Of a stretch of 64,000 bases of DNA, positions 1 to 64,000 are shown in pieces. A program made the translations under genes and the position numbers. Below the pieces are notes generated by a model. It searched no databases. It was not told where the DNA came from and worked only from the letters and a program-made list of their open reading frames with translations. The stretch is taken from contig NZ_CP009520.1 in NCBI RefSeq assembly GCF_000969905.1, positions 1,488,001-1,552,000 of the forward strand, given 5' to 3'. Position 1 is the stretch's first letter, and each line of letters starts with the position of its first letter. The DNA comes from Methanosarcina vacuolata Z-761 (lineage in GTDB: Archaea; Halobacteriota; Methanosarcinia; Methanosarcinales; Methanosarcinaceae).

Positions 1-738
1 TTTTTTATTAAAAAAGATACCTATGTTTCTTTCAGATTTCGTTCTTTTAAATTCGACAAATCAATCATCATGGATATTTTCCGAGTAGGAATTCCCTCGT
101 CTATAGAACAGTTTGCTCTGGCACTGACCGCCCTTATAATGAACTTTGTTATAGCAACCGTTGGCAGTACGGATGGAGTGGCAGTTTACTCCACAGCCTG
201 GAGAGTGACAAGTATTGCAGTTGCTCCCCTCATAGGAATTTCAATTGCTTTAGTCTCGATCAGTGGGGCTGCCTTTGGGGAGAAAAACTTTAAAAAAGCA
301 CAGAATACCCTTATCTATGCAATTGAAGTTGGTTTTCTCGTAGAAACGATAATTGCCGTTCTAGTATATCTTTTTGCTTCAGATATTACTGCTGTCTTTA
401 CACATACCGAAAATGCAGCCCGTATAGCTCCTGAACTGACAAGTCTCCTTAAAATTATGACTTTTTTCTATCCAGTCGTCACCTTTGGAATGCTCTCAGG
501 TTCTCTTTTCCAGGGTGCAGGAAAAGGCACAAGCGCCCTTGCTGCTACCCTTCTGCGGAGCCTTGTTATGACTCTTTTCTTTTCCTTACTTTTTGCTTTC
601 GGATTTGGCTGGGGCCTGCCTGGGGTATGGTGGGGATTGGTTGTGGGTACAGTGATTGGGTCAATGATTGCTTTTGTTTGGGTGTGGATGTATTTGAAAT
701 GTATGATTAAAGAGGGGGCAATGGGAGGAAAGTGCTGA
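1..738 (+). CDS. MATE family efflux transporter, C-terminal part (5' end outside window)
   Basis: The reading frame is open from the first base, so the gene starts upstream and only about 245 C-terminal residues are visible. They hold about six hydrophobic segments in the MATE pattern, including a GIPSSIEQ stretch that fits the start of the second six-helix half, and a late PGVWWGLVVGT segment. MATE proteins export cationic drugs or metabolites against a Na+ or H+ gradient across the cytoplasmic membrane. An ATG at 70 is only an internal methionine; family members are about 450 residues, so a start there would leave half a protein. The substrate cannot be read from the sequence. The stop at 736-738 is followed at once by a 28-codon reading frame (739-825) that I do not call. 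Confidence 0.85.
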   Translation, partial: FFIKKDTYVSFRFRSFKFDKSIIMDIFRVGIPSSIEQFALALTALIMNFVIATVGSTDGVAVYSTAWRVTSIAVAPLIGISIALVSISGAAFGEKNFKKAQNTLIYAIEVGFLVETIIAVLVYLFASDITAVFTHTENAARIAPELTSLLKIMTFFYPVVTFGMLSGSLFQGAGKGTSALAATLLRSLVMTLFFSLLFAFGFGWGLPGVWWGLVVGTVIGSMIAFVWVWMYLKCMIKEGAMGGKC

Positions 739-1205
739 ATGGAAAATTATCGCATATTCCTGCGTGAAGTTATGCTCGTAAGCAAATATTCCCAAAATGC
801 GACTTTTCTGTGTAAAGTTTCATGATGAAAAATGGAGGAGTAGCTCAATATATCTCTATATGTTGATATATCAACGAGTTTTTCTTTTCCCATGAAAGGT
901 ATTTGTGGGGATCGATCTATATAAAGAATTTAACCCGTTTATGGTTCTTATAAATGGTCGTTTATGGGAACCTGCAGGAGATTTAACGCCGTGAAGTTTC
1001 TGAGGAAATACACAAATTTTGTTTGATCTTGTGTATTTTCAGGAGTTCTGCCGCAGATATTGTAAAAAACTTGACTAATTATTGAGAAATGAACAGGTTT
1101 TAGGCTAAAACTCGTGCATCTTTTGGATCGAAATTTTTTGGAATAAGACAACTTTACAAAATATAACAAATGATTTAAATAAAACCAGTTAATACTTAAT
1201 TACAT
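739..1205. other. Intergenic region, no convincing gene
   Basis: AT-rich DNA between the MATE gene and a small membrane-protein gene. The only clear structure is a perfect 14-bp palindrome, GTTGATATATCAAC, at 862-875. A 73-codon minus-strand frame at 948-1169 has no ribosome binding site or recognisable domain and is not called. Confidence 0.5.
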
Positions 1206-1526
1206 ATGCCCTCTGTAAATAGTGATCTTTCAAAAAGAATTAATGAAAACGATTTTTTAGATTACAAATTACATGATGAATATGAAAAAAGAATATTCGA
1301 ATTTGAACTTTTAAACTACAAACTTGACTTATTTCTATATACATTTGTTGTTGCTCTATCCATTGTTTTTGTTTTTTTAAGTATTTTCTCATTTTTTTGG
1401 TTAAAAGAGAATTTAATTCCAATAATCGCGACAACCATTATTTTCGGATATATTGCTGTTTATACAACTTTACTAATAAGAAAGAAAAAAAGAAAGTTCA
1501 AATTTTTCTTGGTGAAAGAGCAGTAA
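1206..1526 (+). CDS. Small membrane protein of unknown function
   Basis: A 106-residue protein I do not recognise. Residues 1-40 are charged and hydrophilic. Two hydrophobic segments follow at about 42-66 and 70-90, and the tail is very basic (RKKKRKFKFF). The layout suggests a two-helix membrane protein with both ends in the cytoplasm. No good ribosome binding site precedes the ATG, so a leaderless transcript or another start is possible. The gene stands alone, and the region downstream holds a MITE-like repeat. Confidence 0.45.
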   Translation: MPSVNSDLSKRINENDFLDYKLHDEYEKRIFEFELLNYKLDLFLYTFVVALSIVFVFLSIFSFFWLKENLIPIIATTIIFGYIAVYTTLLIRKKKRKFKFFLVKEQ

Positions 1527-1674
1527 TGGGTATTGCAACAGTTAATTCTTTTTGGCAAATACATAGGTTTTAATGTAAAACCTGTGTATGCAGGAAATTG
1601 AATAATAGAGATTTTTAATCTAGATTCCTGCAAAAAAAGGAAAATTTTTAAGCACCAACTTGATTGCAAAAGGT

Positions 1675-1810
1675 GGCAGTGTCTCAAATTTGCTGTAAAT
1701 TTGAAGTCAAGTTTTTGCGTACTATGCCGATAATTGATCTGTCAACATAGAATTTTCTACTCAATAACTTCTTAAAATTCATGATTTTACCGAAAAATTG
1801 AAACACTGCC
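1675..1810. repeat. Possible MITE with 13-bp near-perfect inverted ends
   Basis: GGCAGTGTCTCAA at 1675-1687 is matched by TTGAAACACTGCC at 1798-1810, giving inverted ends with one mismatch in 13. The 136-bp interior is non-coding. An inner stretch at 1693-1725 resembles bases 38228-38262, suggesting a dispersed family. The parent transposase is not in the window, and no target duplication was identified. Confidence 0.45.
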
Positions 1811-1816
1811 TTTTAC

Positions 1817-3058
1817 TTAACGTCTTTTTAAGATAAATGCCACTAATAATGCAAGTACCAGGCTCGTCAGTCTAAATCCAGGTAGAGATTCTTCTTCTAT
1901 AGGAGACGATTTTTTTTCGACCTTTATAGGTAGATTAAGCGTATAATCTTCGGCGTTTTCAGTATCTTCCCCGAAATAATAAACAACCCTTCCCTCAACA
2001 TTAAAGTCTCCGGGCTGGTTGGTTTCAATCCTTACTTCAATGTCCCTTCCCTGTCCGGGTTCAAGCTCGTAGGTTGTCGTATACTGTCCTGCGCCAGATT
2101 GGACAAACTCCGAGGAAGAAACACTCATTCCTGAGGGTGGAATTATTATGACCTGGACGTGCATAACAGGTTTTGTGATAAGATTAACGGCTGAAAGCTT
2201 AAGCAGAATGTCTTCTCCAGAAACAACCCTGGTCTTTTCACCGTGAAGATTGACACTTGCAGAGGGCTGTGCAGCAGATTTTGAATTTTCAGTTGATTCT
2301 GAACTTTCCAAAGCCTCTTTTTTTACAGATTCTGATTGTACATATGTGTTATTCTCTATTATAGTGTACTCTGAATGTTCTATATGATACGAATTTCCTG
2401 TGCGATGTGAAGAATCGTTCTCTGTATCCTCTGCGACTTCTATCTCTCCTGAAGTTTGGTTTTCCGTACCTTCGGTTCCTACTTCTTCATCACCTGAAGA
2501 CTGATTTTCCTGGTTCTCGGAAGATATCGTTTCATTATTTTCCGAGGAATTTGTTTTGGTTTCATTATCAGGTTCTATTATTGTATTTTCCGAAAGATTT
2601 GTTTCGGTTTCATTATCAGGTTCTATTTTTGTATTTTCCGAGGAATTTGCTTCGGTTTCATTATCAGATTCTATTTTTGTATTTTCCGAGGAATTTGTTT
2701 CGGTTTCATTATCAGATTCTATTTTTGTATTTTCCGAGGAATTTGTTTCGGTTTCATTATCAGATTCTATTTTTGTATTTTCAGGGGGCTGAGTTCCTTC
2801 ACTTTCAGTCTCATCATTTCCTGAACTTTGCATGTCTGCATATTCTGAGGACTGTGACTGCTCTTCGGAGGATTCCAACTGCTCTTCGGAATTTTGTGCC
2901 TCCTCTGAAGGCTGTTCTTCTTCAGAAACCTCTATTTTGTTCTCGTAAGAATCTGCCGAAGCCTCAGATGAAGCATATACACACGAAACGCTACTTACCA
3001 GGAAACAACCAATTAAAAGATAAACTATTAGAGTTTTTAAAATAGCCCTCTCAGACAT
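1817..3058 (-). CDS. PGF-CTERM surface protein with acidic Ser/Thr/Asn repeat region
   Basis: 413 residues from the ATG at 3058, chosen because AGGTGG lies just upstream; the upstream in-frame start at 3097 lacks such a site and would bury the signal peptide. Order: signal peptide (about 5-30), a long Glu/Ser/Asn/Thr-rich region with a 16-residue unit (like ENTKIESDNETETNSS) repeated about five times, a beta-sandwich-like domain (about 275-375), then PGF, a hydrophobic helix and a final RR. That tail matches the PGF-CTERM signal cut by archaeosortase A in other archaea, so the protein is probably exported, glycosylated and lipid-anchored. The C-terminal domain resembles that of the neighbouring gene at 3217-4020 (shared PSG, EF.QSGA and PG.-R.I patterns), so the two are paralogues. 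The function is unknown. Confidence 0.75.
   Translation of the reverse strand: MSERAILKTLIVYLLIGCFLVSSVSCVYASSEASADSYENKIEVSEEEQPSEEAQNSEEQLESSEEQSQSSEYADMQSSGNDETESEGTQPPENTKIESDNETETNSSENTKIESDNETETNSSENTKIESDNETEANSSENTKIEPDNETETNLSENTIIEPDNETKTNSSENNETISSENQENQSSGDEEVGTEGTENQTSGEIEVAEDTENDSSHRTGNSYHIEHSEYTIIENNTYVQSESVKKEALESSESTENSKSAAQPSASVNLHGEKTRVVSGEDILLKLSAVNLITKPVMHVQVIIIPPSGMSVSSSEFVQSGAGQYTTTYELEPGQGRDIEVRIETNQPGDFNVEGRVVYYFGEDTENAEDYTLNLPIKVEKKSSPIEEESLPGFRLTSLVLALLVAFILKRR
2537..2780. repeat. 48-bp in-frame coding repeat, about five copies
   Basis: A 48-bp unit repeats about five times inside the surface-protein gene with few differences, adding 16 acidic residues per copy (like ENTKIESDNETETNSS). 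Copy number probably varies between strains by slippage or recombination, changing the length of the exposed stalk. Confidence 0.8.
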
Positions 3059-3216
3059 TTTACCACCTTTTTTTGGGCTGCCATCTGTAGTAACCATGAG
3101 AAGCTTAAGTAAAAAGCTTCTCTTGGTTACGGATGCCTTTCTTAATTATAAAATTTAAAAAAGGAAAAATGCATATATTTTTCCCGCAATTGCATTTAAA
3201 TGCTTTTTAACCTGAT

Positions 3217-4020
3217 TTACTTCCTCTTAACAGCATAAACCCCTAACAGGCCTATAGCTGCAATTAATATTCCAAATCCTGGGGCGCTAATTGAGCCCTC
3301 TCCTTCAGCTTTTACTCCTTCGGTATTTCCAGCTTCGGATCCTTCACTCTCACTGGAGCTGGTAGCCTCTTCGGTATTTTCGGAAGCTTCCTTGACTTCA
3401 AAGGGATGGCTGAGCGAAAGCGGGTTGAAATTGTCCTTATTGTCTCCAGGCCAGTAGAGGCCGCTGAAATGTACAGTATAGGTGCCTACTTTGTCTCCCT
3501 TGAGATTTATAGAGATTGTCCGGGACTTTCCTGGGGGTACGGAAAATGTTCCATAAGCCGTACCTGCTGCACCACTCTGAGCAAACTCCTGTCCATATAC
3601 ATGGATTCCAGAAGGTACGCTAACCCTTGCATCTACATTAAGAGTTATATCATTGAGAGATGGGTTATCAATATAGAGTTCAACAAGGCCATCTTCGTCT
3701 TTGGTTATTACATCATTAACTGGCCTCAGTACAACAGTTGGGCCCACCCTGAACTTCTGTTCTGCCACAGGAGTTTTTGTTACAGGTTCGGTCTGGTTTG
3801 TGGACTCATTCTGGTTTGCAGACTCGTTCTGGTTTATGTTACATGTCTTATTCTGTGATGTGGATTGATTAGCAGATTTATTGACGGATTCGTTGGTCTG
3901 TATAATCTTTGATGTTGTTTCACTTACTACTGGGTTATCGGCTGCACCAGCAACAGCAATTGATAATACAGCCCCGGAAATAAAGATCAACATCAGTATC
4001 ATAGGCAAATATTTTTTCAA
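3217..4020 (-). CDS. PGF-CTERM surface protein
   Basis: 267 residues. The start is a TTG at 4018-4020 with GGAGGT 8 nt upstream. It has an N-terminal signal peptide (MKKYLPMILMLIFISGAVLS), a short Asn/Gln/Ser/Thr-rich linker with NQNES/NQTE repeats (about 45-85), a beta-rich domain (about 95-210), a Ser/Glu-rich spacer and a C-terminal APGFG segment followed by a hydrophobic helix and VKRK. This is a PGF-CTERM sorting signal, so it is probably an archaeosortase-processed, cell-surface-anchored protein. The beta-rich domain is paralogous to that of the gene at 1817-3058, on the same strand 158 bp further downstream. The ligand or role is unknown. Confidence 0.78.
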   Translation of the reverse strand: MKKYLPMILMLIFISGAVLSIAVAGAADNPVVSETTSKIIQTNESVNKSANQSTSQNKTCNINQNESANQNESTNQTEPVTKTPVAEQKFRVGPTVVLRPVNDVITKDEDGLVELYIDNPSLNDITLNVDARVSVPSGIHVYGQEFAQSGAAGTAYGTFSVPPGKSRTISINLKGDKVGTYTVHFSGLYWPGDNKDNFNPLSLSHPFEVKEASENTEEATSSSESEGSEAGNTEGVKAEGEGSISAPGFGILIAAIGLLGVYAVKRK

Positions 4021-4539
4021 TTTTGATACCTCCTTCCAGAGGGTATTAAATTACCTGTACAATAGCTTTTTGAAATAATTTTTTCTAAAATTCTCAGTAT
4101 TGATCTTCACAGAGCAAAGTTTACTTCAAATCAATATTTTCCGGCATGTAATGAGCACCTTTGTTTAATTTACTTTCGGCTTTTTTGATAATATCCTGAG
4201 TATTCTATTAAACTTTTAAAATAAGTTTAGATTATAAAATATGATTTAATATGGCAATATTACTTTTCATGCCAATTAATGGGGTTATTGGTGTTTATTT
4301 ATATTTTACTTGGGTATTTTAGTATCTATGTTTTCCGGATATACTTGTACATGTCTCTTTTTCTGCATTATTTGTGCGCCTGTCTCTCCTGTGTTTCTAC
4401 AAATATTACTTACTTATGCACAAATGTAAACATTCAACTAAAATTTAGCTAAAATCTCAAACCACAAATCTTATCTGTGTAAAATTATATAACTAATTAA
4501 GTAATATTTTATAACTGATGTGTGTAATTTGAAAAAAGA
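4021..4539. other. Intergenic region, nothing recognised
   Basis: About 520 bp of AT-rich DNA between the divergent surface-protein gene and the gene fragment at 4540. It should contain promoters for both directions, but I see no conserved element I would name. Confidence 0.5.
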
Positions 4540-4728
4540 ATGGCTGTGTTCTGGCTTTATATGCCGTACCTGGCGATAAACGATCCCTACGTTATTGTAT
4601 CTCCAGGTTTTGGTTTTAGCCTTATGGGCTTTCTTCTTGCTGTTTTACGCTACCGCAATTTGAAGTCAAAAATGAAAATTAGTCCGCTGCGTTTCACAAA
4701 AATATGGATTCTCGAGTCTAGAACCTAA
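4540..4728 (+). pseudogene. Stranded PGF-CTERM tail (surface-protein remnant or very short gene)
   Basis: The 62-codon frame contains SPGFGFSLMGFLLAVLRYR, which has the PGF motif, hydrophobic helix and basic end of a PGF-CTERM sorting signal, but with no export signal or mature protein before it. I infer the 3' end of a degraded surface-protein gene. A genuine 62-residue membrane peptide cannot be excluded. It lies 26 bp before the hydrolase gene. Confidence 0.4.
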
Positions 4729-4735
4729 CTCGAGA
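4710..4735. repeat. Inverted repeat between gene fragment and hydrolase gene
   Basis: TCTCGAG (4710-4716) pairs with CTCGAGA (4729-4735) across a 12-nt loop. The hairpin is bracketed by two copies of GTTTCACAAA (4691-4700 and 4736-4745). It could be a terminator for the upstream fragment, a leader structure for the hydrolase mRNA, or an insertion footprint. Confidence 0.45.
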
Positions 4736-4754
4736 GTTTCACAAAGGTGAAAAG

Positions 4755-6017
4755 ATGAAGACCCAAGTAGCATCATTAACTATCAACCCTGAGAATAAAA
4801 CCGAGACCCTGTTTGCTCAATCTGATAAGCTGGGGATTTTTTTCCATAATCCTGTTTCGTTCCAAGTGCCAGATATGTACTCTCCCCTAGTGAAAAGCAA
4901 TAGAATTGGCCTTGTCCGCGGTGACGTGGCAGAGTATAAGCTTAAGATAAAGGTCGGATTTGGAAAGTATGATTACATTGTACTCACCAACTATGTAAAA
5001 GAAAAGATCGCCTGGAGCACAGTTCAAAATAAAAATTTAATAATTTTTCCAGGGCAGGCTTTGACTGAAAGTTTCTATTCCGATATGGCGATATACTATG
5101 CTCAGCAAGGATACAGTACATACATTCTGGATCGAAGAGAGACAAATGTTCCGATAAATGAGACCGATTTCAGTTACATGGAAAACTGGACCATTGACAG
5201 TTACTTGAATGATACATACAACGGCATCGCTGTGTCAAGAATTCATACAGCTTTCCTGAGTGATAAAGCAGTAGAGGACATCGAGGTTACGGCAATTGGC
5301 CACAGTCATGGGGCTTTGATCCTTACTGCTTACGGTGCTAGCAAATACAATGACCTTGTTTTAGGTTCGGTTAACAGAATGGTGCCTGTTGATATCGTTA
5401 TTAAGTACGAGCCTAAACATTCTGAGTTAATAAGATCTCAGGTACAGGAATTTGACACAATCTCCAGATGTTTGGAAAAAAGGGCATATAACAGCAACAA
5501 TATGGCTTTCATGATGCAGATAGCCAATCTGGCTTTAACCGATCCTGACCAAGAATCTGTTTTTCAACCTGACCTTACAAACAGACAATTTTTCCGGCTT
5601 ATGGCTACCCAGACTCATGCATTCAATGCATATCCCTATACTCCGAATTATCACTACTGGAGCGGAGATCTGGACGGCCTTTATTACGTTGACGAAAACA
5701 GGCTACTTAACTTGACCTTAACCGGAGGGGCTGTTCCTTACGCACCTAAGCACCTGGATCTTTACATGGCTGGATTGATGGGGAATGTGGAAGGCTATGA
5801 AATTGACTTTTCAAGAATAAGTTTCCCTGTTCTTTATATTGGGCTTGGGGGAGGTTTCAGTGACTATGGTTCCTGGTGGTACAAAAACGAAGTCGGAAAA
5901 ATTAATGATAAGGTTACTTCCATGGGCTGGAAGAACCAGGGTCACGGTAGCATAGCCCTTGATTACAACTCTCGCGAGTTATGGACACTTATACACGACT
6001 GGATAATGAGCAATTAG
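4755..6017 (+). CDS. Alpha/beta hydrolase family protein
   Basis: 420 residues, with AGGTGA just before the ATG. The middle carries GHSHG, a GxSxG nucleophile elbow around residue 185, preceded by a strand-like VTAIG segment. The C-terminal GHGSIALD supplies a plausible catalytic histidine. These support a serine-hydrolase fold (esterase, lipase or peptidase). No convincing signal peptide or membrane helix is visible, so it looks cytoplasmic unless the N-terminus is mis-set. The stop is TAG (6015-6017); in a pyrrolysine-decoding organism read-through would add one pyrrolysine and 17 further codons before a TAA at 6069. The substrate is unknown. Confidence 0.7.
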   Translation: MKTQVASLTINPENKTETLFAQSDKLGIFFHNPVSFQVPDMYSPLVKSNRIGLVRGDVAEYKLKIKVGFGKYDYIVLTNYVKEKIAWSTVQNKNLIIFPGQALTESFYSDMAIYYAQQGYSTYILDRRETNVPINETDFSYMENWTIDSYLNDTYNGIAVSRIHTAFLSDKAVEDIEVTAIGHSHGALILTAYGASKYNDLVLGSVNRMVPVDIVIKYEPKHSELIRSQVQEFDTISRCLEKRAYNSNNMAFMMQIANLALTDPDQESVFQPDLTNRQFFRLMATQTHAFNAYPYTPNYHYWSGDLDGLYYVDENRLLNLTLTGGAVPYAPKHLDLYMAGLMGNVEGYEIDFSRISFPVLYIGLGGGFSDYGSWWYKNEVGKINDKVTSMGWKNQGHGSIALDYNSRELWTLIHDWIMSN

Positions 6018-6648
6018 GTCTGGGAATTAGGGACACAATCTCATAATCCTGGTGCATCGGTTCTCAAATAAGTACGTAATAAGAAAATAATTACGGCTTA
6101 CGACTTAAATATTATTTTCAAGTTACATGGAATTTTGTAACACGGAAAACACAGCCTGTCGCATAGTGATTCGATCTGGATATTACAACCACGGAAAACA
6201 CGGAAAGCACGGAAGAAACACGCCTTTACTACGGATTTCCATGTCTTCCGTGCTTTCAGTGGTTTTCTAAAAATTCATTCTGACCTGGAAACTAATGTCC
6301 TCAGGCTGTTTTTTAGCATTACAGCAGTTGCAAAAATACCTCCAAATTTGGGAAAAATTCATAGACGTTCTCCCATTCTCCATAGGATTTATTCGATGTT
6401 AAGATCATTGAATTCTTTTCATAACGTATTGAAATTAGCTGAAATAAACAGTGAGCTCCTACTTTGTCAAATGGGAGATATTTGAAAAATGTATGCTTTG
6501 AAATTAGTGACAGATATGGAACACCTTATAAGAAAACCGTTTGCAGGAAAAACAGAAAAAAATGTGCTGGAAGAAAAACAAGTCACTTTTGACTTAATCA
6601 TTATTACAAGGTTTGCACCCAGTTCTAAATTAATTAACAATCTGTATC
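6018..6648. other. Intergenic region with a large inverted repeat
   Basis: Contains several CACGGAAA-type short repeats and a perfect 13-bp inverted repeat, GAAAGCACGGAAG at 6203-6215 against CTTCCGTGCTTTC at 6245-6257. It may form a hairpin between the converging hydrolase and aquaporin genes. The short frames at 6467-6725 look like chance. Confidence 0.55.
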
Positions 6649-7398
6649 TCAATCTGCCTTTTTTGGTTCGGCTACAAAATCGTACAGGAACGCTGCGACA
6701 AGTGCTCCCGCTATGGGACCTATGATATAAATCGGGAACTGAGTCCAGAGGTTAGCTCCACCCAGCAAGGATTCAGCAAGATAAGGGCCGAAGGTGCGGG
6801 CAGGGTTCAGAGAAGAACCTGTAATGTTGCCTACAACAATCACATCCGCAGCTACCACAATCCCTATTGCAAGCCCCGCAAATCCAGGGGGAGCCCTTCG
6901 GTCCACGGCTGTACCCATAATGGTAAGCATAAGGAAAAAGGTACACACAGCTTCGCAGAAGATTGCCTGCCCATAACCGACCCCGTAGAACATGGACGTG
7001 GCTCCCAGACCTGTATCAACAGCCCTCATCCCCAGGATCGCTACAAGAGAAAAGGACGCAAGGCTTGCACCTATAAGCTGGGCGATAATATACGCAGGGA
7101 GGTCTTTTGTGGGAAAGCGGCCTGTGGCCCAGAGAGCAAGACTTACCGCAGGGTTGATGTGGGTACCTGAAATGTGGCCGAAAGCATAGATCATGGAGGT
7201 GATTGCAATTGCAAAAGACATTCCTATGGCAAACCAGGCCGCAATGTCAATTCCTATGTTAAACTGGTTTCCGGGAAAAGCCTCCCAACCCTCCATAAGA
7301 AGCACGGTCGTTACCACCGAACCAGTACCCAGGAACACCAGGACATAAGTCCCTATTAATTCCGCAAGCGCACGTTTCATGAGGTTTGTTACTGCCAT
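6649..7398 (-). CDS. aqpM: Archaeal aquaporin AqpM
   Basis: 249 residues with GAGGAG upstream of the ATG. It is a major intrinsic protein: six hydrophobic helices and two half-helices carrying the NPA signatures, HINPAVSLALW in the first half and SSLNPARTFGP in the second. The start (AELIGTYVLVFLGTGSV) is typical of the family. AqpM of methanogens conducts water and, modestly, glycerol and possibly CO2 or H2S; that comes from studied relatives. It sits in the cytoplasmic membrane. The gene is separated from the minus-strand DUF2193 gene by about 380 bp of repeats, so the two are probably transcribed separately. Confidence 0.93.
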   Translation of the reverse strand: MAVTNLMKRALAELIGTYVLVFLGTGSVVTTVLLMEGWEAFPGNQFNIGIDIAAWFAIGMSFAIAITSMIYAFGHISGTHINPAVSLALWATGRFPTKDLPAYIIAQLIGASLASFSLVAILGMRAVDTGLGATSMFYGVGYGQAIFCEAVCTFFLMLTIMGTAVDRRAPPGFAGLAIGIVVAADVIVVGNITGSSLNPARTFGPYLAESLLGGANLWTQFPIYIIGPIAGALVAAFLYDFVAEPKKAD

Positions 7399-7615
7399 AT
7401 CAAGCTCCTCAATAATAGGTTTGGGACAAAGGGAACTGTAAGGAGGGCTGTACTATATTCATTTACGTAAAAAATTACACTTGAAATTGAGATGAAATTG
7501 AGATTACTCATTTCCTGATCCGAAGCATTGTGTTTCCAGTTTTTTATGAGAACCCAGGTGTAAATAGTTGTGTTCAAGACTATAGAAAGGGTCTGCGTGG
7601 AAGACTTCTTCTCGG

Positions 7616-7763
7616 TTACCCTTTACCCCAGCCTTTACTCCACTTCCCTTTACTCCAGCTACCTTTTACTCCAGCTACCTTTTACTCCAGCTACCCTTTA
7701 CCCCAGCTATCCTTTACATTCTCTTTGCTTTACCCCAGCTACCCTTTACATTCCCTTTGTCGT
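7616..7763. repeat. Pyrimidine-rich tandem repeat (about 15-bp unit)
   Basis: Imperfect tandem copies of CCTTTACTCCAGCTA and variants fill most of the gap between aqpM and the DUF2193 gene. The strand bias (C/T on the plus strand) makes short frames here artefacts. There is no gene in 7399-7778. Confidence 0.75.
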
Positions 7764-7778
7764 TATGGTCAAACTCCG

Positions 7779-9278
7779 TTAAACTGCCTCTGACCAGTTG
7801 CAGTAGTTGCACTTGTAGTCAAAATAGTTCGCCGAACAGAACTTGCAGACCCTTGCCGGAGAATGTGCCTTCTGCTTGTGCAGTGCGATGATATTTGTCA
7901 TAAGCGTTGCAGTCACAGGCTCACTTGTCAGGAGGCAGGGGAAATCAGCCAGGCGCATGAGAGCCGAGAAACGGACAGTGATTGCACAGGCCGGATAGGT
8001 GTAACGCTGAGGGTTTTGCAGGACCTCGTTCCTTTCAATGGGGCTCAGGTCGATAGGCACACCCTGTACAATGCACCCGGCACCCCTCGGAATATGGTCA
8101 ATGATTCGTTCACCCTTTTCAATCATGTCAATGAAATCCACGTTATGCAGCTCAGCTGCCGCCCCACGTCTCGGGTTGGTCAGCACAAGGTTGTGGAAGC
8201 GTTTGACCAGCAGGTCAAGCACCATCATGGTGGTAAACCCGTCCATCCAGAGGATTTTAGTGACTGCAGCGGCTGTTGCGTCCGTACCGATGGTCAAGGG
8301 TGAGTATTCGTCCCTGAACTTGCCTTTTGCCCTGTTCATGGTACTTTCAAGCACGTCTGTTACAGCATTGATAACTGCCAGCACGACGTCGTCTTTTGTC
8401 ATATTGTACATAGACTGGGAAATGTGGTGGGCTACGTCACCTACGCCATAAGCAGGTACTGTCACAATATTCCCGTAGAAAACATCGGCATTCATGGCAT
8501 CCTTTACGGTTTTTCGTATCCTCTGCTTATATGTCTCCATATATTTTCTGGTGTCAAAGGACGTATGCCCTGCTTCTTCCATGAGTTTTACCTGAGCATC
8601 CACCGGGGACTCGTAGACCATCTTGAGCATGTCAATTTCTTCTTTTATGGCTTCCGAAGGAGTTTTTCCGTCTTCAACCGCTGTCTGGAACTTCGCCCCA
8701 ACACCATAGGACGTGTTCATACCCCAGGACTTTGAAGACAGGATCGTCCGCTTGTGCTCCACAGGGATGTCCATTTTCTGGAGGATCCTGTTTACGACAT
8801 TACTCGTGCTTCCGGGCACAAAGGCAAAGTCTACTACACAGGTCGGACCGTAAAAGCCTCCGTACCGGCGAATTGATTCTTTTCCTATCAGGGCTTCGGA
8901 TTTTCCTATTTCCTCCACGAATTTCATGACCGATTCATGGAAAGCCGGGTCTTCCTCATAGAGAATTTCGAGGATAGGAGGGGTCTGGTAATGCTCTACA
9001 AAAGGATCATCTTCAGGCCTGACCGTGTCCGTAAGGCTCGTAAGAGTTTCATAGTGGGTGTTTACAGAATTGATGTGCAGGTCGAAGACCTCCTTACACT
9101 GCTCTCCAACCGGCTTCATTTTGTTTACTGCGTCTACGTAGGGTTTTGCATCTTTTATCTTGAACTCAGTGCCCCGCTTTTTATTAATCACTCCCACTAC
9201 GGCTTTCTGGGCACTTACAGCCTCGTCTGCCATCTTATTATACATTTCCTGAACGTCAACTCTAACTTCCGTTATCAT
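7779..9278 (-). CDS. DUF2193-type conserved methanogen protein
   Basis: 499 residues from the ATG at 9278; GGGGAG lies about 6 nt upstream, whereas the in-frame GTG at 9284 would touch it. From memory it resembles the methanogen protein family DUF2193 (function unknown); I could not check this by search. It is soluble, with no signal peptide or membrane helix. The C-terminus has a compact four-cysteine motif, CKFC then CNYC about ten residues later, which looks like a small zinc or rubredoxin-like site. Glycine-rich segments (RRYGGFYGP, GDVAHH) suggest an enzyme. The neighbour is aqpM on the same strand, but about 380 bp of repeats separates them. Confidence 0.65.
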   Translation of the reverse strand: MITEVRVDVQEMYNKMADEAVSAQKAVVGVINKKRGTEFKIKDAKPYVDAVNKMKPVGEQCKEVFDLHINSVNTHYETLTSLTDTVRPEDDPFVEHYQTPPILEILYEEDPAFHESVMKFVEEIGKSEALIGKESIRRYGGFYGPTCVVDFAFVPGSTSNVVNRILQKMDIPVEHKRTILSSKSWGMNTSYGVGAKFQTAVEDGKTPSEAIKEEIDMLKMVYESPVDAQVKLMEEAGHTSFDTRKYMETYKQRIRKTVKDAMNADVFYGNIVTVPAYGVGDVAHHISQSMYNMTKDDVVLAVINAVTDVLESTMNRAKGKFRDEYSPLTIGTDATAAAVTKILWMDGFTTMMVLDLLVKRFHNLVLTNPRRGAAAELHNVDFIDMIEKGERIIDHIPRGAGCIVQGVPIDLSPIERNEVLQNPQRYTYPACAITVRFSALMRLADFPCLLTSEPVTATLMTNIIALHKQKAHSPARVCKFCSANYFDYKCNYCNWSEAV

Positions 9279-9739
9279 ATTCACTCCCCAAAATCACTTT
9301 AAAGCTGCCAGGAAATCCGCGAGGGATTCTTAAAACCCTTAAATCCAGGAATTCAGACCTTAAAAACCTGATAACTTAAATCCAATATCGAGATTCAATA
9401 GAAATAAGTCCCCCATAATCGAGATTCAATAGAAATAAGTCCCCCATAATAAAAACCAGAGATACCCAATCCAGATAATTTCTGTTATTAATCTTCTGGA
9501 TTCTGCAGCTACTTATATATTCTCATTTTTATACTATGATTCTTTTTTATTCTATAAATAGTTTGATTTAAAGAGTAAAGCCTGGTTTAAAGATTCAGAA
9601 ACTGATTCAAAAGTCTAAATTTGAGAACTATTGTTAAAGGGTTAGAGTTGAAATACTCAGATATTGGCTTTTAATGCTCAGGGATTGGCTTTTAATGCTC
9701 AGGGATTGGCTTTTGGAGAAAAAAGAAACAGAAAAACCA
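9279..9739. other. Intergenic region with two short tandem duplications
   Basis: Holds the upstream region of the DUF2193 gene and the 3' side of the next minus-strand gene. A 31-bp unit is duplicated at 9388-9449, and a 21-bp unit (GGCTTTTAATGCTCAGGGATT) repeats at about 9665-9715. No gene seen. Confidence 0.6.
9388..9449. repeat. Perfect 31-bp direct tandem duplication
   Basis: Two identical 31-bp copies lie head to tail (9388-9418 and 9419-9449) about 110 bp upstream of the DUF2193 start codon. A control role is possible but unproven. Confidence 0.85.
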
Positions 9740-10405
9740 TCAGGGGAGCAGAGTAGTTTGTTTACTCTTTGCTACCAGGCCGTCAAGGTCAAGCCTCTGT
9801 TTTATCAGCCCTGCAAGGACTTCATTAGCAAGCCTGATTACTTCGTCCTTGTTTTCCCGCATTTCGTATGCAGGGTCATCGGAAGGGATCTCAATTTTCG
9901 TTATATCGGCTCTGGCTTTTTTCAAATGTGCTTCCTGAGCTTCACAGACTATGCTGGGTTTTTCCAGGTACTGTTCAAGATGTTTTTGAGTAATTCCTAT
10001 AAGCTTCAATTCCTTGCGGAAACAGGGCCTTTCAAACAGTCTGGAGACCACATATACTCCCACAGGAATTCTGAAATCCAGGTTGATTTTAAGAAGCTGG
10101 GACCTGAGAATAGAATAAATTTCTTCCGGATCTGAAAGTTCTGGAGACCTGGGTTCTTTTCTTTTTTCGGATAAAGGCTCTGTGGCTTTTTCAGGCAGGG
10201 CATAAATCTTCGAAGGGGGAACTTCAGTTTCTTCCAGAATATCAAGGTCTCTGAGCGCCCTGAGATAGCCTGTAAGGACCAGGCGGTGCTCATCTATACC
10301 TATGGTTTTCAGTTCTCTGGAAAGCCCGCTGATTGAGAGCTTCTTGCCTTCAAGTAGTTCCAGGAGTTTGGGGTGAAGTTTTTCATCCATCTGTACCGAC
10401 ATCAT
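9740..10405 (-). CDS. Conserved archaeal protein with probable winged-helix N-terminus
   Basis: 221 residues, not recognised by name. The first 65 residues (KLLELLEGKKLSISGLSRELK, then a second helix pair and LDILEETEVPPSKIYAL) read like a winged helix-turn-helix: helices, then a wing ending in a KIYAL strand. A charged linker (about 70-95) leads to a helical domain (about 100-215) rich in Leu, Glu and Lys. A DNA-binding or nucleic-acid role is likely but the target is unknown. There are two possible starts, ATG ATG at 10405 and 10402; I kept the first because no ribosome binding site decides it. Confidence 0.6.
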   Translation of the reverse strand: MMSVQMDEKLHPKLLELLEGKKLSISGLSRELKTIGIDEHRLVLTGYLRALRDLDILEETEVPPSKIYALPEKATEPLSEKRKEPRSPELSDPEEIYSILRSQLLKINLDFRIPVGVYVVSRLFERPCFRKELKLIGITQKHLEQYLEKPSIVCEAQEAHLKKARADITKIEIPSDDPAYEMRENKDEVIRLANEVLAGLIKQRLDLDGLVAKSKQTTLLP

Positions 10406-10692
10406 GTTTTATTGTTGTTAATTGATTCTTCAGGACTCCAGCCGGAAAAACATTGTTTTTCAGATCCGCCGGGCAAAAGAGCCCGTATTTTCCCGAATAT
10501 TTGAAAAGACCTGACCTTTTTCTATCTATGAGAGGAGTAAGCAAGAAAATTGCAGGGAGTAATACACGATGTAACTATCCTGCATAATATAAAGCTTATG
10601 AGAGAGCCTGTAGGGAAGAAGTATAGAAAATATCGGGAAGAAATTGGTAAATTTATGTAAAAAGATCTGTTAAACTCTCAAACGAATATTTA

Positions 10693-11095
10693 ACAGATGG
10701 TAAAAGTATACCACTTTCAGTAGCTGTTGATGGAGCAAATCGCCACGATAAAAAGCTTGTAAAAAGGACATTAAATGCCATTATTTTGAAAGACCTTCTA
10801 CAGAAGAGGGAATTCAAAATATCTGTATGAATAATTACATGATTTTCCTGATATCAGAGAATTGGTCAAAGAATATGGTTATATTGCCCATATCAAAAGC
10901 CGTGGAGAAGAAAACATAAGAATAGAGATACCCTGTTTTAGGACAAGAAGATGGGTTGTAGAAAGGACACATTCCTGGCTAAACAGATTTAGAAGACTGC
11001 TTATAAGATGAGATACGAAAATTAAGAATTACTTTTCTATGCTTCATTTCGCATGTGCATGGATAACATTCAGAGCAGCAGGACTTTTCGGATAG
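10693..11095 (+). pseudogene. Degenerate IS5-family transposase relic
   Basis: Translation gives DGKSIPLSVAVDGANRHDKK, a typical catalytic-core stretch of IS5 transposases. After a frameshift it continues with RRWVVERTHSWLNRFRRLL, the DDE glutamate region, and FACAWITFRAAGLFG at the end. Internal stops (for example TAA near 10834 and TGA near 11010) and the frameshift make it a pseudogene. The N-terminal third is missing or unrecognisable in 10406-10690. The product differs from the intact IS5 transposase at 26226-27083. Confidence 0.8.
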
Positions 11096-11262
11096 GTTCG
11101 AAATAGCAATTAAATATATTGATATGTTAAAATGCGCTTGCTGCCGAAGGTAGAAAATAAATAAGAATTGAGCTTTTCCCAGCAGAATTGAAGGGCAACG
11201 CTTAAAAATAATAATTGCCATCTGCATTAGGCTTAAATTGATTATTTCACAAGGCTGCAAAG

Positions 11263-11760
11263 ATGATTACGAAATTAATTCCCAAAAAAGTATTTTTTAC
11301 AAGTGGAGTTGGTACACACCCTGAAAATCTTGAATCATTTGAAGTTGCACTCAGGGATGCAGGTATTGAGAAATTTAATCTCGTAACTGTAAGTTCTATC
11401 CTGCCCCCTAACTGTGAGATTGTATCCAGAGAGGAGGGACTCGAAGAGTTAAGTCCCGGAGAGATCGTATTTTGCGTAATGTCCAGGATTTCTTCCAATG
11501 AGCCAAGAAGGACACTCAGTACATCGGTTGGTTGTGCACTCCCACAAAACATGAACAAGCACGGTTACATATCAGAATATCACGCCTATGGAGAAACCGC
11601 TCAGGACGTTGGGGAACGTTCCGAGAAACTTGCAAGAAGCATGTACAGCACCTGGACAAACGAATATCCTCTCAAAACTCTCAGCTTTCCCAGGTCATCT
11701 TCTGTAGATGAACATGGAGACTGGATGACCGTGATATCCGCAGCAGTCTTTACTATCTGA
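11263..11760 (+). CDS. pdaD: Pyruvoyl-dependent arginine decarboxylase
   Basis: 165 residues, the usual family length. The enzyme decarboxylates arginine to agmatine, a polyamine precursor, in the cytoplasm. The proenzyme cleaves itself before a serine that becomes the pyruvoyl group; here the motif is VSSILPP, with the predicted cut between Ser44 and Ser45. FFTSGVGTHPENLESFE, the EIVFCVM strand and the SEYHAYGETAQ stretch are family hallmarks. Deoxyhypusine synthase, which uses a polyamine made downstream of agmatine, lies 520 bp further on the same strand, but the gap suggests a separate transcript. Confidence 0.93.
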   Translation: MITKLIPKKVFFTSGVGTHPENLESFEVALRDAGIEKFNLVTVSSILPPNCEIVSREEGLEELSPGEIVFCVMSRISSNEPRRTLSTSVGCALPQNMNKHGYISEYHAYGETAQDVGERSEKLARSMYSTWTNEYPLKTLSFPRSSSVDEHGDWMTVISAAVFTI

Positions 11761-12279
11761 AAAGTTAACAGTATGCCTGTAATAATTTCTTAGATTGTTT
11801 ACGAACTCCTCTCTGAAAATTAAAATATACTCCCCATTATGTTAATTTCATATTCTTTGATCCTGATTCAAACCCTGCAAATTAGTTTTCCTGAAGAAGA
11901 TTCATCTCTCATGATATCGTCATGGGAAGAAGCCGCATATATTGATATTTAATAAAATAATATAATTATATAGCGTTATTTGTATATCTTACCGCCTGTC
12001 GCCAAATGTCTTCAGGTATAAATGTCTTCAGGTATTATAGTCACGCCTGTAATTGTTGCAACAAAAAACTTCATTGTACCTCATTGGACAGTTGCATTAT
12101 TCAGGTATGATAAAAATATAACTTCAAATTTGCAGTTCAGAAATTTATCCGTAATTTCAGTATCTCAATAATGATTCTTGGCAACAAATGCCTTGATATT
12201 ATACTTGAATCATTCCTCAGCTTCGTGACTATAGAAATCACATGCAAAACTATCATTATCTGTTTATTAGGAGAATGGT
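11761..12279. other. Intergenic region upstream of deoxyhypusine synthase
   Basis: AT-rich, with a perfect 16-bp tandem duplication (AAATGTCTTCAGGTAT, 12004-12035). The AGGAG at about 12270 is the ribosome binding site for the next gene. No gene seen. Confidence 0.55.
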
Positions 12280-13317
12280 ATGCATCTTAATGTGTTCACA
12301 GATAACCCAACCGTTCCGATAGATGTAAAGGACAGGTCTGTAAGCGAATTAATGGAAGGAATGCTTAAGACAGGCTTCCAGGGAAGAAAGCTAGCTGAAT
12401 CTGTCCAGGCCTGGCATAACATGCTAAAAGAAAAGAATATGACTGTGCTGATGGGACTGTCTGGGGCTATGGTCCCTGCTGGCATGCGTAGGGTTATTTC
12501 CTATATGATCCGGGAGAGGATGATAGACTGTCTTGTAAGCACAGGAGCAAACCTTTTCCATGATTCACACGAAGCGCTCGGCAAGAAACATTATGTGGGT
12601 TCACATCTGGCTGACGATGAAGACCTCTTTGAGCACGGTGTTGACAGGATCTATGATGTTTTTGCGGTTGAAGAAGAGTTCAGAACCGCAGATAGCCTTA
12701 TTGCGGATTTTGCAGAAGAAATTGGGGAAATTTCCTGTTCCTCAAGGGAGTTCATGTACCTGCTCGGAAAGGAACTGACAAGGCGCGGAGCGGCCGAGGA
12801 TTCTATAGTCGTAAGTGCATACAGGCACAATATTCCTATCTTCGTTCCTGCACTTTCGGATAGTTCAATAGGAATCGGGTTAACCATTGCAAGAAGAAGA
12901 GGATTGAAACTTGAGATTGACCAGATAAAAGACGTTGATGAGGTCACTCAGATTATAGAAAAATCAGGTAAAACAGGAGTTGTATACGTTGGAGGTGGAG
13001 TCCCTAAAAATTTTATCCAGCAAACCGAAGTAATAGCTTCTATTCTTGGAACGCAAGTCGGAGGGCATGATTATGCAATTCAGTACACTACTGATGCTCC
13101 TCACTGGGGAGGACTTTCAGGCTGCACTTTCGATGAAGCTGTTTCCTGGGGAAAAATTGCAGTTCAGGCAAAAAAAGTGCAGGTCTTCGTGGATGCTACT
13201 ATTGCTCTCCCTATTGTAGCCCATGCACTTCATGAAAAATGCCGCGAACTGAAAAGAAATGCCCCGACATTTAACTGGGAAAGGCCTGAAGGGCTTGATA
13301 TTGATTACAGAGAGTAA
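12280..13317 (+). CDS. dys: Deoxyhypusine synthase
   Basis: 345 residues, starting 5 nt after AGGAG. The enzyme transfers an aminobutyl group from a polyamine to a lysine of translation factor aIF5A, NAD-dependently, in the cytoplasm. The family pattern is clear: GLSGAMVPAGMR for the N-terminal Rossmann part, STGANLFHD, and DEAVSWGKI near the end, whose lysine (about residue 292) corresponds to the catalytic lysine of the human enzyme. YVGGGVPKNF is the conserved glycine-rich segment. Some archaeal homologues act on agmatine-derived substrates, and the pdaD gene upstream makes that idea attractive here. Confidence 0.92.
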   Translation: MHLNVFTDNPTVPIDVKDRSVSELMEGMLKTGFQGRKLAESVQAWHNMLKEKNMTVLMGLSGAMVPAGMRRVISYMIRERMIDCLVSTGANLFHDSHEALGKKHYVGSHLADDEDLFEHGVDRIYDVFAVEEEFRTADSLIADFAEEIGEISCSSREFMYLLGKELTRRGAAEDSIVVSAYRHNIPIFVPALSDSSIGIGLTIARRRGLKLEIDQIKDVDEVTQIIEKSGKTGVVYVGGGVPKNFIQQTEVIASILGTQVGGHDYAIQYTTDAPHWGGLSGCTFDEAVSWGKIAVQAKKVQVFVDATIALPIVAHALHEKCRELKRNAPTFNWERPEGLDIDYRE

Positions 13318-13380
13318 TCAAATTACGAATCTTTATTATATTTGAAAGCTTATAATGTAAGACGAGAAGGAGAGGAGTAA

Positions 13381-13902
13381 ATGGGTAAAAGAACTCGAAT
13401 AATTAACGATCCTTCCTATTTAGTACCATTGCTCAGGACTTTTGGGTCAAGAACTCACAAAAAGATATTTGATGCACTTTCAAACAAATGGATGACAAGA
13501 GCAGAGATAGATGAATTCATGGGCGCAGACTCATCAAAAAGCCTCCATATCCTGAAAAAAGCCGGGCTACTGGAGAGTCAGTGGAGAGTTCCGGAGGCAG
13601 GGCAAAAACCTTCCAAAGAATACCATAGTTCCTATTCCAAGGTTCAGGTTAATTTCCAGTGTTCTTTTGAGGATTTGAGTGATATCATCATGCTGACCTT
13701 CAAGCCATACGAGGAGGTCAAAGACGCAATGGAAGAACTGGAAAAGCTGGTAGAAGAAGGAAATACCTCCATGAGCAGCCTCACACGGACGCTTAATAGA
13801 AATCCGTTTTATATTTGCGCTGTCGCCCGTAGATCTGAAAGACTTTCTGTGATGGGGCAACGGTTAAAAGTAATTGAAGATGTAGAGGAGAACTACGATT
13901 GA
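13381..13902 (+). CDS. ArsR-like winged-helix transcriptional regulator
   Basis: 173 residues with GGAGAGGAG before the ATG. Residues 15-75 form a winged helix: LLRTFGSRTHKKIFDAL, then RAEIDEF and SSKSLHILKKAGLLES as the recognition helix region. The rest is a helical, acidic domain with a KPYEEVKDAMEELEKL coiled-coil-like stretch, probably for dimerisation. No metal-binding cysteine pair stands out. Its TGA overlaps the ATG of the next regulator (TGATG), so the two are co-transcribed and probably work together. The target genes are unknown. Confidence 0.75.
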   Translation: MGKRTRIINDPSYLVPLLRTFGSRTHKKIFDALSNKWMTRAEIDEFMGADSSKSLHILKKAGLLESQWRVPEAGQKPSKEYHSSYSKVQVNFQCSFEDLSDIIMLTFKPYEEVKDAMEELEKLVEEGNTSMSSLTRTLNRNPFYICAVARRSERLSVMGQRLKVIEDVEENYD

Positions 13903-14690
13903 TGATTAAAATCCTCCAGACTAAAAGCGGAGTAACCAAGTTTCAGGTCCTTATCGAAATTGCAGCCCATCAGCCGAATGTAAGACAAAAAGAAATTGCC
14001 GCAAAGATAGGAATAACTCCTCAGGCCGTTTCCGAATATATCAAAGAACTTGTAAATGACGGGCTGATAGTTACTGAGGGCCGGGTTCGCTATAGGATTA
14101 CAAAAGAAGGTGTAGAATGGGTCCTTGATAATGCCACGGAAATGAAGCAGTACGCCCGCTTTGTCATGGAGGACATAATCAACCATATCTCAACCTGGAC
14201 AGCGATTGCAAAAGAGGATGTAAAGGAAGACCAGCAGGTATACCTGAAAATGGAAGGTGGACTCCTTTACGTCAGCAGCATGGAAAAAACAGGCGCATCA
14301 GGCAATGTAATTTCCGACGCATCTGCCGGGGAAGATGTAGGAGTAACGAGCCTGCGAGGCCTGATCGACCTGGAAAATGCTACAATTACAATCTGCAAGG
14401 TCCCGAGGATCGAGCGTGGAGGCTCAAGAAAGGTAGATATTGAACGCCTGAGGGCCCTGACAAGTTCAAAATCCTATATAGCAGCTATAGGCGTGGAAGC
14501 ACTTATCGCTCTGCGCAAGCTCAACATAGCCCCGAATGTTATGTTCGGAAGTAATGAATCAGTTATTGAGGCTGCATATCACGGCTTATCATCCCTTGTA
14601 GTCTCAGTAGATGAGCAGGTTCCTTCCCTTCTTAACAGGCTGGAAACCGAAAATCTTGAGTACGAACTCGTAGACCTGACTCTCGAGTAA
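13902..14690 (+). CDS. Helix-turn-helix regulator with C-terminal ligand-type domain
   Basis: 262 residues from the ATG at 13902, which overlaps the stop of the gene before it and has GAGGAG upstream. Residues 15-75 are a MarR/Lrp-like winged helix (RQKEIAAKIGITPQAVSEYIKELVNDGLI). The rest alternates strands and helices (LRGLIDLENATITICKVPRI; SYIAAIGVEALIALRKL; NVMFGSNESVIEAAYHGLSSLVV), the look of a Rossmann-like or substrate-binding domain sensing a small ligand. I do not know the ligand. A strong hairpin follows 14 bp after the stop, so this gene ends the two-gene operon. Confidence 0.72.
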   Translation: MIKILQTKSGVTKFQVLIEIAAHQPNVRQKEIAAKIGITPQAVSEYIKELVNDGLIVTEGRVRYRITKEGVEWVLDNATEMKQYARFVMEDIINHISTWTAIAKEDVKEDQQVYLKMEGGLLYVSSMEKTGASGNVISDASAGEDVGVTSLRGLIDLENATITICKVPRIERGGSRKVDIERLRALTSSKSYIAAIGVEALIALRKLNIAPNVMFGSNESVIEAAYHGLSSLVVSVDEQVPSLLNRLETENLEYELVDLTLE

Positions 14691-14703
14691 TTTCTAATTT
14701 TTA

Positions 14704-14754
14704 AGTCAAAATTGCGCTGGCGCACCCCGCTGCAACCTAGCGGGGTATTTGACT
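14704..14754 (+). terminator. Nested hairpin after the regulator operon
   Basis: An inner stem CCCCGCT/AGCGGGG (14725-14731 with 14739-14745) sits inside an outer stem AGTCAAA/TTTGACT (14704-14710 with 14748-14754). It lies just past the regulator stop and before a converging gene, so it may serve as a terminator or mRNA-stabilising structure. Confidence 0.6.
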
Positions 14755-14775
14755 GAAATAAATGCACTGCTTTCC

Positions 14776-15039
14776 TTATTTCTCATTTTTTTTCGTTAAC
14801 TTATCTAACAGTTCAGAGCCTGGTGCCTCGCCAGTTAAAAGAATAATTGCAATAAGGATAATTGCCATTGTTATAAGAATAGCATATCTAGTTAGGCTCT
14901 CTTCAGAATAATACATACCGACAAGCGGAGCAATAATTATAAATCCAATAGTTACCAACCAGCCTTCTAAGCTAGCCGGGCTAACGCCCCAACCAATACG
15001 CCTTTTATGAAACCATGCTTTTTTGGTAAGTCTTTTCAT
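14776..15039 (-). CDS. Small two-helix membrane protein
   Basis: 87 residues with GGAGG placed correctly before the ATG, which argues for a real gene. The N-terminus is basic (KRLTKKAWFHKRRIGWG), followed by hydrophobic helices at about 27-44 and 52-70 and a charged tail. I do not recognise the family. It lies between the regulator terminator and the IS4-superfamily element. Confidence 0.55.
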   Translation of the reverse strand: MKRLTKKAWFHKRRIGWGVSPASLEGWLVTIGFIIIAPLVGMYYSEESLTRYAILITMAIILIAIILLTGEAPGSELLDKLTKKNEK

Positions 15040-15123
15040 GCTTTGCCTCCATTTGTTTTTGTTTCAATCCTTGTTTTCATGTATCTTGCCCGCGAATAAC
15101 TTTCAATCCTGACTTCCGCTTTT

Positions 15124-16710
15124 TTAAGCGCATAAATTCAATTTTTCCATAATTTCTTTTTGCTTTCTTGTGAGTTCTGTAACTATTACCTCTCCATTTT
15201 GCAGTTCTACTTTTCTGATCTTCTCAAGCTCTAAAAGTAAACTCTCTACTGTATAATCCTCAATAATTTTTGTTTCCTTCATCATACTCAGTAGCTTCAT
15301 TCTAATAATTAGTCCGATAAAGCAGACAAAAATGAATCCCTTTGTTGTTGAATCTTTGTTTGTGTTTAGTGGAAGCGACTGAATATCATTTTTCATTACT
15401 TTGAATCCTTTCTCAACAATATCTCTTTCTCTGTAGTAAGTGAGACATTCTACCCAATCACGTTCTCCATAATAAAAAAGGAAAAACTTCCCCATTCTGT
15501 TTATTCTCTGCGATACTGCATTTTTCTTGATATTGATTTTGAAATGGTCATCTATCTTTTTCCACGAATAGAAACTTGCCATTTCCCTTGCTCTCTCTTT
15601 GAACACCTCTGCCGCATTTCTCCATCCTGGTATTGCTGTTTCTTCCAGTTTTTCCTTCATATCATAAAGACGGGAGTAAAATGTGCTTTTTTCTTCCATT
15701 TCTCTCTTTGGATCATAGAAACAGTATCCATTGATCTTGAATTCCTTTTCCTCAAGAGTCACTGGCTTTACAAATATTGGTTTTTTGTGAAACTTATGAA
15801 GATATTCCGGACTTTCGATGTCTTTTTGTACTGAACTCATAAGCTCTTTGACACTTTTAAGTGCCATTGTAGCTGGCATAATAAAAGGAATCTTTTCCCT
15901 TACTAATTCCTCAATGTTTCCCTTGCTGAAAAAGCCTCTATCCATTACCAGTGTATAGTTTTCCATTCCATGAGCTTCTATCTTTTTTAGAGTATTTTTA
16001 AGAGTTGTAACGTCTACAATACTTCCAGGATAGATGTCATACATCACCGGAATTCCTTTTTCCTTATCCACAATCATGGAGAGATTTATTTGAGGAAGAT
16101 CGCAATTGTCTCTATTGTATCCGTATTCAAGAAGATTAATTAGTTGTGAGTAGCTCGATAAACTGGTAAGATCGTACATTAATGTGCGTTTTGTCCCAAG
16201 ATTTCTAAACATTTTACCCATAAACATGGATGGAATGTCGCTATTACCTACTTTTGCAAGTAGATTACTGATGTTTTGACTTTTCAAGGGTAACTCAGGC
16301 CACTGGAGAGAAAGAACAGAATTCTCATACCAGGTTTTAAGGTTATACATAGCTGTAGGACGAATTACACGATTAAGTGCCATTGAAAGTATCATGTTCC
16401 TGTCTTTTTCATTGAACAGATCACCAAGATACTCTTCAATTTTGAGTTCTTCTACTATTTTCTGTAATGGAAGGAACTCACCATAGTTATAAGCATTTAC
16501 AGGTTTGCTGGAAACGAAAGAAGTCTCATCTTGCACGATTTCATCGGAAGAGTTTAATGCGTCACGAACTCTAACAGGTTTACCGTTTATGTTTCTGCCA
16601 ACATATTTGGATTTATGGCGAATTTGTTTCTTTTCCTTATCGTAATAAGGAATATCTTCGTACCAGTACTCAATTCCATTTATTTTCTTGATGCGGAGGA
16701 TAGACTTCAT
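15124..16710 (-). CDS. IS4-superfamily DDE transposase
   Basis: 528 residues from the ATG at 16710; the reading frame continues upstream to 16794 but without family-like sequence. Likely catalytic acidic residues are the Asp of LMYDLTSLSSY, the Asp of LVMDRGFFSKG and the Glu in a YREREx-type YYRERDIVEKGFK stretch, the YREK-like signature of IS4 relatives. LPQINLSMIVDKEKGIPV and YDIYPGSIVD match IS1634-group enzymes. It is full length without internal stops, so it may be active. The start codon sits at the edge of a palindrome that repeats the terminal-repeat core, hinting at autoregulation by the transposase. Confidence 0.85.
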   Translation of the reverse strand: MKSILRIKKINGIEYWYEDIPYYDKEKKQIRHKSKYVGRNINGKPVRVRDALNSSDEIVQDETSFVSSKPVNAYNYGEFLPLQKIVEELKIEEYLGDLFNEKDRNMILSMALNRVIRPTAMYNLKTWYENSVLSLQWPELPLKSQNISNLLAKVGNSDIPSMFMGKMFRNLGTKRTLMYDLTSLSSYSQLINLLEYGYNRDNCDLPQINLSMIVDKEKGIPVMYDIYPGSIVDVTTLKNTLKKIEAHGMENYTLVMDRGFFSKGNIEELVREKIPFIMPATMALKSVKELMSSVQKDIESPEYLHKFHKKPIFVKPVTLEEKEFKINGYCFYDPKREMEEKSTFYSRLYDMKEKLEETAIPGWRNAAEVFKERAREMASFYSWKKIDDHFKINIKKNAVSQRINRMGKFFLFYYGERDWVECLTYYRERDIVEKGFKVMKNDIQSLPLNTNKDSTTKGFIFVCFIGLIIRMKLLSMMKETKIIEDYTVESLLLELEKIRKVELQNGEVIVTELTRKQKEIMEKLNLCA

Positions 16711-16730
16711 GCGCTTATATAATAAGCGCA
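16710..16730 (-). promoter_or_regulatory. Palindrome over the transposase start region
   Basis: TGCGCTTA, five bases TATAA, then TAAGCGCA: 8-bp arms around an AT core. The arms carry the same GCGCTTA core as the terminal inverted repeats. It could be a transposase binding site or operator. Confidence 0.5.
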
Positions 16731-16776
16731 TAATAGTATAGATAGTTTTTGAATTGTTGTTTGGAAATGAGTAAGT

Positions 16777-16930
16777 TAGTATGCATCTGCACACGAATTA
16801 AATGAGCAAAATAGGGATACAAAAAGTATGCGCTTAAAATTTGGGAATTAAGGTAGTATGCATCTGCACACGAATTAAATGAGCAAAATAGGGATACAAA
16901 AAGTATGCGCTTAAAATTTGGGAATTAAGG
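16777..16930. repeat. Perfect 77-bp tandem duplication across the IS right end
   Basis: Bases 16777-16853 are repeated exactly at 16854-16930. Each copy includes the last 63 bp of the IS plus 14 bp beyond the inverted repeat. The identity implies a recent event. Confidence 0.9.
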
Positions 16931-17686
16931 TTCAATATATTTAGGAATAATTCAAATATAATATCAAGGGTTTTTGTTGCCAAAGATGATTATTTGGGGA
17001 AATAGAATTATAGATTAACTCACAAACTGATAATTTGGAGTTCTATTTTTATATTCCTAAACATGAATGAAATGCCTGAACAGGAAAAAATGATTTTTAC
17101 CCCTGATCTTTTGTGTCAAAGATATTTTTATGAATTGACTTTATAAGATTTAAAAATATTTAGGTTTACTTGAGTGGAATATGCAAAAGTAAGAAATTAA
17201 TATATACTGGAAGAATTACCAGAGTAAATGATAAACAGCTTTCAAGTTTTTAAAAATCTGGATGGTCCATATTTATTCAACTATATTTTAAAACACCACT
17301 CAAATAAAGAGACCATCAATATTATAAAACTCCTCAAAAATGAGGAACATATATACTCGCTTTATCTTGAAGCATCAGGTTTTGATCAACCTTCATTTGA
17401 AAAGGTTTTCGTTGCAACCCTTGACCACGCCGCTGTCAGGGCCTTTTCGGTCAAGCCTTTTTTCAAAAGGGTTGTGCTACAACCGTTGCGCCGGTTGATC
17501 ACGCCGATAGGGTTTAGGGATCAGGTTATCAGACTCAAACAGTTCTTGGGGTTTTCGGTCAAGCCTTTTTTCAAAAGGGTTGCGGTCAAACCGTTTTTCA
17601 AAAGGGTTGCGGTCAAACTGTTTTTCAAAAGGCTTACCATAGATTTATCTCAAAATAATATATTTCATATAATCAGGAGATTTTCC
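16931..17686. other. Region with a dubious frame and 27-bp repeats before the phosphodiesterase
   Basis: A frame from 17228 runs in phase into the phosphodiesterase gene, but it has no good ribosome binding site and its last part is repeat DNA (17448-17636). The first 60 codons resemble nothing I know and may be a decayed gene end. Confidence 0.5.
17448..17636. repeat. 27-bp repeat, four copies (three in tandem)
   Basis: Copies begin at 17448, 17556, 17583 and 17610 (CGGTCAAGCC...CAAAAGGGTTG). Each is an imperfect hairpin, AAGCCTTTT against AAAAGGGTT. As 27 is a multiple of three, an open frame can pass through (VKPFFKRVA per unit) without being a gene. This looks like a dispersed genomic repeat. 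Confidence 0.7.
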
Positions 17687-18247
17687 ATGAAGCTGATTGT
17701 ACTTTCCGATACTCATCTGAAAACTGGAGTAATTCCCCAGCAACTTCAAACACTCCTGGACGAATGCGACCTAATAGTCCATGCAGGGGATTTCAGTACT
17801 GTAAAAGCCTATAATGCCTTCAACGCCAGCGGCAAATTAAAGGCCGTTTTTGGAAATGATGACACTTCCGAACTCAAAAAGCTCCTTCCAGAAAGGCTGA
17901 AATTCGAGGTTGAAGGTGTAAAAATCGGAGTTGTACACGAAGGAGGGCTTTCGGTTAACGATACAACTGCACAGGGTTACCTGGCAAAAGAAATGGATGT
18001 AGACATTCTAATTTTCGGTCACCTTCACAGACCTTTGATAGAGAAAAAAGATGTTGTGCTTGTTTGTCCCGGATCTCCTACCAAACCCAGGATGTCAAAC
18101 CCAAGTGTTGTAGAACTTATAATCGAAAAAGGAAGCATTAATGGCAGGATAATTACTCTTGAAGGAGGTACCTGCGATTACATAAAGTTCCGGGATTCCC
18201 TGGAGAAAAGCAAGCAGGAAAAAAACCGAAACAAGAAAAAGGCTTGA
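17687..18247 (+). CDS. YfcE/MJ0936-type metallophosphoesterase
   Basis: 186 residues from the ATG at 17687, chosen because AGGAG precedes it and the conserved fold begins there. Motifs in order: LSDTHLK (D-x-H), HAGDF (GDxx), VFGNDD (the GNxD motif; the family usually has GNCD), a histidine in VVHEGG, and FGHLHRP (GHxH). Together they bind two metal ions for phosphodiester hydrolysis in a cytoplasmic enzyme. Family members of 165-190 residues act on phosphodiesters; the natural substrate is uncertain. The tail (RDSLEKSKQEKNRNKKKA) is very basic, possibly for nucleic-acid contact. Confidence 0.88.
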   Translation: MKLIVLSDTHLKTGVIPQQLQTLLDECDLIVHAGDFSTVKAYNAFNASGKLKAVFGNDDTSELKKLLPERLKFEVEGVKIGVVHEGGLSVNDTTAQGYLAKEMDVDILIFGHLHRPLIEKKDVVLVCPGSPTKPRMSNPSVVELIIEKGSINGRIITLEGGTCDYIKFRDSLEKSKQEKNRNKKKA

Positions 18248-18397
18248 ACATCTCTGAAACTGGCAGGGATAGAACGAAGGGAATCACAATATGGACTACC
18301 CTGTAGGACAACCCTGAGCAGGGGCTTATTTACTGCTTGAAATCAGGCATATGCCCTGCTAACCAGGGTTAGGATATTCAATTTTAGCAAGCGCGGT

Positions 18398-18619
18398 TTA
18401 CAGTGTTTCCAGTTTGAACATGGCACCTGTGCCCTGAAGACTCAGATACACCTTGTCCCCAAATTCGAGAATTTTCTCGACACTGACACTGCTATTCCAG
18501 TTATATACAAAATCATAGCTGCCCTTCACGGGCTCGAATCCCAGAGACATTAGCCGTTGGTTTACTTCTGACGGACGGGCCCCTTCACTGCTGAACCAGA
18601 CCAGAAGATAGGTTTTCAC
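18398..18619 (-). CDS. Small conserved protein, unknown function
   Basis: 73 residues from a GTG at 18619. The pattern MKTYLLVWF, RPSEVNQRLMSLGF, then a strand with YDFVYNW and a final LSLQGTGAMFKLETL suggests a compact ferredoxin-like alpha/beta fold. I recall similar short proteins in methanogens but no function. It is soluble and not clearly in an operon; the 3' end faces the phosphodiesterase gene, with a short CCCTG/CAGGG hairpin at 18354-18368 between them. Confidence 0.6.
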   Translation of the reverse strand: MKTYLLVWFSSEGARPSEVNQRLMSLGFEPVKGSYDFVYNWNSSVSVEKILEFGDKVYLSLQGTGAMFKLETL

Positions 18620-19275
18620 AGGATCATCTCACTTATCAGTTTAGTTATTTACTCCTAAGTTTCATTTAAACACAAGTTACTCATTTTATACCATGTCTCG
18701 TTTATTTATGTATATTTTGCCTCTTCTGGCTCTGAGACCATTGACAGTATCAATATTTACATAATATAGCATAAGTTAAATTAAATAGAAAAGTTGCAAA
18801 ATGACTCTTCGCTATTCTATATGGATAAAATGATTTTCGATTCAAGACCGCATTGATTGTTATGAGGAAATTATGAGGATATTCACACAAAAAGTAGAGC
18901 TGGACATTTCCACTTTCGATGTATGCAGTTGCTGTAAATATCTTGTCTTCAAGAGTCCCATCCGTTTTCACAATTTATGACTCGATCTCTCTTCCATTTT
19001 TACACAGAGAGAACCGGACTTTTTTGCCATCTACATCAACATGATTCACGACTAATGAATAGTTTTAACCCTATCTATGACGGTATCCATGAAGTTCTGT
19101 CAAGTCTACGAGGAATGGACAAATTATAAATTTGAGTTATGTTGAAAATGATTCTTATCCCCCGTAGACCTGAGTGCTGCTCTGAAATACGTAAAAAGCC
19201 TCAAAACAATTATGTTCAAGCTTGACAGAAACATGCATTTTCTAGAGGAAATGGCGGTTCATTAAGGTCCCCGAT
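18620..19275. other. Intergenic region holding a decayed MITE copy
   Basis: About 650 bp with no supported gene. The one open frame (18750-18971, minus) overlaps the MITE copy at 18803-18902 and is treated as an artefact. Confidence 0.6.
18803..18902 (-). repeat. Decayed copy of the 102-bp MITE (inverted orientation)
   Basis: Read on the minus strand this matches the elements at 26020 and 57280. Clear shared stretches include the central TTCAAGACCGCATTG on the plus strand and TTATGAGGATATTCACACAAAA. The left end still reads GACTCTTCG; the right terminal repeat is mutated (AGTAGAGCTGG). Confidence 0.75.
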
Positions 19276-20124
19276 CTACTCAGTTTGTTTTTCCCACCAC
19301 ATTTTTACTCTGGTGGACCACCCTCTTTGAATAAGATTTCCATTATCTACCTCAAGAATGTCTTTCAGATAGGACCTGAGAACGGTCTCCTGGGTACTGG
19401 AGGTTACATTGTAGTACGACTTGAAATCCTCAACTGCTTCTTCAAAAGTTGCATACCTGTGGACGTGCTCGAAAGGGAAAACTTTAACATTTGGGTAGAT
19501 TCCCATATTGTAGAGCACGTTGTAGAGAACATCGCACTTCGGGGCCGGCTGATACTCACATCCGTGAAGGAAAGGCCAGAGTCTCCGAGAATGCGCATCC
19601 CATGAAGTTTCCCCCGCAAACCAGTACAGATAAACATACCTTGAAGAAGTGTCTATCATCTTTTGAACCGAAGTCCGTATGTCTTTCATGCCCAAGGAAT
19701 AAGAAGCAAAAACCACATCATAAGGAGCCGAAAGGTCGGATTCGACATCAACGGCTTCCCAATCTTTGTGTACGCAGTCGATGTTCTTGATTTCGTACTC
19801 TTTAATGTTTTCCTGCATGATGCTCATCATGCCGTCAGAAGGTTCAACAGCAGTTACATGAGCTACCTGTTGTGCAACCGGAATTGCAAGGGTACCGGGT
19901 CCTGACCCTATATCAAGAACTCTGGAGTCAGAAGAGAGTTTCATGCCCTTTATCCTCTTTTCGGTTATTGCCTTTGCGTTATTATCCTGAAACATATTCC
20001 AGAAGCGTCTGGCTCTTTCCTTGTTCTGCCATATAGATGAACAATCTACATTTTTGTTCGATTCTAACTCTCTTTCCAACGTCTCTTTCCAGACTTCATT
20101 CCAGTCAATGTTACATGGGTCCAT
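19276..20124 (-). CDS. Class I SAM-dependent methyltransferase
   Basis: 282 residues. Motif I is VLDIGSGPGTLAIP (about residues 68-81), with the acidic end of strand 2 in VTAVEPSDGMM and motif IV-like DVVFASYSLGM. The rest of the Rossmann fold follows, with a C-terminal region rich in aromatic residues (YLYWFAGETSWD, STRVKMWWEKQ) that may bind the substrate. It is cytoplasmic. It is divergent from the ABC transporter operon at 20676, about 550 bp away, which may mean it acts on a transported or secreted small molecule, but that is inference. Confidence 0.85.
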   Translation of the reverse strand: MDPCNIDWNEVWKETLERELESNKNVDCSSIWQNKERARRFWNMFQDNNAKAITEKRIKGMKLSSDSRVLDIGSGPGTLAIPVAQQVAHVTAVEPSDGMMSIMQENIKEYEIKNIDCVHKDWEAVDVESDLSAPYDVVFASYSLGMKDIRTSVQKMIDTSSRYVYLYWFAGETSWDAHSRRLWPFLHGCEYQPAPKCDVLYNVLYNMGIYPNVKVFPFEHVHRYATFEEAVEDFKSYYNVTSSTQETVLRSYLKDILEVDNGNLIQRGWSTRVKMWWEKQTE

Positions 20125-20675
20125 ATTATCAGCTCAAACTATTTACATATGTAATTTCTTAAAATTATCAAAATATGTTACAAAAACGAATACAAATATG
20201 AATATATATACTTTATTAAATGGTAAAACAAATTCATCAGAGCGGAGATCCAACGGAGTTGCATTTATTGAATTCTGATTGGCAGTACAGAAAAATGGAG
20301 ATTTCTTGAATTGCACTTTAAGTGCAGTAACATACTACCCATTTCGCCAGTTGAGCACGATATTCTACCCCGATTTTTGAGATGATTGAGAATTGTTTAT
20401 TTTTTCAGGCTTTCAGTTAGGTAACATCTTTGTTAACAATGTTTACATTTAGTTTTATAAGAAAACTCTTTTATCTAACTACGTATTACAATAATTTATT
20501 AAACTCACATTTATCATACAAATTTATTCACAATAAAAAGATGTTAGAAATACATCTATCGTTCTAGCCTATACAGTGTTTAAATTGGTTTTTAATTTCG
20601 AGATAAATCGTGTTCTTCGATTTCTCCTCGAATGAGCCTTTTAAAAGTCCGTTTAGCTGAATTGAGGATTATTTT
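20125..20675. other. Divergent intergenic region
   Basis: About 550 bp between the methyltransferase and the transporter operon, so promoters of both lie here. AT-rich blocks such as TTTAGTTTTATAAG are TATA candidates. I could not identify a NikR-type operator by eye. Confidence 0.5.
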
Positions 20676-22250
20676 ATGGATCGAAATTTCAAGCTTATTT
20701 TACTAACCTGCATGCTGCTTGCAGTAATTGGTGCAAGTGCCTGCATAGGCGGAGAAAAGGATGAAACTGCCAAAGGAGACAGTTTAGGAGAAAACTCTCA
20801 GGATCTTGTTGTGGGCATAAGTTCAGACGTTAACAACTGGTATCTTGACAAGTTTGCGGATGGTGATGCCAGGTTTGTTTGGTCTCAAGTCTATGAAACC
20901 CTTGTAAGGCTTGACTCTAACCTGAATATTACTCCAGGACTTGCCGAGTCCTGGGAAACGACTGACAATGGGACGACATGGCTCTTCCACCTACGCAAGA
21001 ATGTGACCTTCCATGATGGTACACCTTTTAACGCAGACTCGGTTGTGTTTTCCTACTCCAACAAATCCTATGTGAGACAGGCAGTACTGAAACCGATTAA
21101 AAGTATAGAGGCTCTTGATAATTATACCGTGAAATTTGTCCTCCAAAAACCCATGCCTCTGCCTTTTTACCTGACTCATGTAGCCTGGCCCATAATGGGA
21201 CTTGGCTGTCTTGATAAAGCAGGAAATTTCGTCAAACCGGTAGGGACAGGACCTTTTAAATTTGAATCGCAGACAAAAGATCAGGAAATAATGCTTACCA
21301 GAAATGACGCTTACTGGGGAAATAAGTCTCTTCTTGATAAGGTTATTTTTAAAGTTATCCCTGATCCTTCTACGCAGGTTATGGCGTTTGAGAACGGGGA
21401 ACTGGATATGATTATCAAGGTTCCAGAGTATGATGTCAATAGGCTTGAAGCCAAAAAAGGTATCCAGGTTCAAAGGAAGCTAAGTACCTTTACGGATTTC
21501 CTGCAATTCAATTGCGATAAAACTCCTTTTAACGACACAAAAGTACGCCAGAGTGTTGCCTATTCAATAGATACCAACGCCCTGGTGAACGATGTTCTTA
21601 ACGGCGTTGGAAAACCGGCAGAGGGAAGGCCGTATTTCCCCAATATGATGTACTCTGACCCTGACCTGAAAACATATTCTCAAGACCTTGATAAATCAAA
21701 GGCTCTACTTAAAGAAGCAGGATGGGAAGATTCCAATGGGGATGGAATTCTAGAAAAAGATGGAAGTCCCTTGAATTGTACCTTGCTTGTGAGTAAGGGT
21801 GCATGGGCAGCCAGACATACTCTTATGGCTCAGGTTGTACAGGAAGACCTCAGGAAAATAGGAATGAATGTGGAAATTCAAGTACTTGATGAGGGAGCGA
21901 TCAGCAAACTAGAAGGTGCGGGAAACTTTGGCATGATACTAAGAACTGGCTATTTTGTCTGGGGCCCCTATCCAAAACACTTCTTTATTCACTATTCTAA
22001 AAGTCCTTACTCCCACTACCACAATGAAACCTATGACCAGCTTGTAGATGCAGCAGATTCGACCATAGATTCGCAGAAGCAGAAGGAACTCTATTACGCT
22101 CTACAGGCTTTTGTAATAAAAGAAGTCCCTGCTTTCTATCTTGTACATGAAGAAAAGGTAGTAGCAACCGGCCCTTCTGTAAAAGGCTTTGTGATAACAG
22201 CAGAAGATCCCTGGCTGGACCTTTCTGGAGTTTATCTTGAAAGAAAGTAA
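20676..22250 (+). CDS. ABC transporter substrate-binding lipoprotein (peptide/nickel family)
   Basis: 524 residues. The N-terminus is a lipoprotein-type signal with a lipobox-like cysteine (IGASACIGGEK, about residue 23), so the protein is probably tethered outside the membrane. ETLVRLDSNLNITPGLAESWE, FHLRKNVTFHDGTPFNADSVVFS and KPVGTGPFKF are hallmarks of the DppA/OppA/NikA family. It captures an oligopeptide, nickel complex or metallophore for the permeases encoded next. The fold alone does not decide the cargo; methanogens need much nickel, so nickel is a reasonable guess. First gene of a five-gene operon. Confidence 0.9.
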   Translation: MDRNFKLILLTCMLLAVIGASACIGGEKDETAKGDSLGENSQDLVVGISSDVNNWYLDKFADGDARFVWSQVYETLVRLDSNLNITPGLAESWETTDNGTTWLFHLRKNVTFHDGTPFNADSVVFSYSNKSYVRQAVLKPIKSIEALDNYTVKFVLQKPMPLPFYLTHVAWPIMGLGCLDKAGNFVKPVGTGPFKFESQTKDQEIMLTRNDAYWGNKSLLDKVIFKVIPDPSTQVMAFENGELDMIIKVPEYDVNRLEAKKGIQVQRKLSTFTDFLQFNCDKTPFNDTKVRQSVAYSIDTNALVNDVLNGVGKPAEGRPYFPNMMYSDPDLKTYSQDLDKSKALLKEAGWEDSNGDGILEKDGSPLNCTLLVSKGAWAARHTLMAQVVQEDLRKIGMNVEIQVLDEGAISKLEGAGNFGMILRTGYFVWGPYPKHFFIHYSKSPYSHYHNETYDQLVDAADSTIDSQKQKELYYALQAFVIKEVPAFYLVHEEKVVATGPSVKGFVITAEDPWLDLSGVYLERK

Positions 22251-22422
22251 ATTCAAACAAGGTTCCGAAAGGATGAAACATTAAAAAACTTCACATACAG
22301 GAAGATAAACCTTAAAATAGAAATTCACAGACGGGAAGATAAACCTTAAAATGGAATGTCTGAGAGCATCAGAAGTTAAGAGACCGATATCAGAAAATGA
22401 CAGAAACGTAAGAAGAATACCT

Positions 22423-23364
22423 ATGTGGAAGTACATTGCAAAGCGCTTGGCCATGGTGTTAGTAGTAATATCAGGGGTTACTCTTGTTTCTTTTTTTGCT
22501 ATGTACCTTGCGCCAGGAGATCCTGCTGAGCTCATAGCTCTTGAGAGATATGGACAGGATCTCGATGCAAGCCAGATTGAATCCGTCAGGGAAGCAGAAG
22601 GACTTGATGCTCCTGTTTATTTCCAGTACTTTATATGGCTGGATCATCTCTTGCATCTTGATCTTGGGAGATCTATTATAACCTCTGATGAGGTCCTTGA
22701 AGAAATTCTTTTGAAGTTACCGGCAACTATAGAACTTACAGTTGCAGGCTTATTAATCTCTCTCCTAATCGCCTTACCTATAGGAATTCTGAGCGCTCTC
22801 CAGAAAAATACTCTGCTTGATAATTGTTGCGCGTTTTTTTCCCTGATAGGTATTTCCATCCCTAACTTCTGGCTTGGAATTCTTCTGATCTGGCTTTTTT
22901 CCCTGACTCTTCATATTTTTCCTAGCTATGGGCATGGAAGCCTGAATCACCTTGCTCTTCCTGCTCTAACCCTTGGAATTTCAATGTCTTCAGTTACGGC
23001 CAGACTTACCCGAGCTAGCCTTATGGAGGTGATGGAGAAGGAATATATTTTGGCTGCACGTGCCAGAGGGTTTGATGAGTATACTATCCTTTTACGGCAT
23101 GCACTGAAAAATGCCTTACTCCCAGTTGTTACATTTGCAGGAATGCAATTGGGTTATCTTCTTGGAGGAGCTGTTATTGTGGAAACAATTTTCTCTTGGC
23201 CAGGTATCGGAAAACTTCTTGTTGACTCGATCTTTGCAAGAGACTTCTCTATGGTTCAGGGATGTGTTCTTTTTATCGCAGTGCTCTTTTCTCTTTCCAG
23301 CCTTGCAGTAGATATATTGTATGCAGTGCTTGACCCGAGAATCAGGTATGACATGTATGATTGA
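22423..23364 (+). CDS. ABC transporter permease, DppB/NikB type
   Basis: 313 residues from the ATG at 22423; the family start (MWKYIAKRLAMVLVVISGVTLVSFF) lies there, and the frame before it (from 22351) is not family-like. It has six membrane segments and the EAA loop that meets the ATPase, EYILAARARGFDEY..LRHALKNALLPV. It forms half of the membrane channel with the next gene product. It lies 173 bp after the binding-protein gene, with a direct repeat (GGGAAGATAAACCTTAAAAT type) in the gap. Confidence 0.9.
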   Translation: MWKYIAKRLAMVLVVISGVTLVSFFAMYLAPGDPAELIALERYGQDLDASQIESVREAEGLDAPVYFQYFIWLDHLLHLDLGRSIITSDEVLEEILLKLPATIELTVAGLLISLLIALPIGILSALQKNTLLDNCCAFFSLIGISIPNFWLGILLIWLFSLTLHIFPSYGHGSLNHLALPALTLGISMSSVTARLTRASLMEVMEKEYILAARARGFDEYTILLRHALKNALLPVVTFAGMQLGYLLGGAVIVETIFSWPGIGKLLVDSIFARDFSMVQGCVLFIAVLFSLSSLAVDILYAVLDPRIRYDMYD

Positions 23365-24259
23365 AAATATAAAAATGGCTGAAAAACTTTCTATGAATAA
23401 AAAAAGGCTAAGTCTATGGCTAAGTCTATGGGAGTTTAAAAAAAACAGACTTGCGCTCTTTGGCATTTTGTTTATTGCTATCCTGTGTTTTCTGGCCCTA
23501 TTTGCTCCCTATATCTCTCCAAATGATCCTTTTGTCCAGAGACTTGATAAACAATTTCTTGGCCCCTGTCGTGAATACCCTTTAGGAACTGATGAATTTG
23601 GGCGCTGCATTTTTTCAAGAGTAATTTATGGCACACGTATCTCTCTTGGCATTGGAATTCTCGTTGTTGCAGTTACATCCATTGCAGGTACCTCTCTGGG
23701 GTTGCTTTCAGGGTACAAAGGAGGCCTTTTTGATGAAATCCTTATGAGAGGTGTAGACGTGATGCTGGCTTTTCCCAATATCATTCTTGCCCTTATGATA
23801 GCAGGACTGCTGGGACCGGGGTTTTTAAGTGTCGTCCTTTCTCTTTCCCTTACTCAATGGCCTGTTTATGCAAGGCTTGTACGTGGACAGGTTCTCTCTT
23901 TAAAAAAGAGAGATTTTGTGGAAGCGGCAAGGGCTCTTAGACCCTCAAATTTCTACATCATGCGAAAACATATACTTCCAAACTGCATGGAGCCTGTAAT
24001 CGTTCTTGGGACTCTTGAGATTGCCCATGTAATAATCTTTGCCTCCGCTCTGAGTTTTCTAGGACTTGGAATCCAGCCTCCGACGCCTGAATGGGGCTCT
24101 ATGCTCAAATCCGGAATTCCATACCTGCGCATATCTCCTCACCTTTGTTTTATTCCAGGTCTCATGATTATGCTTACAGTTTTTGCTTTCAATTTTGCAG
24201 CAGACGGACTAAGGGCCAGCTTGGGACAGGCTGCTAAACAGGAGGTGCTGGATAGATGA
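23357..24259 (+). CDS. ABC transporter permease, DppC/NikC type
   Basis: About 300 residues. The start is uncertain: ATGs at 23348, 23357, 23375 and 23393 are all in frame; I chose 23357, which overlaps the preceding gene slightly. The N-terminal cytoplasmic FKKNRLALFGILFIAIL segment, the YPLGTDEFGRC motif typical of this subfamily, five or six membrane segments and an EAA loop (DFVEAARALRPSNFYIMRKHILPN) identify it. It pairs with the NikB-type permease. The stop overlaps the start of the first ATPase gene (ATGA). Confidence 0.88.
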   Translation: MIENIKMAEKLSMNKKRLSLWLSLWEFKKNRLALFGILFIAILCFLALFAPYISPNDPFVQRLDKQFLGPCREYPLGTDEFGRCIFSRVIYGTRISLGIGILVVAVTSIAGTSLGLLSGYKGGLFDEILMRGVDVMLAFPNIILALMIAGLLGPGFLSVVLSLSLTQWPVYARLVRGQVLSLKKRDFVEAARALRPSNFYIMRKHILPNCMEPVIVLGTLEIAHVIIFASALSFLGLGIQPPTPEWGSMLKSGIPYLRISPHLCFIPGLMIMLTVFAFNFAADGLRASLGQAAKQEVLDR

Positions 24260-25299
24260 GTATTTCTTCCCTCTCTCCTCCACTCCTTTCAGTAGAAAAC
24301 CTGAACGTCTCTTTCAAAACCTCAAAGGGCCTTGTAAAAGCAAACGAGAACATTTCCTTTGAGATCAAAGAAGGAGAGATTTTTGGGCTTATTGGAGAAA
24401 CAGGCTGTGGAAAAACTACTCTTGGAAAAGCCCTTTTGAGGCTGCTCTCAAATAATGCAAGGATAGAAGGGAGAATCATTTACAGGGGTAAGAATATTTT
24501 AAGTCTTTCTGAAAAAGAAATGAGGAGTCTGAGAGGAAAGGAAATAGGGATCATGCTACAGGACCCTTCAATCTGTTTTAACCCGGTCCTCTCTGTAGAA
24601 AGTCAAATTGCTGAAATTTATCGATACCATGAAGGCATGAAAAAAAAAGATGCAGAAAAGAAAGCTTCAGAGATGCTTGAGCTTGTTGGAATAGATTCCT
24701 CAAGAAAGTCTGAATACCCTCACCAGTTCAGTGGTGGGATGCTGCAGAGAGTTATGATAGCAGTAGCGCTTGCTCTCAAGCCAAGACTTCTTATTGCAGA
24801 CGAACCTACAAAGGGGCTTGATCTTGATATAAAATTGCAAATTCTGGAAATAATTGCCAAGCTTGTTCGGAAGGAAAATTCTTCCATGCTCTTAATTACT
24901 CATGATCTGGATGTCGCCACTAAACTTACAGATAGGACTGCAGTGATGTATGCTGGAGAAATCGTTGAAATCGGGAAGACAGCAACGGTCATTTCCGATC
25001 CAAAACACCCTTATACTTTTGCACTACTGCATTCGCTTCCAGAAAAAGGGCTAATGACTGTTTTAGGTCAGTCTCCAAGTCTGATCTCTCCTCCTTCCGG
25101 TTGCAGGTACCATCCCCGATGTAGTAACCAGCTGGTAGACTGCTCAAAAATCCACCCTGAACTATTGGAACATGTAGATGATCATTTTTCCCGCTGCTTA
25201 TTCTCTGAAAAAAGTAGTAAGAATGTAAAAAGAGAAGCACAATTGATCCCGGATACTCCTTCTCCTGGGTGTGTGGAGGTGGGCATATGGCATTGTTAG
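24256..25299 (+). CDS. ABC transporter ATPase, DppD/NikD type
   Basis: 347 residues. Walker A is GETGCGKTT (about residue 44), the signature is FSGGMLQRV, and Walker B is LLIADEPTKGLD; the switch histidine is in LLITHD. The C-terminal GCRYHPRCSNQLVDCSK motif with clustered cysteines is usual for oligopeptide/nickel ATPases. It powers import with the following ATPase. It overlaps both neighbours by a few bases, so the operon is translationally coupled. Confidence 0.92.
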   Translation: MSISSLSPPLLSVENLNVSFKTSKGLVKANENISFEIKEGEIFGLIGETGCGKTTLGKALLRLLSNNARIEGRIIYRGKNILSLSEKEMRSLRGKEIGIMLQDPSICFNPVLSVESQIAEIYRYHEGMKKKDAEKKASEMLELVGIDSSRKSEYPHQFSGGMLQRVMIAVALALKPRLLIADEPTKGLDLDIKLQILEIIAKLVRKENSSMLLITHDLDVATKLTDRTAVMYAGEIVEIGKTATVISDPKHPYTFALLHSLPEKGLMTVLGQSPSLISPPSGCRYHPRCSNQLVDCSKIHPELLEHVDDHFSRCLFSEKSSKNVKREAQLIPDTPSPGCVEVGIWHC

Positions 25300-26015
25300 A
25301 AGTGAAAAATCTGAAAAAGCATTATTATTCCGGGCTTTTCCAGCTTCAGGTTAACAAGGCCGTAGACGGAGTCAGTTTCAGGATAGAAAAAGGGAAAACT
25401 CTAGGTCTTGTTGGAAAAAGTGGTTGTGGGAAATCCACACTTGGAAGAACAGTGTTAAGATTGCTTGAACCGACAGAGGGTAGCATTATCTTTGATGGTC
25501 AGGACATTTCAAAACTTAAAGGACAATCTTTAAAATACCTAGGAACCAGAATGCAGATTATTTTTCAAAACCCTGAATCATGCTTGAACCCGAAGATGAA
25601 AGTTTATGATATAATTGCAGAACCTTTAAGGCTTCACAGGCTTTGCGCTAAAGACAGAGAATTGGAGAGGGTAAAGGAACTTATTGAAATTGTTTACCTT
25701 AATGAAGAGCTTCTTTTTCGCTATCCCAAAGAGCTGAGTGGAGGTCAGCTTCAGAGAGTTGCAATTGCAAGAGTTCTTAGCATGAAACCAGAATTAATAG
25801 TAGCGGATGAGCCTACTTCGATGCTAGATCCTCTTGTCCAGGCTCAAATTCTTTCGCTTCTAAAGGGACTGCAAACCAAGTTCAAGATAAGTTTTCTGTT
25901 TATCTCCCACGATATTAAGGTTGTTGAATGGATGAGTGACGAGATTGCCTTTATGGAAAAAGGAAAAATTGTTAATCTTAAAGTAGTGTCACGTCAATCC
26001 TCAAAGATAAAATAA
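25287..26015 (+). CDS. ABC transporter ATPase, DppF/NikE type
   Basis: 242 residues from the ATG at 25287, preceded by GGAGGTGG; this start overlaps the end of the previous gene by 13 bp. Walker A GKSGCGKST, signature LSGGQLQRV, Walker B LIVADEPTSMLD and FISHD are intact. It lacks the cysteine-rich C-terminal extension and so is short, as in NikE. It completes the five-gene importer. A MITE begins 5 bp after the stop. Confidence 0.9.
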   Translation: MALLEVKNLKKHYYSGLFQLQVNKAVDGVSFRIEKGKTLGLVGKSGCGKSTLGRTVLRLLEPTEGSIIFDGQDISKLKGQSLKYLGTRMQIIFQNPESCLNPKMKVYDIIAEPLRLHRLCAKDRELERVKELIEIVYLNEELLFRYPKELSGGQLQRVAIARVLSMKPELIVADEPTSMLDPLVQAQILSLLKGLQTKFKISFLFISHDIKVVEWMSDEIAFMEKGKIVNLKVVSRQSSKIK

Positions 26016-26019
26016 TTCT

Positions 26020-26121
26020 GGCTCTTCGTTGTTTTGTGTGGATATCCTCATAATATTCTCATAAAAACCAATGCGGTCTTGAATTGGAAATTATCTTATC
26101 TATAAGGAATGACGAAGAGCC
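26020..26121 (+). repeat. 102-bp MITE, copy A
   Basis: Perfect 10-bp inverted ends, GGCTCTTCGT and ACGAAGAGCC. By eye it is about 91% identical (nine differences) to the element at 57280-57381; a third, decayed copy is at 18803-18902. It starts 5 bp after the last transporter gene, so it could act as a transcript end. Confidence 0.88.
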
Positions 26122-26229
26122 ATTTTTTATCGTTCTATAATATTACCATATACATATTGTGTATCCTGTAGCCAAATATTTTCTGCGAACCCCTTTTGAA
26201 CCCGAAACAGGACTCATTATTCTATGAGC

Positions 26230-26646
26230 CTATCCCAAAAGCTCATTTACTCTAATTATTGCTGCTACCATTACAACTCCTAAATATGATGTCTCTTTAA
26301 TTTCATATCTTGGAAATACTTTCTTGCATGACTCTATCCAGCTAAAGAACCTTTCTACTATGCTTTTCTTTTTGTATTCTTCTTGATCTACTTTTATTGG
26401 TCTTCCTCTCTTCTTTTTCTTCCTATTTCTTTTATTTACTGGTATATTGGACTTTATTCCTCTTCTTCTGTTATATTTTCTAATTTTAGCTGTATCATAC
26501 ATTGCATCAGCTGTTACTTTGGAAGGCCTGTTAACAGGCCTTCCTACAGGTCTCTTTATATTGAAATTTTTAAGTGTAGGTATATAAAGTGTAGAATCAT
26601 TCTTATTTGCAGGAACAATAATAATCGAGAGAGGCAGACCTTGCAA
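26230..26646 (-). CDS. IS5-family transposase, C-terminal part (OrfB)
   Basis: 138 residues as an isolated frame, but the conserved sequence begins upstream, near 26690, in the same frame. It contains TADAMYDTAKIR (the second Asp), the KSNIPVNKRNRKKKKRGRP stretch and the DDE glutamate near SIVERFFSWIES. The last residues run into the left terminal repeat. Joined to OrfA by -1 slippage it makes a full-length transposase. Confidence 0.82.
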   Translation of the reverse strand: MQGLPLSIIIVPANKNDSTLYIPTLKNFNIKRPVGRPVNRPSKVTADAMYDTAKIRKYNRRRGIKSNIPVNKRNRKKKKRGRPIKVDQEEYKKKSIVERFFSWIESCKKVFPRYEIKETSYLGVVMVAAIIRVNELLG

Positions 26647-26675
26647 ATCTACTAAAACGCTTATTTTTATTCCTT

Positions 26676-27035
26676 TTATTTTTTTGTGGCCATCGTAGCC
26701 GATATTCCCCCTTTTTTAGCCGGAACATCCTTTGTATCAGTAAAGCAGTGAGAAAGATCTATTTTATTCAAATCGTAACCTTTGTTTAAAAGTTCATTGA
26801 AAATCTTCTGATAGATGCCATGTTCACACAGATATAGATGGAATCTATGTACTGTTGACTTAGATCCATATTTCCTGGGAACGTCTTTCCACGTACAACC
26901 TGTCATAACAACATACAAAATACCGTTCATTAACTTCCTCAGATTTGCACGTGGCCTTCCTGTAGGCGGTTTCTGTGGAGGAAGATAAGGTTCCATGGAT
27001 TCCCATAGAACATCATCGATTTCACGAAATGACAT
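26676..27035 (-). CDS. IS5-family transposase, N-terminal part (OrfA)
   Basis: 119 residues. It has the IS5 N-terminal domain (DDVLWESMEPYLPPQKPPTGRP, then LRKLMNGILYVVMTGCTWKDVP) and the first catalytic Asp region near DLSHCFTDTK. Its frame ends just after an A6G5 run. The conserved continuation (NIGYDGHKKIKGIKI) lies in the -1 frame, so this reading frame and the next belong to one protein joined by frameshifting or split by mutation. Confidence 0.85.
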   Translation of the reverse strand: MSFREIDDVLWESMEPYLPPQKPPTGRPRANLRKLMNGILYVVMTGCTWKDVPRKYGSKSTVHRFHLYLCEHGIYQKIFNELLNKGYDLNKIDLSHCFTDTKDVPAKKGGISATMATKK

Positions 27036-27165
27036 AAAGGTAAATTTATAATTTCAACATAATATTGCTTTTGGGATAGGCTCTATGATATTTATTGACT
27101 CACGAACTTAAGCGTTTTCCGGAAAAGGGAAAAGGTGGAAATTTTCGGAATTTATCTTTGTACCT

Positions 27166-28608
27166 TTATATTATGGATTCGCTTGATAGGGAATTGTCCT
27201 TCTCCAAAGTTGTCCTGTTCTGATTCTGAGAATAGTACCAGAGCGGGAGATAAAGAGCAAGCACCACGAAGCCGACTATCGTTGAAGTCCAGCCTAACTC
27301 AAGGCTGTTCAGGTATATTATTCCAATTAGACATAGAGGCAGGTTAAAGAGCCCAAAGAAAAAGGCTACGTATTGCCAGTTTCCAGGGGCTTTGAACGGT
27401 CTTTCAAGCTTCGAGAACCTCGGGTCAATTTTTGCCTTAACATATGCGAGCAGACTTATCCCATTGGCACAGACATAACCTATTGCCGAGGCTGCAACTA
27501 TAGCTGCAGGAGTTCCCAGGCAGATGAAACCCATATTCAAGAGGGCAATGACAATCATTGCATTGACTGGAGTTCCATGTGCATTCATTTTTCCAAAGAA
27601 CCCTGGCAGATTTCCTTCTTCAGCCATGGAATACATAGCCCTCGAAGCTCCGAGGAAGGCAGTCTGGATAATTAGAACCATTGCCGCAATCAACATGAAG
27701 ATAGTCAGAGACCCGCCTATGGGACCAAGAGTCATCTGGGCTATAGGCAGCATCGGAGAAACCGGTTCGGACAGAATTCCTTCAATTCCCAGAGCTCCTG
27801 TACAGGCTGCCTGGACGAGAATGAAGGTCACAAGGCAGATCGCACCGCAGATAAAGAGGGCTTTTGGGACATCCGATTTTGGCTGTTTATATTCGGGCCC
27901 GTAGATCGCTGCGGTTTCCCAGGCGCAGGCACTCCACTGGGCCATCGCAAAAAGCCCGAGCAGGATCAGGATATGCTGGATGTCCCAGCTCCAATCTGTG
28001 GGAAGCCAGGCACCGGTAATATTACTGAATTCAAAGTGCCCGGTTACGAAAGGTGCAAGGGCAATAATGATAAGTGGGGCAAGCGAAAGCACGGCAAGAA
28101 TGTACCCGAGCGTTGCTCCGCCGGCAAGCCCACGATAGTTGACCAGGATCAGAAGCACGAATACGACTGCGCCGGATGCAAGGTAAACAACAAGGTCAGG
28201 CACGCCTGCAAGTGCAGGGACCAGGCCTTTAAGATAGCTCCCTATCAGGATTGAGTAAATTGCAAGGACCGGATTCCAGGCAAACCAGTAACTCCAGGCA
28301 CTGAAACCTCCAAGCAGTTTGCTAAGGTCATACCGGTTGTTTGCATTCCCCGTAAAAACACTCTGGGCGTACCCTGGAAGCCCGGATGCTTTTGGGAACA
28401 TTGTAGCAAGTTCTCCGTAAGCAAAATTTTGCATGAAACCCTGAAAGACAGATAACGCCCAGATAATGATTGCAAAGGCCCAGACATAATTTGCAAAATA
28501 GCCTATGGAAGGCAGGATCAGCACAGGAACTCCCAGGGCAATTGCAAGGCCCTGCTTCCAATCAATTGTTCGCTGGAGCCCTTCGTTTTCACTTTTTTCG
28601 TCACTCAT
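27166..28608 (-). CDS. APC-family permease, probable dimethylamine permease of the mtb module
   Basis: 480 residues from the ATG at 28608, chosen because the longer frame (start 28674) adds a Cys-rich stretch not seen in the family. About twelve membrane helices; the N-terminal QGLAIALGVPVLILPSIGYF segment follows the APC pattern of helix 1. It lies downstream of mtbB on the same strand, and Methanosarcina methylamine operons often include such a permease (mtmP/mttP type), so dimethylamine uptake is the likely role. Amino-acid transport is the alternative. A repeat-rich gap of about 390 bp separates it from mtbB. Confidence 0.8.
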   Translation of the reverse strand: MSDEKSENEGLQRTIDWKQGLAIALGVPVLILPSIGYFANYVWAFAIIIWALSVFQGFMQNFAYGELATMFPKASGLPGYAQSVFTGNANNRYDLSKLLGGFSAWSYWFAWNPVLAIYSILIGSYLKGLVPALAGVPDLVVYLASGAVVFVLLILVNYRGLAGGATLGYILAVLSLAPLIIIALAPFVTGHFEFSNITGAWLPTDWSWDIQHILILLGLFAMAQWSACAWETAAIYGPEYKQPKSDVPKALFICGAICLVTFILVQAACTGALGIEGILSEPVSPMLPIAQMTLGPIGGSLTIFMLIAAMVLIIQTAFLGASRAMYSMAEEGNLPGFFGKMNAHGTPVNAMIVIALLNMGFICLGTPAAIVAASAIGYVCANGISLLAYVKAKIDPRFSKLERPFKAPGNWQYVAFFFGLFNLPLCLIGIIYLNSLELGWTSTIVGFVVLALYLPLWYYSQNQNRTTLEKDNSLSSESII

Positions 28609-28727
28609 CTTCAAGCACACTCCTATAATTACTATAGATGGAAATTGACGATTCGCACAGCTCTTGCAGCACAAATCGACTCATAAAAGCCTGCAAATGG
28701 AAAAAGTGGAAAATCCGAAAAATTAAG

Positions 28728-28872
28728 TTTTTCTCAAGATATTTTCAAGAGATATTTTCTCAAGATATTTTCAAGAGATATTTTCAAGAGATATTTTCAA
28801 GAGATATTTTCAAGAGATATTTTCAAGAGATGTTTTTCTCAAGATATTTTCAAGAGATATTTTCAAGAGATA
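28728..28872. repeat. 13-bp tandem repeat between mtbB and the permease gene
   Basis: Copies of ATTTTCAAGAGAT with interspersed variants (TTTCTCAAGAT) run through this stretch. The open frame across it (28638-29099, plus) is an artefact of the repeat period. No other feature is visible in 28609-28994. Confidence 0.8.
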
Positions 28873-28994
28873 TCTTCCAGAAATATCGCCAAGAAGCATT
28901 ATCAGGAAATATCCTGAGAAAGATCTACAGGAGATCTGTATCAGCTTCTTCATATCTTTTTGGTTATTTCGGAGTTTTTCTTTACGCTATCTCT

Positions 28995-30398
28995 TTACGC
29001 TATCTGCTTTCTGAAGAGGTTACAGGAATTAATCTTAATATCGAGCAACTTTTCGATGTTCATTTTTGCAGCAATACCTTTTGCAGCGCCTGGCACTGAC
29101 GTTATAACTCCAATGTCGAGTTCTTCACGCAGCTCACGCATAACGTGCTCGTCTACAAGATCCATCTTGTCGACCCCGAGTTTCTTTGCAACGTATTCTT
29201 TTGCCTCTCCTATGCGCATATTCTTTGAGAACTCCATCCTTGCAACAAGGTCTCCTGAAGCCCTAATTCCAGTCATACCTGAAGCCATTATGTGGGAAAT
29301 CGGCATACCCATTGGGTCACCGACTCCGATCTATATGCCGTCGACGCCTGCAATTTCGACCATCGCCTTGCTTGCTCTGGTAACTGCATCAATAGGGGGA
29401 GTTTCAAGCATAGGAATTCCGCCAACTCCCATACCCATATTTACATGACAGGGAATTGGAGAAGCTCCTACTGCAGCCTTGATGAAAGTAACTGCACGGG
29501 CAAGGTTCCAGGCTGAGGTTTTGCTGGTGTTGGTATTTACCACAGGCCCGAAAACGTTTGCTCCAGCTTTTGCAATAAGAGGAGCCTGCTGATGAGGCCA
29601 GAGACCTGCAAGGGTAATGCCGTCGTACTGGAGGTTTCCGTGCATACCAAGTACGCATTCTCCTGCCATGCCTGCTTCAATATACATATCAGGGAACTCT
29701 TTCCGAAGTGCTTCAATAGCATGGAGTGTACCATACATGTCACCGTCGCCTGCTGCACCGGTTGTGTCGAAGTTGACCCCATCGGCACCGGAGGCAAAGA
29801 GTTTCTGCATGACCCAGACCGTGTCTCTTGTCAGGTGTTCGGCAGCATGTTCCATTGATTCCCAGGCTTCCTGGATTTTGAAAGCCTTCATAAGGTCGCC
29901 AGGGTTCTCAAAAGGTCCATCAGGTGTGTAATAAAGTCCCATATTGGGCATTGCACCATAAAACAGCGGAATGACCATGTTCTGCTGGCAGACCTCCATT
30001 GCCTGGCATTCATTTGCTACGACAGGTTTTACCGGCTTGAAACTGTAATCAATGTGCCCGAGTTCCATTGTGTCAGCAGCAAAAGCACGCTCGTGCATCA
30101 TGCAGCCTACAAGGCGGCTGGAAGGAATACCGACACCGCTGTTGCCCTGGTCGCCGTCAAGCCTGATAGTGCCGATATCGTGCGTTACTGGGATTTCCAT
30201 TCCCTGTTCCACACTTACAGCCTTGCCTGGCATTATAAGGATCTCTGCAAGCTTGTCCATTTCATTGGCGCTCAGAGTAGGGATTTCACCAAGATCGGCA
30301 GCATTTGCAGTTCCGGCTTCAATCTCTGCAATTATCTTTTCTTTGGTAAGGTAGACACGTTTACCGTCTCCCATACGCAAAGCGTGTTCAATTGCCAT
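28995..30398 (-). CDS. mtbB: Dimethylamine:corrinoid methyltransferase with in-frame amber (pyrrolysine) codon
   Basis: A single 467-residue gene read through an in-frame TAG at 29331-29333, codon 356. This is the length and the amber position of MtbB, in which UAG encodes pyrrolysine. An ordinary ORF call splits it into 30398-29331 and a spurious second gene from 29312. Sequence on both sides stays family-like: [11 protein letters not shown], the amber codon, [13 protein letters not shown], then [13 protein letters not shown]. The enzyme moves a methyl group from dimethylamine to the Co(I) corrinoid of MtbC, releasing monomethylamine; pyrrolysine is thought to bind the amine. GGAGG lies 7 nt before the ATG; the stop is TAA. 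mtbC lies upstream on the same strand. Confidence 0.95.
29331..29333 (-). other. In-frame UAG codon read as pyrrolysine (mtbB codon 356)
   Basis: The trinucleotide CTA on the plus strand is TAG in mtbB. Conservation of the frame and of the family residues on both sides shows it is not a terminator in this gene. The tRNA(Pyl) and its synthetase must be encoded elsewhere in the genome. Confidence 0.93.
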
Positions 30399-30500
30399 TT
30401 TTATCCTCCATAAGATCAACTTAATTTAGACCAATGATATTCTTGATAATTGGGGTTCAGAGTATTGGGATTCAGAGTTATAGGGTTCAGAGTATATGGT

Positions 30501-31145
30501 TCAGAGTAGCATTTCCTTTGCTTTTGCGACAGCTTCGCTTGCGTTTTCAGCATAGCAATCTGCGCCGATTTTGTCAGCCCATGCCTGGGTTGCAGGGGCT
30601 CCGCCTACCATAATTTTTACTTTGTCCCTGAGTCCTTCTTCTTTGAGGAGTTCAATTACAGACTTTTGCCCCTGAAGGGTTGTGGTCATAAGGGCGGAAA
30701 TTCCAATCATATTGGCATTGACTTCCTTTGCTTTTTCGATGAAGTTCCTGACCGGAACATCACGGCCAATGTCGTATACTTCAAAACCAGAAGACTGGAG
30801 CATCGTGGACACTATGGACTTTCCGATATCGTGAACGTCGCCTTCGACCGTACCGTTTACGATAACCCCGAGTTTCTTGCTCTCTGTCCCTGCCGGAAGC
30901 TCAGCTTCAAGCACTTTTACCCCTGCTGTCATTGCATCAGCAGCTATCATTACATGGGGCAGGAAAAGTTTCCCTCTCTCAAAAAGAATTCCTACCTGGT
31001 TCATGCCTGCAGAAAGACCTTTGTCAATGATTTCAGCAGGTTCCATGACCTTTTTTGCTTTCTCGACAGCTGCAAGAACTGCATCTTTTTTACAGGAGAT
31101 AACTGCATCAGAAAGCTCCTGAATAAGTTCTTCTTTAGTTGCCAT
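30501..31145 (-). CDS. mtbC: Dimethylamine corrinoid protein MtbC
   Basis: 214 residues with GGAGGT before the ATG. Residues 1-88 are the helical cap domain of methyltransferase corrinoid proteins. The rest is the B12-binding domain with EGDVHDIGK, whose His105 is the lower cobalt ligand, followed by ALMTTT and the VGGAP loop. MtbC carries the methyl group from MtbB to the methylcobamide:CoM methyltransferase MtbA, which is not in this window. The size and sequence fit MtbC rather than the longer methanol protein MtaC. It is first in the operon, with mtbB about 100 bp downstream. Confidence 0.92.
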   Translation of the reverse strand: MATKEELIQELSDAVISCKKDAVLAAVEKAKKVMEPAEIIDKGLSAGMNQVGILFERGKLFLPHVMIAADAMTAGVKVLEAELPAGTESKKLGVIVNGTVEGDVHDIGKSIVSTMLQSSGFEVYDIGRDVPVRNFIEKAKEVNANMIGISALMTTTLQGQKSVIELLKEEGLRDKVKIMVGGAPATQAWADKIGADCYAENASEAVAKAKEMLL

Positions 31146-31217
31146 TTTTTGTACCTCCGTGACTGCCAGAAATTCCCTTAGTATTTGAAGAAAAAACTGA
31201 ATCTGGCACTCTAATTG

Positions 31218-31235
31218 GATATTAATATATAAGTC
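31218..31235 (-). promoter_or_regulatory. Probable TATA box of the mtbC operon
   Basis: On the minus strand CTTATATATTAATATCC fits an archaeal TATA element. Transcription would begin about 25 nt downstream, near 31195-31200, giving a leader of about 50 nt before the mtbC start. Confidence 0.55.
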
Positions 31236-31250
31236 CTGAATTATTTAGCC

Positions 31251-31785
31251 CAACCTGTAGAGTTTTTTCAAAAAAGGCGGGAACTTGAGTACTGCATGTG
31301 CATTTGAAAAGCCAGTATGCTATGACACCCCCGATGGACATAGCTCAAGTCATGAGATTTTTCAATGGTATTGAAAATTTCAACGGGATTTTGTAGAACT
31401 AAATTTCAAGTGCAGTTAATGACTGAAGTAAAAAGACATTTAGAACTTAAAACCTGTAAATTCGATATCTATGTAAAGCCTGGAAAGATAGATCAGTAAA
31501 ATATGTGTCATTTTTGGTATCATATTTCCGTTGATCTGGAATTCATATGCTACCTTCTCTTCCATTTTTTAAATGTTCTTGGTGCTCTTTAAATGCTCTT
31601 GATGCGAGCCGAAAAATTCCAGCAGGCTATTAATGGTTGAAAGACTGGAAGGCCAAATATGGAGGATTCAAATTTACTCCAGAATGTACAGAGTAATTTT
31701 TCCCCTAAAAACACTCGATAGACAGTCTCATATCTGCGTTTCTAATATTTTTTGCATTTGATGGGGAAGAGATTGTTAGATAATG
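31251..31785. other. Upstream region of mtbC, no gene
   Basis: About 535 bp between the mtbC promoter and the converging GNAT gene end. It should carry the regulatory sites of the dimethylamine operon. I see no strong palindrome and no supported reading frame. Confidence 0.45.
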
Positions 31786-32424
31786 TTACTTCAGGTATGA
31801 CCTTACCGCAATTGAGAATATCTCCTGGGAAGGGGTGTATCCTTTTTCTTTATGTTCAAATTTTTTGTCATATTCTTCTGCATCAGTTTCATTAATTTCC
31901 AATACCGGACTGTATTTATACTTCCAGTTATGCCCTTTAACAGATCCTTCTTTTAATTCTAAAGCGAGCATGCCGTAAGGGTATTCGCCATTCAGATCAC
32001 TAATATTGAAGTCTTTGCTGCTTTTAAAACCGTGCTTGCAATAGTTATGGGGGTCGCCGAATATAACAATTATATTTATTCCATCGTTTTTAGCAATATC
32101 AATTGTGTGGTGAATTAATGCACCGCCTACACCTTTCCGCTGATATTTCGGTAATACACTTATGGGGCCAAAACTTGCAATTTCCATCTGAACGCCATCT
32201 TCCGAATACAACCAGGCTCTGGTGTACATAATGTTACCAATTATTTCACCATTATATTCTGCAACAAAATCAAGTTTCTTAATAAAATCAGGATGATCTC
32301 TCATGATATGTACCAAATAATGTTCATTACAGCCAGGTACATAGAGGTTCCAAAATGCTTCTCTCGTTACGTTTTCGACTTGATTGAAGTCCTCTACTTT
32401 TTCATTGCGAATTGTAATATCCAT
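31786..32424 (-). CDS. GNAT-family N-acetyltransferase
   Basis: 212 residues, with an AGGAA site before the ATG. The acetyl-CoA loop is ISVLPKYQRKGVGGALIHH (Q/RxxGxG/A), preceded by the IASFGPISV strand. The N-terminus (ITIRNEKVEDFNQVENVTREAFW) is the usual first strand and helix. GDPHNYCKHGF is the conserved late motif of a GNAT subgroup that includes YhbS-like proteins. The acceptor is unknown. It stands alone at the start of an AT-rich accessory region. Confidence 0.85.
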   Translation of the reverse strand: MDITIRNEKVEDFNQVENVTREAFWNLYVPGCNEHYLVHIMRDHPDFIKKLDFVAEYNGEIIGNIMYTRAWLYSEDGVQMEIASFGPISVLPKYQRKGVGGALIHHTIDIAKNDGINIIVIFGDPHNYCKHGFKSSKDFNISDLNGEYPYGMLALELKEGSVKGHNWKYKYSPVLEINETDAEEYDKKFEHKEKGYTPSQEIFSIAVRSYLK

Positions 32425-32730
32425 GATAAATTCCTTTCTATTGTTTTATTCGGTATATCTGGTTAGTATTAATTACGGCAATTCAATGATATTAAATATT
32501 AGCATATTGGGCTTTATATCGTTTTAAAGCAATGGTTTTTGCCTGAAATTACTGTATTTTTTCCTTTTATCTCAATAAATAGTCCTCAATTACAACTCTA
32601 TTCAAGCAAAATCATGTGGGTTTACAAAAAACAGCAAATTGAATATGTGACTTTTACTATCTGATATAAAACGTAAAATATATTGAAAGTTTTGGGCTAT
32701 TAGTAAATAGATATATGAGAGATGTTTTAG

Positions 32731-33558
32731 ATGGAAACCCGATACGTGAGAGAAGTTGATGGGCGATATGAAGCAGATGTTGATATCACAGTGGAAGAAT
32801 GGAAATCAATGCTTCAAAACCGTGAAATTTTTGGCGAAATATATTTAGATATGATTTTGAAATGGTATAACGAAGTTGGCCATCAAGCAACATCAAAAAC
32901 AATAATGGAAAAGTATCCTTCTAACTTGATAAAGTCTCCATATAATGGAAATGTTATTGGTTTAACTAATAAAATTCTAAAACATCTAAATCGGTTTGAA
33001 GTAATCTATCCTGACGGGAAGGAAGCAAAATTTATCGTGCCATTTGAAGGGTGGTATGAAAACTGCAAAAAAGGAAAAGGTAACCATTTTGTGTGGAAAT
33101 TAAGAGATGAACTATCCCAAGCATTAGAAGAACTTGGTATGGTAGATGATCAAAAATTTCAATCTGAAAAAGATTTTCTTAAAAAAGAGCAAGAAAATTT
33201 TGAGAAAGCATTACAATTGTCTGATGAGGAATTGTTAAAAAAGCTACAAAAATTGAAGCTAGAAAAGAAAATACCTAAACAAGTAACTTCACAAAAATAT
33301 AATCGGAATAGTTACGTTGCAGCGTATGCGTTAAGAAGAGCAAATGGATTATGCCAATTATGCGGCAATTCAGCTCCTTTTATTAAAAAAGACGGAAGTC
33401 CGTTTTTAGAAGTTCATCACGTTCAATGGTTATCAGAGAGGGGGTTGGATGTCCCTGAAAATACTGTCGCTTTATGCCCAAATTGTCATAGGAAGATGCA
33501 TGTTTTGGATTTGCAAGATGACAGAGATTTTCTCATAAAAACTTTAAAAAATTATTAA
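32731..33558 (+). CDS. HNH endonuclease (McrA-like)
   Basis: 275 residues. The C-terminal quarter is an HNH nuclease: CQLC, then LEVHHVQW, PENTVALCPNCHRKMH, that is, two CxxC zinc pairs around the catalytic HH-N-H. The N-terminal 150 residues (RYVREVDGRYEADVDITVEEWKSM and a lysine-rich, helical middle) look like a sequence- or modification-recognition part. Proteins of this form act in restriction of modified DNA or as defence nucleases. No methylase or helicase partner is next to it. AT-rich codon use suggests horizontal transfer. Confidence 0.82.
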   Translation: METRYVREVDGRYEADVDITVEEWKSMLQNREIFGEIYLDMILKWYNEVGHQATSKTIMEKYPSNLIKSPYNGNVIGLTNKILKHLNRFEVIYPDGKEAKFIVPFEGWYENCKKGKGNHFVWKLRDELSQALEELGMVDDQKFQSEKDFLKKEQENFEKALQLSDEELLKKLQKLKLEKKIPKQVTSQKYNRNSYVAAYALRRANGLCQLCGNSAPFIKKDGSPFLEVHHVQWLSERGLDVPENTVALCPNCHRKMHVLDLQDDRDFLIKTLKNY

Positions 33559-33808
33559 CTAATTTTTACGTAGATATTCTCTTACTTTTTCTGGCCTGCT
33601 TAATCTATGCTTTTGTTAAGTCGTCCATCCCATACACCATATGAATGCATAACATTTGACCGATTACTGGAAGGTTAAATGTCTAAAACATAATAAAATA
33701 AACCAAAAGCGAAGCTTTTCTAAACTGGGTAGGAATTATGGAGAAGCTTCTCATAATCAAATACATGAGCCTAGAATAAGCATTCCTTTACTCTTAAGCA
33801 GCCAGGAT

Positions 33809-34264
33809 TTACTCCGGATTTTTTGAAATCTTTCCCATTACGTATTTTCCTGTATACGTCAATGCAACTAAGTATATCCCGGATAACCTGTCAGCTTCTG
33901 GGAAAAATATATGTGGAATTGATAACATGAAAACAAAGATTCCGAATATAAGCCATTTAACTGAATTCACTATCCCATTTGACGGGTCAGTGGAAGAAGA
34001 ACGTTTTATTTTATAATATGTCCACACTCCGAGAAGAATAGACACCGTAAAGCAAAGTGCAGCTAAAGACAATATTGCTTTTATTAATGAACCGATATCA
34101 TATAATGAACCGTCGGCATACTTGTTAAAATTGATTGCTTTGATTGCGTATACTACAAGCCATAGCAATAATGAAGAGAATACGATAATTTGGACTATTG
34201 TATTATTTATAAAAAATGAAGCTGGTTCAATTTTTTTATAATTTCTAAGATTTTCAGTAACCAA
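33809..34264 (-). CDS. Membrane protein, tandem paralogue 1
   Basis: 151 residues, unknown family. The N-terminus (ENLRNYKKIEPASFFI) is shared with the two copies downstream. Four hydrophobic segments at about 25-46, 60-84, 95-113 and 120-140, with short charged loops; the tail is GKISKNPE. All three copies keep a KIEPSS/KIEPAS motif, an INFN(K/E)Y motif after helix 1 and HIFFPE/RMFFPE after helix 3. The function is unknown; a small channel, immunity or stress membrane protein would fit. Confidence 0.7.
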   Translation of the reverse strand: MVTENLRNYKKIEPASFFINNTIVQIIVFSSLLLWLVVYAIKAINFNKYADGSLYDIGSLIKAILSLAALCFTVSILLGVWTYYKIKRSSSTDPSNGIVNSVKWLIFGIFVFMLSIPHIFFPEADRLSGIYLVALTYTGKYVMGKISKNPE

Positions 34265-34641
34265 TCAATCACCTATCTCAACACTTAACGATTAATCTTA
34301 AACACGTCTTCCTAAATTTATCTTTTGATTTTAACCAATTTTTACTGAAGATTTTCTCAACTCATCATTCCATAGACAATAAGAATATCAGAGTTTTCAC
34401 CGGTTAATAGATGGTTAAAGATCTAAAACAAGGTCTAAAACAAGATCTAAAACAAGATTTAAAACAAGGTCTAAAACATAGGAAAATAAGCCCAAAAGCG
34501 AAGCGTTTTTGAACTGGGTAAGGATTATGGAGAGCTTCTTATAATCAAATACAGGAGCTTAGAATAAGCCGTCCTTTACTCTCAAGTTAAGCCAGGGTTT
34601 ACTCACGGATACTTTGAAATCTTAGACGGCTTTTTCTCTTT

Positions 34642-35121
34642 TTACACGCATGTCTTTTCGAGGTCAGCCCCCATTTTTTTTAGCAGAGTGTCTCTTACAT
34701 ATTTTACTGTAAGCAGCAACACAATTAAGGATATTTCAAAGATTGTGTTGGATTCTGGGAAGAATATAAGTGAAATTGACATCATGAGAACAAGTAATCC
34801 TAATGTAAACCATTTAACTAATCTAATTGGCCAGTTTGACTGATTATTGGAATCTATATTTTTTGTTTTATTGTGCATCCACATTCCTACAATGATAGAC
34901 AATGTAAAGGAAATACTGGCTAGAAATAATAGTACTTTTATTAATAAATCTATACCAAGTGATGAACCGTCTGAATATTCGTTAAAATTGATTGTTTTGA
35001 TTATGTATACTGCAACAAACAGTAGTAATAAAGATAACCAGATAATTTGTATTATAATACCTTTTATAGAGCATGATGATGGTTCAATTTTATTATAATT
35101 CTGAAGACTTTCAGTATCCAA
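34642..35121 (-). CDS. Membrane protein, tandem paralogue 2
   Basis: 159 residues with the same four-helix layout as its neighbours (ESLQNYNKIEPSS, then INFNEYSDGSS, and LIFFPES after helix 3). The C-terminus diverges and is longer (LLKKMGADLEKTCV instead of GKISKN-E). It shares its spacer blocks with copies 1 and 3. It is kept open over full length, so selection probably still acts on it. Confidence 0.7.
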   Translation of the reverse strand: MDTESLQNYNKIEPSSCSIKGIIIQIIWLSLLLLFVAVYIIKTINFNEYSDGSSLGIDLLIKVLLFLASISFTLSIIVGMWMHNKTKNIDSNNQSNWPIRLVKWFTLGLLVLMMSISLIFFPESNTIFEISLIVLLLTVKYVRDTLLKKMGADLEKTCV

Positions 35122-35416
35122 TTAATCACCTATCTCAAAACTTAACGATTAACCTTAAACATGTCTTCCTAAATTTATCTTTTGATTTTAACCAATTTTT
35201 CCTGAAGATTTACTGAACTCGATTATTCCATATACAATAGGAATGTAATCGTTTTCATTGATTGCCATCAGGTTAAATATCTAAAACTTAATAAAATAAG
35301 CACAAACGGGAAGCGTTTATGAACTGAAACAGATTGTGTGAAGCTTCTTATAATCAAATACAGAAGCTTAAATAAGCCGTCCTTTACTCTCAAGTTATCT
35401 CAAGTTAAACCAGTAT

Positions 35417-35854
35417 TTACTCCAGATTTTTTGAAATCTTTCCTATTAATTGTTTTCCTGCATATGTCAATGCAATTAAGTATACATCAAAGAGGCGGTC
35501 AAATTCTGGGAAAAACATACGTGGAATTAATATCATGAGAATAAAAAGTCCGAATATAATCCACTTAACTGTATTCATTATCTCTTTTGAATTATTATAG
35601 GAATAACAACTTTTTATTTTATAACACGTCCATATGCCTTGAAGAATTGAAACTATAAAGAAAAATAAAGCTAAAAATAATGCTGCTTTTATTAATGAAC
35701 CGTCATCATATTCATTAAAGTCGATTATTTCGATCTCAGATACTGCAAACCAGAGTAATAATACAGAGAGCGCGAGAATTTGGATGATTCTATCTTTTAT
35801 AGAATATGATGACGGTTCAATTTTATTATAAGTCTGAAGACTTTCAGTACTCAT
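35417..35854 (-). CDS. Membrane protein, tandem paralogue 3
   Basis: 145 residues (ESLQTYNKIEPSS at the start, GKISKNLE at the end), nearest to copy 1 in its C-terminus and to copy 2 in its N-terminus. The loop after helix 1 is shorter by about six residues. The same spacer blocks flank it. Confidence 0.7.
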   Translation of the reverse strand: MSTESLQTYNKIEPSSYSIKDRIIQILALSVLLLWFAVSEIEIIDFNEYDDGSLIKAALFLALFFFIVSILQGIWTCYKIKSCYSYNNSKEIMNTVKWIIFGLFILMILIPRMFFPEFDRLFDVYLIALTYAGKQLIGKISKNLE

Positions 35855-36137
35855 TTAATCACCGATCTCAAAACTTTACGATTAACCTTAAACACGTATT
35901 CATAAATTTATCTTTTGATTTTAACCAATTTTTATTGAAGATTAACTGAACTCAATCATTGCATATACTATAGGAATTAAGAGTTATCACCGATTAAGAA
36001 AATTAGTTAGAGCAAAAAAAGCATAAGGAATGCAGAAGCAAAACTAAAAGCATAAGGAAGACACGATTTTGCCTTAAACAATTTTCAGATCTACTTTGTT
36101 TGGTTCTGTGTACAGTACCCGCTAAGATACAATTAGT

Positions 36138-36740
36138 TTACACAATTTTGATTCCCAGAATCCGCGCAAGTTCTATTGCTTGCTCTGCATTGACTATAGC
36201 TCCTCTGAGTTCCTTGCATGTATCGGATACTGCAATCCCGTCGATGATACAATCCGTTAAATCAATGTCTTTGAGTAAGGCTTTAAAGAAATCTGCTCCT
36301 GTGAAATTAACCGCTTTCAGCCTGGGCTTCTTTAGCCGAATCTCGGATAAGAAGGCTTCCGTGAAATTGCAGTCACGAATGGTGCAGTTTTCCAGTACAG
36401 AACTTGAAAAATCCGCATATCGAAAGGAATCGTCTGTTAAAGAGGTTTCTTTCATGCAGCTCTTGCTGAAGTTACCGCCATCGCCCTTGCACTTTAACAT
36501 TTTGGAGCCTTTCCAGTAGCTGTCCATAAATCTGCAATTCGCAAAATTGCAGTTATCAAACACCGAATTGTAAAAGAGGGTTTTTGAAAAATCACAATTG
36601 TTGAATTGGCATTGTATAAACTGTACCGACTCGAATTCTATCCTTGCGATATCGACGTCCGAAAGCGTCTCGCCTTCAAAGCGTGTGTTTTCTATGTAAT
36701 TGTCATCGGATTTTGCGGCTATAATTCTGCTTTCCAACAT
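36138..36740 (-). CDS. Pentapeptide-repeat protein (Qnr-like fold)
   Basis: 200 residues with GGAG before the ATG. Nearly the whole chain consists of five-residue repeats of A(D/N)LXX type with central F or L: CQFNNCDFSKTLF, CNFANCRF, CNFTEAFL, VNFTGADFF. This makes a right-handed square beta-helix with the shape of B-DNA; Qnr and McbG relatives protect gyrase. The size fits the Qnr group. A single hydrophobic break near the middle (KKPRLKAVNF) could be the coil junction. The physiological role here is unknown. AT-rich neighbours suggest acquisition from bacteria. Confidence 0.82.
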   Translation of the reverse strand: MLESRIIAAKSDDNYIENTRFEGETLSDVDIARIEFESVQFIQCQFNNCDFSKTLFYNSVFDNCNFANCRFMDSYWKGSKMLKCKGDGGNFSKSCMKETSLTDDSFRYADFSSSVLENCTIRDCNFTEAFLSEIRLKKPRLKAVNFTGADFFKALLKDIDLTDCIIDGIAVSDTCKELRGAIVNAEQAIELARILGIKIV

Positions 36741-36979
36741 GCTTCCGTCTCCATATATTGATGTTTCCAGATGGTTATACTATAAGAGTTAGGAATAAAA
36801 GACTCAGAGTTAGGAATAAAAGACCCTAAATAATATTAACAAATTCAACTGGTAAAATAGTATTTTCTGACATCACATTTATTATTTATATAACACACAG
36901 ATAAATGGAAATTTTGTGATTTCTTGATCTAAGTTACAATGTCAAAACTCAGTATTTGAAGGATGGAGGAAACTCTCAG

Positions 36980-37621
36980 ATGAGAGAAGAAGAAAAGATA
37001 TTTTCGGGCAAAATGTTTGATTCGCGCAATAAAGAACTGAGAGACATCAAACATAAGGCGCACACTGCATGTCAAAGATACAATGCAATGGACGAATATG
37101 ATCCCGACCGTTTGCCAATTATCAAGGAATTTATTGGCGGCATCGGCAAGAAATATTATTTTCAGGGACCTATTCAGTTCAATTACGGCTGTCACACCTT
37201 TATTGGAGAAAACTTTGTTGCGAATTTCAATCTTATGGTTATGGATGACGCACGTATTTATATTGGCGACAATGTATGCTTCGGGCCGAATGTTTCGTTA
37301 ATGGCCACTTCTCATCCCCTGATTGCCCGGGAACGTATAGGAACAGACGAAAACGGGAACACGATAATGGCAGAATACGCCGAAGAAATCCATATCGGCA
37401 ACAACGTGTGGATCGCATGTAATGTTGTTGTACTGGGCGGCGTACATATAGGTAACAATGTGGTAATCGGTGCCGGCAGCGTCGTAACAAAAGATATTCC
37501 GGATAATCATCTTGCTTTTGGCAACCCTTGCCGTCCGGTTCGTCCGATCACCGAAGCTGACAGTAAAAAGCATTTGATTTTGGAAGAAGATCTCAAGCAT
37601 TTTGGATATAACGTTAAATAA
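36980..37621 (+). CDS. Hexapeptide-repeat (maltose/galactoside-type) O-acetyltransferase
   Basis: 213 residues from the ATG at 36980, which has GGAGG upstream; the TTG at 36956 is ignored. It begins with the maltose-acetyltransferase N-terminal domain (EEEKIFSGKMFDSRNKEL). The left-handed beta-helix follows: IGENFVANFNLMVMDDARIYIGDNVCFGPNV, with the catalytic histidine in SHPL, and IGNNVWIACNVVVLGGVHIG at the end. It transfers acetyl from acetyl-CoA to a sugar hydroxyl in the cytoplasm. The substrate sugar cannot be read from the sequence. It resembles bacterial enzymes, a sign of transfer. Confidence 0.87.
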   Translation: MREEEKIFSGKMFDSRNKELRDIKHKAHTACQRYNAMDEYDPDRLPIIKEFIGGIGKKYYFQGPIQFNYGCHTFIGENFVANFNLMVMDDARIYIGDNVCFGPNVSLMATSHPLIARERIGTDENGNTIMAEYAEEIHIGNNVWIACNVVVLGGVHIGNNVVIGAGSVVTKDIPDNHLAFGNPCRPVRPITEADSKKHLILEEDLKHFGYNVK

Positions 37622-37803
37622 TTGAGGTCAAATCAAGGTCAAATTAAGGTCAAACTGTATCTGAATTTCATAAAAGAGAAAACGAAAAGAGCATCGTTAG
37701 ACATTAAACTAGGCAAGTCAGGTATTAAGAAATATGGTTTGGTTTTTATAAATGCTGCCATTATTATCGAAATACTCAAATATTTAAATTCACATTTTTC
37801 TTT

Positions 37804-38199
37804 ATGCTGTTAATAAAAACAAAAATCGGGCCAAGTAAGATAAACGGTATTGGTCTTTTCGCTAATCAATTTATTCCAAAAGGAACTGTAATATGGAAAT
37901 TTCACTCTGGATATGATATCAAAATTGATAAAAATGAACTTGCTAAACTGTCGGAGATAACGAAAGACTGTTTTTTGAAATACGCATATCTTAATCCGGA
38001 TACAGATAAATACATTCTATGTCTTGATGATGCTCGTTATTTTAATCACTCCGATGATCCTAATTGCATAGATGAATCTCCCATAGAAGAGAACGAAGGA
38101 ATAACTTTCGCTGCAAGAGATATACAATCAGGCGAAGAGCTTACTTCTGACTACAGAAAATATGATGCAGATTATGACTACAAAATGAGTATCCCTTGA
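37804..38199 (+). CDS. SET-domain protein
   Basis: 131 residues, a stand-alone SET domain. GIGLFANQFIPKGTVIW is the N-terminal SET motif, ARYFNHSDDPNC is the NHS(x)xPN cofactor knot, and GEELTSDY carries the catalytic tyrosine. There is no pre- or post-SET cysteine cluster. SET enzymes methylate lysines with SAM; small ones are known from bacteria and viruses. It may act on a DNA-bound or ribosomal protein, but the target is unknown. No clear ribosome binding site precedes the ATG. It ends the accessory stretch. Confidence 0.8.
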   Translation: MLLIKTKIGPSKINGIGLFANQFIPKGTVIWKFHSGYDIKIDKNELAKLSEITKDCFLKYAYLNPDTDKYILCLDDARYFNHSDDPNCIDESPIEENEGITFAARDIQSGEELTSDYRKYDADYDYKMSIP

Positions 38200-38304
38200 T
38201 TTTGAATTTGATGACTAAATAGCGTGCCAATCTTTCAATAAATTCAAAGTCAAATTTTTGAGTACTGTAATATAAAAGAAAAGAGCATCAAAAGAAAGCT
38301 CTCT

Positions 38305-38409
38305 TCTTTCAATATTCTTCAAATACTCTTTCAATATTCTTCAAATACTCTTTCAATATTCTTCAAATACTCTTTCAATATTCTTCAAATACTCTTTCAA
38401 TATTCTTCC
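38305..38409. repeat. 22-bp tandem repeat, about 4.8 copies
   Basis: TCTTTCAATATTCTTCAAATAC is repeated head to tail, ending just before the 3' end of the CobN-like gene at 38419. It is non-coding. Confidence 0.88.
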
Positions 38410-38418
38410 TATATATTT

Positions 38419-41400
38419 TTACATTTTCTTTTTATAGAACCCGAAATAGATTCCACCAATGGCTGCTACCACGAAGAGCATTCCAAAAATATCAGAACCC
38501 GAGAATGAGAAACCATTATCCTCTGGCTCGTCTGCGGAATCTTTCTGCATCTCATAGCCTTCAACATAATCCGGGTCAGCAGTTGATTTCGAGACCTCGG
38601 GTGCAGGTTCGGGAGAATCGATTCCATATCCTGCATCGCTCTCTACAACAGTCTGATTGTTGCTCTCCGTACTCCGAATTACAGGCGTTGAACTTCCTTT
38701 ATTGCCACTACTACTGTGTTTTTCACCATTGCTGCTTTGTTTTTCAGTTTCTTCCTGTTCAAGGGATTCCTGCGTAGCATTTTCTATTGCTTCGCTAAAA
38801 CCTGGGACCGAGACCATGCCTGATACATAGCTGTTGAGAAGGGGATTTCCGCATGTATGATGGCAGCAGGTAACTCCATCTTCGACTACGGAGTCTTCAT
38901 ATTCCGTAGCAAGGCTTTCGAGTACCTCATCAGAGGCATCCCAGTTGCCTTTGCGGGCGGTCTCCAGCATCCGGGCTGTCATGGACTGGTAAGCATAAGG
39001 ATTATTCTGCTTAATCCAGTCGCTTAGTTCCTGGTCCGCCACGTATGTCTTATACACCTGGTTCCACATGTCATCACTGATCAAATCCGGGTTCGTAGCT
39101 TCCCAGCCCCATAAGTTCTCAACGAAATCCGACATTTCCCTGGCTCCTGCATAACCGCTTCCCTGCATACCTTCAATCCACTTTGAATTGAAATATCTGG
39201 AGTAGGTTTCCCTCGTAAGAAACTTTTCCAGGGTTTCGGTTTTCTCGTCCCCGTTTGTCAGCATGTTCGTGATATATGAATCAGGGTACTTTCCTTCCGA
39301 AACGGAACTGATCGCAAGATTCAAACCTCCAAGATACTGGAAGAAATCATCATTGTCCAGAGTCCCGTAGAGGTTTGTGCTCCGGCTGTGCACTGTAGCT
39401 TCAACCCCTTCAAGGTTCTTTTCGAAAAGCTCCTTCAGGTCTTCCCCCCATACGTCTTCTCCATAGGCGTTGCACATCTTGTTGATGTAAAGCTCTGCAA
39501 GCGCGTCGTTGCTTTCCCAGGTATCACTTGAAGAGATCGCATTGGGAAGGCCTGTTCCGTAGGCGCCGTCCGAAGACCCGAAAATCCTGAGCAGGGCAAG
39601 GTCCAGAGCCTCACTATCATTAAGAGAACCGTCGCTCGTCAAAGAAGATTTCAGTGCATCAGCATTTTCCCGGACATAATTGGGAGAGTCTTCCTGGGCA
39701 TAAGCCAGTTTTACGGCCTTGTCCAGCAGGCGGACCTTATCAGGGTACATGTCCCTGTAGAGCCCGGAAATCTGCACTACCACATCAATTCTTGGCCTGC
39801 CCAGAGTCTCCATGGGAATAGCCTCCACATCAACTACTCGGCCGCTGTTCCATACAGGCTTGACCCCGAGCAGGTAGAGAATCTCAGATTCCATAACTCC
39901 CTCATGCCTTGTGGTTTCTCCTGCCCAGAGGACATACGCTACCTTTTTAGGATAAGTCCCGTGCTCGTCAACATAAGCTTCAAGCATCTGGTCAGCCATC
40001 TCCTGCCCTAAAGTCCAGGCAGCTTCGGTCGGCACTATCCGCTGGTCAAAAGCATAGAAGTTTCTTCCAGACGGCAGAGTTTCAGGATTTCGAACAGGGT
40101 CGCCTCCGAGGTTTCCGAGGATAAACTTGCCGTCCAGGGCATTGAGCACCTGATCGATTTCCTCTTCCCCGAGAGACAGGTTTGCAGCATAGTCTTCCGC
40201 ATTTGAAAGGAAGGTACTGACGTTTTCATTGCTTTTCCCGAGCACCTGCTTCTGAGCGGCTGTGGAATTGACTCCCTGGTTGAGGACAAGGTCAAGCAGA
40301 TAGAGCTGAGCCCCTTCGGTTTTATTGAATTCATTAACCGAATCAGCAAAGTCAGTTCCGAGCATTGAATTTACCATACCTGCAAGCTGCTCTCCTTTCG
40401 GGCTTGTACCAAGGACATGCAGCCCGTAAGGCATGGACTGACTCTTATACTCGTCCAGAAGATCTTCAAGCCCCTCCAGGAAAGTTGTATTAAAATAAGT
40501 CTCGTTGTTTTCTGCCTCTGTCATGTTGAATTCTTCATCCAGGGAAAGAGACTGAGTCAGGTTTAAAATTTCAGACCTGTGAGCCGCTTTAAGGGATGCG
40601 TCTGCCTCGGCCTGTTCATAGTTCTGGATAGCTTCGCTTAGATTTGAATAATTTCCATAGCTTCCTGCTGAAATAATCGGGGGTACAAGATGGTCAACAA
40701 TGACTGCTCCTCCTCTGCGCTTTGCCTCATTTCCTTCCCCAAGCCCGTCCATGACATAAGGATAAATCACGGGCTTATCACTTATCATCAGGGAAGGCCA
40801 GTCATACCGAGAAAGCCCGAACTCTTTTCCAGGTAGCCATTCCTGAGTCCCATGCCTGCCGAAGTGAACAAGGGCATCACTGCTGAACCCTCCTTCCTCC
40901 TCGGAATGCTGGAGCCAGAGGTAGAAAGCAATGTACTGGTGGTGAGGAGGTAAATCATTGTCGTGATAGAGAGCCTCGTTATCATCAAGCCAGCCTCTTG
41001 AAGGCTGTGGAGCCAGAATCACATTCTTCCCGACCTCGATCCTGGGAATCACAAGGTATTTTCCAGTCTCGTTTTCCCATACCATAATCTTTCCAGGTGC
41101 AGGGCCCCACTGGTCAATGACCTCCTGCTGCCTCTCTTCAGGGAGTTCCGAGAACCATTTCTCATAGGTACTTTCTGGGAGGAGAACGACTTTGCCGGTA
41201 TCAACCATTTTCTGGAGTTCCCCAGGCGCCCAGGTCCCTATGTTTATACCCTGGGTAAGCATCAAATTCAGGAGTTCAGTTTCGTTTAAGGTCTGGTTTT
41301 CATTCAGGGCATATCCGTCTTTAGCCATAGCGCCAAGAAGGTTGGATAAACTTGGAATGACATCGAGATAAGAAGCCCCTATGTTATCCTTCCCTCCTCC

Positions 41401-43098
41401 GTGATTATAATAGATTATAGCAACTTTTTTGTCCGACTCCGGAATTTCACTGAGGTTCACCCAGCTCTCCACACGGTCAACGAGCCAGTCTACCTGGTAA
41501 TCTATGGAAACCGAAGTTTCAGTCTCGGTTTCGGAATCTACTTCCGTTGCAGCCATTATTACCGGGTCAATAGCTCCCCAGAGTTCCTGCAAATCGAGCT
41601 TCATCATCTTATCCGAAGGAAGCGGCCTGCTGCTGGCTTCGTACTCGGTCCTGTTCATGTAATTATCAATAATGCCGTTGATTACAGGCACATCGAGCTC
41701 TTCGGCATCAAACTTGTTGCCAAAGTACGTAAATGAAATAATTGCATCCACAAGGACCTCATCCCCCTGCTTGAAAAAGTCGCCGGAGGAAAGGTTATCA
41801 GATCCGTATGTAGCAATAACATTGTAGCCTTTTGCTTCCAGTTTTGAGATCAGGGCATCAATTGGCTCAATCTGGAAGGGGAAATAGCTCTGGTACATGG
41901 TAATTGCAATTGTAGGCTTTGCAGGGTCGTATACATGCCCTCCGTCGCTTCTGTTTGAATACCAGGCAAGATAGGTATCCAGAGAATCGGTAAAGTAACC
42001 TGTCATGTTCGTGTGGTATATCGCCCTTTCTGGAAGCGTATGCGGATCCTCATATATCAGGTCAGACCTGCCACAGCAGTCACTGGCGATGCAGAATATA
42101 AGATTTTTCAGGTTGTCCTGGTCGTAAGCCCCATTAAGCCAGTAGTTATTCAGTTTTTCCCTGTAGCTTTCAATCTGGTCTTCAGGAAGAGGGATGCTCT
42201 CATTCAGAAGGGTATCGTCATCAATAACCACACACCCGTTGGCAATTGCACTGTCCACAGTCGGTGTGATTTTCTGGGCCGTCGAAGGACTGAGCATGTT
42301 GATGTATATTATGTCCATTGTACTCAGGTCAACGTCATTTTCCATCACGTAGTCAGCCATAAAACAGCTAAGAGTAAGGTTCAGGCTGTTGTTACTGTTT
42401 ATCCCTTCCGCCAGGTTTTTGAGTGGGAGTTCATGGCTCCTGTATCCGGTCACAATGGCAATGTTCAGGTGCTGGCTGCTGCCGGAATTACTTCCAACCT
42501 GGCTGGAGTTATCCTGAATCTGGCTGGAATTAATCTGAGTTTCACTGGAATTATCCTGAGTTTCACTGGAATTACTCTGAGTTTCACTGGAATTACTCTG
42601 AGTCTCGCTGGAATTATCCTGAGTTTCTGTTCCAGTTTCCTTTAACAAAAGAACGTTTGTGGAACCCAGAGGGATAGGGTCGTCATTCATCTGTTTCTGG
42701 CGGGTGAGTCCACTGATTCTGGCACTGCCAGACAGACCAGCCTCACTGACAGGCAGGTCAAGAAGGGCCTGAGACTCATTTTCATCGATATTCCTGCTTG
42801 AGGTATCAAGATTCACTATAAGGTCCGTTCCGTTTTGAACCTGAATTTGTTCATCGGCACGGCGCCATTTGTCCTCGTTGTAAAGAGCTACAAGCGTATA
42901 GTTTCCGTCGGGAATGTCGGAAAGCAGGTAATTGCCTTCAGCATCGCTGGTTGTGCTGGCAACGAGTTCATACTGAAGATCTCCGCTTCCAGCCGCCGGA
43001 GAAATCGAAAACAACGTTAAAAGCATAAAAAATGCCAGTATTGAAACCTTAGTTTTTTTGTTCAAAAGGTTCGTTTCTTTATTCAATTGTTCATTCAT
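38419..43098 (-). CDS. Exported, membrane-anchored CobN/Mg-chelatase H-like protein
   Basis: 1559 residues. It begins with a signal peptide (about 17-36), then a carboxypeptidase-regulatory-like beta domain (about 45-97; DAEGNYLLSDIPDGNYTLVAL), a Ser/Thr/Asn/Gln-rich stalk (about 150-207) with SSETQ(D/S)N repeats, and the CobN-type chelatase large subunit (about 210-1450). FGRHGTQEWLPGK and GLGEGNEAKRRGGAVIVDHLVPP are hallmark motifs. A Ser-rich linker and one hydrophobic helix ending in YKKKM form the anchor (about 1530-1559). So the chelatase-like part probably lies outside the cell. CobN normally inserts cobalt into a corrin; here it is divergent from cbiM, suggesting cobalt capture or corrinoid handling. 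The start follows GCAGGAA. Confidence 0.85.
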   Translation of the reverse strand: MNEQLNKETNLLNKKTKVSILAFFMLLTLFSISPAAGSGDLQYELVASTTSDAEGNYLLSDIPDGNYTLVALYNEDKWRRADEQIQVQNGTDLIVNLDTSSRNIDENESQALLDLPVSEAGLSGSARISGLTRQKQMNDDPIPLGSTNVLLLKETGTETQDNSSETQSNSSETQSNSSETQDNSSETQINSSQIQDNSSQVGSNSGSSQHLNIAIVTGYRSHELPLKNLAEGINSNNSLNLTLSCFMADYVMENDVDLSTMDIIYINMLSPSTAQKITPTVDSAIANGCVVIDDDTLLNESIPLPEDQIESYREKLNNYWLNGAYDQDNLKNLIFCIASDCCGRSDLIYEDPHTLPERAIYHTNMTGYFTDSLDTYLAWYSNRSDGGHVYDPAKPTIAITMYQSYFPFQIEPIDALISKLEAKGYNVIATYGSDNLSSGDFFKQGDEVLVDAIISFTYFGNKFDAEELDVPVINGIIDNYMNRTEYEASSRPLPSDKMMKLDLQELWGAIDPVIMAATEVDSETETETSVSIDYQVDWLVDRVESWVNLSEIPESDKKVAIIYYNHGGGKDNIGASYLDVIPSLSNLLGAMAKDGYALNENQTLNETELLNLMLTQGINIGTWAPGELQKMVDTGKVVLLPESTYEKWFSELPEERQQEVIDQWGPAPGKIMVWENETGKYLVIPRIEVGKNVILAPQPSRGWLDDNEALYHDNDLPPHHQYIAFYLWLQHSEEEGGFSSDALVHFGRHGTQEWLPGKEFGLSRYDWPSLMISDKPVIYPYVMDGLGEGNEAKRRGGAVIVDHLVPPIISAGSYGNYSNLSEAIQNYEQAEADASLKAAHRSEILNLTQSLSLDEEFNMTEAENNETYFNTTFLEGLEDLLDEYKSQSMPYGLHVLGTSPKGEQLAGMVNSMLGTDFADSVNEFNKTEGAQLYLLDLVLNQGVNSTAAQKQVLGKSNENVSTFLSNAEDYAANLSLGEEEIDQVLNALDGKFILGNLGGDPVRNPETLPSGRNFYAFDQRIVPTEAAWTLGQEMADQMLEAYVDEHGTYPKKVAYVLWAGETTRHEGVMESEILYLLGVKPVWNSGRVVDVEAIPMETLGRPRIDVVVQISGLYRDMYPDKVRLLDKAVKLAYAQEDSPNYVRENADALKSSLTSDGSLNDSEALDLALLRIFGSSDGAYGTGLPNAISSSDTWESNDALAELYINKMCNAYGEDVWGEDLKELFEKNLEGVEATVHSRSTNLYGTLDNDDFFQYLGGLNLAISSVSEGKYPDSYITNMLTNGDEKTETLEKFLTRETYSRYFNSKWIEGMQGSGYAGAREMSDFVENLWGWEATNPDLISDDMWNQVYKTYVADQELSDWIKQNNPYAYQSMTARMLETARKGNWDASDEVLESLATEYEDSVVEDGVTCCHHTCGNPLLNSYVSGMVSVPGFSEAIENATQESLEQEETEKQSSNGEKHSSSGNKGSSTPVIRSTESNNQTVVESDAGYGIDSPEPAPEVSKSTADPDYVEGYEMQKDSADEPEDNGFSFSGSDIFGMLFVVAAIGGIYFGFYKKKM

Positions 43099-43579
43099 AA
43101 TTCCTGCTCCAGAAATAATCGATTTTTCCTCACTCCAAAAAATAATTGATTTTTCGCGCTGCGAGGATATTATTAAATAATCTTGAGACTGCGCGCTACT
43201 TGCAAGAAATCCCTTATTCTTTCACTTTTAAATTCTTCATTAACAGACATGAAAAATCAGATCAATAAGAACGAGAAATCGCATAGTGCACAGATAAATA
43301 AAGTAAACTTTACTTATCACTCCAAAGAAAAACATCATCAAATATCCTTAATCAAAAGGTATTTTAAAGAAAAATAATCTCACAAATTTTAAGTTACTCA
43401 CCTCAGTAACGTAAATTATTACGTAATTTCAGCTCAATTTTAGTTTACTTGTATAAAAGACTAAGATTTTAGGTAATAGTTGTTATCCAGAAAGGTAACT
43501 TATAAAGGAAAAGTGCAAATTACGGCATAAAATGCTATTAATTGAACCTGTTCATTGGACCTATTAACCGAAATGTGAA

Positions 43580-43771
43580 TTGACTTGCTAATCAACTTGC
43601 TAATTGACTTGCTAGTTGACTTGCTAATCGACTTGCTAATCAACTTGATACTCGACTTGCTACTCTACTTGCGAATCAACTTGCTAGTTGACTTGCTAAT
43701 CAACTTGATAATCGACTTGCTACTCGACTTAATACTCGACTTGATACTCGACTTGATAACCGAACCTGTTA
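43580..43771. repeat. 12-bp tandem repeat between the CobN-like gene and cbiM
   Basis: Units such as CTTGCTAATCAA, CTTGATACTCGA and CTTGCTAGTTGA repeat about fifteen times. It translates to a Leu/Ile/Asp repeat that is not a gene. Confidence 0.85.
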
Positions 43772-44050
43772 ACAGAACACGAATAAATTTAGTAGATTTA
43801 CATATTTTCTGAATTCAAACTTTTCTTTTGGAAATTGTGATAAATATTACCACTATGATTTTGCAATAACATGGACACGACTAACAGATCCTGGTTGCAT
43901 AAATTGAAAAAAGCAAAAATATTTTTTAAGTGTATATGACTATTAATTCAAGTTATCTTGTTTTGCTCTAATTTTCTATCATCTTGAAACCATTCTTACA
44001 TTTTAATTAATCTTAGGGGCGTTCACGCTCTTGTTTTTCCATTACCGTAA

Positions 44051-44064
44051 CTTATATATATAAA
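44051..44064 (+). promoter_or_regulatory. Probable TATA box of the cbiMN transcript
   Basis: CTTATATATATAAA lies about 100 bp upstream of the cbiM start; initiation near 44088 would leave a leader of about 75 nt. GGTGATC is the ribosome binding site before the ATG at 44164. Confidence 0.55.
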
Positions 44065-44163
44065 ACAACGCAATTTAACTTGTCTTAACTTCAATAATAT
44101 TTACTTGTGTGACTTTTCATGTTTAAATGACTATTATTATATTTACTGTTTAATGGTGATCCA

Positions 44164-44859
44164 ATGCATATAATGGAAGGATTTTTACCTGCTATTTGGT
44201 GTATAGTTTGGTTTGCAATATCAATACCAGTTGTTGCATTAGGTGTTTACAAACTAAATAAGTTAGTGAAAGAAAAACGTGAAATTTTACCTTTGCTTGC
44301 CGTCGCAGGTGCATTTGTTTTCGTACTTTCTTCACTGAAAATGCCTTCGGTTACCGGAAGCTGTTCTCACCCTACAGGAACAGGCATAGGTGCGATCATG
44401 TTTGGGCCTGCTATTACTGCAGTTCTCTCAACAATTGTGCTTATCTATCAAGCTCTCTTCCTGGCACATGGCGGTCTGACCACCCTTGGAGCCAATGTAT
44501 TCTCTATGGGCATTGTGGGTCCTGTTGTGGCTTATTGTGTGTATAAAGCAGGCATGAAAGCCAATCTTAATTTATATCTTGTCGTATTTCTCGCTGCAGC
44601 CTTTGGGGACTGGGCTACTTATGTAACTACCTCTGTAGAACTTGCCCTGGCTTTTCCGGCAGCTTCCGGCGGATTCCTTGCTTCATTTACTAAGTTTGCG
44701 ACTATTTTTGCAGTAACTCAGGTGCCCCTTGCAATCATGGAAGGTGCCGTAAGTGCCTTGCTCTTCAAGTATGTTGTTAATGTCAAAAGTGACATCCTTG
44801 TGGAAATGAAAATTATTGAAGATAAAGTTGTGAAAAAGTTGAGGGGGACTTCTGCATGA
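44164..44859 (+). CDS. cbiM: Cobalt ECF transporter substrate-binding component CbiM
   Basis: 231 residues, starting MHIMEG: the family keeps a His at position 2, which with neighbouring residues binds the metal. About seven membrane helices, with [18 protein letters not shown] and [19 protein letters not shown], both hallmarks of CbiM/NikM. It captures Co(II) (nickel is the alternative cargo of close relatives) in the cytoplasmic membrane. It overlaps cbiN by 4 bp (ATGA). Confidence 0.92.
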
Positions 44860-45191
44860 GCAGAAAGCTGGAAATTATAGTACTTGCCATTTTCCTGATC
44901 TTTGCGGCGCAGTTCATTTATATGTCTTCAACTACGGATGCTGAGTACGGAGGAGCTGACGGGCAAGCCGAAAACGCAATTAATGATATTACTGGCGGGA
45001 CCTATAAACCAATTGCAGAACCTATTTGGGAGCCTCCAAGCGGGGAAATCGAAAGCCTCCTTTTCGGTCTTCAAGCAGCCATAGGTGCAGGAATTCTCGG
45101 ATACTTCTTTGGTTATTACAGGGCTAAGAACAACTATGAAAAAAAAATCGGGTTCAAAACCGGAAGTGAACCTGAAAAGCAATCTCTATAA
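44856..45191 (+). CDS. cbiN: Cobalt ECF transporter auxiliary protein CbiN
   Basis: 111 residues with two membrane helices (about 6-24 and 68-88) and an extracellular loop between them ([19 protein letters not shown] then [24 protein letters not shown]). The GYxP/[13 protein letters not shown] motif is typical of CbiN and NikN. It contacts CbiM to open metal loading. It is coupled to cbiM by an ATGA overlap. cbiQ and cbiO are about 2.6 kb away, after the CDF gene, so the set is split. Confidence 0.9.
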
Positions 45192-46560
45192 AAACATCTT
45201 CTGTACATTTTAAAAACATCTTCTGTACATTTTTCTTTGCCATATTCTTTTTCCTTCCTTCTAAGAAGGAAAGTTTTTCTCTTCCAGTTTTTAATATTCA
45301 GTTAATGGGCTTGAGTTATTGAAAACCGCAAGCAAAAGAAGTTCTATTTTTCTCAAATTAGGGAGATTTACTATTTTTTCGGAATTGATCAATAATTTCC
45401 GGACACAAACCAAACATTTTTAATCTATTTTAATTTTTAACGTATTTTGTCAACTTTGGCAAAACCTCGTATGTAATAATTGCCTCAAGCGGATTGTGAT
45501 TATACGCAACTCCACAGCTCAATAAGTCTTTTGTTTCCAAATAGATACAGCTTCATCCATCTTCAGTTACGTGAAGAATCGTGATAAATTGCGTCCGTTT
45601 CACAGCATTTATCTAATGTTTTAACAAATTGTTAGATAGAACAAGGTATCGATTTCATGCAAACAGGCTAAAATTTAAGTCTGACTTCTAATGTAAAGTC
45701 GATAGCTTTCAGGCAAGAAAGTTTCTTAACCGATGGTCAATGGATACATCTTTGCCTTTGTAATTTTGAGTTTTCCTGCGGAGTATTTGCATATAGTTTT
45801 CCAAACAGATTTCTGAAACTCTTTTTCCCCAGTCCTGATTTCTGCAAAAATTGATTATATATAAAAGTTTTTGTTTAGGGGAGTCGGAATGGAAATTTTA
45901 TGAAAATTTGGCAGGAAAACACAAATTTAATTGTATTCTCTGTTCTTCCGTTTAGTTATTATTTTGCATGTATATGTTTTTCAGATATCATCATACTACT
46001 TAATAATTCATTATTACTTGTTTTCATTAGATAATTAATTGTCTGAATTCCTCATAAATTTGTATTATATTGTGAGAATTTGTAATAATGAGATTTTGAT
46101 ATTTATTGAAAATTCGAATTTTTCGTTGCACTAAAAGATTGAAGCATTATATGAGTTCGTCAGTCCATACGAAAAATCAGTATCAATGACTATTGTCAAT
46201 ACACGGGAATATCCCATCTCTAATTTTCAGTAATAAATATCTAATTTTTTGCTTCTTTCGGGAAGGTTAGCTACAAACTGATCGTGATGGAAAGCTCCTT
46301 TATATAACATTTCTCCAAAAAAACGTATGAATCCCAGCATAAAAAAATATTTTCTAAAGATAAATACCTATTTATAAAACGGCCTCCAAGTGTTCTTATT
46401 GAGCTCATACCGTTGATCAAAATTTGCTCTTTGAATTTCGTCCTTTCGGTAACCAATTGAGTCTCTTGTCATGAAAGAGCAATTCTGGAAATTTCTGATT
46501 ATCAGGAATGAAATGGGCTTCAAGATATACTCTATAATAAAAATACTTATGAGGTCAGTT
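45192..46560. other. 1.37-kb intergenic region inside the cobalt locus
   Basis: No supported gene. It contains a 25-bp direct duplication at 45190-45234, an inverted repeat TATCTAA/TTAGATA at 45610-45638, and a 93-nt element (45652-45744) also found near 62.7 kb. A decayed gene is possible. Confidence 0.55.
45652..45744 (+). other. 93-nt conserved intergenic element, copy A
   Basis: Aligns without gaps to 62641-62733 (minus strand); I count 72 of 93 identical. The best block is GGCAAGAAA..TT.CTTAACCGATG..CAATG. Function unknown: an RNA gene, leader or mobile remnant. Confidence 0.6.
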
Positions 46561-47703
46561 ATGTCTGAAAAGCATTCTAATCCTTATCCCAATAGAGAGG
46601 AGGACGGTTCCGAACAGTTCCATGAGAATATCCGCAAAAAAGGATTTTTCAATTTTCTCTCCAGTTTTCACGTTAATTCTCATGACCACTCCAGTACTCA
46701 CGCCCATACGCACTCCCACAAGCACAGCCATACACATGGAACTGTTGACCCTTCCGTAATTGCTACCAGTAAAGGGCTCTGGGTTGTCAAATGGTCATTT
46801 ATAGGATTGATGATCACAGCTGTCCTGCAGATTATCATCGTTTATATGTCAGGCAGTGTTGCCCTTCTTGCCGACACCATCCATAACTTCGGGGATGCAT
46901 CGACTGCAATTCCTCTTGCAATAGCTTTTTCCCTGGCTGGAAGAAAACCAAGCAAACGCTTCTCCTACGGGTATGGCAGAGTAGAGGATCTTGCAGGCGT
47001 GATCATCGTTTTCCTTATCCTTTTCAGTGCGATTGTAGCAGGATATGAATCTGTAAATCGCTTCTTTAACCCGCAGCCGATAGATCATTTGCAGGCTGTG
47101 GTTGCTGCTGGAATTATAGGCTGTATCGGAAACGAGGTTGTGGCCCAGTTCCGGATGAAGATCGGGAAAGAAATAGGTAGTGCAGCTCTTATTGCTGACG
47201 GCTACCACGCCAGGGTAGATGGCTTTACCAGCCTTGCAGTCCTTATTGGAGCTGCAGGAGTCTGGCTAGGATACCCGATAATTGATCCTCTTATTGGTAT
47301 GCTAATCACAGTAACAATCCTGAAAATAGTCCTTGACACAAGCAAACTCGTGTTTACTCGCCTTCTTGACGGTGTTGAACCTGAAATCATCGATAAGGTA
47401 AAGAATATTGCTGAGAGTGTTGAAGGCGTTTATGAAGTTACGGACCTTAGAGTCCGCTGGATCGGGCACCAACTCCACGCAGAGATCAATGCTTCGGTTT
47501 CCCCATCTCTTTCTATTGAAGAGGGGCATGAAATTGCTAACGCGATAAGAGAAAAGCTTCTGGAGAACTTTTCCTATCTTTCCGGAACAACTATTCATGT
47601 AGATCCACTTACAGCCTCAGGGGAAAGCTGTCATTGCGGACATGATAATTCGGAAAAAATACATGGGAAACAAAAGAATATTTTAGTTGCTTATCCCCAA
47701 TAA
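46561..47703 (+). CDS. Cation diffusion facilitator (CDF) transporter, His-rich N-terminus
   Basis: 380 residues from the ATG at 46561; GAGGT lies just upstream, and the longer frame from 46471 adds non-family sequence. The N-terminus holds a histidine run (about 48-63; HVNSHDHSSTHAHTHSHKHS), then six helices with ALLADTIHNFGDASTA (the HxxxD metal site of helix 2) and LIADGYHARVDGF (helix 5). The C-terminal ferredoxin-like domain ends with a CHCGH cluster. CDFs export Zn, Co, Ni or Cd. Sitting between cbiMN and cbiQO it probably balances cobalt or a related metal. Confidence 0.9.
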   Translation: MSEKHSNPYPNREEDGSEQFHENIRKKGFFNFLSSFHVNSHDHSSTHAHTHSHKHSHTHGTVDPSVIATSKGLWVVKWSFIGLMITAVLQIIIVYMSGSVALLADTIHNFGDASTAIPLAIAFSLAGRKPSKRFSYGYGRVEDLAGVIIVFLILFSAIVAGYESVNRFFNPQPIDHLQAVVAAGIIGCIGNEVVAQFRMKIGKEIGSAALIADGYHARVDGFTSLAVLIGAAGVWLGYPIIDPLIGMLITVTILKIVLDTSKLVFTRLLDGVEPEIIDKVKNIAESVEGVYEVTDLRVRWIGHQLHAEINASVSPSLSIEEGHEIANAIREKLLENFSYLSGTTIHVDPLTASGESCHCGHDNSEKIHGKQKNILVAYPQ

Positions 47704-47826
47704 GATCCCCTGAGATGCAGGTTTAAATAATCAGGTTTCTTGATCACCATAACCATTATATAATAACCATCATATAGAACAAAACTCAACTCAACTTGAT
47801 TTAATTTTATTTGAGAGGATCCCCTA

Positions 47827-48609
47827 ATGACCAATATCCTTGACGATTATGCCCTAATGAGCCCCCTCAGGCACCGAAACAACTGGTTAAAATTGGCGAT
47901 AGTATTATTCGGCCTACTCGCGGGAGTTTCAGCCACGTCCCCAATTCCTCCTGTTTTTATAGCATTGTGTATGAGTTTTGCAACAGTGGCTCTTGGCAAG
48001 GCGCCTCTTAAAACTTATTTCAAGCTCTTGCTGGCTCCTCTGGGTTTTGCTATTGCAGGTATTCTTATTATTGTCTTCTTTTCCGGGTCGGGGCCTGAAT
48101 TGTTGTCATTCAAATTTCTCGGTTATCCTCTCTCTGTAAGAACAGATGGACTTGAGCTTGCCATGCTGGTACTTGCAAGGTCAATAAGTGGGATGTGCTG
48201 TCTTTATTTCCTCGCGCTGACAACCCCTATGATCGAACTTTTTGCCGTACTCAAAGCTGCCAGGCTTCCGGAATCTCTTATAGAACTTTCAATGCTTATA
48301 TACAGGTACATCTTTGTTTTCCTTGACATGGCTCTTTGCATAAGGTATGCTCAGACTGTAAGACTCGGGTACTCAAACTTCAAGCGTTCTATAAATTCTC
48401 TTGGAATGCTTGCAAGCACTCTCTTCATCCGTTCCTGGGAACAGGGAGACAAGCTCTTTCTGGCAATGAATTCCAGGTGCTATGACGGAAAAATGACTCT
48501 TTTTGAGGTTAAGAGGCCGGTAAAGGCAACAGAATTACTTTTAACCTCTGCTTACTTTATTTCAACTCTTGCACTGTTTTATTTTACAAAAAGCATATCC
48601 ATTTTTTGA
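47827..48609 (+). CDS. cbiQ: Cobalt ECF transporter T component CbiQ
   Basis: 260 residues with GAGAGGATC before the ATG. Five or six membrane helices; the C-terminal SWEQGDKLFLAMNSRCYDG carries the conserved AxxARG-like coupling helix of T components. It transmits ATP hydrolysis by CbiO to CbiM. It is followed by cbiO with an 11-bp gap, so the two are in one operon. Confidence 0.9.
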   Translation: MTNILDDYALMSPLRHRNNWLKLAIVLFGLLAGVSATSPIPPVFIALCMSFATVALGKAPLKTYFKLLLAPLGFAIAGILIIVFFSGSGPELLSFKFLGYPLSVRTDGLELAMLVLARSISGMCCLYFLALTTPMIELFAVLKAARLPESLIELSMLIYRYIFVFLDMALCIRYAQTVRLGYSNFKRSINSLGMLASTLFIRSWEQGDKLFLAMNSRCYDGKMTLFEVKRPVKATELLLTSAYFISTLALFYFTKSISIF

Positions 48610-48620
48610 GGTAATAGATC

Positions 48621-49982
48621 ATGATCATTCTTGAGACCAGGGACCTTAAATATACATACCCTGACGGAACTGTAGCTATTCAGGACCTGAACATTGAAAT
48701 CAAAAAAGGAAAAAAGGTAGCTTTCGTAGGGCAAAATGGTTCCGGAAAGTCCACGCTTTTTCTTTTACTTAACGGGACTTTAAAACCAGCTGAAGGTGAT
48801 GTCTTTTTTCATGGAGTTCCTTTTAAGTACGATTCAAAATCCCTCAGGGAAATCCGAAAATCCATAGGAATTGTTTTTCAGAATTCCGATGACCAGATCT
48901 TTGCCCCTACAGTGTACCAGGATGTAGCTTTCGGGCCGGCAAACCTGGGTTATTCAAAAGAAAGAGTTGATACCTGCGTACAGCAAGCCCTTGAACAGGT
49001 GGGGCTCTCCCGTTTAAAAGATAAGCCGCCCCATCACCTCAGTGGAGGACAGAAAAAACGGGTTGCAATTGCCGGGATTATGGCAATGGAACCTGAAGTG
49101 ATTATCCTTGACGAACCGCTCTCGAATCTTGACCCTGTAGGCGCGGATGAAATCATGGATTTGCTTAACGAATTTAACCAGTTCGGGAGCACCATTATTA
49201 TCTCTACTCATGATGTGGATTTAGCATACCGCTGGTCTGATTACGTGTTCCTGCTGTCAAACAGCAAAATTATAGGACAGGGCACTCCGGCAGAAGTTTT
49301 CAAAGATTTTGACCTCCTCAAAAAAACCGGGCTCAGACAGCCTACTACTCTTGAGATCTATCATGAAATCGAAAGACGAGGGCTTGCATCTGGAGGAAAT
49401 TCCCCAAAAACCATCCCTGACCTTGTCAATACCCTAAAACCTATTGACCTTATATGGGTTGATGTTCCTCCGGGAATCAAAGAAGGAGATAGCCTGAACT
49501 TAGGGATCATGTACGGACAGTATGCGACTCAGTCCCCTTACGAAGCTGTTAACGCTACCGTGCTGCATATCCATCCAGACGGAAGGGCTATTGTTGAGTT
49601 AAAGCGTAAAGGGATCAAAGCCGGCGGAGTCCTGATTTATGACACTGATAATTATTCTCTGCCAGAAGTAAAACAAATACTTAAGGAAGGAGAAATTGTC
49701 TTTGTCGGAGCAATGGGTAAAAAAAGTAAAATTCTTGCTGAGCATGATGGAATCAGGTTGGATGTTTCCTCAGGCGTTATAGACAAAACTATCCTGACGG
49801 CCCTTTGTGGAAAACGTTGCCTTATCCTTACGGCTGGAGGGATGGTTGACCATGCCCTTAAGAGAATAAAGGAGTATGTGGAGACAAGCGGGATAGAGTT
49901 TACTGTTGGAGTTGTTAACAGGGAAGAAGATTATCAGTGGATCGGAGAGACTAAGGACAGCCCTGAAACGTTTGAGGTATGA
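48621..49982 (+). CDS. cbiO: Cobalt ECF transporter ATPase CbiO with C-terminal extension
   Basis: 453 residues, much longer than bacterial CbiO (about 280). The first 275 are an ABC ATPase: Walker [10 protein letters not shown] (about 37), Q-loop FQNSDDQIF, signature LSGGQKKRV, Walker [18 protein letters not shown]. The final 170 residues form a second, alpha/beta-looking domain (from about 285; [34 protein letters not shown]), perhaps regulatory; I recall similar extensions in archaeal CbiO. The start follows GAGGTAA. Confidence 0.9.
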
Positions 49983-50276
49983 TTACAAAATAGAACTTGT
50001 AGTTAGAACCCAAATAAAGTAGAATAAACGTTCCTATTAATTTACCGGTAGTTCTCTATTATCTGGTTTATATTATTCCCAGGTTCATAAAGTAGTTTTC
50101 AGGACCTTTTTGTCTGAACCTCGGTGCAACTGGAGCTGACTTTCGCTCCTTGCATAAAAACGCAAGTATTTGTTATACTGAATATTTAATCATGGCAATA
50201 TCAACCATATAAACACTGGATGACCAATAAAAAAGAAGGACAGAAAAATAAAAAGTCTCTAAATTTCTTTATATAT

Positions 50277-50456
50277 TTACTGAGGCCACAGGGCGATTAT
50301 TTTATCTATAGCTACATGGGTATACTTTCCGTCGTTTTTGAGAGTGAGAACATTATCGGCACAGGCTTCTATGGTTCCCTTGAAAATATCTGGCCCACCG
50401 CAGTAAACGTCTACAGCCTTGTTAAGATAATGTTCCACTATAAAGCATTGATACAT
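50277..50456 (-). CDS. Small conserved-looking protein (59 residues)
   Basis: A gene below the usual length cutoff. GGAGG sits 6-7 nt before the ATG at 50456, and codons look natural. Translation starts MYQCFIVEHYLNKAVDVYCG and goes on with strand-like GTIEACADNVLTLKND and a final VAIDKIIALWP. Short strands around a turn recall an LSm/SH3-like barrel fragment, but I do not recognise the family. The plus-strand frame at 50220-50573 is its shadow. About 295 bp of plain spacer separates it from cbiO. Confidence 0.72.
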   Translation of the reverse strand: MYQCFIVEHYLNKAVDVYCGGPDIFKGTIEACADNVLTLKNDGKYTHVAIDKIIALWPQ

Positions 50457-51535
50457 TTTGTTTCCTCCATTTTCTTATTATTATCTGCTGTAATTTCGAC
50501 AATACATTGGCTAATCTGCATTGTCTGTTTACTAATTGTGCATCTATGCGTAATAAATGTATTTAAAAATTAAATTTGATTTTTAAAGGTGCAAGTCTGT
50601 TGATATTTGAAACAAAGTTAGTTTTTTCGTCCATTGAATATTCATTCTAAGACTCCCGCTTTACCAGGATAATTATATGACATTTTTCATCAAATTTTCT
50701 TGTTTTAGAAGAGCGCAAAAGATGGGTTTATCTGGAACGTTATTATCCTCATTGTAGAAAACCAATCTAAAATTATACTTTTCAATTAGCTAGGAACTAT
50801 TATTGAGATCTCTATATTGCTTTTGTGTCTACTTGCATTGACTGTATCTACTTGCATTGACTGTATCTACTTGCATTGACTGTATCTACTTGCATTGACA
50901 TATACCGTGTATGATGAGCTCTGGTTTAATGATTTAGTTCTTGTTTAATGATTTAGCTCTTGTTTAATTATTTAGCTCTTGTTTTATGAGTTTGATCAAG
51001 TATCTGTTACCTTTAAAGCTCAAACTTGTTATCAGTTTTGTTAAATTTATATAAAGAGACTAAGATAATAAGGGATTGGAAGTAAATGTATTGGCCAGTT
51101 TAATTACTTGTGACTACTGAGAAACGAAGGAAACGAAAATTAAGCTTAAACTTCCCGAATACCTCCTGAATAAATATATGTTAATCCCAACTGAAAAAAT
51201 AGAGTACAACTACCGCTTCAAAAACTTATCTGGAAGGTACTGATAAATCAGCATCAACGGCATAAACCAGAAGTATCACCAGGAGAAAAACGTTCCAGAA
51301 CTTTTTCTCAAGCATCGAAAAAGCATTGAAACAGAAAGAACCAAAGTTGGAGCCTCTATATGAGGTTCAAAATCTCCTCATATTCTTCCATTTTTTTCCT
51401 GAAGATGGTTAGTCGTCGTTTCAAGGACGTTCGGATTTCCTTCCTGAAAACACAGGTTTAATCCAATGATGAAAAAGAAAAATTTTTGTTTTCATTTAAT
51501 ATAACTATCCGGTATCAATTTAGACCTGGAGTTCT
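50457..51535. other. 1.08-kb intergenic region with two tandem repeat blocks
   Basis: No supported gene. A 19-bp unit is repeated four times at 50824-50899, and a second 19-bp unit (TTTAGCTCTTGTTTAATGA type) at about 50911-50990. A 35-codon frame near 51135-51245 has no partner and is not called. Confidence 0.55.
50824..50899. repeat. 19-bp tandem repeat, four copies
   Basis: TGTATCTACTTGCATTGAC repeats at 50824, 50843, 50862 and 50881, with one change in the first copy. It is not coding and lacks spacers, so it is not CRISPR. Confidence 0.9.
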
Positions 51536-51904
51536 ATGGCAAAAGTCGAAAAGGTATTATTACTGCTTAAAAATATGGTGTATGAAAGCACCAGCCCGCA
51601 GGAAACTCTCAAATTTGCAAAGTATTACCGGAGTAAGGGATTCAAAGTACTGGTGATTCTCTGGGGACCTATGGGAGTGCTGCTTGCAAAAAAAGATAAA
51701 AACCGAGGATCACCAAAATATGATTCTACTGTTCAGGAATGCATCGACATGGGAGTAGAGTTTAAATGCTGCCAGCTTGCCTCTGATATGATTGGGCTTA
51801 AAAAAGAAGAATTGATCCCTGGAATCAAATTTATCTGTTCAAAAGAAGTGGCTGAACTCTTTTTGAGATACACAGAAGAAAACCAGCTAATTATTACCTT
51901 ATAA
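51536..51904 (+). CDS. DsrE/DsrF-like family protein
   Basis: 122 residues with GGAG upstream. The pattern of a first strand (EKVLLLLKNM), a helix (SPQETLKFAKYYRSKGF), a strand with VLVILWGPMGV and a late EECIDMGVEFKCCQLASDM fits the DsrE fold of sulfur-relay proteins. The cysteine pair at VEFKCCQLA sits where catalytic cysteines lie in some family members. A role in sulfur transfer or thiol chemistry is likely but unproven. It stands alone between two long spacers. Confidence 0.75.
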   Translation: MAKVEKVLLLLKNMVYESTSPQETLKFAKYYRSKGFKVLVILWGPMGVLLAKKDKNRGSPKYDSTVQECIDMGVEFKCCQLASDMIGLKKEELIPGIKFICSKEVAELFLRYTEENQLIITL

Positions 51905-52582
51905 GCCTTAGATTCCCCAAAAAGCTGCGGAATGCCTTAAAGTCGCTTCATGAACCAGACAATAAATTCTTGGCCAGTGGTTTTAATTATAAACGTATTG
52001 TCAATTTTTTCTACCTATCTATTTTTTGTCAGTTCGTCAGGATTTCGGGTATGCATTATTACCACTTTGTTGAGGGATATAATAGTGTGCGAGATCTGAG
52101 ACATATTGCGTTTTTTATAAAAATGAACGACCTGAAAGCAGTTCGCATATTATTAGTTAGTTGATGTTGTTTCCAAAACACTTTTAGTGGTGCATCATGC
52201 TTTTTGTGCAATTAAATAAGGTTAATAGCAAGCTTGATGTACAAAACATAAGAAGTTTTTTTCATTGTGTCCAACCAGAGGTTTTTTTCATTATTTTCAA
52301 CCAGAGATTTTTTTTTCATTATGTTTTACTCAGAAGCTGCTTTTATTACGTCCAATCAGAGCCTGCTTTTTTACATTTCATCCTCACGTTTCAGAATACA
52401 ATATAATCACCAGATAAAAAAATGTATATATTATGAACAATTCAATAAATTAATGAAATTTACTACATTTTTTGTCGAAGATAACAAAATTAAGAGCAAT
52501 TTGTTACTTTTGGCGTCAAGACTGCATTGAGTTGAAAAATAGAAACTATGCAGTGAATTTTTAAATTTGGAGGAATATATAA
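51905..52582. other. Intergenic region with T-rich short repeats
   Basis: Three imperfect copies of (C)CAACCAGAG followed by a run of T and CATTAT lie at about 52267-52330. No gene is supported. The GGAGG at about 52570 belongs to the next gene. Confidence 0.5.
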
Positions 52583-53458
52583 ATGGTCTCTGACTACAGA
52601 TACAAGCCCCAGGTCTATTTTGCTGCGACTTTTATCGTAACTTATGCTTTCTGGTTTGCAGGAGCATATCTAAGTTTTCAGGATGAAAAAAATGGACTTT
52701 ATATGTTATTTATGCTTATTGGATTGATAGTGCCTTTTATAATCTCGTTTTTTATGATTTTTACGTCAAAAAATTCGGATTTAAAAAAGGATTTTATTAA
52801 CAGGCTTATCAACCTCAGGCTAATAAGGCCAGGAATGCTTCCACTATTTTTCTTGATAATGCCTCTAGCTGTTCTCGTATCTATCTTCATTTCGCTTTCG
52901 TTTGGAGGATCAGTTTCGCAGTTTCAACTTGCTGATGGTTTCTCTTTCTCGACAGGGTCTGTACCTACGTTGGTTTTTCTTATGCTTGCCGCATGTTTTG
53001 AAGAGCTCGGATGGAGGGGATATGCATTTGACAGTTTGCAGAGCCGGCACACCTACTTCATGGCATCAATAATTTTCAGTATACTATGGTCTCTCTGGCA
53101 CTTTCCTCTGATATTTGTCAATAACTTCTATCAGTATGAAATTTATCATGAAAACATATGGTATGCAGTGAACTTTTTTGTCGGCATTATCCCTATGGGA
53201 GTATTTGTCAGCTGGATATGCATTAAAAATGGAAAAAGTATTCCTGCAGCAATTCTCTTTCACTTTATCATAAATATCTGCCAGGAAGCACTGAATATGA
53301 CTCAGACGACCAAGTGCATTGAGACTCTGGTTATTACTGTAATTATTGCTATTATTATTGTATTAGACAAAGAGATGTTTTTTTCAAAAGTAAGCCCTAT
53401 TCCTGAGACTCAAAATCTCGCTCCTGGAACTCAAAATCCGGTTTCTGAGGCTCACTAA
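52583..53458 (+). CDS. CPBP-family intramembrane metalloprotease (CAAX-protease-like)
   Basis: 291 residues with GGAGGAA before the ATG. About eight membrane helices. Motif 1 is CFEELGWRGYAF (EExxxR, Glu-Glu pair), motif 2 is SLWHFPL (FxxxH-type), and motif 3 is LFHFIIN (HxxxN). These form the metal site of CPBP/Abi proteases. In bacteria such proteins process peptides or confer bacteriocin self-immunity. The stop is immediately followed by the ATG of an MFS exporter, so the two are coupled. Confidence 0.88.
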   Translation: MVSDYRYKPQVYFAATFIVTYAFWFAGAYLSFQDEKNGLYMLFMLIGLIVPFIISFFMIFTSKNSDLKKDFINRLINLRLIRPGMLPLFFLIMPLAVLVSIFISLSFGGSVSQFQLADGFSFSTGSVPTLVFLMLAACFEELGWRGYAFDSLQSRHTYFMASIIFSILWSLWHFPLIFVNNFYQYEIYHENIWYAVNFFVGIIPMGVFVSWICIKNGKSIPAAILFHFIINICQEALNMTQTTKCIETLVITVIIAIIIVLDKEMFFSKVSPIPETQNLAPGTQNPVSEAH

Positions 53459-54805
53459 ATGACAGACGAATCCGAAAAAATGACGGTTGAACAAAAAAAT
53501 CTTTATTCCTTATTTTTATTTATCTGGTTTGGACAATTTATCTCAGTAATAGGCACCGGGCTTACCATTTTCTCTTTAGGGGTATACGTATATCAGCAAA
53601 CAAATACTACTTCCAGCTATGTTTTCATACTAATGTGTGTCTTTTTACCGCCCTTTCTGCTAAAGCCCTATGGGGGTATACTGGCAGACCGTTACGACAG
53701 ACGTTTAATGATGATTTTAGGAGACTTAGGAGCAACTCTTGGGCTTCTTTTCATATTCTTTATGATGCTAAAAGGAAACATTCAACTCTGGCAAATTTAC
53801 CTTGGGATTGCAACAAGTTCTGTTTTTTCGGCTTTTCAGGAACCAGCCTATAAAGCTTTAATTACTGACCTCTTACCTGAAGCTCAATATGCCAGAGCAA
53901 GTGGGCTGGTGCAGCTAGCAAGTTCTGCTCAATATTTAATTTCTCCTTTTTTAGCCGGAGTTTTGTTAACAATAATTGATATTAAATTTATATTCTTAAT
54001 CGATACCACCACTCTCTTAATTTCCAGTTCTATTGTCATCTGGATAAGAAATATTTCAGGAAAGGTAAAAATAGACCAGCATAAACAAAACATCATAGCG
54101 GACCTTAAAGAGGGAATGAAAGAGTTCTCTAATAATAGAGGCGTAGTTAATCTGGTTATTATTACCATGATCACACTTTTTTTTGTCGGATTGCTTCAGT
54201 CTCTTTTTATTCCACTGCTGCTGAGCTTAACAACAGTAAAAACAGTGGGGATCTCTCAATCAATATGTGCTTCAGGCATACTAATCGGAAGCCTGTTTAT
54301 TGGAGTATTTGGCAGCAAGAACAGGTATGTAAAAACATTATCGATTTCTTTGTTCCTGTCAGGTATATTCTTTGCAAACTTAGGACTTTCAAAGAATATC
54401 ATATTTGTTACTCTAGCAGGATTCATGTTTTTTGCCACTTTGCCTTTTATTAACACTTCTATTGAGGTCTTAATTAGAAAAAACATTGACAATAGAAAAC
54501 AAGGGCGCGTATGGTCTCTCATTTCCATGATTACTTATCTTGGTTCCATAATGGCTTTTGCAGTTGCAGGTTTTTTAGCCGATAAAATTTTCAACCCTCT
54601 TTTAGAGGTGGATGGTCTACTGGCTGAAACGGCAGGTCTTATTGCTGGAACCGGAGAAAACAGGGGGATTGCCCTTATGTTTATAATCTCCGGATTAATG
54701 ATATCCATGATTGCTTTATTGATCTGGCAAAACGAAAAAATAAAAAAATTAGAATATATTGAAAGTCAGGATCAAGGCATGAACCTATCCTTTCAGCCAG
54801 GCTGA
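53459..54805 (+). CDS. MFS transporter (MFS_3 / EntS-like)
   Basis: 448 residues, starting directly after the protease stop (TAAATG). Twelve predicted helices; GGILADRYDRRLMMILGDLG is the loop-2 signature of the family, and the central loop separates two halves. Relatives include macrolide and enterobactin exporters. It probably exports a peptide or small molecule, possibly one handled by the protease before it. An inverted repeat (TCATGAA/TTCATGA, 54834-54852) follows about 30 bp after the stop. Confidence 0.87.
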   Translation: MTDESEKMTVEQKNLYSLFLFIWFGQFISVIGTGLTIFSLGVYVYQQTNTTSSYVFILMCVFLPPFLLKPYGGILADRYDRRLMMILGDLGATLGLLFIFFMMLKGNIQLWQIYLGIATSSVFSAFQEPAYKALITDLLPEAQYARASGLVQLASSAQYLISPFLAGVLLTIIDIKFIFLIDTTTLLISSSIVIWIRNISGKVKIDQHKQNIIADLKEGMKEFSNNRGVVNLVIITMITLFFVGLLQSLFIPLLLSLTTVKTVGISQSICASGILIGSLFIGVFGSKNRYVKTLSISLFLSGIFFANLGLSKNIIFVTLAGFMFFATLPFINTSIEVLIRKNIDNRKQGRVWSLISMITYLGSIMAFAVAGFLADKIFNPLLEVDGLLAETAGLIAGTGENRGIALMFIISGLMISMIALLIWQNEKIKKLEYIESQDQGMNLSFQPG

Positions 54806-54833
54806 TAAATTAATGGGCATTCACACTTGTTTA

Positions 54834-54852
54834 TCATGAAAAATATTCATGA
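54834..54852 (+). terminator. Short hairpin downstream of the MFS gene
   Basis: TCATGAA (54834-54840) pairs with TTCATGA (54846-54852) around a 5-nt loop, about 30 bp after the transporter stop. The 54806-55147 region holds no supported gene otherwise. Confidence 0.35.
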
Positions 54853-55147
54853 GAAATGCTTCCGGACTCTATGAAAATTTTCCGGCCCATAGGAACCATT
54901 TCACTCAAACTTCAATAATGACCTCCTGCCTGTTTATGCTGCGGACTTGCAAGAACGATCCAGTATAGCAGATAATGTTATAATGACCCAAAAAAACCTG
55001 TAATTTTCTTCTTTTAGGGGGATCAATGACGGAAATCCTCACAAATGGTAGAAATTTTATTAAAAGTACCCGCATGATTTTTTAATAAATACAAAATCTG
55101 TAAATTTTACTGCGGAAAATGCGTTACAAGTCTCAGTTACCAAACTA

Positions 55148-56089
55148 TCAAATTATCTTGTCCAGCATTCCAGTAATAAGCTGTAAGTCAATTCCTGTTC
55201 CACTGATTAGTAAGCGTTCTTTTTTATTGCCAAGTAACTTCTGTGTCCAGTCAACGAAGCCACCGTCTACAAGTTCTATACCTTCAACAGTAATCTTGAA
55301 ATTAATACCTTGATAGTAACTGTTTTCAGTTTCTTCTACATTCATTATAAAATCAGTATATGGATATATCTCGCGAAGATGGCAATGAATTCTATCAATA
55401 AATCCAATTTTATCAGTATAGCCATTTCTTACGTTCAGAGTTACTGTGAGTTTATGCCCTAATTTCTCTTCGAAATAGTTTATATAAAACTGCATATGTC
55501 TGGCTATTGCATCCTTTTCAAAACCATAAGACCCTCTGTTTTTGCCAGAACTAACAATAGTAAACAAGCTAAAATGAGGAACAAATTCGTCAGTCTTATA
55601 CATTTGTCCGCGAGTAACTCTGCAGGTTGCGGATAAATGGACAGGACTTTTTGTGTTATCAATGGTTTTATTCTTTATTCCATTTGCAAGGTATATGGCG
55701 AGCATATTGGTGCTGTCTGCAATTAGCTCCAATCCTCTTGTTGCGGAGATAACATTGTTTTGATCAACTTTAGCTATAACAGAACAGCTCCCCAAAAGGC
55801 TTGCAGGAGAAAGTAAAACTGATATAAACCCTGAGGCTTCTGCCATTTCGAGCATCATAATTTCTACTTTCTTGACTTTAATGGGATTAAGTTCAGAAGG
55901 CTTTACAAATCTGTTGGATTCATACTTGCTTAATATATCACTCGGAGTATTTTTATTCGTCATTTCTTTTGAAAGGACAAGCAAAAATGTGGTGATTTCA
56001 GACTGTGACAGCCTGGTTGTAAGTTCATTAATTAAGTTTTTGTTGCCTGCTTTTTCAAGTACATTTTCAATTATATTTTGCTGTTTCAT
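55148..56089 (-). CDS. Unknown soluble protein
   Basis: 313 residues from the ATG at 56089, chosen because GGAG overlaps the alternative GTG at 56095. I do not recognise the family. The chain is soluble. Segments such as SPVHLSATCRVTRGQMYK and YQGINFKITVEGIELVDGG recall a class II synthetase or HisZ-like catalytic core in outline only; the motif residues do not match well enough to call it. It stands alone. The frame is open over full length with ordinary codon use, so it is a real gene. Confidence 0.65.
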   Translation of the reverse strand: MKQQNIIENVLEKAGNKNLINELTTRLSQSEITTFLLVLSKEMTNKNTPSDILSKYESNRFVKPSELNPIKVKKVEIMMLEMAEASGFISVLLSPASLLGSCSVIAKVDQNNVISATRGLELIADSTNMLAIYLANGIKNKTIDNTKSPVHLSATCRVTRGQMYKTDEFVPHFSLFTIVSSGKNRGSYGFEKDAIARHMQFYINYFEEKLGHKLTVTLNVRNGYTDKIGFIDRIHCHLREIYPYTDFIMNVEETENSYYQGINFKITVEGIELVDGGFVDWTQKLLGNKKERLLISGTGIDLQLITGMLDKII

Positions 56090-56779
56090 TATCACTCCAC
56101 TCTAATTTCTTTTTTGTTTATTGAGAGGCATTGTCGGGTCAGTTGAAGAACACTTTCGAATATCTGGATTTTATCGACTTTAGGGATCAGTGGAACTGTT
56201 TATCCAACCATCCAGCATTTTTTCCATCCACACGTTTCTATCCACTTGTTTCTATCCACTTGTTTCTATCCACTTGTTTTCTATCCACTCGTTTTCCCTA
56301 TTTTTTACAGGCAGTCTAAACCTAATTACCGCTTACTACCAACAGTAATAGAAATTTTTGTTGACTTATCAGAAGCCCATAACCTATAATTGGAACTGAA
56401 AATCCTTATAGAGAATAACCGTCTCTAAGAGAGTGTCTTAAAGTGAATAGTGCCATATGAAACGGCGTTCCATGACCTGGGTAGACGATATTTATCTTCA
56501 TGCTTTCCATTTTTTAATACTGAGAGCTCATCCCATAACCAATTTTATTTTCACATAAAAAGAGTTTCAGAACCATTTCCATGATCCAAACCTCGATTGT
56601 TCATTAAACATTTGAAATTCAGAGAAGCAATTTTAAGTTTTGGGATGAGCTCTGATACTAAAATACGTAGAACACCGATAATGGAGCATCTCTAACTGCC
56701 TTTTTTATACTCTTATGGATTTAAGTAAGGTTATCGTAAAACAAAAGTTTTTGTGGTTGCAAAATCGGAGGATGGATAG
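56090..56779. other. Intergenic region with a MITE and short repeats
   Basis: A TTTCTATCCACTTG repeat runs at about 56224-56295. The 131-bp inverted-end element (56523-56653) fills much of the rest. No gene is supported. Confidence 0.55.
56523..56653. repeat. 131-bp MITE with IS5-like inverted ends
   Basis: AGAGCTCATCCCA at 56523-56535 and TGGGATGAGCTCT at 56641-56653 are perfect 13-bp inverted ends. They resemble the GAGCCTATCCCA ends of the IS5 element at 26226-27083, so this may be a non-autonomous relative. The interior is non-coding. Confidence 0.75.
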
Positions 56780-57214
56780 ATGAGTGCTGAGATCTATGAA
56801 GTTGTATTAAGTGATTTTGATGAGATTATCGAGCTTCTTAAGCAACTTTGGCCCGACAAAACATTGAACTGCAATGCATTAATGAAAATAATTTCCAATG
56901 GCATTGAATCTAAAGATAGTATCTATCTATGTGCTAAAGTTAATGATAAGGTAGTCGGGTTCTGTTCTTTGATAATTAGAGAGAGTCTCTGGCAGGAAGA
57001 TCTAGTAGGACATATAAATGAATTGATAATCGACAAATCATTTAGACGCATGAATCTTGGCACTGAGTTATTAGACACTGCTATTGCTGCCGCAAAGAAA
57101 AAAGGATGCAAACTAATCGAACTCGATTCGGCATTTCACCGTGAAGATGCACATAAATTCTATGAAAATATCGGCTTCACAAAGAGGGCATATCTTTTTT
57201 CAAAAGAAATATAA
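56780..57214 (+). CDS. GNAT-family N-acetyltransferase
   Basis: 144 residues with GGAGG upstream. VGFCSLIIRES is strand 4, INELIIDKSFRRMNLGTELLDTAI carries the acetyl-CoA loop (RxxNxG, usually RxxGxG), and KLIELDSAFHREDAHKFYENIGF is the typical C-terminal part of aminoglycoside/RimI-like enzymes. The Asn in place of Gly is a small oddity. The acceptor is unknown. A MITE follows 65 bp downstream. Confidence 0.88.
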   Translation: MSAEIYEVVLSDFDEIIELLKQLWPDKTLNCNALMKIISNGIESKDSIYLCAKVNDKVVGFCSLIIRESLWQEDLVGHINELIIDKSFRRMNLGTELLDTAIAAAKKKGCKLIELDSAFHREDAHKFYENIGFTKRAYLFSKEI

Positions 57215-57279
57215 CCCAAAGTCTCCTGGTATGACACTAAAGAGCACAAAGATAAACGTGCAAAAACTACTAAAAAAGA

Positions 57280-57381
57280 GGCTCTTCGTTGTTTTGTGTG
57301 GATATCCTCGTAATGTCTTCATAAAAACCAATGCGGTCTCGAATTGAAAATCATCTTATCCACAAGGAATGACGAAGAGCC
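57280..57381 (+). repeat. 102-bp MITE, copy B
   Basis: The same size and ends as copy A at 26020-26121 (GGCTCTTCGT...ACGAAGAGCC). About nine of 102 bases differ by eye. It lies between the converging GNAT and leuS genes, so it could form a bidirectional hairpin end. Confidence 0.88.
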
Positions 57382-57506
57382 AAAAAAGAAAAAAGGAAAG
57401 TAGATGCGGTGCACATTTTCTCAGTGCTTTTCGCATCTTTTATGGTTGTAAAGGTTTTTTGGTTTTAGATAAAGCAGTTTGATCAAATTCTCCTATTTAT
57501 CGACTT

Positions 57507-60407
57507 TTACTCTTTCTTTTTTCCTTCAATGTAAATTGCTGGCCTGAGAGGTTCAGCAAACCTTGACTTCTTTTCAGGGTCAAAGGCAGGAGAATCCGCA
57601 CTGTGGACTTCAACAGGGCAGCCAATCTCTTTTTCCAGGAAGGAAACCGATTCTTTCAAGAGAGCCTTTTCATCAATATCAGGGCCTGTAAGGATTTCAT
57701 ACCTGTCTGAGCTTCCGCTTTTGAACTCCGGAACGATTTTCTGTACAAACTTCGGGATCTCCTTGCCGAAGCGTTTGAAGTCGGGGTTTGCCATCAGCTT
57801 TTTAATAAGGGTGCCTACTTCGAGAGAGCATTCAAGCTGCATCTCGCAGGCGCACCTTATCGCTTCGGCTTTCCAGGCAGGAGCCGTGTAGAGGTGGACC
57901 TTCTGCGGGGTCATCTTTGTTACCCTTATAATCTCCTCAATGTCTTCCAGGGTTCCCTTTATCGTTTCTTCGGCAAGCTCCGCGCCGTCATCTATCAGAT
58001 CTTCATTATATAGCGGGTACTGGGCAAGAGAGACCGGGTCCTTATGCCCCATTGCTTCCCATATTTCCTCACAGAGATGCGGGGTAAAAGGAGACATAAG
58101 CCTGACCCAGTTATCCAGCACATAGTAGAGCAGGGTCTCTCCTCCCCTTCTCTGGTACCACTTAATATCGTTTTGCAGCAGGAAGAAAGAGTTCTGGATT
58201 GCTTCCCTTGTCTGGATAGAGTAAAGGGCTGCATTTGTATCCCGGATATAGTTCTGTATCCTCGAGAGTATCCAGCGGTCGATCTGCTTTAGCTCGGTGC
58301 TCAGATCTGCACGTTTTCCACTTTCTATGACATTCTTTGCAAAAGAATAAAATCTGTCCACCTGCCTTCTGGCAGACTCGATACCTGTTTTCTGCCAGTC
58401 TGCATCCTGCGTCTGTTCGGCTGTTGAAAGGATATACATTCTTGTTATGTCCGCTCCGTAAGTGCTGACTGCGCTTTCCATTGTCAGGATCGGGCCTTTG
58501 GACTTGCTCATTTTCTGTCCCTCAAGAGAGACAAAGCCGTTTACTGCAAGAGCTTTAGGCCACTTTTCCTCTTCAAAGAGGGCTACATGGTGGAATAGGA
58601 AAAAGAGCAGGTGGTTCGGGACAAGGTCTTTGCCTGAAGAACGCAGGTCAACAGGATACCAGTAATTGAAATGCCTGCGGATCTCTTCAAGAAGCTCAGG
58701 ACTGAGGCCAGTATCCGCACTGGCTGCTGCCAGATCGCCCTTTCCAAGCAGGACGTAGTCGAAGAATGACAGGGTAAGGTTTTCTATCTTCAGTTCTCCA
58801 CTTTCGATAAACCTGACAATAATATAATAGCTCATGTAAATTGTCGAATCCCCAAGGGATTCAATCAGCCATTCCTTATCAAAGGGAAGGTGAGTTCCAA
58901 GGCCTTTTCTGCGGGCGCAGGCTTTATCCTTAAGCCAGTCAATCTTGTTTTCAAACTCGACCCTGTACTCTTCGGGAATAACTCGCATCTGGTCCAGGCA
59001 ATTATAGACCTTTGCTTTCCATTCGGGGTTTGAATAATTAAGGAACCACTGGCCTTTGACCATGTTTACTACACAGGAAGTGCCGCAGCGGCAGACAACA
59101 GGTTCACTGAATTCGTAAAAGATCTCCCCGGCATTTGAGCTGATGAAGTCTTTTGTAAGGATATCCTTGATTTTGGAGACAGCCTGTCCTTCGTATTTTC
59201 CTGTAAGCTCTTTAAGTACTCCACCGTGGAACTCCCTTCTGTATACAATCTTTGTAGCTTCCTCGGCTTTCGGGTCTTTCTGGCTTGTAATTCCCATACT
59301 TTCAACGATTTCCTTTGCAGGGAATTCTCCGAATTCAGGCACCTTGATAAGGGAAATCAGTTTGATTTTCCTGAGGTCTTCGGTTATCCCGTACTCACTC
59401 AGGTCAACATCATAAAGGTCTCGAAGGGCCAGGTAGTCAAAAGGCGCGTGGGCAGGCACGCTCATTACTATTCCACTTCCGTTTTCAGGCCTGACAAAGG
59501 ATGCAGGAAGGGAAATTACTTCGTCATCTGTAACCGGGTTTGTGAGTTTTATTCCTATTATGGATTTTGCAGGCATGTCTTCAATATACTCGACTGTCCG
59601 GTCCGTAAAAGTCAGTTTTCTGAAAGCTTCTTTGCTGACAACCCAGAACTCCTCATTTCCGTCCAGTGTGACCTTTGCTTTTACATAAGTCACATCAGGG
59701 TTGACCCACAGGTTAGTTACACCGTACGTTGTTTCCGGCCTGAGAGTTGCACAGGGCAGGACCATGTCTTTATACCGGAACTTGATCAGCGTATATTCTA
59801 CAATGGTAGCTTCTTCCCCATGCAGAATATCGTGGTCCTCTACAGGGTTATTGTCGTTCGGGCACCATTTTACCGGATGGGAGCCTTTTACGATCAGACC
59901 TTTCTCCTCAAGCCGGATATACTGCCATTCTATGAATTTCTTATATGTCGGGTCAGTCGTTGTAAATTTGCGTCTCCAGTCAATGGAGTACCCGATATTA
60001 CGCATAGCTTTTTCTGATTCGAGCTTGAAATAATCAACAATTTTTTCAGGTGTATCGAGCGTAGGCAGGATGTCTCCGGGAATCCCATGAAGGCGTTCAT
60101 AAACATCCATGGTCTGAGGGTCCCGATTTGCAATCAGTTCGGCAAGACCCACAATGGGTGTACCTGTCACATGAAAGCCCATAGGGTAAAGCACGTTATA
60201 CCCGAGCATCCGCTTATGCCTTGCAACAACATCCCCTATGGTAAAAGTCCGGGTATGCCCTGCATGCAGGTTCCCGTTCAGGTAGGGGTAAGGGATGGTT
60301 ATAAAAAACTTTTCTCGCTTATCGGGCTCGGCCTGGAAAATCTGGCTCTCATTCCACTTTTTTTGCCATTTCTTTTCGATCTCGTGAGGCTTATAATCCT
60401 GCTCCAT
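57507..60407 (-). CDS. leuS: Leucyl-tRNA synthetase
   Basis: 966 residues, archaeal/eukaryotic-type. The class I signature HIGH appears as HAGH (about 48-51) and KMSKS as KMSKSKG. The CP1 editing insertion is present (EEATIVEYTLIKFRYKD and DEVISLPASFVRPENGSGIVMSVPAHAPFDYLAL with the editing-site Asp). The C-terminal anticodon-binding part ends with a basic tail. It charges tRNA-Leu in the cytoplasm. The start ATG has only a weak ribosome binding site. Repeat DNA lies upstream of it. Confidence 0.96.
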   Translation of the reverse strand: MEQDYKPHEIEKKWQKKWNESQIFQAEPDKREKFFITIPYPYLNGNLHAGHTRTFTIGDVVARHKRMLGYNVLYPMGFHVTGTPIVGLAELIANRDPQTMDVYERLHGIPGDILPTLDTPEKIVDYFKLESEKAMRNIGYSIDWRRKFTTTDPTYKKFIEWQYIRLEEKGLIVKGSHPVKWCPNDNNPVEDHDILHGEEATIVEYTLIKFRYKDMVLPCATLRPETTYGVTNLWVNPDVTYVKAKVTLDGNEEFWVVSKEAFRKLTFTDRTVEYIEDMPAKSIIGIKLTNPVTDDEVISLPASFVRPENGSGIVMSVPAHAPFDYLALRDLYDVDLSEYGITEDLRKIKLISLIKVPEFGEFPAKEIVESMGITSQKDPKAEEATKIVYRREFHGGVLKELTGKYEGQAVSKIKDILTKDFISSNAGEIFYEFSEPVVCRCGTSCVVNMVKGQWFLNYSNPEWKAKVYNCLDQMRVIPEEYRVEFENKIDWLKDKACARRKGLGTHLPFDKEWLIESLGDSTIYMSYYIIVRFIESGELKIENLTLSFFDYVLLGKGDLAAASADTGLSPELLEEIRRHFNYWYPVDLRSSGKDLVPNHLLFFLFHHVALFEEEKWPKALAVNGFVSLEGQKMSKSKGPILTMESAVSTYGADITRMYILSTAEQTQDADWQKTGIESARRQVDRFYSFAKNVIESGKRADLSTELKQIDRWILSRIQNYIRDTNAALYSIQTREAIQNSFFLLQNDIKWYQRRGGETLLYYVLDNWVRLMSPFTPHLCEEIWEAMGHKDPVSLAQYPLYNEDLIDDGAELAEETIKGTLEDIEEIIRVTKMTPQKVHLYTAPAWKAEAIRCACEMQLECSLEVGTLIKKLMANPDFKRFGKEIPKFVQKIVPEFKSGSSDRYEILTGPDIDEKALLKESVSFLEKEIGCPVEVHSADSPAFDPEKKSRFAEPLRPAIYIEGKKKE

Positions 60408-60462
60408 TCATGTTCACGCCCATTGATTATTCTTATATTGAAAAAATTTGATCCGATTAAAT

Positions 60463-60692
60463 TTGATATTACCAAAAGAATTTGATAAACCGTCTGAATT
60501 TGATATTACCAAAAGAATTTGATAAACCGTTTGAATCTGAATAATAGTCTGAATCTGAATAATAGTCTGAATCTAAATAACAGTCTGAATCTAAATAACA
60601 GTCTGAATCTAAATAACAGTCTGAATCTAAATAACAGTCTGAATCTAAATAACAGTCTGAATCTAAATAATAGTCTGAATCTAAATAACAGT
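60463..60692. repeat. Tandem repeats upstream of leuS (37-bp x2, then 18-bp x9)
   Basis: A 37-bp unit is duplicated at 60463-60536, merging into about nine copies of GAATCTAAATAACAGTCT from 60533 to 60692. The Leu-Asn-rich frame over it is not a gene. No other feature is seen in 60408-60835. Confidence 0.9.
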
Positions 60693-60835
60693 AAGAGGTT
60701 TCTGGAAGTTATAACCTCTCCCAGTAAACCATGAGGGATTGAAGGAGCCGGATTTCGGCCAGGTCAATCTTTCTACTATTATCTTCTACGATTATTTATT
60801 CCACTATTATTCCTAATGTTAGCGGTTTTCAGATC

Positions 60836-62053
60836 TTATTCTGCCTTTCCAAAGATAGCTTTCCGGATGGCTTCTATATTTGCATCCACAACAGTAGGCT
60901 TTTCGCAGACGTCAATTACAGTCTGCGGGTCTTTAAGCAGGTGTCCTGTAGTAATACAGACAACGGTCTCGTCTTTGCTTATAACACCCATATCAACAAG
61001 TTTCTTAAGCCCTGCAACCGAAGCTGCACTTGCAGGTTCGACACCTATTCCTTCAAGTCTTGCAAGGTCTTTCTGGGCTGCAAGGATTTCTTCATCAGTA
61101 ACGGATTCTGCAGTCCCACTGGATTCCCTGATGGCAGCAAGGGCCTTTTTCGCATTGACAGGGTTTCCTATCCTGATTGCTGTTGCAACGGTTTCGGGGT
61201 TTTCCTCTGGAGTTATTTCAGGAGCCCCACTCTTTATGGCATTTACAATCGGGCAGGAGCCTGCGGCCTGAATCCCGGTCATCTTCGGGAGCGAATCCGT
61301 TATGCCAAGCTTCTTAAACTCCCTGAAGCCCTTCCAGATAGCTGTAATATTTCCTGCATTTCCTACGGGCAGGACAACTCTGTCAGGTACTTTGAAACCG
61401 AGCTGGTCTGCAATCTCAAAACCGATAGTTTTCTGACCTTCCAGCCTGTAGGGGTTGATCGAGTTTAAGAGATAGATTTTTTCCTGGGAACAAAGAGTAC
61501 GTACAAGGGCAAGCGCATCGTCAAAATTTCCGCGAATGCTGAGGACCTTTGCTCCGTGCATCAGGGCCTGGGCTACTTTTCCAAGAGCGACTTTTCCTGC
61601 AGGCAAAAGTACTATTACAGGAATCCCGGCTTTTGCCCCATAGATTGCAAGGGCTGCCGAAGTGTTTCCTGTAGATGCGCAGGCAACGGTATTCATGCCA
61701 AGTTCAAGTGCTTTTGTAACTCCTACAGTCATCCCCCTGTCCTTAAAAGAGCCCGTCGGGTTCATACCTTCATGCTTTACGTAAAGCTCTTTAATTCCAA
61801 TTTTTTCAGCCAGACGGTCGCATTTGTAAAGGGGAGTTCCGCCTTCCCTGATAGTTACAGGCTCTCTTTCAATAGGAAGAAGTTTTGCGTACTTCCAGAC
61901 CGAAGGGCATTCGGTCTTAAGTTTTTCCATGTCAATTTTTATTGAGGAATAGTCATAAATTACATCAAGCAGCCCACCACATTTGCTGCATGTATAGATT
62001 ACTTCGTCTTTGGAATACTCTGCACCGCATTCGATACATTTAAGATGATACAT
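60836..62053 (-). CDS. thrC: Threonine synthase
   Basis: 405 residues with AGGAGT before the ATG. The N-terminus has a zinc-ribbon (CIEC, then CSKCGG), as in archaeal threonine synthases. The PLP lysine is in NPTGSFKDRG (Lys104). STGNTSAALAIYGA is the phosphate-binding segment, and PVGNAGNITA the second PLP loop. It converts O-phosphohomoserine to threonine. Its upstream region is AT-rich. leuS lies downstream on the same strand across a repeat block, so a separate transcript is likely. Confidence 0.94.
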   Translation of the reverse strand: MYHLKCIECGAEYSKDEVIYTCSKCGGLLDVIYDYSSIKIDMEKLKTECPSVWKYAKLLPIEREPVTIREGGTPLYKCDRLAEKIGIKELYVKHEGMNPTGSFKDRGMTVGVTKALELGMNTVACASTGNTSAALAIYGAKAGIPVIVLLPAGKVALGKVAQALMHGAKVLSIRGNFDDALALVRTLCSQEKIYLLNSINPYRLEGQKTIGFEIADQLGFKVPDRVVLPVGNAGNITAIWKGFREFKKLGITDSLPKMTGIQAAGSCPIVNAIKSGAPEITPEENPETVATAIRIGNPVNAKKALAAIRESSGTAESVTDEEILAAQKDLARLEGIGVEPASAASVAGLKKLVDMGVISKDETVVCITTGHLLKDPQTVIDVCEKPTVVDANIEAIRKAIFGKAE

Positions 62054-62305
62054 TAAATTACTCCTGTTTATGATAATTTTTCCTGTGTATGGTATTTTGA
62101 ATAATTCGGATGCCTGCTTTATGCTTCGTCCGTTTCAGGTTAGTACAACCTGGAATTTATTTCAGTATAATCTGGATTTCGGATTTGTGTAATATTTGTG
62201 TAATATTATAGTTCAATTAGTATAATATTATAGTTTAATAATATTTTGTATCCTTTATACTCTACTTGCTTTTAAATTATACTGTTTTTTGAAATTGTAC
62301 GGTTT

Positions 62306-62614
62306 TCAGGCTTTATACTTTATAATAGTTCCGTAACAGCAGCCATATAAAGCATACTCAATCCCACGGGAATTCAGCAACTCTGAAATGTACTTGGGCT
62401 TTTTATCTACTTTATATATATTTATATAACTAAACTGGGCCTGAAAGATAAAAAAAGGTATCCTCTTCAAATACAATGGAGTTTTTTCAACTCGAAAAAT
62501 GTGCAGCAATTTTATCATACAGTTATGAAGTTTAATCCATTGCTTGAAGTCGTTTTTGAAACTTAGATCTATTTTTAAATTTTCAGCAAATACATGAAAT
62601 TTACTTTTACTCAT
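62306..62614 (-). CDS. Hypothetical protein, low support
   Basis: 102 codons with no domain I recognise and a weak ribosome binding site. A TATA-like stretch on the minus strand (TTATATATTTTA, near 62727-62740) about 115 bp upstream gives slight support. The 93-nt element lies between that stretch and the start codon. It could be a real short gene or a relic. Confidence 0.3.
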   Translation of the reverse strand: MSKSKFHVFAENLKIDLSFKNDFKQWIKLHNCMIKLLHIFRVEKTPLYLKRIPFFIFQAQFSYINIYKVDKKPKYISELLNSRGIEYALYGCCYGTIIKYKA

Positions 62615-62640
62615 GAAATTCCGAAAATAATTAAAATCAC

Positions 62641-62733
62641 TTCATTGGTCATCGGTTAAGGAATTTTCTTGCCAAAAAACTATCAAGTTTTCATTAGAAA
62701 CCGGCTGTAAATTTTCGCTTCTTTGCATAAAAT
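62641..62733 (-). other. 93-nt conserved intergenic element, copy B
   Basis: Matches copy A at 45652-45744 (opposite strand) with no gaps. It lies directly upstream of the dubious frame at 62306-62614 and could be its leader or a separate RNA. The rest of 62615-62900 holds nothing I recognise. Confidence 0.6.
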
Positions 62734-62900
62734 ATATAACCTGTTACAGCCCGCTACTATTAAACTATTTAACAAACGTCATGGGAAGGGACGTAGTTTT
62801 CACAATCTCTTACTTAACCAAAGACGCATGAAAATCACTTCAATTCCGATCCTTAAAGCCTGAAGATTGCTTCTGATCTTTCCTGATTTCAATCTACAGG

Positions 62901-63776
62901 TCAGGATCTTTTTACATTTCGGGTTATATCTTCTATAATGCCCTGGAAATGAGTAACTTCTCCTTCCTCATTGCGCTGGATAAAGGTTTTCTCGTCAATC
63001 CAGCGGACGTCAGCAGTCTTAGTAAGAATCCGGTACTGGCGGTTGAATTCCTTTCCCCCTTCTTCACAATTTTCCTCAAGTTCAAGTTCCACAAGGAGCA
63101 GGTCTTCGGGATGGATTATCTTCCCGTAAAGGATTTTTCCGGAAAGGAAGTCATCTGGAGCGTACCCAAACTGCCTGACATTCTCAGACACATATAACGT
63201 AGGCCAGTATTTTTCAGCTTTCCAGAGAAACACTACCATCGGGCTATTGTTAATTACGGTTTCAAGGACCTTTTGCCGCTCAAGGAGAGCTTTTTGTTTT
63301 TCCATGAGGGCTTTCTGGCTTTGAAGAGCATCCTTCAGAGCCTTTTCATTTTTAATCTCCTGAGTAACGTCCCTGACTATTCCCTGAAAATTCACTACAT
63401 TTCCATTTTCATCACGCTGGATAAAGGTCTTTTCTTCTACCCATCGGACTTCCCCCTTTCCGGTAAGAATCCTGTACCGCTGTACAAAGCTTTCATTTCC
63501 AGCCTCACAGCATCGGGTAAGTTCCTTTCTAACCTTATCTATATCTTCGGAGTGGACTATGTCTGCATACACCATCCTTCCTGTAAGGAAATCTTCTGCG
63601 CTGTATTCAAGCTGGGTTACGTTTTCCGAAACGTACCTGGCAGGCCATTTTTTATCCGGAGCCCAGAGAAAAGCCATAACAGGACTGTTATTAATTACGG
63701 TTTCCAGAACTTGCTGTCTTTCCAGTGCTTCACCAAGAATCAGTTCGTCGCTTTCAGCCAGTTGATTGAATCCCAT
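62901..63776 (-). CDS. Two-PAS-domain protein without an output domain
   Basis: 291 residues with GGAGAGGT upstream. Two similar PAS/PAC units (about 18-140 and 168-290) share VLETVINNSPVM(A)FLW at the start, a WPxxYVSENV motif and a PAC ending (NFQGIVRDVTQE; HFQGIIEDIT). A coiled-coil-like Lys/Gln stretch (about 143-168, LQSQKALMEKQKALLERQK) joins them. No kinase, cyclase or DNA-binding domain follows, so it probably acts by contact with a partner protein. The ligand is unknown. It faces an unknown gene at the window edge. Confidence 0.87.
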   Translation of the reverse strand: MGFNQLAESDELILGEALERQQVLETVINNSPVMAFLWAPDKKWPARYVSENVTQLEYSAEDFLTGRMVYADIVHSEDIDKVRKELTRCCEAGNESFVQRYRILTGKGEVRWVEEKTFIQRDENGNVVNFQGIVRDVTQEIKNEKALKDALQSQKALMEKQKALLERQKVLETVINNSPMVVFLWKAEKYWPTLYVSENVRQFGYAPDDFLSGKILYGKIIHPEDLLLVELELEENCEEGGKEFNRQYRILTKTADVRWIDEKTFIQRNEEGEVTHFQGIIEDITRNVKRS

Positions 63777-64000
63777 AGCTACTACCTCTCCACCAACCCT
63801 TCTGGATACAAAATCTTTTTACCGCCTCAGGTAATATACACTTTTCAAATCCTTAAGCAATATATAATATATTTTGACATCTTATAAATCATGTCTTTCT
63901 GCACACAGGAGGAATGTTCTGAGTTCCAGACTCGCAGCAGGAAATAAAGAAGATGCCTGGGAAATGGAAAAATCCGGGGAGAAAACATCTGACATTGTAC
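63777..64000. other. Window edge; possible start of a plus-strand gene
   Basis: AGGAGG at 63907-63912 is a strong ribosome binding site. The nearest open frame continues to the end of the window (SSRLAAGNKEDAWEMEKSGEKTSD), but it lacks an ATG there; CTG at 63919 would be the start. It may continue outside the window. Confidence 0.3.

Follow-up and report, generated by a model that had tools for sequence, protein, structure and literature searches.

The archaeon Methanosarcina relies heavily on corrinoid methyltransferases and on cobalt. In the 64,000-nucleotide stretch of the Methanosarcina vacuolata Z-761 genome analysed here (the window; the source genome comprises 4.56 Mb in two contigs), a gene for a CobN-like chelatase homolog with hydrophobic segments at both ends lies divergent from the genes of a cobalt importer. 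This raises the question of whether such a protein is placed outside the cell and, if so, on which metal or metal tetrapyrrole it acts. The first-pass annotation of this locus had proposed extracellular cobalt capture, or corrinoid demetallation and scavenging. Its observation is confirmed overall by the analysis described below, and its interpretation is partly supported.

Architecture and predicted location of the CobN-like protein

The open reading frame has exactly the bounds given in the first-pass annotation, and the following features were located within it.

38419..43098 (-): exported CobN-like class-I chelatase homolog, 1559 aa
42985..43098 (-): predicted signal peptide region, residues 1-38
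42781..42966 (-): weak CarboxypepD_reg-like beta-sandwich, residues 45-106, below threshold
42481..42636 (-): Asn/Ser/Thr/Gln stalk with NSSETQx repeats, residues 155-206
38923..42147 (-): CobN core, residues 318-1392
40849..40866 (-): HFGRHG motif, residues 745-750
39325..39357 (-): DNDDFFQYLGG motif, residues 1248-1258
38851..38868 (-): CCHHTC motif, residues 1411-1416, between core and anchor, a possible metal-binding site
38434..38499 (-): predicted C-terminal transmembrane anchor, residues 1534-1555, then KKKM

A Pfam search matches the core to PF02514 at 1130 bits over profile positions 2-1089 of 1090, and the NCBIfam model NF004645, "cobaltochelatase subunit CobN", matches at 2583 bits, which bears out the CobN-type core reported in the first-pass annotation. 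The HxGxHG motif is present with its conserved histidine. Hydrophobic segments occupy residues 16-38, after a pair of lysines, and residues 1534-1555, with none between them, in agreement with the signal peptide and C-terminal membrane anchor that had been described. The Ser/Thr/Asn/Gln stalk was also correctly recognized, given that residues 111-205 are 52% S/T/N/Q and contain six NSS repeats. The weakest element of the architecture is the beta-sandwich domain, for which a CarboxypepD_reg match exists but lacks the first ~25 profile positions and scores 21 bits against a Pfam cut-off of 32.

As a test of location that is independent of hydrophobicity, we counted N-glycosylation sequons. The whole protein contains 33 sequons, compared with 14.9 expected from shuffled sequences (z = 5.1). 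The stalk repeats add to this whole-protein count; a slice of the core, which excludes those repeats, contains 17 sequons versus 7.0 in shuffles (z = 4.2). The cytosolic CobN paralog of the same genome (L001) is depleted, with 2 sequons versus 6.0 expected. Enrichment was also observed in other exported CobNs of Methanosarcina, but not in bacterial exported ones. Since sequons are enriched in the window CobN and depleted in its cytosolic paralog, these counts support an extracellular core, and we infer that the CobN core lies outside the membrane. The topology prediction that the first-pass annotation had suggested as a check gives an exported layout, with which the sequon enrichment agrees, and on this predicted topology the protein is almost certainly extracellular. 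A cytosolic CobN of the CobNST type would carry neither signal peptide nor anchor; here, both ends are hydrophobic and sequons are enriched. Thus, the window CobN has the exported and membrane-anchored layout of the BtuS type, apart from cytosolic CobN and ChlH.

The cobalt importer operon and the relatives of the window CobN

Divergent cbiMN genes had been noted beside cobN, and both are present as part of a full cbiMN-(CDF)-cbiQO operon. The operon and the elements in the cobN-cbiM intergenic region are as follows.

44164..44859 (+): cbiM, cobalt ECF transporter S component (TIGR00123, 311 bits against a cut-off of 184)
44856..45191 (+): cbiN (PF02553; NF002780)
46471..47703 (+): CDF-family cation efflux gene within the importer operon (profile matches)
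47827..48609 (+): cbiQ (TIGR02454)
48621..49982 (+): cbiO, ECF ATPase (TIGR01166)
43301..43315 (no strand): perfect palindrome AAGTAAACTTTACTT, candidate operator
43578..43763 (no strand): 12-bp tandem repeat array, 15.5 copies of AATCGACTTGCT

The CDF gene is found in the importer operons of the window genome, G003, G005 and G029, and not in those of G027 or G004. The palindrome has one match in the window versus 0.05 expected at one mismatch, and it is the only perfect AAGTAAACTTTACTT site in the genome. At zero or one mismatch it also occurs upstream of orthologs of the window CobN and of two CobNs that are ~50% identical to it, and a near-match lies ahead of a cbiQO pair close to a CobN cluster of the M. 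acetivorans-like genome G001. A regulon defined by this palindrome was considered and rejected, as no obvious metal gene follows any of the other near sites in the genome. No convincing promoter motif is shared by cobN and cbiM, and an Rfam scan of the window detected no cobalamin riboswitch or other regulator at the cobN locus and just a PYLIS element far off. The scanned genes neighbouring cobN include no CobS/CobT-type ATPase partner and no hmuY, hmuR or hmuTUV; the DUF2162-MotA/ExbB-DUF2149 gene set, a frequent but not universal companion of BtuS-type genes, is also absent from the locus. Two further observations concern the other flank of cobN: a stand-alone SET-domain protein of 131 aa, in an archaeal host, adjoins it (37804-38199), and three tandem, similar small membrane proteins, homologs of which recur at related loci, are encoded at 33809-35854.

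CbiM is present in 31 of 31 Methanosarcina genomes, and CobN homologs often number several per genome. A cobN of the window type is directly divergent from cbiM in the window genome and in G027 (L010, L134). We measured the significance of this placement in 11 near-complete genomes, in two of which CbiM lies within 2.5 kb of a listed CobN versus 0.24 expected (P ~0.023), a result that is weak evidence because the genomes are related and hand-picked. The adjacency on which the first-pass annotation leaned is real but limited to few genomes and modest evidence alone, and with this P value it was rejected as proof.

Related importer operons face other candidate partners. In Methanosarcina G005, the exported CobN opposite the cbiMN-CDF-cbiQO operon is a different one (41% identical), followed by NosD and then by a secreted B12-binding domain protein that carries DSHTFG, a DxHxxG motif. 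In G003, G004 and G029, the genes opposite the importer encode NosD and this B12-binding protein, and in G002 the genes for these two proteins are just upstream of the ortholog of the window CobN, ~11 kb from cbiM. Examples of the secreted DxHxxG protein adjoining NosD are at L130:15812-16366 and L160:8317-8865. The window genome has no close copy of it, its own best match being 55% identical.

Among bacterial relatives, a sense cobalamin riboswitch precedes a cobN-containing operon at 17 loci, with no intervening opposite-strand ORF of more than 120 aa; these loci were picked by similarity to the window CobN, so they are a non-random set, and some are mutually close relatives. They span Nitrospirota, Thermodesulfobacteriota, Deferribacterota, Verrucomicrobiota, Methylomirabilota, Bacteroidota and Pseudomonadota. 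The riboswitch was not found at the scanned loci L042, L048, L061, L062, L066, L067, L073 and L077, nor at some shorter ones. The operons of the bacterial relatives contain TonB receptors, BtuF and CbiZ, with CbiZ or a BtuF-CbiZ fusion near several of the cobN genes. CbiM, CbiQ or CbiO is encoded within ~10 kb at L042, L046, L047, L048, L058 and L079, and also on the cobalamin plasmid of Trichlorobacter lovleyi.

The CC-x-H-T-C motif, which in the window CobN reads C1411-C-H-H-T-C1416, is a candidate metal-binding site. Almost every archaeal exported CobN has it, as do the relatives from Nitrospirota, Thermodesulfobacteriota, Deferribacterota, Methylomirabilota and Methylacidiphilum; relatives from Sphingobacteria, Reichenbachiella and Duganella have a two-Cys form, and cytosolic CobN and ChlH lack the motif. 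No report of CCHHTC or CCDHTC was found in the papers searched, and we likewise found none of the palindrome AAGTAAACTTTACTT. The idea that the motif strictly marks cobalamin-riboswitch operons was rejected, since the Duganella and Reichenbachiella relatives have the riboswitch but only the two-Cys form without CCxH; it is also contradicted by a Marinifilum relative (L073), which has the motif but at which the riboswitch was not found.

The plasmid of T. (Geobacter) lovleyi, pSZ77 (PMC3403914), offers a close parallel in context. Its CobN is of the exported type and shares CCxHTC with the window CobN, and it is accompanied by a cobalamin riboswitch, the DUF2162-MotA/ExbB-DUF2149 set and CbiMNQO on the same plasmid. 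In contrast to the window CobN, to which it is ~34% identical, it is bacterial, occurs with TonB receptors and lacks a stalk. The authors of that study already suggested a cobalamin role for this CobN and noted that CobS and CobT are missing (PMC3403914).

Function: cobalt and corrinoids versus other substrates

The predicted architecture, the CobN-type motifs, the adjoining CbiMNQO genes and the relatives in cobalamin-riboswitch operons can all be read from sequence. Our preferred explanation, held with moderate confidence, is that the window CobN is an exported, membrane-anchored chelatase homolog of the BtuS/HmuS type that serves cobalt or corrinoid scavenging at the archaeal surface. A cobalt or corrinoid role as such is probable; actual removal or exchange of cobalt by the protein is a more tentative proposal. 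The riboswitches and the CbiZ, BtuF and CbiMNQO genes near bacterial relatives, together with the B12-binding protein at the importer operon in related species, carry the assignment and suggest cobalt or corrinoids as the substrate. Against it count the confinement of the cbiM adjacency to a few genomes, the lack of a cobalamin riboswitch at the window locus and the lack of a close copy of the B12-binding protein in the window genome. The ligand would be a tetrapyrrole that contains cobalt, whether a corrinoid, a product of corrinoid breakdown or a Co-porphyrinoid, bound in the CobN cleft around H749, D1250 and D1251. Speculatively, the protein might then release or exchange the cobalt, which could pass by way of the C-terminal CC-x-H-T-C site to CbiMNQO. 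To our knowledge, enzymatic extraction of cobalt from a tetrapyrrole has not been described, and if cobalt does leave a corrin here, this would be new chemistry for biology. Cobalt is not readily removed from cobalt corrins without destruction of the ligand (PMC6771967), so plain B12 de-chelation would require that the corrinoid be destroyed or altered, that the substrate be a Co-porphyrinoid or that the metal be exchanged, and the corrinoid demetallation put forward in the first-pass annotation is chemically doubtful. Its cobalt/corrinoid link and surface location hold up better, although exported CobN homologs were already known, namely HmuS, BtuS1/2 of Bacteroides fragilis, which are predicted to be periplasmic (PMC6460266), and "BtuS" of M. 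barkeri. The new elements are the assignment to cobalt or corrinoids, the motifs that set the protein apart from HmuS, the CCHHTC site and the evidence from gene neighbourhoods.

Does the protein perform any metal chemistry? It may instead be a corrinoid-binding or relay protein, whose chelatase cleft captures corrinoids and passes them to an importer. An exported CobN lineage (L130_8846, L118_2684, L109_925, L037_5390 and L032_290) has lost the otherwise universal HxGxHG motif, reading FTIFSS, and has kept CCHHTC; from these sequences, it probably binds rather than catalyses, which raises the odds of binding alone for the window CobN too. Several genomes retain this lineage, one member of which adjoins cbiMN and the gene for the secreted B12-binding protein. 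That member (L130:8846-13375, in G005) is divergent from cbiMN. The difficulty of removing cobalt from corrins and the TonB receptors, BtuF and CbiZ of the bacterial operons are also consistent with binding alone. However, the window CobN retains H749 and DNDDFFQY, and the importer that it adjoins is for free cobalt ions, not corrinoids. We consider binding without chemistry possible but unlikely.

A second alternative is that the window CobN is an archaeal HmuS, taking iron from external heme. HmuS of Bacteroides thetaiotaomicron (PDB 9d26, 9p4s) is a membrane-bound, NADH-dependent heme de-chelatase in which His538 is essential (PMC12583661), and it is the nearest solved structure to the window CobN by sequence, before CobN and ChlH. 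The two proteins share export, transmembrane regions at both ends, a class-I core and the HFGxHG histidine, with His538 aligned to H749. An AlphaFold2 model of residues 250-1449, built from 35 sequences (mean pLDDT 87.4, pTM 0.86), also gives HmuS as its top fold match (Z 39.5-39.7), followed by CobN (38.7) and ChlH (up to 37.5), and the C-terminal CobN domain of 9fpc superposes on it with an rmsd of 1.5 over 378 residues. These scores are nearly tied, so the fold is unable to choose between functions. Heme-iron salvage has, moreover, been proposed for M. barkeri, in which two "BtuS" proteins vary in level with the iron and sulfur source (PMC10846266). That response could reflect iron and would then count against the preferred cobalt/corrinoid reading. 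To judge from map position, the window gene may have its ortholog in MSBRM_1640, one of these M. barkeri proteins.

The active-site residues argue against a heme de-chelatase. Where HmuS reads LSLDHxxEFMGG (SLDHVYEFMGG at the aligned motif), with His1209 and Glu1212, the window CobN reads LDNDDFFQYLGG, with D1251 and Q1254 instead. The resulting DxDDxxQ pattern is common to Mycobacterium CobN (DSDDYFQYHGG) and 9uk9 CobN (DSDDYYQFEGG), and nearly all aligned bacterial relatives carry this CobN-type pattern. In a pairwise alignment, the axial heme ligands Met79 and His254 of HmuS are replaced by L269 and Y458, replacements that are less secure because the head-domain alignment is weak and shifts are possible. 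The Met-rich HmuS insertion of ~120 residues is missing, with 31 residues (929-960) in the window CobN versus ~199 (714-913) in HmuS, which leaves no space for it. Thus, the comparison with true CobN that the first-pass annotation had recommended shows, at the sequence level, active-site motifs of the CobN type rather than the HmuS type. CobN of the aerobic CobNST complex (PDB 7c6o, 9uk9, 9fpc) shares the core fold and the DxDDxxQ motif, but is cytosolic and requires the CobS/CobT ATPase, whereas the window CobN is predicted to be exported.

Phylogeny and context point the same way. In a quick LG+G4 tree of 82 sequences, the window CobN groups with archaeal exported proteins in a clade of 43 rows, near which lies a bacterial clade of 26 rows, with HmuS from hmuY operons (L154, L155), cytosolic CobN, ChlH and L001 outside both; its deep branching order is unsure, because support is by SH-aLRT only and several branches are long. 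Genuine hmu operons have hmuY, and no cobalamin riboswitch was detected at the two hmuY operons scanned. Unlike HmuS, the window CobN is archaeal, has an N-terminal stalk and CCHHTC, and stands beside a cobalt importer without hmuY or hmuR. We therefore regard the HmuS reading as improbable. The window CobN would nevertheless be annotated as BtuS, a family of exported CobN-like proteins proposed for metalloporphyrin salvage (PMC6460266, PMC10846266); the published role of that family is in heme iron, whereas the context in the window points to cobalt or corrinoids.

F430 is abundant in methanogen habitats, and ECF transporters are also able to carry nickel. Handling of another metal tetrapyrrole (nickel F430 or its breakdown products) or of other metals nonetheless appears the least probable explanation, given that the adjoining S component, CbiM accompanied by CbiN, is of the cobalt type, and that cobalamin riboswitches are found at bacterial relatives, even though related exported CobNs act on iron (HmuS) or are regulated by zinc (PA1923, PMC4542158). 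PA1923 of Pseudomonas aeruginosa is CobN-like, and its operon has a TonB receptor and an ExbD-like gene, but it is Zur-regulated and responds to zinc starvation (PMC4542158), so the wider exported-CobN family is not cobalt-only.

Returning to the preferred cobalt/corrinoid reading, archaeal CobN homologs without cob genes, which are listed as being of unclear function in the HmuS study (PMC12583661), gain a testable hypothesis, namely that they act on cobalt or corrinoids instead of heme. The analysis names residues that separate the window CobN group from HmuS, and puts forward partner proteins together with a candidate operator and metal site. A wider proposal, which we regard as doubtful, is a surface cobalt-tetrapyrrole system in Methanosarcina, in which exported CobNs (some catalytic, some binding-only), the secreted B12-binding protein and the CC-x-H-T-C site would take up corrinoids or Co-tetrapyrroles, release or exchange cobalt outside the cell and transfer it to CbiMNQO.

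Other CobN homologs in Methanosarcina

The cytosolic CobN of the window genome has a separate ChlI/D-type fusion ATPase (TIGR02442) ~6 kb away. The region of the cytosolic CobN and the ChlI/D-type fusion (L112:5039-9016, L132:1198-3252) lies beside ECF-type transporter genes. A third CobN of this genome (L113) is adjoined by DUF2162, MotA/ExbB and DUF2149 genes (L113:11777-13575), and this locus contains the genome's only MotA_ExbB match. The same gene set is common to L113, the hmu operons and most of the riboswitch operons. As this group of archaea lacks an outer membrane, the set may, speculatively, act on CobN itself. The DUF2149 protein at L113 looks ExbD-like, having an Asp where its transmembrane segment begins. 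Finally, G001, a 5.75 Mb genome from an M. acetivorans-like Methanosarcina, has nineteen CobN matches, some of which are pieces of one gene and many of which are arranged in tandem clusters.
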